Notes under the pieces: model-generated
The model's input: only the letters and a program-made list of their open reading frames with translations
The model's database searches: none
Told to the model about the DNA's origin: nothing
Made by a program: the position numbers and the translations under genes
Source of the DNA: Bacteroidaceae bacterium
Lineage (GTDB): Bacteria > Bacteroidota > Bacteroidia > Bacteroidales > Bacteroidaceae
Direction of reading: 5' to 3'
DNA: 32,461 nt
Assembly: GCA_017535725.1 (NCBI GenBank)
Contig: JAFXTO010000068.1
Span: 1-32,461, forward strand
Shown: piece after piece, positions 1 through 32,461 of the stretch
Numbering within the stretch: the first letter of the stretch is position 1
Layout: each line of letters begins with the position of its first letter

Positions 1-28
1 AGAGTTGCTGGTTAATAGTGTTAGGGTT

Positions 29-529
29 GTTGTGAATTGCTTGAAATAGTTCTCTTTGCGCCATCATAGACACCCTGTAGTCCGTTGCCAGGGTCTTTCG
101 AGCCGTTGTGAATTGCTTGAAATAGTTCTCTTTGCGCCATCATAGACACCATACTTGAGATTAATCATAATAGACTTTAAGTTGTGAATTGCTTGAAATA
201 GTTCTCTTTGCGCCATCATAGACACCGACAGAGCGGGAACCCAAACGGCAGACCCCGTTGTGAATTGCTTGAAATAGTTCTCTTTGCGCCATCATAGACA
301 CCTTCGCCGTGTTACTGATATGTTGCTCTCTCGTTGTGAATTGCTTGAAATAGTTCTCTTTGCGCCATCATAGACACCAGGCCGCGACATCGCCCGACGT
401 TCGCGTCCGTTGTGAATTGCTTGAAATAGTTCTCTTTGCGCCATCATAGACACCTCTTTCTTGAAATGCTAAATGCACCTGCTGTTGTGAATTGCTTGAA
501 ATAGTTCTCTTTGCGCCATCATAGACACC
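29..529 (+). CRISPR. Type II-C CRISPR array, 7 repeats and 6 spacers visible
   Basis: Seven identical 46-bp repeats start at 29, 105, 181, 257, 333, 409 and 484; each begins GTTGTGAATTGC and ends CATCATAGACACC. Spacers are 30, 30, 30, 30, 30 and 29 bp and all differ. Bases 1-28 fit a spacer cut by the window edge, so the array probably continues to the left. The repeat length and the GTTGTG start match type II-C arrays of Bacteroidetes. The crRNA strand is plus, because the tracrRNA anti-repeat at 6237-6255 is the reverse complement of repeat bases 2-21 (one base missing). The array is therefore transcribed toward, and convergent with, cas2. The last repeat at 484-529 is not degenerate. I cannot tell which end is the leader. 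Confidence 0.97.
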
Positions 530-600
530 TGAATATTAGCAAGATGGTAGAAGTCAAAGAGTTAGAGAACCAAACAGAATTTAAAAAAGGGTTATGATAA

Positions 601-638
601 GATAGCGGATTCTATCAATTGGTGTAGAATCCGCTATC
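601..638. terminator. Perfect 14-bp hairpin between CRISPR array and cas2
   Basis: Arms 601-614 (GATAGCGGATTCTA) and 625-638 are perfect reverse complements with a 10-nt loop. The hairpin sits 19 bp after the cas2 stop codon, in the 127-bp gap between cas2 (minus strand) and the last CRISPR repeat (crRNA on the plus strand). A run of T follows on the minus strand only after about 11 nt, and none follows on the plus strand, so it is not a textbook intrinsic terminator. Its position between two convergent transcripts makes a two-way transcript end the simplest reading. The rest of the gap (530-600) is AT-rich and could hold a leader. Confidence 0.6.
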
Positions 639-656
639 GCAAAGAAGCATCGAAGT

Positions 657-1013
657 TTAGAAGAGTTCAAGTTGCTGTCCTGGAGCTTTGGGGGCTTCTT
701 CCTTTTTACCAAAGAAGAGTTGTATTTCAGCAAATTGCTTATCTGTTATTCCCAATATGCCAACTTTGCCCTTTTCGGGTAAGAACTTATGTACCCTTTT
801 CATGTGTACATCCATATTCTCACGGCTGGCACAATGTCGAATGTAAATGGAGAATTGGAACATCGTGAAGCCGTCACCTTGTAAGTTTTTGCGGAACTGT
901 GCAGCGGCTTTTCGTTCTTTCTTTGTGTCGGTAGGAAGGTCAAAGAACACAAGTATCCACATAACACGATATTGGCTGAAACGTGATGACTCATCGGGTA
1001 ACATAGATTTCAA
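657..1013 (-). CDS. cas2: CRISPR-associated endonuclease Cas2 (type II-C)
   Basis: The 118-residue protein is the small ferredoxin-fold partner of Cas1 in the spacer-integration complex. The hallmark first strand is visible as WILVFFDLPTDTKKERK, with the conserved Asp at residue 25, followed by the usual FQFSIYIRHCASREN strand region. The length is normal for type II Cas2. The start codon lies in an ATGA overlap with the cas1 stop (1010-1013), which indicates translational coupling. A shorter start at Met4 or Met18 is possible, but the chosen N-terminus resembles that of other Bacteroidetes Cas2 proteins. The C-terminal end (KAPGQQLELF) looks like a flexible tail. Cas2 closes the cas9-cas1-cas2 operon and its 3' end faces the array. 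Confidence 0.95.
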   Translation of the reverse strand: MKSMLPDESSRFSQYRVMWILVFFDLPTDTKKERKAAAQFRKNLQGDGFTMFQFSIYIRHCASRENMDVHMKRVHKFLPEKGKVGILGITDKQFAEIQLFFGKKEEAPKAPGQQLELF

Positions 1014-1945
1014 TTCATTTGTGGATAAATGATTCGTCGGAGTTCACCGCTGAAACATTTGTAGAGTGATGCTGTGGTCTGCGATGCCGCAATCATCAGG
1101 GGACTGCGTTTACCGTCGATGGTTACGTCAAGAACCGGAATACTTAGGAGCTCAGCTTTCAGTTCACGGGTCAGTTCAGAGTAATCGGGGAACTTGTGCA
1201 TCGTCTTGATAACCAACTCGTCCACGTATGGACGGTAAGGCTCCATAATATCATCGGCCAGACAATAGGCATTGTATCTGTTATGGTGGTGGATTCCCAA
1301 AGTGGGAAGCAGTCCACTGCTTACCAGCGCGCGAGCGATGACGCCTCGAAGGATGGCATAACCATAGTTCAGTAGGTTGTTAGGAGGTTCACCTTCTCGC
1401 CCACGAACGAAATCAGGAATTGAAGGAAAGAGGTTTTTCCAGTAGAACGCCGCAGCGCGTGCTTCGAGGTTGTCGGCGTCACCGCTTCGTACTTCTTCTG
1501 CCCATACCCGCATACATCTTGTTTCTGTTTCCGTGTAATGGCGCAGAATGACTTCCTGATTTGCTATCTTCTGTTTGATGGTCTGCTGCCAAAGTTGTTT
1601 ACGCAGTGGCAGGGATGCATCCAGTTGGTCACGGAAACGTTCGTTCTGCACGGTATTACCATAAAGCGGTAACATTAAGCCAACTGGCATACTTCGGCAG
1701 TCGCAGGTGATAACGGCAACATTGTTTTCCAACAAGGCTTCCATTGCTCCCGTCGTAATGGTAATGCGTCGATTGTCGAGCACCACAACCCCAATATCCT
1801 CTATCGGGATGGTGCGCTCGTTCATTTTCTTGAACTCAGGCGTCACGGTGTCATTCTTCTCTATATCTGGGATTTGGATGATAAGTTGCGCATTCCTAAG
1901 ACTAAGATAGGCGGGATTGGAGAAACAGAGTGTTTTCTTGATCAT
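1010..1945 (-). CDS. cas1: CRISPR-associated endonuclease Cas1 (type II-C)
   Basis: This is the integrase of the adaptation complex; it inserts new spacers as a heterocomplex with Cas2. The protein has 311 residues, a usual length for type II Cas1. It opens with MIKKTLCFSNPAYLSLRNAQL, the typical Bacteroidetes type II Cas1 start. The metal-binding residues expected for the family are present: Glu161 in NLEARAAAFYW, the His cluster 219-221 in GIHHHNRYNAYCLADD, and the acidic group 231-235 before EPYRP. It begins 20 bp after the cas9 stop and overlaps cas2 by 4 nt, so the three genes form one operon. There is no csn2 or cas4 beside it, which agrees with subtype II-C. Confidence 0.97.
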   Translation of the reverse strand: MIKKTLCFSNPAYLSLRNAQLIIQIPDIEKNDTVTPEFKKMNERTIPIEDIGVVVLDNRRITITTGAMEALLENNVAVITCDCRSMPVGLMLPLYGNTVQNERFRDQLDASLPLRKQLWQQTIKQKIANQEVILRHYTETETRCMRVWAEEVRSGDADNLEARAAAFYWKNLFPSIPDFVRGREGEPPNNLLNYGYAILRGVIARALVSSGLLPTLGIHHHNRYNAYCLADDIMEPYRPYVDELVIKTMHKFPDYSELTRELKAELLSIPVLDVTIDGKRSPLMIAASQTTASLYKCFSGELRRIIYPQMN

Positions 1946-1965
1946 AAAACGTGGAGCCGGAATGA

Positions 1966-4900
1966 TTAAGTTTCTTTGGCAGGGAGGATGTCTCCGAGAT
2001 GGTTGATGCGAACTTTGACAATGTCTTCGAGTGAAGAAAGTGTTCTTATTCGCTTGAATGTATAGTTCATTAGAACATTGTTATCTTCTACCGTCGTTTC
2101 TAAATGATGCCTAAAGAAATAGTCTCTACCGCTTTCTGTCTTTGACAATTTCTGCACCCTAAACAGATGACTACTAATCTCTGCCCTATTCCTTGAATCA
2201 AATAAATCTATTGCTTGTGGGTCGAAGCCGTGCTCAATATCAGGGAATACAAAGTATTCATTTTGCTTCATTGAGAAAAGGAATGTCCACCCCTCAGTGG
2301 ATTTGTAATCTGTATCTATGACAGGTATGCCCATCGATTTACGGATAGTAGCCTCCAAGAATGAGACTGCCACATCTTGAAGATTACCTTCTGCATCGCG
2401 ATATACAGCAATGTGATGAGTGCTGGCAGTCTGCACATAATCTACAAGTCTTCTCTGTCCTTCCTCGTCTGCGATTACTTGCCCGAAGTGGTCTTTTGCC
2501 TCATGAAGCGGAATAGCACTGAGCACACCGCGGATTCTCACTCGCTTGATTTGAATGCCCTTTTCTTTGTTCAACCAAATGGGATTCTCCTCCAGATTCG
2601 AGAAAGCCTTACGGGCATCACCTCCGAATGCAGCCAAGCGTTCTTCGAGGATACGACGGATACCTACATCTATCACTTTGTCCAGTTTGAGGTCTGGGGA
2701 GATAGGTTTGCGAATGGGGTAGTAGTCTTCGAAATAGACGAGCTTGACCTTGGGAGGCAGTTGCTCTGAATGTTGGTCGTTGAGCCATACTGGATTCTTC
2801 TCTAAAGCGTTCTTCCCCGTGAAAGCCTTCTTGGGATCATCATTAAATTGCGCCAGGCGAGCAAGTATCGCCTCACGATACATTTGTTTTGCAACAAGAC
2901 GGGCTCGTTCAGGAGTCATTTTGCCATCAACTTTCACCACTTCCGTGACATAGTGGCGCGTGTGTCCGTAGATGGTTTCGTTGTGTAGTTGTCCACGTGG
3001 AGTCAATTGCACTTTCTTACGGGTTCCTTCTTTGCCCTTGGTCTTGTTGACATTCTGTGTCATCACCTTGTTCTTAACTTTGATGGAAACGAAGATGTTC
3101 GCCAAATGTCGTTTTGCTTCTGCGCGGAACTGGTCCAGAGGCATGGGAGCCTTGAACCGGAGTTTGCCCCTGCCATCACGATAGAGAGCTTTCATTTCTA
3201 TTGCATAAATACTACTGCTCCTATCGCTGCGGGCATTGAGGTTATTGAGGTATTGTATGAAAGCAGGACGTGTGAATGCAATAGTGAGCGCATCCATCGC
3301 ATGGTGTCGGTGGTCATTGCGTTTCGTCCACTCTTTGATTCGCCGAATTACGCGTCCGTCTTTGTCCTGATATGTTTCGGTGAGTCCCAGCCGGTCGTAT
3401 TTGTCCCAATTGAGCTCTTGCATAACATCCACAAGTTGCCAGTCTTCACGAAGTCGGTCGGTGACGCTTCCGACGGTAGGCACCACCTGCATAACCATAT
3501 CTTCGAGGATTTCCCGAGCCTTGCGGGCAATGTACTGCGAATTGCGCAAATCGCGGTCTATGAAATCTTCAGGGATGTCAGCTTCTCGCATGAGGAGTTT
3601 GTCATGCTTTGCCTTGCTGATAACACCTTGTTTATATAATGCATCTATTTTAGCTTTGTACTCCTTGGCAGCCTCTTCGCCCCATTTGTCTATAACGTAA
3701 TCATAGGCAGTGGCATTACTCTTGTCGATATTGATGTCTCGTGCTTCTAACGTCTTATTGGAGAAGGAATCGTCAAAAAGACGTGCTTGCGGGATGATAT
3801 GCTCAATGTCGAAATCTTTTGAGAAGAGTCGGTCTTTAGGGATATAGGTGTTGGAATACAGTGTTTTGAAACCATTCTCCTTCAGTTCCATGTAGAGGCG
3901 GTAGCGCAGGATGTCGTTACGGCTGACATGAGGAATCCCAAATTCTGTCTCAAGAATTTTCCTATATTTCTCGTTCTGTGTATTCGCCTCGTTAATGGCC
4001 TGTGTCATTGCTTCTCGCTCCTTTGCATTCTTCTTCAGTTCGCGAGCCAGTTCAATACGGATTTCGTCAGGCTTTCCATAGGTATCGCAGATAGCGTTGA
4101 CGACATTAATCATCTGGTTCAGAATCTTCTCAACAACAGGATTGCGGAGAGCATTCCGAGGAAGGAGTTCCAGATGGTCAACATAAGTTCGCGTCTCCAG
4201 TTCTTCCTTGGTTCGCGAGCGCTCAGAATGGCGATAGCCTGCATACTGACAGGCAACGCTGTAGTCGTTGCCAGCTTTCAGGAACGGCAGAATCTTCCGC
4301 ATAGCTTTGGTGCTGAGACTTCCATAGTCTTCTTGGAAGGTGACATTTGCTAAGATCTGTGCATATTCGCGTTCGCAATGGCAGAGTTCCTGAACCTTCT
4401 GGATGAGCGATTCTGTTCCTGTCTTTGAATTGTCACCTTCATAAGAATAAAGGAGATGCCACAGGAGGTAGAGCGGTTGTTGGTCAAAGGCATGTCCTTC
4501 GAGGTCTGCATCGAAATGGAGAATAGCTTTGTTGAATCCAAGCGTATCGAAGACCTGACTGGTCACCGCCTCTATCTCGTTGGCTCGTAGTTTGCTAATG
4601 TCGTATTCATTGTGGCCTGAAAGGGTGATGATATCGAAGAACGCACGATAGAGGGCGTTCATGGTTCGATTACCCTCAACCTCTTTGTAATTAAGGTCAT
4701 ATTTCTTGGCGGCCTTACCAAACAGCAGGCTAAGGACATCGCGTTTCGAGAGTTTTTCCTTGTACATCAGTTCATGGGCAAGGAGTGCTTTCTCTTCGAG
4801 TTCGAGGAAACGTGTCTTCTCGGTAGAATAGAAAAGATTTTCACTCGCTTCTGGATACTCCACTTGCAGGTTGTTGAGAATTTGCCATATCTTGAATTCC

Positions 4901-6126
4901 TGGAACAAGGGTGAGGATTTCGGACAGACTTTGAGGCCAACGGTCTTGACACGTGTCTTTCCATCTTCGATGATTTCGACTTGTCGGTTCTCAAACGTAC
5001 ATATATCGAGCATTGCTTTTTTGCTCTTCAACGGACGCTGATAGAAAATGATGCAGTCGCGAACATTTTTCTTCAGCTCTGGAGTAAGTTCTGGATAGTA
5101 GCGGGCTTGCGTCTCCCATATCCGTTCAAATTCGTCCAAATAGTCCTGGCGGTAGAACGTCTTGTTCTTCAGACTATAATGAGGATCGGATTCTATCTTC
5201 TTAATGATATACTGTCCAATAGTTTGATGATTGAAGTACAGTTCCTTGGATCGGTCGCTGATTTCTCCGAGATAGCCACTACTGCCTGAAATAGCGCCAT
5301 TGATGTCAGCAATAACAAATGCCAGCTCTTCACGAGAGAGCTCTCTGTTGAGTGCCTCCATTCTCCAGCGATATTGTTGCAACCGACGGTCGGTTCCCTT
5401 GTTTTCGATGGTGTAAATGCCGTATTTGCCTAAGAAGATTTTTGTAGTGTTGTTTTTGGATTTCCCTTGTATTTGCCGATAGAAGTCCTCGGTAAGGATG
5501 TCGGAGTGGAATTGTTGTTGGTATTGCCAAATGGCATCGAACTCTGCAACGAGGTCAGAACGATAGAAGTCAGGAATGTATTTCTTTCCTGCGAGAAGTA
5601 GGGAATATACGTACAGCCCTGGTGTGAGGTTTTCATCCTGTAAGGTTTTGGCTATCTCCATTCCATCGATGAGACTACCCTCTTCGGTCGAATTGGCCTT
5701 GCGACTGCTTTTGTAGCCGCGTTTCTTGTTAATCATCAAAAGGATGCGGGCAAATTCGGACAAAGTAACTTTTTCTGTTACAGCCTTTGCGCGTGCTCGA
5801 AGAGTATCAAAAGTAGTTCTTGGGCCAACTTCTGTTAAAAAGGATTCATCCGTAATGATTCCTGCTTCTTTCAGAATCTTAATAAGATGACTACGGCGTA
5901 GCTTGTAACGTTGAAGATTACGTCGCATGCTCCTTTTGAGCGTGCGGTCTGCATTGGTGGTGATGCTCTTTCCTTTTTCGAAATTTGTTTGTTCATCAAC
6001 CGTCAAAGGCACAACTCTAACGCCCAGCCTGACAATAGAAGAACTTTCGTTTTCATTCTCGGCTTCATTAACCAAAGCCCAACCTATGCTTGTTGTTCCT
6101 AAATCTAATCCTAAGATACGTTTCAT
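1966..6126 (-). CDS. cas9: Type II-C CRISPR effector nuclease Cas9
   Basis: Cas9 is the RNA-guided double-strand DNA nuclease of the locus. This copy has 1386 residues, in the range of the large Bacteroidetes II-C enzymes. All catalytic parts are present: RuvC-I (ILGLDLGTTSIGWAL, Asp8); the Arg-rich bridge helix at about residues 60-80; RuvC-II (IRIELARELKK, Glu692); HNH (DIEHIIPQ, His776); and RuvC-III (HRHHAMDALTIAF, His942 and Asp945). The enzyme should therefore cut. I chose the ATG at 6124-6126 because RuvC-I starts directly there. The frame stays open 36 codons further upstream, but that stretch is non-conserved, contains the cas9 promoter box and runs into the tracrRNA promoter. cas1 and cas2 follow in the same operon. 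The PAM cannot be read from this sequence. Confidence 0.98.
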   Translation of the reverse strand: MKRILGLDLGTTSIGWALVNEAENENESSSIVRLGVRVVPLTVDEQTNFEKGKSITTNADRTLKRSMRRNLQRYKLRRSHLIKILKEAGIITDESFLTEVGPRTTFDTLRARAKAVTEKVTLSEFARILLMINKKRGYKSSRKANSTEEGSLIDGMEIAKTLQDENLTPGLYVYSLLLAGKKYIPDFYRSDLVAEFDAIWQYQQQFHSDILTEDFYRQIQGKSKNNTTKIFLGKYGIYTIENKGTDRRLQQYRWRMEALNRELSREELAFVIADINGAISGSSGYLGEISDRSKELYFNHQTIGQYIIKKIESDPHYSLKNKTFYRQDYLDEFERIWETQARYYPELTPELKKNVRDCIIFYQRPLKSKKAMLDICTFENRQVEIIEDGKTRVKTVGLKVCPKSSPLFQEFKIWQILNNLQVEYPEASENLFYSTEKTRFLELEEKALLAHELMYKEKLSKRDVLSLLFGKAAKKYDLNYKEVEGNRTMNALYRAFFDIITLSGHNEYDISKLRANEIEAVTSQVFDTLGFNKAILHFDADLEGHAFDQQPLYLLWHLLYSYEGDNSKTGTESLIQKVQELCHCEREYAQILANVTFQEDYGSLSTKAMRKILPFLKAGNDYSVACQYAGYRHSERSRTKEELETRTYVDHLELLPRNALRNPVVEKILNQMINVVNAICDTYGKPDEIRIELARELKKNAKEREAMTQAINEANTQNEKYRKILETEFGIPHVSRNDILRYRLYMELKENGFKTLYSNTYIPKDRLFSKDFDIEHIIPQARLFDDSFSNKTLEARDINIDKSNATAYDYVIDKWGEEAAKEYKAKIDALYKQGVISKAKHDKLLMREADIPEDFIDRDLRNSQYIARKAREILEDMVMQVVPTVGSVTDRLREDWQLVDVMQELNWDKYDRLGLTETYQDKDGRVIRRIKEWTKRNDHRHHAMDALTIAFTRPAFIQYLNNLNARSDRSSSIYAIEMKALYRDGRGKLRFKAPMPLDQFRAEAKRHLANIFVSIKVKNKVMTQNVNKTKGKEGTRKKVQLTPRGQLHNETIYGHTRHYVTEVVKVDGKMTPERARLVAKQMYREAILARLAQFNDDPKKAFTGKNALEKNPVWLNDQHSEQLPPKVKLVYFEDYYPIRKPISPDLKLDKVIDVGIRRILEERLAAFGGDARKAFSNLEENPIWLNKEKGIQIKRVRIRGVLSAIPLHEAKDHFGQVIADEEGQRRLVDYVQTASTHHIAVYRDAEGNLQDVAVSFLEATIRKSMGIPVIDTDYKSTEGWTFLFSMKQNEYFVFPDIEHGFDPQAIDLFDSRNRAEISSHLFRVQKLSKTESGRDYFFRHHLETTVEDNNVLMNYTFKRIRTLSSLEDIVKVRINHLGDILPAKET

Positions 6127-6151
6127 AAGGCAAATTCTGTAATTTTTGCTG

Positions 6152-6159
6152 CAAAAATA
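6152..6159 (-). promoter_or_regulatory. Probable cas9 operon -7 box
   Basis: The minus strand reads TATTTTTG, an exact match to the Bacteroidetes -7 consensus TAnnTTTG. It would start transcription about 19 nt before the cas9 ATG. No clear TTTG is visible at the -33 position, so the promoter may be weak or regulated. Confidence 0.5.
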
Positions 6160-6199
6160 GGCAAAAGAATCTGTTTCTAAGAAGAAAAAGCGGAAAAAG

Positions 6200-6231
6200 T
6201 TTGCGTAGATGGCCAAAAGGCAGTACTTTTG
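6200..6231 (+). promoter_or_regulatory. tracrRNA promoter (TTTG-N20-TACTTTTG)
   Basis: The -33 box TTTG at 6200-6203 and the -7 box TACTTTTG at 6224-6231 are separated by 20 bp, matching the Bacteroidetes sigma-ABfr promoter pattern exactly. The predicted start, about 6-8 nt after the -7 box, falls at 6237-6239, which is where complementarity to the CRISPR repeat begins. Confidence 0.8.
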
Positions 6232-6236
6232 CAATG

Positions 6237-6316
6237 CTATTTCAGCAATTCACAATAAGGATTATTCCGTTGTGAAAACATTCAGGTTGCCCTCGTCCTC
6301 TAACGGGGGCATTTTT
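6237..6316 (+). ncRNA. tracrRNA of the type II-C system
   Basis: This RNA of about 80 nt base-pairs with the crRNA repeat and is held by Cas9. The anti-repeat at 6237-6255 (CTATTTCAGCAATTCACAA) is the reverse complement of the first part of the CRISPR repeat with a single missing base, giving a duplex of about 19 bp with one bulge; the next base, T6256, can wobble-pair with repeat G1. It is followed by ACAATAAGG, the same motif that follows the anti-repeat in Neisseria II-C tracrRNA, then a small GGA/TCC hairpin (6259-6268) and a terminal hairpin with a T run. A consensus promoter lies just upstream. The gene is divergent from cas9 and on the same strand as the crRNAs. The ends are inferred from promoter and terminator, not from transcript data. 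Confidence 0.9.
6288..6316 (+). terminator. Intrinsic terminator of tracrRNA
   Basis: TGCCCTCG at 6288-6295 pairs with CGGGGGCA at 6304-6311 (8 bp, one G-T wobble) across an 8-nt loop and is followed at once by five T. In II-C systems this hairpin also forms the 3' end of the mature tracrRNA. Confidence 0.85.
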
Positions 6317-6319
6317 GCT

Positions 6320-6327
6320 TACCTTTG
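6320..6327 (+). promoter_or_regulatory. Probable -7 box of the M6 protease gene
   Basis: TACCTTTG matches TAnnTTTG and lies 39 bp before the protease ATG, only three bases after the T run of the tracrRNA terminator. The expected -33 position falls in the terminator hairpin and shows no TTTG. Confidence 0.45.
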
Positions 6328-6366
6328 CCACGTCATTGAAGATGAATCGCCAAATAAAGCAGACAA

Positions 6367-7956
6367 ATGAATAAGATTTTGATTTTAGCAGTAGCTGCGA
6401 TGATGACTGCTTTGAATGTGAAGGGGCAGTCGAAGGAAGACTTATCGGCAGATGAAGGAGTGATACAACTGCGTGGATGTAGGAGGGGAACACCGAACCC
6501 TCGGTTTGCTCCCCGCCGAGCGCAATTGCTCACCAACGACGAGCCTACCGACATCGGCAACCGCTGCCAGCTGGTGGTGCTGGCATCGTTTCAAGACCGC
6601 GACTTCAAAGAGGACCGCGATGCCACGCTGACGAAATGGGATAAGATCTTCAATGCGGAGAACTATACGGAGGACAATTATGTGGGCTCTGTTCACGACT
6701 ATTTCATGGCCCAAAGCTATGGACAATTCAATCTGCAGTTCGACCTCCAGTTTGTTGAATTGCCCGGCGAAAGCGTGAAATATTGCAGCACCAGGGATAA
6801 TGATGATAATGCGCAATACATGGTCGATGATATTGTAGATGTGTTGCAGGAGCGGGACATTGACTGGAGCCTATACGACTGGGACGGCAACGGATTTGTT
6901 GACCAACTGCTCATCATCTTTGCCGGAGAGGGGATGAATGCCACCAATGAAAGAAACACCATCTGGCCCCACCAATGGTGGCTGAGCCAGCATAAGAACT
7001 TAGTGAGCGACGACCCAGATGATTTCCGAAGCTATCGCACCATCACCAATGGCGACAAAACGTATTACATCGACTGCTATTGCTGTGTGCAGGAACATGT
7101 GAATTATAATGGTACACAGACGCCCTTTGGCACCATCTGTCACGAATACACTCACTGTTTCGGTTTTCCCGATTTCTATTATGAAAACGGTACTTTAGTA
7201 CTGAGTACATGGGACATCATGGATTACGGCTGCTATAATGACAGCGGCTTCCGTCCCTGCAGCTATTCGGCACACGAACGCATGCTGATGGGATGGCTTA
7301 CACCGGTCGAGCTCACCAGCCCAGCCTCAATTACTGATATGCCAGCCCTCTGCGATGAACCACGGGCTTATCTCATCCGTAACGATGGAGCAGAGAACGA
7401 ATACTACATCATTGAGAACCGGCAGCAACGAGGTTGGGATGAGCGTCTGCCTGGCTGTGGCATCCTCGTCTTCCACGTCGATTACGACAGGGAGGTATGG
7501 ACTGGGACACAACTAAGCGTTAACAGTGACTTGCTAAAGCGTTATCACATTTTCCCGGCCAACAACAATGCCAGAATCTACCAAGCAAAAAAATGGGCTT
7601 ACCCGTATGTCCTGCAGGATTCAATGGGCAATGACTCCATAGCCAACAACCAGCTGACGAACACATCGGCACCAGCTTCCACGCTGAACAATGTGAACGT
7701 AGATGGCGAGAAACTGATGTCGAAACCCATCACGCAGATGGCTGTCAATGCCAACGGAATGGCATCCTTTGTTTTTAACGGAGGACAAGGCACGTCCATT
7801 CATCATGAATCATTGAATGGGACAGAAGGGCAAGGCAAACAAGGCGGCAGCAATCCTGATGATGGCTGGTATCTGCTTGACGGACGCCGACTTAATGGCA
7901 AACCTGCCACCCACGGACTATATATCCATCAAGGAAAGAAAGTCTCCTGGCCTTAA
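6367..7956 (+). CDS. Secreted M6-family zinc metalloprotease
   Basis: The 529-residue protein has a signal peptide (MNKILILAVAAMMTALNVKGQ) and then a peptidase M6-like domain related to immune inhibitor A. The zinc motif is complete: HEYTHCFGFPD, with His259, Glu260, His263 and Asp269. Further M6 features are the DWDGNGFVDQLLIIFAGEG stretch before it and the STWDIMDYG segment after it (Met-turn region). The protein ends with a short domain (WYLLDGRRLNGKP...GLYIHQGKKV), the kind of C-terminal tail seen on many secreted Prevotella proteins; whether it serves type IX secretion is inference. It probably degrades extracellular proteins. It stands alone between the tracrRNA and the convergent ald gene and has its own promoter box, so a functional link to CRISPR is unlikely. 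Confidence 0.9.
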   Translation: MNKILILAVAAMMTALNVKGQSKEDLSADEGVIQLRGCRRGTPNPRFAPRRAQLLTNDEPTDIGNRCQLVVLASFQDRDFKEDRDATLTKWDKIFNAENYTEDNYVGSVHDYFMAQSYGQFNLQFDLQFVELPGESVKYCSTRDNDDNAQYMVDDIVDVLQERDIDWSLYDWDGNGFVDQLLIIFAGEGMNATNERNTIWPHQWWLSQHKNLVSDDPDDFRSYRTITNGDKTYYIDCYCCVQEHVNYNGTQTPFGTICHEYTHCFGFPDFYYENGTLVLSTWDIMDYGCYNDSGFRPCSYSAHERMLMGWLTPVELTSPASITDMPALCDEPRAYLIRNDGAENEYYIIENRQQRGWDERLPGCGILVFHVDYDREVWTGTQLSVNSDLLKRYHIFPANNNARIYQAKKWAYPYVLQDSMGNDSIANNQLTNTSAPASTLNNVNVDGEKLMSKPITQMAVNANGMASFVFNGGQGTSIHHESLNGTEGQGKQGGSNPDDGWYLLDGRRLNGKPATHGLYIHQGKKVSWP

Positions 7957-8019
7957 ATGGATGGATTGCTACCGCCTTGAGTGTGTTGCCCAATGGATTC
8001 ACACAGCGTGGGAGAGGTC

Positions 8020-9126
8020 CTATAGGACGAGGGGCGTGTAGTCCAAACCCCAGACTTTAGCGACTGCTTCGTAGGTACATTTGCCATCGGTCATATTGAC
8101 ACCGCGGAAGAGGGAACGGTCATCGCGACAAGCCTGTTGCCAGCCTTTGTCGGCCAGGGAAATAGCGTAACGAAGGGTGGCATTGGTCAGCGCGATGGTG
8201 GAGGTATTGGGCACGGCTCCGGGGATATTAGCCACGGCATAGTGGACGATGCCATCAATGGTGTAGACAGGATCGCTGTGGGTGGTGGGGTGCGAGGTCT
8301 CGAAGCATCCTCCTTGGTCGATAGCGACGTCCACGAGCACCGTTCCAGGTTCCATCAGCGAGAGCATATCCTTGGTGATAAGCTTGGGAGCGGCATCGCC
8401 AGGGATGAGCACGGAGCCGACGACGACATCCACGGTGGGCAGTTCCTGACGGATATTGTGCTCTGAGGAGTACAGCGTATGTACATTGGCGGGGAGCTCG
8501 GCAGCCAGCTGTTTCAGACGGGGCAGGGATACATCGGTGATAGTAACGTCGGCACCCATACCAGCGGCGATGCGGGCAGCTGCCTCACCTACGGTTCCGC
8601 CTCCCAACACCAACATTTTAGCGGGTTTTACTCCTGGTACGCCAGCCATCAGCTTGCCTTTGCCACCTTTGGTCTTCTGGAGGTAGTAGGCTCCGTTCTG
8701 TGCTGCCATCCTTCCCGCCACCTCACTCATGGGGATGAGCAGTGGCAACGAGCGGTCGTCGCGCTCCACGGTTTCGTAAGCGATACAGGTGGCACCGCTT
8801 TTCAGCATGGCGTGGGTCAGTTCTTCCTCGCAGGCGAAATGGAAGTAGGTGAAGAGCACCTGTCCCTTGCGCACCAACGGATATTCGGGTGCGATGGGTT
8901 CCTTGACCTTCACAATCATGTCGGCTTTCGCATATACGTCTTCGATGGTCAGCAGGATCTGTGCGCCGACCTTCGCGTAGGCTTCATCGCTAAAGCCACT
9001 GCCTTCCCCGGCAGTATGCTGTACGAACACTTGGTGTTCGCGACGTACTAACTCGGCAACACCCGCAGGGGTCATGCCCACTCTGTTTTCATTGTTTTTG
9101 ATTTCTTTAGGAACTCCGATAATCAT
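8020..9126 (-). CDS. ald: Alanine dehydrogenase
   Basis: This enzyme catalyses the reversible NAD-dependent deamination of L-alanine to pyruvate and ammonia in the cytoplasm. The 368-residue length is typical. Family residues fall at their usual numbers: Arg15 (ENRVGMTP) and Lys75 (VKVKEP) for substrate binding, His96 (YFHFACEEEL) and Asp270 (VAIDQGG) for catalysis, and the NAD-binding GGGTVG at 175-180 with Asp198 behind it. The start MIIGVPKEIKNNENRV is the standard N-terminus. It lies 38 bp after xseA on the same strand with no promoter box in the gap, so it is probably the last gene of the surE-lpxB-xseA run. A 12-bp palindrome, GTCCTATAGGAC (8017-8028), covers its stop codon. Confidence 0.96.
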   Translation of the reverse strand: MIIGVPKEIKNNENRVGMTPAGVAELVRREHQVFVQHTAGEGSGFSDEAYAKVGAQILLTIEDVYAKADMIVKVKEPIAPEYPLVRKGQVLFTYFHFACEEELTHAMLKSGATCIAYETVERDDRSLPLLIPMSEVAGRMAAQNGAYYLQKTKGGKGKLMAGVPGVKPAKMLVLGGGTVGEAAARIAAGMGADVTITDVSLPRLKQLAAELPANVHTLYSSEHNIRQELPTVDVVVGSVLIPGDAAPKLITKDMLSLMEPGTVLVDVAIDQGGCFETSHPTTHSDPVYTIDGIVHYAVANIPGAVPNTSTIALTNATLRYAISLADKGWQQACRDDRSLFRGVNMTDGKCTYEAVAKVWGLDYTPLVL

Positions 9127-9164
9127 AGCTGTAAGGTTTAAAAGGGTTCGTATAGTTCGGTTTA

Positions 9165-10415
9165 TTATATGGTAGAGGTGATTTCGCCGTCGGCCAGCCG
9201 GGTGGTGATACGGGTTCCTGCAGGAAGGGAGGAGGCGCTGCGGAGCAACTGACCGTTGGCGTAGGTGAGCGAATAGCCGCGTCCGAGTTGGCGTTCAGGC
9301 GAGAGGGCCTGCAACCGCTGGGCGAGGAGCTCATGGCGGTGTCGTTCCCGTTCGAGCTGGCGACCGAGAGCGGAGTGCTGGCGCTGCGAGAGGAGGTCGA
9401 GGCGGTGGCGCTGGCGCTCGGTGATGAGGATGAAGGTGCGAGGCAGCGAAGAGGTCAGCTGGTCCAGGCGAGCCCGCATCCGCTGCAAGCGGAAAGCAGT
9501 ACTCTGGTGGATGCGACGGCTGAGCTCATCGAGACGCACCAGTTGCTGTGCCTGATAATCGATGAGGAAGGCGGCAGCAGCGGTGGGGGTTTTCACACGG
9601 GTGTGAGCCACAAAGTCCAGCACGGTCTCGTCGCGCTCATGACCAATGCCTACAATGACAGGCAGCGGCATCTGCGAGACGGCAGCAGCGAGGTTGTAGG
9701 TGTCGAAGTCCGAGAGGTCGCTGGTGGCACCGCCACCGCGGATAATGACGACGCAGTCGTAGTGGTCGGCCTCATCGCTGATGGCAGCGAGTGCAGCAAG
9801 GACACTCTCTTCGACATTGGTACCCTGCATGACGGCAGGAAAGAGTTGAAGGGAGAAGTGGAGGCCGTAGTCGTTGTGCAGGAGTTGGTCACAAAAGTCC
9901 CCATAGCCTGCAGCAGAAACGGAGGAGACGATGGCAATGCGTTGGAGCAGCGTGGGTAGCGGCAGCTGGCGGTTGTCCTCGAGGATGCCGTCGGCTTCCA
10001 ACTGCATCAGTATCTCGCGGCGACGCTGAGCCATGTCGCCGAGGGTGTAAGCAGGGTCGATGTCGAGGATGGTGAGTGAGTAGCCATACAGTTCATGGAA
10101 CTCCACGCTGACAAGCACACGCACCTTCATCCCGGCCCTCAGACGCTCGCCCGTGGCCCGTTCGAAGAGGGGAGCTATCATATTATAGGTACGCGCCCAC
10201 GCAACGCCTCGTGCCTTGGCCACGAGGTTGCGACCACTCTCGTCCTTCTGGATGAATTCGAGGTAGAAATGTCCGTTGGAGGCGAGCCGCGCTTCGGATA
10301 GCTCGGCTTCCAACCAGTATTCGCCGTCTAAGGCTTGCTCAATGAGGCTGCGGACGAGGCGATTGAGGGCGAGGAGGGAAAGAGCGCCTCCCTCGATGGG
10401 GCTTGTGGGGTTCAT
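9165..10415 (-). CDS. xseA: Exodeoxyribonuclease VII large subunit
   Basis: XseA is the catalytic subunit of exonuclease VII, which degrades single-stranded DNA from both ends. The 416-residue protein has the N-terminal OB-fold (about residues 14-120, including LNRLVRSLIEQAL and WLEAELSEARLASNGHFYLEF). The nuclease core follows: SSVSAAGYGDF at 164-174, RGGGATSDLSDFD at 226-238, GIGHERDETVLD at 256-267 and HTRVKTPTAAA at 271-281. After it comes a long Arg- and Gln-rich helical part. Its start overlaps the lpxB stop by 4 nt (ATGA). The small subunit gene xseB is not beside it and must lie elsewhere if present. Confidence 0.96.
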   Translation of the reverse strand: MNPTSPIEGGALSLLALNRLVRSLIEQALDGEYWLEAELSEARLASNGHFYLEFIQKDESGRNLVAKARGVAWARTYNMIAPLFERATGERLRAGMKVRVLVSVEFHELYGYSLTILDIDPAYTLGDMAQRRREILMQLEADGILEDNRQLPLPTLLQRIAIVSSVSAAGYGDFCDQLLHNDYGLHFSLQLFPAVMQGTNVEESVLAALAAISDEADHYDCVVIIRGGGATSDLSDFDTYNLAAAVSQMPLPVIVGIGHERDETVLDFVAHTRVKTPTAAAAFLIDYQAQQLVRLDELSRRIHQSTAFRLQRMRARLDQLTSSLPRTFILITERQRHRLDLLSQRQHSALGRQLERERHRHELLAQRLQALSPERQLGRGYSLTYANGQLLRSASSLPAGTRITTRLADGEITSTI

Positions 10416-11590
10416 GAGGCAGACAGGGTTTGTATCATCAACTTTGCCGCATGTTGCGGAGCCCCAGGTTCGCCGAGCCGTGCTGCCATCTCTTCGTAGC
10501 CACGGAGCTGGGCCTCGCGGGCCTCACCACCAGGCAGGATGCTTTGGAGGTGGTGGCGAATGGTCTCTGGGGTCATGTCGGTAAGTATGATTTCAGGCAC
10601 CACTTCGCGTCCGACAATCAAATTGACGAGCGATACGAAGGGTATCTTGAGGAGCACCTTCTTCGCAGTAGCCATCAACCAAGGATAGCGCTTGGCATAA
10701 CAGACCACCTGCGGCACCCGGAAGAGTGCGGTCTCTAACGTGGCGGTTCCACTGGTGACGAGAGCTGCCGTAGCCTGGGAGAGGAGGGGGTAAGTGGCAT
10801 CAAAGACGAGGTCCACACGCAGCTTGCGGCCAAGAACCGTCTCGGCCTTCGTGATGCTCTGTTCATAGACGTCACGCGGCAACACCGATACTCCAGCAAT
10901 CTGAATGCTGAAGTCTGCATCGTAGGGCGCGGCGGCAACCAGCATCATCCAGAGATTGTCGCGAACCTCGTTGATGCGGCTGCCGCAGAGGAGGGCAAGG
11001 GAAGCCCCCTCCCTCACCTGCCCTGTAAGGGGAGGAGTGGAATGTTCTGACTGGGCGTCCGCATGGTTATCTTCATAATATCTGGCCACCTCATCCACCG
11101 TGGGGTTGCCGACATAGTGGATGGGGACGTGGTGCTTGCCCTCGAAGAACTCGACCTCGAAAGGAAGGATGGAGAAGATTTCATCGACATCACGACGCAG
11201 GTCCTTGATGCGCCATTCCTTCCACGCCCATAGTTTCGGAGCAATAAAGTAATAGACGGGACAAAGGGTGCGTTCGTGAATGAAGCGGGCAATCTTCATG
11301 TTGAAACCAGGATAATCGACGAGGATGACGACATCAGGTTTCCAAGCAACGATGTCGTCCTTGCACTGACGCATGCCACTCAATATGGTACGCGCATGAA
11401 GGACCACGTCGATAACACCCATGTAGGCAAGGTCACGATAGTGGCGGACAAGAGTCATCCCCTCGGCCTGCATCAGGTCGCCTCCGAAGCCGCGGAACTC
11501 GGCCTCCGGGTCTTCGGCTTTCAGGGCGGCTATGAGGTGGGAAGCGTGGAGGTCGCCGCTGGCCTCGCCGGCAATGAGGTAGAATTTCAT
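10412..11590 (-). CDS. lpxB: Lipid-A-disaccharide synthase
   Basis: LpxB, a GT19 glycosyltransferase, joins UDP-2,3-diacylglucosamine and lipid X to make the lipid A disaccharide at the inner membrane. The 392 residues start with the standard MKFYLIAGEASGDLHASHL. Other family stretches are VDYPGFNMKIARF, KLWAWKEWRIKDLRRDVDEIFSILPFE, HYVGNPTVDEV and ALVTSGTATLETALFRVPQVV. Residues 184-195 (STPPLTGQVREG) are unlike the family and are encoded by an imperfect GC-rich palindrome at 11006-11041. This looks like an in-frame repeat insertion in the linker before the C-terminal nucleotide-binding half. The gene sits 36 bp after surE, with a hairpin in the gap, and overlaps xseA. Confidence 0.96.
   Translation of the reverse strand: MKFYLIAGEASGDLHASHLIAALKAEDPEAEFRGFGGDLMQAEGMTLVRHYRDLAYMGVIDVVLHARTILSGMRQCKDDIVAWKPDVVILVDYPGFNMKIARFIHERTLCPVYYFIAPKLWAWKEWRIKDLRRDVDEIFSILPFEVEFFEGKHHVPIHYVGNPTVDEVARYYEDNHADAQSEHSTPPLTGQVREGASLALLCGSRINEVRDNLWMMLVAAAPYDADFSIQIAGVSVLPRDVYEQSITKAETVLGRKLRVDLVFDATYPLLSQATAALVTSGTATLETALFRVPQVVCYAKRYPWLMATAKKVLLKIPFVSLVNLIVGREVVPEIILTDMTPETIRHHLQSILPGGEAREAQLRGYEEMAARLGEPGAPQHAAKLMIQTLSAS
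11006..11041. repeat. Intragenic palindromic repeat in lpxB
   Basis: A GC-rich imperfect palindrome (CTCCTCCCC ... GGGAGGGGG on the minus strand) lies in frame in lpxB and encodes residues 184-195. It differs in base composition from the flanking coding sequence. Similar CCCCTCCC-type elements recur in Bacteroidetes genomes as far as I recall; the surE example at 12203-12241 is comparable. Confidence 0.5.
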
Positions 11591-11602
11591 AATGGGGGAT
11601 TC

Positions 11603-11622
11603 GTCGGCGATAAATCGCCGAC
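11603..11622. repeat. Intercistronic stem-loop between surE and lpxB
   Basis: GTCGGCGA at 11603-11610 and TCGCCGAC at 11615-11622 are perfect reverse complements around a TAAA loop (TTTA in the mRNA); A-T closure of the loop would extend the stem to 9 bp. No T run follows on either strand, so it is not an intrinsic terminator. It ends 12 nt before the lpxB ATG in the mRNA, where it could stabilise an upstream 3' end or influence lpxB translation. Confidence 0.65.
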
Positions 11623-11626
11623 CACT

Positions 11627-12424
11627 CTACGAGATTAAATTTTGAATAGTTCTTATGGCGGCGTGCGCCGTTGTATCGACAGTGACGGGTACAATGGAGC
11701 AGTAACCGGCGCGGAGGGCGGCGAAGTCGGTGTCATTGGCCTCAGGCTCGAGGTCTGTGAACTGACCGGTGAGCCAGAAAGCTCGCTGGCCAAAAGGATG
11801 GGTGGCCGTGACCCATTCGGCACTCCACTGCCCACGCGCCTGACGACAGACCTGCCATCCGCGGAACTTGTGGGCAACGGGAAGGTTGATGTTCAGGCAG
11901 ACGTCCTGCGGAAGACCTTGTTCTAATACACGCCGACAGAGAGCTGCTATAGCGGTGAGGGTATCATCGCTGACGGGATTGTCTTCATACCGCTGGCCCC
12001 GTTGAAGATAGAGCGAGACACCTATAGAAGGGATTTCCTTCATACACCCTTCATAGACGGCTCCCATCGTGCCGCTGTAGTGGACGCTTACGCTGGCGTT
12101 ATCGCCGTGGTTGATACCGCTGAGGATCAGGTCGGGCTTGCGCGGAACAATCTGCTCGAGAGCAAGTTTCACGCAGTCCACAGGAGTTCCACTACTGGCA
12201 TAGAAGCCCCCCTTCATCTCTCTCCAGGGGGAGAGGGTTTTATCCAAGGAGGAATAGCTCACAGGCGTCGTGCAGGTGATGGAGGCTGCAGCACCAGAGC
12301 GGGGACCGTCGGGAGCAACGACGTAGACCTCAGCGAAGGAGGCGACAGCGCGGGCAAGAGCCTGGATTCCGGCGGCTTGATAACCGTCGTCGTTGGTGAT
12401 GAGGATGAGGGGGGAGGGTGTCAT
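11627..12424 (-). CDS. surE: 5'/3'-nucleotidase SurE
   Basis: SurE is a metal-dependent phosphatase acting on nucleoside monophosphates, often tied to stationary-phase survival. The 265-residue protein shows the metal site LILITNDDG (Asp12, Asp13), the APDGPRSGAAASIT segment (Ser43), and LSGINHGDN (Asn105), followed by VHYSGTMGAVYEG. Residues about 60-74 (LDKTLSPWREMKGGF) lengthen a loop by several residues compared with other Bacteroidetes SurE sequences as I recall them. They are encoded by a GC-rich palindromic element, so a small in-frame insertion is likely. It is followed by lpxB, a neighbour commonly seen in Bacteroidetes. A nonamer tandem array lies directly upstream, between it and the A2M gene. 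Confidence 0.95.
   Translation of the reverse strand: MTPSPLILITNDDGYQAAGIQALARAVASFAEVYVVAPDGPRSGAAASITCTTPVSYSSLDKTLSPWREMKGGFYASSGTPVDCVKLALEQIVPRKPDLILSGINHGDNASVSVHYSGTMGAVYEGCMKEIPSIGVSLYLQRGQRYEDNPVSDDTLTAIAALCRRVLEQGLPQDVCLNINLPVAHKFRGWQVCRQARGQWSAEWVTATHPFGQRAFWLTGQFTDLEPEANDTDFAALRAGYCSIVPVTVDTTAHAAIRTIQNLIS
12203..12241. repeat. Intragenic palindromic repeat in surE
   Basis: The plus strand contains CTCTCTCCAGGGGGAGAG, an 8-bp stem with one mismatch, flanked by a run of C. It is read in frame and encodes the extra loop residues LSPWREMKGG of SurE. It resembles the lpxB insert in composition and palindromic form but not base for base. Confidence 0.45.
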
Positions 12425-12434
12425 ATTAGAGGGG

Positions 12435-12506
12435 ATGGGGTGGATGGGTCTAATGGGACTAATGGGGTTTATGGGACTAATGGGGTAAATGGGAGTTATG
12501 GGGCAA
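12435..12506 (+). repeat. Tandem array of a 9-mer, 8 units (ATGGGRNTA)
   Basis: Eight uninterrupted 9-base units, each starting ATGGG, run from 12435 to 12506 with consensus about ATGGGrcTA. The array fills the 71-bp gap between the A2M gene and surE and covers the A2M stop codon (12496-12498) and its last codons. The plus strand is G-rich with regularly spaced GGG/GGGG runs. Confidence 0.85.
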
Positions 12507-15500
12507 TTACTATCGTTTCTGCCTTGGTCTGTCCACCATACTCAGGGGCATAGAGGCAGCGGATGGTGGTGAGGCCAGAGGTGTAGGTGCCGGCGCGGTC
12601 GATGAAGGAGGTTTCTTCGAGGACGTAGGTGCCTTTGGGCAGATGGTCGAAGAAGTAATCGGTATGTGCATCGCGTATGGCGCGGTAGTAGCCGAGGCCG
12701 CCTTGGTAGCGGTAGCCCGACAGTTGTTCGGCTGGCTCTGCACACGCTGCCCTCGGGGCACGCAAGTTGACATATTCATAGTCGCGGTCGGCAGTGATGA
12801 TGTAGCGGGTGGTGAAGCGGTCACCTACCTTCGGCGTGGTCGTGATTACTTCGCGGCGCACACTCAGTCCTGTGGCAGAGCTGCTGGCATCGGTCATGGG
12901 TGTGAGGAAAGTGGCAAAAACGGCACCCCACGCCTCGCTGTCGGTAAGGCGTTCCACGGTGATGCTCTTGGGGGCCTCGCCATCAGCGAACTGTTTCTTG
13001 ATGAATCCCAGTCCTGCCACCGCCTTGTCTGCATCCAGACGGTTTATATCGACCTGTCGTTTGGCGTAGTTGAGCTTGATGCTGTCGGGCTCGGAGGCAT
13101 TCAACTCTTCCGTGTTTCCCGTCAACAGGGCATAGATGGCATCTGCCGTACAGATATTGGATTCCCACATCTGCGTGCGCTTCTGCTGCAACAGCCAGCG
13201 GCGCAGGCCCTTCAGCAGGGATTTGTTGCCAGGCTCCATCACCTGCACAGCCTCCATGGCTGCTACATGATGGATAATCTTATGGCTGGTGGGGTTGAAA
13301 CTGCCACCGGCATAGTCGAAGAACGTTCCGTGGTCAGCTGTCGTCGTGGTGTGTTCAATGAGCGACTCATAGTATTGCCTTGCTTCGGCGTTGCGCTTGG
13401 CACCCTTCATCACCACAGCTGCGATGGCGCGTTCCCAGTTGTCCATAGTGGCCACACTGCCTTTCATGTGGTCGAGTAGGTATTTCACGTCGGCCTGTTG
13501 GGCTTTGTTGAGTGATACCCCTGCGTGCTGGGTGGCGTAGATGTACTCCAGATACATCATCGATGCGGTGTTGATGGTGCTTCCTTCCTTCTCTGCCTCC
13601 TTCATCTCCTGAACATACTTGGCCGTCCGTCCAGCTATGAAACGGATGTTTTCCTGCAACAGATGGTTGACAATCCGCTTTACGTCCGAGGGCAGAGTCT
13701 GGAAATCATTGGTCATCACCTTCAGTCGGGCGAGTTCAGTGGCGATGACTCGCGTCATCATTTCGCTGCAGGACATGCCGGGGAACCAGGAATATCCGCC
13801 TTCATCGCCCAAGCGTTGTTCCAGACGTTCTGCGATGGAGGTCAAGACGTTCTCCTGCCGGCTAATGTTGAAGAGCTGGATGAGTCGTTGCTTGCGGTCG
13901 GCTTCGTTCTCCGCTTCGCGTAGCCAAGGCGTCTCATCAAGAATCAGTTGCTTGAGTTCCTCGTCTTCTGCCAACTTACTGGCCAGAGAAAGTTTGCCCT
14001 GTGCCTGTTCACGCTGCCATATTTCCACGAGGGTCTTCAGGCGTGGAGTGCTATTGGCGATATAGGTTGCGAGGGCCTGTGCCTGCAGAGCAGTGCCGAG
14101 TGAGATGATGTCATCGTATTGTGGCTCAATCAACGACGGCAGGGCTTGCAGGACATGCCAGATGGGATGTGCGGTGTATTCCACCGTGAGCCGACGGTTG
14201 GTGGCCGTGGAGCTGTCGTGGTTGAAGAGCGATGTGAGATCCGTCGTAAAGGTGCCAAGGCTATCGACACGAATCTCCACACTCTCTGTGATGTACGTTT
14301 TGTTGGGCAGAATGGGGAGATAGTGCTGTTCACCATCGCTGAACGACTTGCTGTTGGCCGTCAGGCGCACGGCCACTACGGGCTGGTCACCACTGGGCGT
14401 ATAGTCGAAGGTCAGCAGACACTCGCCATTGGCCTTGGCGCTGAAAGCCTGCTTCTGGCTGATGATGACACGATCCGTCTCCGGGTCGAAGATTTCCAAC
14501 AGGGCGTTACCATTGATTTCGGTCTCTGTGAGGTTCTGAATGGTTGCTCGCACGCTTGCCTTATCCTCTGCTCTCAGGAAGCGAGGCAGGAACAGGCGTG
14601 CCATCATCTCCTTACGAGCCACGGCCTCGGCCTCGAACGTGGTGTTCATCAGGTCCTTGGTATGTGCCAATCCGAGTAGCTTCCATGTGGTGAGACTTTC
14701 GGGCAACGTAAACTTTATGGCCACCTCACCTTTCGCATTGGTCTGTAGGCGCGGCAGGAAGGCGGCGGTTTCGTTGAAATTGGTGCGCAGGGTTTGAGGT
14801 GCCGTGGCCGCGGTCTTCGCTTCTTCGGAGTCTGCGGCAGCGGCAGCGTCCATGCTTTCCTCCTCTGCTTCCGCTACCATGCCATTAGCCTTAGCCAACA
14901 TCAACCTGGGCATGGCAGCTCTGGTGGGTTCCATAGCCAATTCATACACCGCACCTACCTCACGTGGGGAACGCCGTCTTCCGTACCCGAATCCTAAATC
15001 ATCGTAGTAGTCCAGGTTGAAGATATCGAATTCCAGATTGTCTGCATCATACGACTTCATAGAGAATGAGAAGTCACAAGAAGCATAATAAGAGGTAAAA
15101 TAGTTCTGATAGTTCCAAGGCAATTCCGTGATGCGGTACACCCTGCGCATGAACAAATTCCAAGCATGAGGCGTGAGTGCATCGAGCGAAGCGTCGTAGA
15201 GTGTCACCATCGCTTGTGCCGATGCGGGAGTCCCATCAGGATTCCTGAGCTGCAACGTCCAGGTCTCCGTATCGCCGGGATGCAAGCGATCGCGGAAGGT
15301 CTTCCATTCCCACTTCAAGGTGCGGTCAGGACTAACAAGCCTGAGCGTCTGTTCGTCCTTAAAGACCTTGCCGCCCTTGACGAAGACATAATGGAAGGTG
15401 GCACCATCGCCAAAATGCGACTCGTAAGGTATCTCGATGACTCGCAGCTCGTCGGACAAGGGGATGAGACGTTCCTCTATCACCTGCTTCCCTGCAACGA

Positions 15501-18174
15501 TGGTGTAGTAGAAAGCAACGTCCGTGAAACTGGTGCCCACCTGTATGCGTGCAGGCTTCCCTGGTCCGAAGGTTGCATCAGGGCAATAGAGCCATTCGGG
15601 TGTCACCTTGGGCAGCTTGGTGTCCTCCATGCCGAAGGTAAGGAAGTAGGCTTTCGTGCTGTCGCGATGTTCCCCCGACGTGGCTTCCACGTAGAGCTCG
15701 TATTGTCCTGCTTCGAGGGAGCGCACGGCTTCCATATCAAATTCAAGATGTTTCTCCTTAGATACTATAGTACCGCTGCTGACCGCCTCATCGCTGGTGC
15801 GCTTCTTCTCGCTAGCGGGATAGATGGTCCAAGTCAGCGTGCCGTCGGTGGGCTGGCCAGTAGAAGACAGCAGTTCGACGGTGATGGGTTGGAGATGGTC
15901 ACGTTCCTGCTGCTCGGGCACATTCATAACGATGCGCAGGGGTTTCTTACTGAGAGGCACAGTCGTTTGGGCTTCGTGTGTCTCACCTGCCACGCTGAGT
16001 ACTGCCACGTTCAGTTCCAGATACAATCCTCCCCACAGCTCATCTTCCGAGAGTTGTGTCAGGGGCACCCGGACGCTGAAGCTACCCGTCTCGTCAGTGG
16101 AAATGGTATCGATGGGCATACGTTCTGAATCCGTTCTGCTGCCCCACCACCAAGGATAGGTAAACTGATAGGTTCCCGTGACGCGCCCTTCGCGGATGGG
16201 AACGCCGTTGTAGCCCATGGCCTTACCCGTGAGGGTGATGCTATCTGCGGGCCATTGCATGTCGGGAGCCTTATCCATCTTCACCTCAAAGGTGGGACGC
16301 TTGTACTCCTCTACACGGAATGATACGGAACCGGAACCATAGCTACCTATATTGCTCACCACACGATAGACGCCAGGCAATCCTCCTTGTGGTAGCTGAA
16401 AGTCAGCGCTGAGCTTACCCATCTCGTCGGTCTGCACCTTCTGTGTCCCTACTTCCTTGCCATTGGCATCTCGCAGGACAAGCACTACCTGTTCGTGTGC
16501 CGACACGACAGCATCCCAGTGTTCTTGTTGGAAGAGGATGCCGCCAACATGCACGTTTTGACCAGGACGATAGATGGCACGGTCTGTATAGAGTCGTATA
16601 GCCAGAAAAGGCTGTTCCGGCTCCGAGAACGACGTATTGGAGAAATAGGAATCCTCGGGTTCCAAGTAGCAGTCATCGCCCAAGCTCACCTTGCGGTAGA
16701 GGCGCGTTTCCTTTTCCATGTTCACGGTTTCGTTGTCCAAGGGTGCCCGGCCCTCGCTATCCGTCGTGATGGTAGCGATGTGCTTCTTCGTTTCGTCATG
16801 GATATAGTAGTACTCGACCTCGGCACCTTCTATAGGCTGTCCGCTCTCTGCGTCCACGACCACGGTACGCTGTTGTCCGAGCCCGTTTTGATAGAGGGGC
16901 TGTAGGCGTGTACAGATAAAGGTGGCATACTCCTGAATAGAGGTCTGGACCAAATCGTTCTCCGAGGCTTCACCCGTTATGACAATCGCGTAGTTGCCCT
17001 GTTCGGGTGCCTTCCAGGAAATGGTGTCGTTGCGATCTTCCCAAGGCTGTCCTGTGGGCACGTCGAAGACAAAAGTCTGAACGCTGGTTCCGGCCTTGCG
17101 GATTTCCTGTATTCGGCGCTCCGTAGTTCCTGAAAGATTTCTTTTACGGAAACTCTTGGGCATCTGGAACACCTCGAACGTCAACCGCTTAGCATTCGCG
17201 GAATAGACCGTCCACTCATATTCCTTACCGGGATAATAGATAGACCGCCCGCGCCACGTCATCTTAGGCCTCAGCATAGCGTTGAGACGGTTTTTCACCT
17301 TACCAATACCTGCATACTTGGGATAGCGGGCGATGCACTCCCGTGCCAAGGCCACCTGATCTTCTCTTTGCAGTTCACCAATCAGTCCTAAATAGGCTTC
17401 CACACACAGCGGCAGGTCGCCGTATTCTTGGATGAGCTGACGATAGAGGTCGGCATCGCTATGCTTGGTCTGTAGTTCTATCCAGTCCAAGGACATCAGC
17501 AAAGTAGCCTCTCGATTACCGATTCGCTTGTATTCGGCGATGATATCCCATGCCAAATCGGCGAGTGTCTTTTGAGTGCCCTTCCAGATGTTCCTGTTCT
17601 GCTCCTTGGCACGGTTCCAGAGGATATGCAGGAGGTCGTGCTTGAAGTATGCCGACTGCTCATGCTGTTCGATGAACGGCAACCAGTCCTTGCTATGTGC
17701 CTTTGCCAATAGCGGAAAGTCCTTCATGGAGAGACGCCAGTTCTCGGCGGCGGCACTATCATATTGCTCCCTTGTCCATTCTTTCATCTCCTCGGACGTC
17801 ATTTCCAAATCACTGGCCTGTGAACGCCCCCTGTTCATCTCGTAGATTTCAGCCAAGAGCGAAGCATAGACGGCACGTGCTTCCGGGCGCTTCTCCTCAG
17901 CACGCAGGGCCTCTAATTCCTGAATATCGGTGAAGAAGCTGTCGGGAGCCCACTCCTGATGGAGGGCGGCCATCTTCAGGCGGGCGCTCAGAGCCTGACC
18001 AATATGGTTCGCACGTGAAGCTTTCTGAAGAATCTTCTCGGCAGTCTCGTAAGCCGACTTGGGCTTGCCGTCATCCTCGAACGCTTCCACCTGCTTCCAT
18101 AACTTATCATAGCTCTCGGCAAAGAGCAGGAAAGGAAAGAATGCCATAGCGATAGAAAGAATGTAGGATTTCAT
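12496..18174 (-). CDS. Alpha-2-macroglobulin family protein, thioester motif absent
   Basis: The 1892-residue exported protein has a signal peptide (MKSYILSIAMAFFPFLLFA). It continues with a helical, TPR-like region to about residue 290, a chain of macroglobulin domains (for example RLYTDRAIYRPGQNVHVGG near 530) and the conserved A2M segment LPESLTTWKLLGLAHTKDL. A helical TED-like domain and a C-terminal MG domain (APEYGGQTKAETIVIAP at the end) follow. Bacterial A2M proteins trap proteases at the envelope. The TED normally starts with a CxEQ thioester after the WHVLQALPSLIE segment; here residues 1349-1362 read EPQYDDIISLGTAL with no Cys or EQ, so covalent trapping is not expected. An Ala/Glu-rich linker (EEESMDAAAAADSEEAKTAATAPQ) precedes the A2M segment. 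It lies 28 bp after pepD; its stop codon lies inside a nonamer array. Confidence 0.93.
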   Translation of the reverse strand: MKSYILSIAMAFFPFLLFAESYDKLWKQVEAFEDDGKPKSAYETAEKILQKASRANHIGQALSARLKMAALHQEWAPDSFFTDIQELEALRAEEKRPEARAVYASLLAEIYEMNRGRSQASDLEMTSEEMKEWTREQYDSAAAENWRLSMKDFPLLAKAHSKDWLPFIEQHEQSAYFKHDLLHILWNRAKEQNRNIWKGTQKTLADLAWDIIAEYKRIGNREATLLMSLDWIELQTKHSDADLYRQLIQEYGDLPLCVEAYLGLIGELQREDQVALARECIARYPKYAGIGKVKNRLNAMLRPKMTWRGRSIYYPGKEYEWTVYSANAKRLTFEVFQMPKSFRKRNLSGTTERRIQEIRKAGTSVQTFVFDVPTGQPWEDRNDTISWKAPEQGNYAIVITGEASENDLVQTSIQEYATFICTRLQPLYQNGLGQQRTVVVDAESGQPIEGAEVEYYYIHDETKKHIATITTDSEGRAPLDNETVNMEKETRLYRKVSLGDDCYLEPEDSYFSNTSFSEPEQPFLAIRLYTDRAIYRPGQNVHVGGILFQQEHWDAVVSAHEQVVLVLRDANGKEVGTQKVQTDEMGKLSADFQLPQGGLPGVYRVVSNIGSYGSGSVSFRVEEYKRPTFEVKMDKAPDMQWPADSITLTGKAMGYNGVPIREGRVTGTYQFTYPWWWGSRTDSERMPIDTISTDETGSFSVRVPLTQLSEDELWGGLYLELNVAVLSVAGETHEAQTTVPLSKKPLRIVMNVPEQQERDHLQPITVELLSSTGQPTDGTLTWTIYPASEKKRTSDEAVSSGTIVSKEKHLEFDMEAVRSLEAGQYELYVEATSGEHRDSTKAYFLTFGMEDTKLPKVTPEWLYCPDATFGPGKPARIQVGTSFTDVAFYYTIVAGKQVIEERLIPLSDELRVIEIPYESHFGDGATFHYVFVKGGKVFKDEQTLRLVSPDRTLKWEWKTFRDRLHPGDTETWTLQLRNPDGTPASAQAMVTLYDASLDALTPHAWNLFMRRVYRITELPWNYQNYFTSYYASCDFSFSMKSYDADNLEFDIFNLDYYDDLGFGYGRRRSPREVGAVYELAMEPTRAAMPRLMLAKANGMVAEAEEESMDAAAAADSEEAKTAATAPQTLRTNFNETAAFLPRLQTNAKGEVAIKFTLPESLTTWKLLGLAHTKDLMNTTFEAEAVARKEMMARLFLPRFLRAEDKASVRATIQNLTETEINGNALLEIFDPETDRVIISQKQAFSAKANGECLLTFDYTPSGDQPVVAVRLTANSKSFSDGEQHYLPILPNKTYITESVEIRVDSLGTFTTDLTSLFNHDSSTATNRRLTVEYTAHPIWHVLQALPSLIEPQYDDIISLGTALQAQALATYIANSTPRLKTLVEIWQREQAQGKLSLASKLAEDEELKQLILDETPWLREAENEADRKQRLIQLFNISRQENVLTSIAERLEQRLGDEGGYSWFPGMSCSEMMTRVIATELARLKVMTNDFQTLPSDVKRIVNHLLQENIRFIAGRTAKYVQEMKEAEKEGSTINTASMMYLEYIYATQHAGVSLNKAQQADVKYLLDHMKGSVATMDNWERAIAAVVMKGAKRNAEARQYYESLIEHTTTTADHGTFFDYAGGSFNPTSHKIIHHVAAMEAVQVMEPGNKSLLKGLRRWLLQQKRTQMWESNICTADAIYALLTGNTEELNASEPDSIKLNYAKRQVDINRLDADKAVAGLGFIKKQFADGEAPKSITVERLTDSEAWGAVFATFLTPMTDASSSATGLSVRREVITTTPKVGDRFTTRYIITADRDYEYVNLRAPRAACAEPAEQLSGYRYQGGLGYYRAIRDAHTDYFFDHLPKGTYVLEETSFIDRAGTYTSGLTTIRCLYAPEYGGQTKAETIVIAP

Positions 18175-18202
18175 TGTGGATTTGTTTAACGTTAAGCGTG
18201 CG

Positions 18203-19657
18203 TTATTTCTCTGGTATCTCTGCCAGCAAGGTCTTCAGGAAGGTCCAGAAGCGACCCACGCTGGGAATGTTACAGCGCTCGTTGGGTGTATGTGGTGAGC
18301 GCAGGGTCGGGCCAAAGGAAATGAGATCCATCTGCGGATAGACTTGTCCGATGAGACTGCATTCCAATCCTGCATGAACGACTTCCACACGAGCAGGCTT
18401 GCCTTCAAGACGCTCGTAGAGAGCGGCCATCTGTGCGGCAATAGGTGAGTCGAAGTTCGGTTGCCAAGCACCATACAGCCCACTGTATTCCACCTTCATA
18501 CCAGCCATTCCAAAGGTACTCTCGAACATCTCCTGTTCCAGTTCCAACTGCGAGTCACAGGAGGAACGGGCAAGGATGAGAACCTCAGCCTGGCCTTCGG
18601 CGATGCTGATGATGGCGAGGTTGGAACTGGTCTCGACGACATGAGGGATGGAAGGGATGTTGCGCAAGACACCATCGTGACAGGCGAGGATAGCACTGAC
18701 AAGATTATCCTGCACTTCCACGGGAACTTGATTCTTCGGCAACTCCACACGTTCCATCGTGATATAGACTCCATCCTCCACACCACGGAACTCTGCGGCG
18801 AAGATTTTCTGGCAATATTCGGTCAACTCACGCAGGTCTTCCTCGTTCTCAGCGGGAATAGAGAGGATGACTTCCGAAGTACGGGGAATGGCATTACGCA
18901 TATTGCCGCCCTTCCACGTACACAGACGAGCATCATCGTCCTGAATGGCCTGACGCACCAGGCGACACATCAGCTTATTGGCGTTGGCACGTCCCTGATT
19001 GATTTCCAATCCGCTATGTCCACCCTTCAGTCCACTGATGGTCACTTTTACGGCGATGTCCGTCGGGTCGGTCTCCACTTCCTGATAACCGAGTGTGGCT
19101 GTGACGTTGATGCCACCGGCGCTGCCGATGCAGAACTCGCCTTCGGTCTCGTTGTCGATATTCAGCAGGATGTCGCCCTTCAGTGTATCAGCGGCCAAGT
19201 GGTTGACACCCCACATACATGTCTCTTCGTCAGAGGTGATGAGCGCCTCGAGGGGACCGTGCTGCAACGTGTCGTCTTCGAAGACTGCCATGATAGCTGC
19301 GACGCCAATACCGTCATCACTACCGAGGGTGGTGCCATTGGCCTTCAACCACTCTCCATCAATCCATGTCTCGATGGGGTCGGTCTCAAAGTTATGAGTG
19401 CTCTCGTCGGTTTTCTGCGGCACCATATCCATGTGGGCTTGCATGGTGCAGCACTTGCGGTTCTCGAAGCCAGGAGTTGCGGGCTTGCGCATCACGATGT
19501 TATCGCCTCCGTCCTTGAAGGCTTCGATGCCGCGTTCAGCGGCCCAGTCAAGCAGAAACTGCTGAATCTTCTCAAGGTGTCCGCTGGGACGAGGTACTTG
19601 AGTTAGCTTGTAGAAATTGCCGAAAATGGCTTTCGGTTCAAGGTCGTGAATAGTCAT
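18203..19657 (-). CDS. pepD: Aminoacyl-histidine dipeptidase (M20C peptidase)
   Basis: This cytosolic zinc dipeptidase hydrolyses Xaa-His and other dipeptides. The 484-residue length is normal for PepD. The dinuclear metal site is recognisable: QAHMDMVP (His75, catalytic Asp77), GSDDGIGVAA (Asp114/115), and TSDEETCMWG (Glu144 as general base, Glu145 as ligand). The HSGLEINQGRANANKL lid/dimerisation stretch and a late metal His in SPHTPNERC are also present. The start MTIHDLEPKAIFGNFYKLTQVPRPSG is standard. It is 28 bp upstream of the A2M gene on the same strand and probably co-transcribed with it. The 160-bp gap before it holds nonamer and octamer arrays and no visible TAnnTTTG box. Confidence 0.95.
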   Translation of the reverse strand: MTIHDLEPKAIFGNFYKLTQVPRPSGHLEKIQQFLLDWAAERGIEAFKDGGDNIVMRKPATPGFENRKCCTMQAHMDMVPQKTDESTHNFETDPIETWIDGEWLKANGTTLGSDDGIGVAAIMAVFEDDTLQHGPLEALITSDEETCMWGVNHLAADTLKGDILLNIDNETEGEFCIGSAGGINVTATLGYQEVETDPTDIAVKVTISGLKGGHSGLEINQGRANANKLMCRLVRQAIQDDDARLCTWKGGNMRNAIPRTSEVILSIPAENEEDLRELTEYCQKIFAAEFRGVEDGVYITMERVELPKNQVPVEVQDNLVSAILACHDGVLRNIPSIPHVVETSSNLAIISIAEGQAEVLILARSSCDSQLELEQEMFESTFGMAGMKVEYSGLYGAWQPNFDSPIAAQMAALYERLEGKPARVEVVHAGLECSLIGQVYPQMDLISFGPTLRSPHTPNERCNIPSVGRFWTFLKTLLAEIPEK

Positions 19658-19693
19658 AGAATTAATGGTTTTTATGATTTGACAATTATATTA

Positions 19694-19792
19694 ATGGGTT
19701 TGATGGGGATAATGGGGTTAATGAGGCTAATGAGGCTAATGGGGGGTATGGGGGTTATGGGGTTAATAGGTTTAATGGACCCAATGGGTAAG
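19694..19792 (+). repeat. Tandem array of a 9-mer, 11 units (ATGGGGNTA)
   Basis: Eleven consecutive 9-base units start at 19694, most beginning ATGGG (two ATGAGG, one ATAGG, one ATGGA). The consensus is that of the array at 12435-12506, 7.2 kb away. It lies between the flippase gene and pepD, 37 bp from the pepD start codon. Confidence 0.85.
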
Positions 19793-19840
19793 TTCAATCT
19801 TTCAATGTTTCAATCTTTCAATGTTTCAACCTTTCAACTT
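19793..19840 (+). repeat. Tandem array of an octamer, 6 units (TTCAAYNT)
   Basis: Six uninterrupted octamers (TTCAATCT, TTCAATGT, TTCAATCT, TTCAATGT, TTCAACCT, TTCAACTT) directly follow the nonamer array. They contain the stop codon of the flippase gene (19818-19820) and encode its last residues VERLKH on the minus strand. Confidence 0.85.
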
Positions 19841-20834
19841 GTTTCGTCAGGGATAAGGCAACCAAGGCATAAAGACCCAGGACTGCCACCAGGAGGGTCT
19901 GTACGGTATGGACGATGAGGGCGAACAGGGCTCCCTCATTGCCATTCACGCCATAAAGCATCAATACCGTCTTCACGGCAAAGTGCCAGGGACCGGCGCC
20001 ATTGGGTGTGGGAACCAGTACGGCAAACGTTCCGACCACGAAGGCCACAAGCGCTACGCCGAGACCCAGGCCGGAAGTGAAGCCGAAGCAGAAGAAAGTC
20101 AAGTAGAAATGCAGGAAGTAGCACACCCAGATGGCGAGGCTGTAGAACCAGAAGGTGGCCTTGCCATCGATGTGACGGATAGACAACAAGCCGTCGGTCA
20201 GTTCCTGTAGCACAGAACGCGTCTTGGTCATGAACTTGAAACGGCGAACCAGGAAGTAGCCCGTGATAACGGCAATCACCCCACAAGCAATCGTCACCAG
20301 CCAACCCGCCGTAGTAAACTGTGCCAGAAAACCGTTCAACGAGAGCCCCGTCGCGTGGAAGAAGCGTATGAAGACAGGTATCTGTAGCACAAAGACCAGC
20401 AGAGACAGCACGGCTATCATCACCATGTCCACGACACGCTCTGTGACCACCGTGCCCACGCCCCGGGTGAAATTACAGTCATCGTAGCGTTTGAGCACTC
20501 CACAACGCAGTACTTCACCCACTCGTGGCACCACGAGAGAACTGGCATAGCTGAGGAACACCGCATTTATACTCGTGTGCGCCCGTGCATATTCCCCGAG
20601 AGGCCGCAACAGCTGGCGCCAACGCAAGGCGCGGAACACCTGAGCAAGGATGCCGAAAGGGAACGACAACCACATCCACGTCCAGTCCATCTCGCTGGTG
20701 AGAGCCGTTTGCAGCGTTGCCCAGTCCAAGCCGCGATACATCCACCACAAAATGGCAGAACCGAAGGCTACTGAGAGCAGAATTTTAAGTATAGAAGGCA
20801 GACTTTTCAATTCTTTTCTGTATTTTTGCCGCAA
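19818..20834 (-). CDS. Flippase-like integral membrane protein (LPG synthase TM family)
   Basis: The protein, up to 338 residues long, has several hydrophobic helices and the pattern of the lysylphosphatidylglycerol synthase TM-region family (UPF0104). Recognisable parts are FRALRWRQLLRP, the SYASSLVVPRVGEVLRCGVLKR stretch, RGVGTVVTERVVDMVMIAVLSLLVF, and near the C-terminus VPTPNGAGPWHFAVKTVLML. No lysyl-transferase domain is attached. The substrate is unknown; a lipid or glycan transport role is family inference. No ATG is available at the 5' end: the longest form starts with TTG at 20834, but a promoter-like box (20832-20839) covers that codon, so the TTG at 20810 (then MKSLPSILKILLSVAFG) may be the true start. 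The 3' end is made of octamer repeats. Confidence 0.85.
   Translation of the reverse strand: MRQKYRKELKSLPSILKILLSVAFGSAILWWMYRGLDWATLQTALTSEMDWTWMWLSFPFGILAQVFRALRWRQLLRPLGEYARAHTSINAVFLSYASSLVVPRVGEVLRCGVLKRYDDCNFTRGVGTVVTERVVDMVMIAVLSLLVFVLQIPVFIRFFHATGLSLNGFLAQFTTAGWLVTIACGVIAVITGYFLVRRFKFMTKTRSVLQELTDGLLSIRHIDGKATFWFYSLAIWVCYFLHFYLTFFCFGFTSGLGLGVALVAFVVGTFAVLVPTPNGAGPWHFAVKTVLMLYGVNGNEGALFALIVHTVQTLLVAVLGLYALVALSLTKQVERLKH
20821..20828 (+). promoter_or_regulatory. Probable rsmA -7 box
   Basis: TATTTTTG matches TAnnTTTG and lies 29 bp before the rsmA ATG. No TTTG is visible at the -33 position. Confidence 0.5.
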
Positions 20835-20839
20835 ATTTA
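20832..20839 (-). promoter_or_regulatory. Probable -7 box of the flippase gene
   Basis: The minus strand reads TAAATTTG, an exact TAnnTTTG match, only three bases from the opposite-facing rsmA box. It would start transcription near 20825. The -33 region shows no clear TTTG. Confidence 0.4.
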
Positions 20840-20857
20840 AGAAATAATCTTCGATTC

Positions 20858-21664
20858 ATGCGTAACGTAAAGCCAAAAAAGTTCCTCGGACAACACTTCT
20901 TAACGGATTTAACGATTGCTAAGCGCATTGCTGACACCGTGGACGCCCTTCCTGACCTTCCCGTTTTGGAAGTAGGTCCTGGAATGGGGGTGATGACTCA
21001 ATACCTCATGCAGAAGCCACGTCCGCTGAAGGTCGTGGAGCTGGATTTCGAGTCCGTAGAGTATCTCTTACACACCTGGCCACAGATGGAAAACGACATC
21101 ATCGAGGATGATTTCCTGAAGATGCACCTCGACCAGACCTTCGAAGGGAAGCCCTTTGTGCTTACAGGCAACTATCCTTACAACATCTCCTCGCAGATAT
21201 TCTTCAAGATGTTGGATAACAAAGAGCTTATCCCCTGCTGCACGGGTATGATTCAGAAGGAAGTGGCCGACCGCATCTGTGCCCACCCTGGCACAAAGGC
21301 ATACGGTATCCTCAGCGTGCTCATTCAGGCTTGGTACACTCCTGAGTACCTCTTCACCGTAGAGCCGGGTGTCTTCAACCCACCTCCCAAGGTGCGTTCC
21401 GCCGTCATCCGAATGATGCGCAACGACACGCAAACCCTCCGTTGTGACGACACCTTATTTAAAAAGGTAGTGAAGACCACCTTCAACCAGCGCCGCAAGA
21501 CGCTCCGCAACAATCTGCGTCCCCTTCTTAGCGAACTGGCGCCTGCGGCAGACCACTCCACGTTCCTCTCCGACCCGTTGTTTAACCTGCGACCGGAGCA
21601 ATTAAGCGTAGAGCAATTCTTGGAGTTAACCTGCCGCGTGGAGGAATACGTCCGTGCATCCTGA
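20858..21664 (+). CDS. rsmA: 16S rRNA (adenine1518/1519-N6)-dimethyltransferase
   Basis: RsmA (KsgA) dimethylates two adjacent adenines near the 3' end of 16S rRNA during small-subunit maturation, using S-adenosylmethionine. The 268-residue protein begins with the classic KPKKFLGQHFLTD. It has the SAM-binding loop VLEVGPGMG (36-44), the acidic residue of VVELD, and the catalytic GNYPYNISS (Asn105-Tyr108, the NLPY-type motif). It ends with the usual C-terminal domain, including FNPPPKVRSAVIRM and TFNQRRKTLRNNL. It diverges from the flippase gene with only 23 bp between the longest starts, and converges on the hexosaminidase gene with 26 bp between the stop codons. Confidence 0.97.
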   Translation: MRNVKPKKFLGQHFLTDLTIAKRIADTVDALPDLPVLEVGPGMGVMTQYLMQKPRPLKVVELDFESVEYLLHTWPQMENDIIEDDFLKMHLDQTFEGKPFVLTGNYPYNISSQIFFKMLDNKELIPCCTGMIQKEVADRICAHPGTKAYGILSVLIQAWYTPEYLFTVEPGVFNPPPKVRSAVIRMMRNDTQTLRCDDTLFKKVVKTTFNQRRKTLRNNLRPLLSELAPAADHSTFLSDPLFNLRPEQLSVEQFLELTCRVEEYVRAS

Positions 21665-21690
21665 ACGTGGACGACCAGCTATCAAGCGTC

Positions 21691-23382
21691 TTATTCCAGT
21701 TGTCGGCAGTAGGGCACACCCAGTAAGTCGTAGAGTTTTTTCAGGCGAGGCAACCGACGCGAGAAGTCTTCGAAATCCTTCTGTTCAGGCAGGCACCATT
21801 GGACTTCACTCATAGCTCCCAGACGAGGCAAGAGCTGGTAGAAAGCATGTTCCGGGAAGGCCACGTGCTCCGTCCAGAGGTTGGTCTGAACGCCAAGGAT
21901 ATTTGTCTGTTCCTCGGGTGTCAGCTCATCCGGGAGTACCGGTTCGAAGCTATATATCTTGCTGGCCGAAACGATGTAGCTGTCTGTGGTACGGGGTTGC
22001 TTACCAAGATCTTTCAATTGCGGATGGTCGATGTAGGAATACACGTTGGGCGACATGATGACCCGATGGTGCTGTTTGGCTGCTTCGACGCCCCCTTTGG
22101 TACCGCGCCAGGACATGACGACCGCCCCTTCCGTGAGTCCTCCGGCCAGAATCTCGTCCCAACCGATGAGGTCGCGGCCACGACTCTTCAGAAACGTTTC
22201 CACCTCGTGGTTTATGTAGGTCTGAAGCTGGTTCTCAGCAGAGTGTTTTCCGTCGTCCTTGAGGCCCAGTTCCTGGATCTTCGCCTGGCACTTAGGACAT
22301 TCACGCCATCGGTCCTTGGGGCATTCGTCACCTCCGATATGAATGAACTTCGAGGGGAACACGTCACAGAGTTCTCCCAGAACGGTGCTTAGGAAGCCAA
22401 GCGTCTCGGGGTTGCCTCCGCATAGTACTTCGCGGCTTACTCCCCAGTAGGTGCGAACAGGGTACGGACCACCCGTACATCCAAGTTCCGGGTAAACATG
22501 CAAGGCACTCTGCATGTGGCCGGGCAGGTCAATCTCAGGAACAATATTAATGTAGCGCTCTGCCGCATAGCGAACCAGTTCGCGGCACTCGTCCTGCGTG
22601 TAGTAGCCGCCGTAGGGCTGACCATCGTAAATACCTGAGTTTCCAGGTCCGATGACCGTCTGTTTACGAATACTGCCTTTCAAGGCCAACTGAGGCATCG
22701 CCTTCACCTCAAAGCGCCAGCCCTGGTCCTCTGTGAGGTGCCAATGGAATTGGTTGCAACCATGCAGAGCCATCACATCGAGGTACTGCTTGATGAAGTC
22801 AACGGAGAAGAAGTGGCGTCCACAGTCCAGCAGCACACCACGGTAGGCAAAGCGTGGTTGGTCAGAAATGCGCACGTATGGGAGTTCAACGGCAGATGGA
22901 GGATTGGCATTGGACGATTTGGAGATGAAAGGCAGGGACTTGCGCAAGGTCTGTGCCGCACGGAACAACCCTACGGGCTTCTGCGCCTGAAGCAAGACTC
23001 CCCCATCGGCAACGACAATCGTGTAGGCTTCCTGTTGCTGGGGCGAGGGTTCAGCGGGTTGTTGCCCCTTCTTCCCTTTCTTCTTGGAGTTCGCAGGCGG
23101 TGTGAGGACAAGACGTACGGGCGCCTTGTCATCAGACGATGCAAGCACGAGCTCCTGGCCTGTCTGCTCGGCCACCCATTGCTGGAGGAATTGAGCGACG
23201 CGGGTGACCTCCATGTCATTGGCATCGTATGACACATGCATACCTGAACGAAGGGTAAACACCTGAGTGGAATCCAACTGGACCTCTTTCGGCAGAGGAA
23301 TGATGCGATAGTCAGCACGCTGGGCGACAACAGTCAGCATACAGACGCAAGCAGTCGTCAACAAAAACAGTTTCTTTTTCAT
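21691..23382 (-). CDS. Secreted GH20 beta-N-acetylhexosaminidase
   Basis: The 563-residue exported enzyme removes terminal beta-linked GlcNAc or GalNAc from glycans. It has a signal peptide (MKKKLFLLTTACVCMLTVVAQ), an N-terminal GH20b-type domain, and the catalytic barrel: FAYRGVLLDCGRHFF, NQFHWHLTEDQGWR, VPEIDLPGHMQSAL, and the acid pair in FIHIGGDECPK (Asp352, Glu353). NLWTEHV and the C-terminal QLLPRLGAMSEVQW are also present. A Lys/Gln/Pro-rich stretch (NSKKKGKKGQQPAEPSPQQQ) lengthens a loop in the N-terminal domain. I chose the ATG at 23380-23382 because the signal peptide starts there; the frame is open 60 codons further upstream but through its own promoter. It probably acts on host or dietary glycans. 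Confidence 0.95.
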   Translation of the reverse strand: MKKKLFLLTTACVCMLTVVAQRADYRIIPLPKEVQLDSTQVFTLRSGMHVSYDANDMEVTRVAQFLQQWVAEQTGQELVLASSDDKAPVRLVLTPPANSKKKGKKGQQPAEPSPQQQEAYTIVVADGGVLLQAQKPVGLFRAAQTLRKSLPFISKSSNANPPSAVELPYVRISDQPRFAYRGVLLDCGRHFFSVDFIKQYLDVMALHGCNQFHWHLTEDQGWRFEVKAMPQLALKGSIRKQTVIGPGNSGIYDGQPYGGYYTQDECRELVRYAAERYINIVPEIDLPGHMQSALHVYPELGCTGGPYPVRTYWGVSREVLCGGNPETLGFLSTVLGELCDVFPSKFIHIGGDECPKDRWRECPKCQAKIQELGLKDDGKHSAENQLQTYINHEVETFLKSRGRDLIGWDEILAGGLTEGAVVMSWRGTKGGVEAAKQHHRVIMSPNVYSYIDHPQLKDLGKQPRTTDSYIVSASKIYSFEPVLPDELTPEEQTNILGVQTNLWTEHVAFPEHAFYQLLPRLGAMSEVQWCLPEQKDFEDFSRRLPRLKKLYDLLGVPYCRQLE

Positions 23383-23425
23383 GATTTCGGGAATAAATGG
23401 GTATAGGTTTCTATGTTTGCGGCCA

Positions 23426-23456
23426 CAAAGTAACAACTTTTTATTGAAATGACAAA
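23426..23456 (-). promoter_or_regulatory. Probable hexosaminidase promoter
   Basis: On the minus strand TTTG (23453-23456) is followed after 19 bp by TTACTTTG (23426-23433), one mismatch from TAnnTTTG. The ATG lies 43 bp downstream. Confidence 0.5.
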
Positions 23457-23490
23457 GTTTTTGGGATGATTTCTCTTTTTTCCTCTTTTT

Positions 23491-23522
23491 TTTGGCGTTT
23501 AAAAATAAATGCACTACTTTTG
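23491..23522 (+). promoter_or_regulatory. murF-pdxB promoter (TTTG-N20-TACTTTTG)
   Basis: TTTG at 23491-23494 and TACTTTTG at 23515-23522 are 20 bp apart and match the Bacteroidetes consensus exactly. The start would be near 23528, giving a leader of about 65 nt before the murF ATG. This supports the ATG at 23593 over the upstream ATG at 23509, which lies before the -7 box. Confidence 0.75.
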
Positions 23523-23592
23523 CACGCAGATTGAAGTTCCCGTCATTTGCGACTATATGCAAGGGAAGTTTGGAATAAAAACGAAGGAACGT

Positions 23593-24972
23593 ATGACAAC
23601 AGAAGAACTATATAAGGTGTATCTGGCTCACCCGGAAGTGACAACGGATAGCCGTCGTTGCCCTGCGGGAAGCATGTTTTTTGCCCTGAAGGGTGATTCT
23701 TTCAACGGCAATCTCTTCGCTGCCAAGGCCCTGGCAGCAGGGTCGGCGGTAGCTGTAGTGGATGATGCCAGTGTGATGCCCGAAGGAGATACGCGCTACC
23801 TCCTTGTTGATAATGTGTTGCAAGCGTTGCAACAGCTGGCGGCTTACCACCGCCACCAGTTTCAGGGCCCCGTGGTACAAGTCACGGGAACCAACGGCAA
23901 GACAACGACCAAGGAACTGCTGGCGGCTGTGCTCAGCCGCAAGTACCGAGTTCTCTACACACAAGGTAACCTGAACAACCACATCGGCGTGCCCCTGACA
24001 TTACTTCGGCTACGTACGGAGGCACAGGCAACCAACGGCGCTGAGGCAGCACACGAAATAGCAATCATCGAGACCGGAGCCAACCATCCGGGAGAAATTG
24101 CCTTCCTCACAGAAATCGTGGATCCCGACTACGGCCTCATCACCAACGTGGGTCGTGCTCATTTGGAAGGATTTGGCTCCTTCGAAGGAGTGAAGCGCAC
24201 AAAAGGGGAACTCTACGACTACCTCCACCGCAAACCGACGGGACATCTCTTCGTGAATGAGAGTAACTACGACCTTCAGGATATGCTGGTGGAGCGAGAC
24301 ATTGACATTGACTTGGATGAATGCATCACCTACGCCCGTGAACAGGCCTTGACGATGACGTGGATTTGCGAGGGAGATGTGATAGACTGCAATCCCATGC
24401 TACGCCTGTGGTGGCGACCGAAGTACGAAGCCCAACACATCGTGCAGACGCACCTCATCGGAGCCTACAACACAGACAACGTACTGGCCGCCGTGGCCGT
24501 AGGACTATACTTCGGCGTGGAACCCGAGGACATCTGCGTTGCATTGGAGGAATACCAGCCCAGCCTGGGGCGTTCGGAATACCGACGGACAGAGGACAAC
24601 GAGCTCATCGTGGATGCCTACAACGCTAACCTCACCTCGATGACAGCAGCCCTCGACAACTTTGCTCAAATTGAACACCCCAGCAAGATGGTGATTCTCG
24701 GTGACATGAAGGAACTGGGCACGGCCAGCGAAGAAGCCCACCAAGAAGTGCTGCGCCAAGCCACGGAATGTGGTGCAAACGTGGTGTGGCTCGTAGGCGA
24801 TGAATTCACGAAAGCCGCACGCCAACAGGAACTATGCGACAGGGACATCAGAACGTTCGAAGATGTGGAGGCGGTCAAAGCGGCCATCACCGAGCAGAAG
24901 CCTACGGGTCGCCTCATCCTCATCAAAGGCTCCAACAGCACCCGTCTCCACCAACTACCCGCACTGCTATGA
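23593..24972 (+). CDS. murF: UDP-N-acetylmuramoyl-tripeptide--D-Ala-D-Ala ligase
   Basis: MurF adds D-Ala-D-Ala to the UDP-MurNAc tripeptide, the last cytoplasmic step of peptidoglycan precursor synthesis. The 459-residue protein has the three Mur ligase domains. The N-terminal domain is visible in TTDSRRCPAGSMFFALKGDSFNG. The central ATPase has the P-loop VTGTNGKTTTKELL (97-110), then NLNNHIGVPLTLL, IIETGANHPGEI and ITNVGRAHLEGFGS. The C-terminal domain shows IVDAYNANLTSM and MVILGDMKELG. The start is the ATG at 23593, directly before the conserved part and downstream of the promoter. It overlaps pdxB by 4 nt (ATGA). Confidence 0.96.
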   Translation: MTTEELYKVYLAHPEVTTDSRRCPAGSMFFALKGDSFNGNLFAAKALAAGSAVAVVDDASVMPEGDTRYLLVDNVLQALQQLAAYHRHQFQGPVVQVTGTNGKTTTKELLAAVLSRKYRVLYTQGNLNNHIGVPLTLLRLRTEAQATNGAEAAHEIAIIETGANHPGEIAFLTEIVDPDYGLITNVGRAHLEGFGSFEGVKRTKGELYDYLHRKPTGHLFVNESNYDLQDMLVERDIDIDLDECITYAREQALTMTWICEGDVIDCNPMLRLWWRPKYEAQHIVQTHLIGAYNTDNVLAAVAVGLYFGVEPEDICVALEEYQPSLGRSEYRRTEDNELIVDAYNANLTSMTAALDNFAQIEHPSKMVILGDMKELGTASEEAHQEVLRQATECGANVVWLVGDEFTKAARQQELCDRDIRTFEDVEAVKAAITEQKPTGRLILIKGSNSTRLHQLPALL

Positions 24973-26012
24973 AAATCGTTTGCGACGACAAGATACCCTA
25001 CATAGAGCCAGCCCTGCATGAGCTGGCAAACGAAGTCGTGATGAAACCCGGCAAGGACATCACGGCAGATGATGTTCGTGATGCACATATATTAGTGGTA
25101 CGCACGCGCACGCGATGCGATGAGCACCTGCTCTCCGGTTCCAAGGTCTTCCTCGTCGCTACGGCTACCATCGGCTACGACCACTTGGACACCGAATGGA
25201 TTGAGAAGCACGGCATCGCCTGGGCGAACTGCCCTGGCTGCAATGCCACCAGCGTCGGACAATATGTGAAATGTAGCCTTCTGCAACTGAAGCGTCAACG
25301 GGGAGTGGACTTGCAAGCAAGCACGTTGGGCATTGTCGGTGTGGGTCATGTGGGCAGCGCCGTACTCGAAGCCGTCAAACCTTTGGGTGTAAAAAATATC
25401 CTATTGAATGACCCGCCCAAGGAAGCCACCGGAAAGCCTGCTCCCGAAGGCTACGAGTGGAGTCCGCTATCACGCATACAAGCCGAAGCAGACATCATCA
25501 CCTTCCACACCCCTCTGACGCATACGGCACCCTACCCCACCCTGCATCTGGCCGACGACGCCTTCTTCCAGGCATTGCGACCATCTCCTGGCAGAATCAT
25601 CATCAATGCAGCCCGAGGCGGTGTGGTCGATGAGGCGGCTCTGCTACAGGCCACGAACGAAGGCACGGTTCGCGAAGCCGTCATCGACACCTGGGAGGGC
25701 GAACCCCACGTGAACAACGAGCTGCTACAACGGGCATTCATCGCCACGCCACACATTGCTGGCTATAGTGCCGACGGCAAGGCAAACGCCACTCGCAAGA
25801 CCCTGCAACATATCTGCATGATGCTGCTACGTCCCATGACCTTCGAGATACACCCACCTGCCCTGCCCGCCGATTTCCAACCCAGCTCCGACCCAGAGGA
25901 ACTGGCCTTGCAACTCTACGACCCGCTGGCAGATACCCTACGCCTGCGCACCAATCCCGAAGCCTTCGAGCAACTCAGAGGAAGCTATCCTCTGCGGCGA
26001 GAATTTGTCTAA
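24969..26012 (+). CDS. pdxB: Erythronate-4-phosphate dehydrogenase
   Basis: PdxB oxidises 4-phosphoerythronate in the DXP-dependent route to pyridoxal phosphate. The 347-residue protein is a D-isomer-specific 2-hydroxyacid dehydrogenase: the start MKIVCDDKIPYIEPAL and the WANCPGCNATSVGQYV motif are PdxB-specific. The NAD loop is GVGHVG (124-129). The catalytic set is Arg216 (INAARGGVVDEAAL), Glu243 (DTWEGEP) and His262 (IATPHIAGYSADGK). The C-terminal part carries the short PdxB dimerisation region. Its start codon overlaps the murF stop, so the two are translationally coupled; the functional link to murF is not obvious. A terminator-like hairpin follows at 26056-26077. Confidence 0.95.
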   Translation: MKIVCDDKIPYIEPALHELANEVVMKPGKDITADDVRDAHILVVRTRTRCDEHLLSGSKVFLVATATIGYDHLDTEWIEKHGIAWANCPGCNATSVGQYVKCSLLQLKRQRGVDLQASTLGIVGVGHVGSAVLEAVKPLGVKNILLNDPPKEATGKPAPEGYEWSPLSRIQAEADIITFHTPLTHTAPYPTLHLADDAFFQALRPSPGRIIINAARGGVVDEAALLQATNEGTVREAVIDTWEGEPHVNNELLQRAFIATPHIAGYSADGKANATRKTLQHICMMLLRPMTFEIHPPALPADFQPSSDPEELALQLYDPLADTLRLRTNPEAFEQLRGSYPLRREFV

Positions 26013-26055
26013 ATGGCCATAAGGATAACATTTTTTGCACACTAGACCCCCGTTT

Positions 26056-26077
26056 GTGCACAAAAGTGCACTTTTTT
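26056..26077 (+). terminator. Probable terminator of murF-pdxB
   Basis: GTGCAC (26056-26061), an AAAA loop, GTGCAC (26066-26071), then six T. The stem is only 6 bp, but the T run is immediate and it follows the pdxB stop by 43 bp, ahead of the acpP promoter. Confidence 0.6.
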
Positions 26078-26086
26078 CATTATTTC

Positions 26087-26118
26087 TTTGGCAAATTGAA
26101 AAAAATGCCTTACCTTTG
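26087..26118 (+). promoter_or_regulatory. acpP operon promoter (TTTG-N20-TACCTTTG)
   Basis: TTTG at 26087-26090 and TACCTTTG at 26111-26118, 20 bp apart, match the Bacteroidetes consensus exactly. The start would be near 26125, about 45 nt before the acpP ATG. It is the only good promoter seen before the acpP-fabF-rnc-GH3-lipoprotein run. Confidence 0.8.
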
Positions 26119-26169
26119 CACCCCGAAACAAGGAATTGAATTCTTCAACATCATTTAAAAATTACTATT

Positions 26170-26403
26170 ATGTCAGAAATTGAAAGCAAAGTAAGAGATA
26201 TCATCGTCGACAAGCTCGGCGTTGATGCAGCAGAAGTTAGCGCAGAAAAGAGTTTCACTGGTGACCTTGGTGCAGATTCCCTCGACACCGTCGAGCTGAT
26301 TATGCAGCTGGAGAACGAATTCGGAATCGCTATTCCCGACGACGACGCTGAGAAGATCGCTACCGTCGGTGATGCTGTTGCTTACATCGAACAACACCTG
26401 TAA
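26170..26403 (+). CDS. acpP: Acyl carrier protein
   Basis: The 77-residue acidic protein carries growing fatty-acyl chains on a 4'-phosphopantetheine arm. The attachment site is Ser37 in the invariant [12 protein letters not shown] motif; helices before and after ([33 protein letters not shown]) are standard. Length and start are normal. It is the first gene after a strong promoter and stands directly before fabF, the usual order for fatty acid synthesis genes. A large palindrome separates the two. Confidence 0.98.
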
Positions 26404-26417
26404 TCATCACTAATTGC

Positions 26418-26508
26418 AGTTGACGAATTGACGAGCTGACAAGTTGACAAGTATTCTTCCGATATCGGAACTAACTTGTCCACTCGTTTTCTCGTCAATT
26501 CGTCAACT
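26418..26508. repeat. 91-bp palindrome of octamer units between acpP and fabF
   Basis: Outer arms 26418-26435 and 26491-26508 are perfect 18-bp reverse complements. Inside, 26446-26452 pairs with 26474-26480 (7 bp), and the tip is the perfect 14-bp palindrome TTCCGATATCGGAA at 26457-26470. The left arm is built of four octamers (TTGACGAA, TTGACGAG, CTGACAAG, TTGACAAG). It fills most of the 121-bp gap before the fabF ATG. No T run follows, so it is more likely an RNA processing or stability element, or a mobile palindrome, than a terminator. Confidence 0.8.
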
Positions 26509-26524
26509 TCCGTTTATTATATCT

Positions 26525-27793
26525 ATGGAACTTAAAAGAGTTGTCGTAACAGGTCTCGGTGCCGTGACGCCGCTTGGCCACACTGCCGAAGAGACATGGA
26601 AGAACTTATTGGCAGGCGTCAGCGGAGCCGCTCCCATCACCCTGTTTAACCCCGAAAAATTCAAGGCTCAGTTTGCCTGCGAGGTGAAAGGTTTCAACCC
26701 CGAAGACTTCGGCATCGACCGCAAGGAAGCCCGCAAGATGGATCGCTACTGCCAGTTCGCCATTGCCTCCGCCAAGATGGCTATCGAGGATAGTGGCCTG
26801 AATCTCGACGCTGTGGACAAGAACCGAGTAGGCGTCGTCTATGGTGTAGGCATCGGCGGCATCAAGACCTTCGAGGAAGAAATCCGCAACTACGAGAAGA
26901 ACGGCGAGCTGCTGGGTCCCAAATTTGGTCCCTTCTTCATCCCCAAGATGATTGCCGATATCGCCGCCGGACACATCAGCATCCTTTATGGCTTCCACGG
27001 CCCCAACTACGTGACAACTTCTGCCTGTGCGTCCAGCACCAATGCGCTGGCCGACGCCTTCAACCTCATCCGTTTGGGTAAGGCAGACATCATCGTCAGC
27101 GGAGGTGCCGAAGCAGCCATCACGGAAGGTGGCGTGGGTGGTTTCACCGCCATGAAGGCTTTGTCCACTCGCAACGACGAGCCAGAGAAAGCCAGCCGTC
27201 CCTTCAGTGCCAGCCGCGACGGATTCATCATGGGCGAAGGTTCAGGTTGCCTCATCCTCGAGGAACTGGAACACGCCAAGGCACGCGGTGCACGTATCTA
27301 TGCCGAGTTTGCCGGTGAAGGCATGAGCGCCGACGCCCACCACATCACGGCCTCCCATCCCGAAGGACTCGGAGCTAAGCTGGTGATGCAAAACGCTCTG
27401 GACGATGCAGGCCTGAAGCCCGAGGACATCGACTACATCAACGTCCACGGAACGTCCACACACGTGGGCGACATCTCCGAGGCTAAGGCCATCAAGGATG
27501 TCTTCGGAGACTGGGCCTACAAACTCAACATTTCCAGCACAAAGTCCATGACCGGCCACCTGCTGGGAGCCGCCGGAGCCGTGGAGGCTATGGCCAGCGT
27601 ACTTGCCGTGAAGAACGACATCATACCGCCGACCATCAACCACGAGGACGACGACCAAGACCCCGAAATCGACTACGCAATGAACTTCACGTTCAACAAG
27701 GCTCAGCAGCGCACCGTGCGTGCAGCCCTGAGCAATACGTTCGGATTCGGAGGCCACAACGCTTGTGTTATCTTCAAGAAATACGAGGGCTAA
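26525..27793 (+). CDS. fabF: 3-oxoacyl-ACP synthase II
   Basis: FabF (KAS II) condenses malonyl-ACP with acyl-ACP in fatty acid elongation. The 422-residue protein has the complete Cys-His-His set: Cys168 (TTSACASSTNAL), His308 (NVHGTSTHVGD) and His345 (SMTGHLLGAAGAVEA), with Lys340 as usual. The conserved C-terminal SNTFGFGGHNACVIF is present. The start is the ATG at 26525 (MELKRVVVTGLGAVTPLG); the frame is open 27 codons upstream, but that stretch is the palindromic repeat. No promoter box is seen between acpP and fabF, so it is probably co-transcribed with acpP. Confidence 0.97.
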   Translation: MELKRVVVTGLGAVTPLGHTAEETWKNLLAGVSGAAPITLFNPEKFKAQFACEVKGFNPEDFGIDRKEARKMDRYCQFAIASAKMAIEDSGLNLDAVDKNRVGVVYGVGIGGIKTFEEEIRNYEKNGELLGPKFGPFFIPKMIADIAAGHISILYGFHGPNYVTTSACASSTNALADAFNLIRLGKADIIVSGGAEAAITEGGVGGFTAMKALSTRNDEPEKASRPFSASRDGFIMGEGSGCLILEELEHAKARGARIYAEFAGEGMSADAHHITASHPEGLGAKLVMQNALDDAGLKPEDIDYINVHGTSTHVGDISEAKAIKDVFGDWAYKLNISSTKSMTGHLLGAAGAVEAMASVLAVKNDIIPPTINHEDDDQDPEIDYAMNFTFNKAQQRTVRAALSNTFGFGGHNACVIFKKYEG

Positions 27794-27849
27794 GCACCCT
27801 AACGAAAGGACACCAAACGTTACGTTTAAAGAAAAAAGCCAGCGTCCCC

Positions 27850-28671
27850 GTGTTTCTGAAACTGAACATCATAGACCGCATAAAGCTCCCTTTCCGCAAG
27901 GACAAGGAACTTTATGCGGCCTTCTTTGACATCCTCGGCTTCTACCCCCATCGCATCAAGTACTACAAGCAAGCCTTGCATCATAAGTCTGTTGCCAGCC
28001 GAGGCCGCAAGGGTGCCGAGGAACACAATGAGCGCCTGGAATTTCTGGGTGACGCCATCCTCGAAGCCATTTCCAGCGACATCCTATACCACCACTTCAA
28101 AGGGCAGCGCGAAGGGTTTCTGACCAACACACGCAGCAAACTCGTGCAGCGCGACACGCTGAACAAACTGGCCAGCGAGATTGGCCTCAATAATCTCATA
28201 TACAGCAACAGCCACTCCGTGACACACAACAGCTACCTGGGTGGCAATGCCTTCGAGGCGCTGGTAGGTGCCATCTATCTCGACCGCGGTTACGATGCCT
28301 GCATGTACTTCATGCGGAAGCGCATCCTCGGCCAACTGGTCAACATCGAGAAGGTGGCCAAGAAAGAAGTAAACTTCAAATCGCGCCTCATCGAATGGGC
28401 ACAAAAGAACCGCATCAACGTGGAGTTCAGGCTCGTAGAGGAGCAGCGCGAGAACGGCTCATCACCCGTCTTCATCACCCGTGTCATCCTCGAAGGACTG
28501 GAATGTGAATGCGGACGCGGATATTCCAAGAAAGAGAGCCACCAGCAAGCTGCCCGCGAAACGCTGAAGCAGCTGAAAACTGACCAGGAACTGACAAAAG
28601 CCATCTTCGACGCCAAGGCCGCACGCACAGCACAAGAAGAAGAGCCTGTGGCGTTGGTGCCCGAGGCTTGA
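27850..28671 (+). CDS. rnc: Ribonuclease III
   Basis: RNase III cuts double-stranded RNA in rRNA and mRNA processing; in type II CRISPR systems it can also trim the crRNA:tracrRNA duplex, so it could serve the locus at the left of this window. The catalytic domain has NERLEFLGDAILEAI (Glu64, Asp68 counted from the chosen start) and GNAFEALVGAIYLDRG. The dsRNA-binding domain runs from FKSRLIEWAQKN to KKESHQQAARETLKQL. No ATG fits: I chose GTG at 27850, because MFLKLNIIDRIKLPFRKDKE matches the family start. An ATG at 27763 in the same frame would overlap fabF by 31 nt with a non-conserved N-terminus. It ends 14 bp before the GH3-family gene. Confidence 0.92.
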   Translation: MFLKLNIIDRIKLPFRKDKELYAAFFDILGFYPHRIKYYKQALHHKSVASRGRKGAEEHNERLEFLGDAILEAISSDILYHHFKGQREGFLTNTRSKLVQRDTLNKLASEIGLNNLIYSNSHSVTHNSYLGGNAFEALVGAIYLDRGYDACMYFMRKRILGQLVNIEKVAKKEVNFKSRLIEWAQKNRINVEFRLVEEQRENGSSPVFITRVILEGLECECGRGYSKKESHQQAARETLKQLKTDQELTKAIFDAKAARTAQEEEPVALVPEA

Positions 28672-28685
28672 CCACATAAAGAAGA

Positions 28686-30203
28686 ATGAGTCTGACAAAA
28701 ATCATACGTCCCATCTTTGCGCCTCGCTACAAGAAAATCGAGACGTTCGCCACCGATGCCGAAGCCCTACAGATGAAGGTGCTCCGGCGTTTGTTGCACG
28801 AGGCTAAGGACACCGAATGGGGACGAACACACCACTTCGGAGACATCACATCCTACGAACAATTTGCACATTCCGATGTCAATGACTACGACCATCTGAA
28901 GGATTTCATTGACCGGATGCGCCACGGAGAACCGGATGTCCTTTGGCCTGGACGTGTGCGCTGGTACGCCAAGTCCAGTGGCACGACCAACGACAAGAGC
29001 AAGTTCATCCCCGTCTCTGCCCAGGCACTGAAAGACACCCATTATGCAGGAGGCACCGACTCCGTTATCTGTTACCTGCACCACAACCCCGAGAGCCGCC
29101 TCCTCGACGGGCGTGCCCTCATCCTTGGTGGCTCCCATGCCCCCAACTACAATATCAAGAGTTCACTCGTAGGCGACCTCAGCGCCATCCTCATAGAGAA
29201 CATCAACCCGCTGATAAACTACATCCGCATCCCCAGCAAACAGACCGCGCTGCTCAGCGACTTCGAAGAGAAACGCGACCGCATCGCTCGCGAGGCGATG
29301 AACCGCCACGTCACCAACCTCAGCGGCGTGCCCTCCTGGATGCTCTCTGTACTCACCCGCGTGCTGGAAATCTCAGGCAAGGAACGCATCGATCAGGTAT
29401 GGCCCGACCTCGAAGTATTCTTCCACGGAGGCGTGGCCTTCACCCCTTATCGCAAGCAATACAGCCGTCTCATCCAGAGCCCTAAGATGCACTACCTCGA
29501 GACGTACAACGCCAGCGAGGGATTCTTCGGTGTGCAGAACGACCCAAAAGACCCCGCCCTGATGCTGATGATTGACTACGGCATCTTCTACGAGTTCATC
29601 CCGATGGACGAGTTCGACCGGGAGCACCCCACCGTGCTACCCCTCTGGGCGGTGCAAACGGGCAAGAACTATGCCATGGTGATTTCCACCAGCAGCGGTC
29701 TCTGGCGCTATCTCATTGGCGACACCATACGCTTCACCTCCACCTCGCCCTACAAGTTCGTCATCACCGGACGTACCAAGTTCTTTATCAATGCCTTCGG
29801 TGAGGAACTTATCGTGGACAACGCAGAGCGAGGTTTACAGATGGCCTGCCAAGCCACAGGTGCAGAGGTTCTTGAATACACGGCCGCACCCATCTACATG
29901 GACCGCGAGGGGCATTGCCGCCACCAGTGGCTCATCGAGTTCTCCCGCCAGCCCGACGACCTCCAGCATTTTGCCGCCGAGCTCGACAAGGCCCTGCAAT
30001 CCATCAACTCCGACTATGAGGCCAAGCGCTACAAGGACATCACCCTCCAGCAACTGGAAATCGTCCGCGCACGCCAGGGACTCTTCACCGACTGGCTTCG
30101 TAGCCGAGGCAAGCTCGGTGGTCAGCACAAGGTGCCGCGCCTCAGCAATAGCCGCGATAATATCGAACAGCTTCTGGCCATGAACAAAGAGGAAAGAAAA
30201 TGA
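28686..30203 (+). CDS. GH3-family adenylate-forming enzyme
   Basis: The 505-residue cytoplasmic protein belongs to the GH3 auxin-responsive promoter family, whose plant members are acyl-acid amido synthetases that form an acyl-adenylate and join it to an amino acid. The three ATP/AMP motifs are visible: SSGTTNDKSKFIP (97-109), YNASEGFFG (274-282), and IGDTIRFT with TGRTKFFINAFGEEL (344-375). So it should activate a carboxylic acid; the bacterial substrate is unknown. The length is shorter than the roughly 600 residues of plant GH3. It overlaps the next gene, an Ig-like lipoprotein, by 4 nt, a pairing I recall from other Bacteroidetes. Confidence 0.92.
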   Translation: MSLTKIIRPIFAPRYKKIETFATDAEALQMKVLRRLLHEAKDTEWGRTHHFGDITSYEQFAHSDVNDYDHLKDFIDRMRHGEPDVLWPGRVRWYAKSSGTTNDKSKFIPVSAQALKDTHYAGGTDSVICYLHHNPESRLLDGRALILGGSHAPNYNIKSSLVGDLSAILIENINPLINYIRIPSKQTALLSDFEEKRDRIAREAMNRHVTNLSGVPSWMLSVLTRVLEISGKERIDQVWPDLEVFFHGGVAFTPYRKQYSRLIQSPKMHYLETYNASEGFFGVQNDPKDPALMLMIDYGIFYEFIPMDEFDREHPTVLPLWAVQTGKNYAMVISTSSGLWRYLIGDTIRFTSTSPYKFVITGRTKFFINAFGEELIVDNAERGLQMACQATGAEVLEYTAAPIYMDREGHCRHQWLIEFSRQPDDLQHFAAELDKALQSINSDYEAKRYKDITLQQLEIVRARQGLFTDWLRSRGKLGGQHKVPRLSNSRDNIEQLLAMNKEERK

Positions 30204-32263
30204 AAAGTGAAAGAGTGAAACAGAAGGATGGCTTCATGACCTGTATGCGGGAACTCCGGGACATGCTCTCGGGGAGGAAAGCACCATCCCTGCGTACTTC
30301 AACCCTTTACATCCTACTCTTCAACCTCTCCTTGTTCATTTTAATATCTGCCTGTGCCAGCTTGGGCTCTCCAGACGGAGGACCATACGATGAGACACCG
30401 CCCCAAGTCGTGAGCGCTTCCCCCGCCAATCAGGCCACGAATTCCGAAAAGAAGAAAATCAATATCCTCTTCGACGAATACATCAAGATTGAGAACGCCA
30501 GCGAAAAGGTCGTCGTGTCACCACCACAGACGGAGATGGCCAATGTGCGTGCCGACGGCAAGCGCATCAAGATAGAACTCTTCGACACCCTGCGACCGAA
30601 TACCACCTACACCATCGACTTCGCCGACGCCATCGTGGACAACAACGAAGGGAACCCGATGGGCAATTACACCTACTCCTTCTCCACGGGGCCGGAAATC
30701 GACACGATGGAAGTTTCGGGCTACGTACTGAATGCGGCTGATCTGGAACCCATTAAAGGTATTCTCGTGGGACTCTACGAAGTACAGCTTGATAGCCTCA
30801 CGGGCGACAGCATCGTACCCGATAGCTTCCTGCGCACCCGTCCCTTTGACCGAGTCAGTCGCACCAACGGAAGTGGGCACTTTGTCATCAAGGGTGTCGC
30901 ACGCAACCGCCGCTACCGGGCTTTCGCCCTTCAGGACATGGACAACGACTTCCGCTTCAGCCAGAAGAGTGAGATGGTGGCCTTCGACACCCTGCTCTTC
31001 GAGTCCACCTGCCGTCCGGACTTCCGGCTGGACACCATCTGGAGCGACAGCACCCACTACGACAGCATCCAGCCCGTGCGCTACATGCACTTCTTCCCCG
31101 ATGATATCGTCCTCCGCGCCTTTCTCGAGGGAGGTCAGGACCGCCACCGCCTCAAGGAAGAACGACCCGTGCCTGAGCACTTCACCTTCTACTTCACCGC
31201 ACCAGCCGACACCCTGCCACGCATACGTGGCATCAGCTTCGAGGGCGACGGTGGATTCATCGTGGAACCCTCCCTGCGAGGCGACACCATAGACTACTGG
31301 ATAACAGACACCACCATCGCCTACGCCGATAGCCTCCAGTTCGAGTTCTCCTACCTCGACACAGACACCCTCGGACAACTCGTGTGGAAGACCGACACCG
31401 TGGAGCTCAACCCCAAAGTCACGCACGCCCAGCAGCTCAAGGAAATAGAGGAGAATACCGAGAAGTGGGAAAAGGAACAAAAGAAGAAGCAGAAGCGCAC
31501 CAAGAACATGAAGCCCGAGGAGAATCCGTACCTCGTCACCTATATAGCACCGGATATCAAGCCCTCGGGAGCTGTTGACCCCAACCAAATCCCGCTCCTC
31601 ACCTTCACCGAGCCCATAGAATACATAGACTCCGCCGCCGTACACTTCCAGCTGAAGGTGGACACCCTCTGGGAGGACTACCCCTTTGAACTACTCCGCT
31701 CCGAAACGTCCACTCGTCGCTACCAACTCTTCACCGAGTGGGAAATGGGTCAGCAGTACCGCCTCCTCATCGATAGCGCCGCCATCCACGGAGCCCTGGG
31801 CCACTGGAACCGCGAGGTCAAACAGGATTTCCGCGTGCGCAAGGAGGAGGAGTACGGAGCACTCTTCATCCAGGCGATAACACCCGACACGGGAGTGGTC
31901 ATCCAGCTCCTCAGCGGAGGCGACAAGCCCATGCGCACCGAACGTGCCTCGGCCGACGGACGAGCCGACTTCTTCTACCTACGACCAGGCGAATACTACC
32001 TCCGCTGCTTCGTGGATGCAGACGGAAACGGCGAGTGGTCTACAGGTGACTACGATAGCGGACTCCCGCCCGAAACAACCTATTACTTTCCCCGAGCACT
32101 CACCGTCAAGGCACAATGGGAAGTCGAGCAGCAATGGGAACTCCGCGGCATCCCCGCCATGAAACAGAAGCCCCAGAAAATCACCAAGCAGAAGCCCGAC
32201 AAGGACAAGAAAATCAAGGAGCGCAACAAGCAACGAGAAGCCGAAATGAAGAAGAAGCATTAA
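30200..32263 (+). CDS. Ig-like (Big_5) domain lipoprotein
   Basis: The 687-residue protein has a hydrophobic segment and lipobox (FILISAC, Cys52), so it is probably anchored to the outer membrane. It then has a bacterial Ig-like Big_5 domain at about residues 65-165 (DETPPQVVSASPANQATNSEKKKINILFDEYI in part, ending YTYSFSTG). Later come carboxypeptidase-like beta segments (GYVLNAADLEPIKGILVGLYEV; DGRADFFYLRPGEYYLRCFVDADGNGEW), a charged coiled region around 410-440, and a Lys-rich end. The start overlaps the GH3 stop (ATGA) with GAGGAAAG just before it; Met13 or Met16 would give a more normal signal length. The function is unknown; it is possibly a surface or assembly protein. Confidence 0.88.
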   Translation: MKSERVKQKDGFMTCMRELRDMLSGRKAPSLRTSTLYILLFNLSLFILISACASLGSPDGGPYDETPPQVVSASPANQATNSEKKKINILFDEYIKIENASEKVVVSPPQTEMANVRADGKRIKIELFDTLRPNTTYTIDFADAIVDNNEGNPMGNYTYSFSTGPEIDTMEVSGYVLNAADLEPIKGILVGLYEVQLDSLTGDSIVPDSFLRTRPFDRVSRTNGSGHFVIKGVARNRRYRAFALQDMDNDFRFSQKSEMVAFDTLLFESTCRPDFRLDTIWSDSTHYDSIQPVRYMHFFPDDIVLRAFLEGGQDRHRLKEERPVPEHFTFYFTAPADTLPRIRGISFEGDGGFIVEPSLRGDTIDYWITDTTIAYADSLQFEFSYLDTDTLGQLVWKTDTVELNPKVTHAQQLKEIEENTEKWEKEQKKKQKRTKNMKPEENPYLVTYIAPDIKPSGAVDPNQIPLLTFTEPIEYIDSAAVHFQLKVDTLWEDYPFELLRSETSTRRYQLFTEWEMGQQYRLLIDSAAIHGALGHWNREVKQDFRVRKEEEYGALFIQAITPDTGVVIQLLSGGDKPMRTERASADGRADFFYLRPGEYYLRCFVDADGNGEWSTGDYDSGLPPETTYYFPRALTVKAQWEVEQQWELRGIPAMKQKPQKITKQKPDKDKKIKERNKQREAEMKKKH

Positions 32264-32461
32264 GGTGTAGTATACTTTATTAAGTAGGTGTTCATAATTA
32301 GTTTTATGTATTTTAGTTTCTATTTGGATGCAGATTTTTCTTTTAGCCGAAGGCGAAGAGGGTCTTTGAGAGGATTGCCCTTGGGCCATCCGTACCCGAT
32401 GAGGGGAGCCATAACTCCTATGGCGACGGAGGTAATAGCGGGCTATGTGAAAGGCTACGGG
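32264..32461. other. End segment without a convincing gene
   Basis: The 198 bases after the lipoprotein stop are AT-rich to about 32330 and then more GC-rich. The only coding hint is a 30-codon minus-strand frame at 32320-32412 (MAPLIGYGWPKGNPLKDPLR...), preceded in frame by two stop codons within about 60 bases. I do not recognise it and cannot call it a gene. Confidence 0.3.

Follow-up and report, generated by a model that had tools for sequence, protein, structure and literature searches.

Promoters inside the repeats have been reported for the type II-C CRISPR-Cas9 system of Neisseria meningitidis, whose repeats are shorter and whose promoter boxes differ from those considered here. The promoter consensus of Bacteroidota places TTTG near -33 and TAnnTTTG near -7, according to the accessible text of PMC7366714. 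For the same phylum, the available part of PMC9067536 (RNA Biol 2022) describes a candidate tracrRNA, CRISPRCas_38, which lies in type II-C loci in 599 of 599 cases and in Bacteroidetes in 578 of 599, usually no more than 100 bases upstream of cas9. Fp2Cas9 of Flavobacterium psychrophilum cleaves in vitro with a 99-nt tracrRNA and crRNA, nucleotides 25-64 of the 99 being the essential region and the crRNA bulge being essential as well (PMC12609912, accessible sections). Dual RNA is needed for its cleavage in the assays that the accessible sections of PMC12609912 and PMC10309648 describe; the latter paper states that the start of the tracrRNA was not revealed. In Prevotella intermedia, an anti-repeat (anti-DR-2) is found upstream of cas9 in a locus with 47-bp repeats, and its promoter was not strongly predictable by the authors, as stated in the available text of PMC5608340. 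A TTG has been named as a putative repeat promoter in Flavobacterium (PMC8092290 and PMC10309648, available sections), and for the Riemerella repeat the accessible part of PMC5006608 reports that no potential promoter was found. In the partly accessible literature that we searched, we found no account of the start of a Bacteroidota tracrRNA of this kind, and a search with the letters of the conserved core, whose coverage left aside most subscription journals and figures, returned no match.

Here, we analysed a stretch of 32,461 nucleotides (the window), which is an entire contig of a Bacteroidales assembly that is 76% complete. Beside cas9 it carries a compact element that, judged from its letters and those of its relatives, is almost certainly a tracrRNA gene, belonging to a type II-C CRISPR-Cas9 locus in which the cas frames are open. 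Like CRISPRCas_38, the element is tracrRNA-like, belongs to type II-C and sits near the cas9 start, and by the published description of that model, as far as it is accessible, it very probably belongs to it; it differs in its distance, with 109 bases between the cas9 ATG and G6236 compared with a typical distance of up to 100. With Fp2Cas9 it has the Bacteroidota type II-C setting in common, while its predicted length of about 80 nt differs from the 99 nt of the Fp2Cas9 tracrRNA, the two being compared by description and not by letters. With anti-DR-2 it shares the position of the anti-repeat upstream of cas9.

Materials and methods

A class A unit was defined as CACAATAAGG, 4-16 nt and CCG[N]TGTG. 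The 120 Cas9 loci comprised 80 from a species-genome collection (the best 80 of 517), 39 from a phylum sample and the window, which gives close relatives more weight in the set. The 39 loci were chosen by Cas9 similarity from a phylum sample of 394 genomes, 66 of which had a match. The 102 class A units of these loci, together with those of 15 further loci and less 3 duplicates, gave 115 distinct units, 81 of them with a repeat; the 115 include the oddities L265, L269 and L270, and the variants G811 and G956 came in by chance and not by even sampling.

Results

From left to right, the window contains a CRISPR array near the contig start, cas2, cas1 and cas9 on the minus strand, the tracrRNA-like unit on the plus strand and a gene for an M6-family metalloprotease. 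The array (29-530, plus strand) has seven 46-nt repeats that are near identical to each other, and it may extend past the contig end; the 5' half of the repeat occurs in seven places only, all in the array, across the 76% complete genome. Three genes adjoin each other between the array and the unit: cas2 (657-1013, minus strand; 118 aa, with a TTG start as listed; TIGR01573), a cas1 of the type II kind (1010-1945, minus strand; 311 aa; TIGR03639) and cas9 (1966-6126, minus strand; 1386 aa; TIGR01865 with 508 bits, RuvC_III and HNH_4). All three frames are open, and the unit is divergent from them. With cas9, cas1, cas2 and an array, and with neither csn2 nor cas4 in the part within view (the array end past the contig lies outside it), the locus has the composition of type II-C. 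The solved structure nearest to the window Cas9 is that of CbCas9 (8iyq, as well as 8wmh, 8wmm, 8wmn and 8wr4; E 2.8e-71). Elsewhere, the minus strand at 12496-18174 encodes a bacterial alpha-2-macroglobulin-like protein of 1892 aa.

The cas9 ATG at 6126 yields MKRILGLDLGTTSIGW, which we take to be the usual beginning of a Cas9 N terminus; an alternative start of the frame is the TTG at 6234. By direct reading, TATTTTTG at 6152-6159 on the minus strand is a possible -7 box of cas9, and with this box a single bidirectional promoter region may serve both cas9 and the tracrRNA; no TTTG lies at the fixed 20-nt spacing from it. The 136-base stretch of the tracrRNA gene has a single match in the whole genome (76% complete).

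Positions 6200-6231 of the plus strand match exactly the Bacteroidota-type pattern TTTG-N20-TACTTTTG, with TTTG at 6200-6203, a 20-nt spacer and TACTTTTG at 6224-6231, and fit the phylum consensus. The window has 3 exact matches to the general form, TTTG-N20-TAnnTTTG, whereas 100 shuffles gave an expectation of 0.02; this bears out the promoter that an earlier sequence-only reading had placed at 6200-6231. The other two exact matches lie at 23491-23522 and 26087-26118, both on the plus strand. A sigma-70 scan of 5900-6600 found no promoter, as expected for Bacteroidota. Since the -7 box is centred at -7, the predicted +1 falls near 6235 (±2), and from this position of the box we infer a transcription start at the anti-repeat.

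The anti-repeat extends over 6236-6256 (plus strand) and pairs with the 5' half of its cognate repeat, leaving one repeat T unpaired. Its Watson-Crick core, CTATTTCA-GCAATTCACAA at 6237-6255, is complementary to repeat bases 2-21; the unpaired T is position 13 or 14, the two being equivalent, and G6236 and T6256 add wobble pairs at the ends. The alignment score is 33, compared with 20 for the next best site outside the array. An ungapped search of the window with up to 3 mismatches returned the seven repeats as its only matches, and no second anti-repeat was found in the window, where a better one would have spoken against the proposal. In a co-fold, repeat and tracrRNA anneal into one duplex in which a single repeat T stays unpaired (-45.8 versus -27.5 for the free RNA), so that both the anti-repeat at 6237-6255 and the bulge that had been expected from one base missing relative to the repeat were recovered. 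At 6252-6260 lies ACAATAAGG, presumably the junction that is also present in the type II-C tracrRNA of Neisseria (N. meningitidis).

The body of the RNA consists of a mini hairpin, GGA-TTAT-TCC (6259-6268, plus strand), whose third pair is altered on both sides in 3 of the 115 distinct units, and a conserved tail, GTTGTGAAAACATT (6269-6282, plus strand), which contains GTTGTGA. These seven tail letters equal the first 7 bases of the repeat and can fold onto 6250-6256. An intrinsic terminator follows at 6288-6316 (plus strand), with a 9-pair stem at 6288-6311 that includes one G-U and with TTTTT at 6312-6316, as the hairpin and T-run of the earlier proposal had it. A terminator scan of 5900-6600 gave 3 nested sites, all in this hairpin, versus 1.0 in shuffles, and on its own the RNA folds more stably than its shuffled versions (z -4.9). 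By consensus, the unit thus has a promoter and a terminator of its own, and the elements of the compact unit of about 80 nt are present base for base. A search of the window against Rfam gave no family at the gathering cut-off; membership in RF02348 (tracrRNA) is not shown, because its match reaches 16.6 bits (E 2.7) against a cut-off of 70.

Is this unit common among Bacteroidota Cas9 loci? We found 102 class A units in 101 of the 120 loci. They are present in 79 of the 81 loci formed by the best 80 of 517 relatives and the window, whose own unit fits the definition beside cas9, and are missing from L025 and L051; among the phylum-sample loci, 22 of 39 have one. This close association with cas9 and, in the window, the TIGR01865, TIGR03639 and TIGR01573 frames agree with the tracrRNA gene that had been proposed. 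Of the 79 units, 78 are located upstream of the cas9 start at a distance of no more than 300 nt (the unit of L041 is 1,037 nt away); 74 of these 78 diverge from cas9, and 4 are on the cas9 strand. When the tail hexamer was left free, the core matched in 92 of 374 Bacteroidales genomes, and the 95 matches divide into 92 with GTTGTG, 1 with ATTGTG and 2 that look like chance; across the distinct units, GTTGTG is found in 112 of 115. In the phylum sample, class A accompanies Cas9 frames of about 1,250, 1,400 and 1,500-1,600 aa. Loci with 36-nt repeats have mostly smaller Cas9s and, where a tracrRNA is visible, no GTTGTG tail, with the exceptions of L153 and L154, which combine 36-nt repeats with a class A tail, and of L167, a 1,539-aa frame without the tail.

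The promoter recurs in the same manner. TAnnTTTG is found within 80 nt upstream of 92 of the 115 units and in the narrow expected span of 90, as compared with a shuffle mean of 1.7 (maximum 7). The rule is a tendency, because 23 units are without an exact -7 box and, of the 92 that have one, 43 show TTTG where -33 is expected. Measured from the end of the -7 box to the first paired base, the distance is 1-5 nt in 55 of the 67 units that allow the measurement; the remaining 12 range from -7 to 8, and the value for the window is 4. Exactly one repeat base, and none in the anti-repeat, is unpaired in 53 of 81 units, while 10 have no gap and 18 show other patterns. Given the spacing in 55 of 67 and the bulge in 53 of 81, a compact start and a single bulge are general traits of the RNA family, and the comparison with related loci that the sequence-only reading had suggested makes both features of the window the family norm.

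Some stretches or genomes hold more than one tracrRNA-like unit (L269 in G032:C16, L153 in G188, G649 and G691, where one of the pair is at a contig end), and in L089 (G032:C16) the stretch from anti-repeat to hairpin contains TAAGGATTAA as a short tandem duplication. Orphan units were seen in L265 (about 4100-4270, G025:C1) and L267 (about 15750-15910, minus strand, G033:C49). Both have the promoter box, a shorter tail (GTTGTGAACATT) and a different terminator hairpin; neither has a Cas9-sized frame among the listed nearby ORFs or an array, and their predicted repeats, when sought in their own incomplete genomes, were found in the unit alone.

The repeats carry a similar box. TAnnTTTG occurs inside 55 of 76 distinct class A repeats, against 3.5 on average and at most 13 in shuffles; in 53 of 76 it lies at repeat positions 23-27, and on the opposite strand there is none. 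Of the 76 repeats, 75 have TTG close to the 5' end, a count that may be inflated by 1-2 since repeats truncated at base one were completed with a leading G. From their letters, the two elements together are likely a promoter built into the repeat. The window repeat has no exact TAnnTTTG and shows TCTCTTTG at that place; the repeats of the close relatives L001, L002 and L272 are also without the exact box, with CGTCTTTG, CATCTTTG and AATCTTTG, respectively, and that of L007 carries TATCTTTG.

Discussion

We propose that RNA polymerase with the primary sigma factor of the phylum would start at about 6235, giving a 5' end that is already the anti-repeat and would need little or no trimming, and would halt at the hairpin and T-run to leave an RNA of about 80 nt. 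Its 5' arm would pair with the first 21-22 repeat bases of the crRNA, and a single base of the repeat would bulge out. The scaffold bound by Cas9, an assignment that is supported, would be made up of the mini hairpin and the conserved GUUGUGAAAACAUU tail, perhaps together with the terminator hairpin, and the RNA would in this way serve guide maturation and immunity.

The same strand holds the M6 metalloprotease gene (6367) 50 nt downstream, and the unit could therefore be read as its 5' leader or attenuator; we set this reading aside as extremely improbable, since 78 of 81 loci have the unit next to cas9 and, in the window, it carries the anti-repeat of the adjacent array. It is also quite unlikely that the RNA is made in a decaying locus, with an array that is poorly transcribed after losing the -7 box of its repeat. 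The degenerate box of the window repeat, at the place occupied by TAnnTTTG in 55 of 76 class A repeats, and the likewise degenerate boxes of L001, L002 and L272 would fit such a decay, but the locus has open frames for cas9, cas1 and cas2, its seven repeats hardly differ from each other and L002 has a 30-copy array in spite of its box; a promoter may also lie past the contig end, or an imperfect box may be weakly used.

A further idea adds to the tracrRNA reading and does not compete with it. The free tracrRNA could be self-occluded by its tail GUUGUGAA folding onto the anti-repeat UUCACAAU, so that the crRNA would have to gain entry through the open 5' arm, displacing this mimic of the repeat, which would gate Cas9 loading. 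The minimum-energy fold does contain the tail/anti-repeat hairpin, at about -10 kcal/mol, the duplex with crRNA is stronger than the self-fold by the co-fold values given above, and the tail hexamer is near invariant. Moreover, the final 8 bases of the anti-repeat have a mean unpaired value of 0.20, compared with 0.63 when the tails are shuffled (first 60 of the 115 units), and six tracrRNAs of the other class range over 0.47-0.90. However, some shuffled tails also close the arm (minimum 0.17), the energies are those of naked RNA, and the invariance of the tail is equally compatible with direct Cas9 contact. Covariation between tail and anti-repeat was rejected, being absent among the 115 distinct units, few of which differ on the anti-repeat side of the pairing; L058 and L233 break one pair on the tail side, with the repeat of L233 unchanged, and the variable eighth pair keeps its A in the tail whatever the anti-repeat carries (T in 68, A in 42, C in 3 and G in 2). 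We regard self-occlusion as rather unlikely. The broader scheme is unlikely too: class A tracrRNAs would be toehold-gated, with a built-in copy of the repeat's first 7 bases that keeps the anti-repeat closed until it is invaded by crRNA at the open 5' arm. In this scheme, the promoter grammar (TTG / TAnnTTTG) common to the tracrRNA gene and most long repeats would place the start of both RNAs at, or close to, the 5' ends with which they work, so that neither has to be cut first.

In summary, the tracrRNA gene and its locus are ordinary members of a described kind, and the result narrows a gap by annotation and introduces no new kind of system. Three features were not seen in the literature searched, as far as it is accessible: a start by the promoter of the phylum, a -7 box in the repeat and an invariant GTTGTGA tail equal to the repeat start. 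The window offers a base-level, testable map of how a tracrRNA may start in this phylum, for which the literature found gives no tracrRNA promoter, and the near-invariant tail and the -7 box of most repeats are simple targets for start-site mapping.
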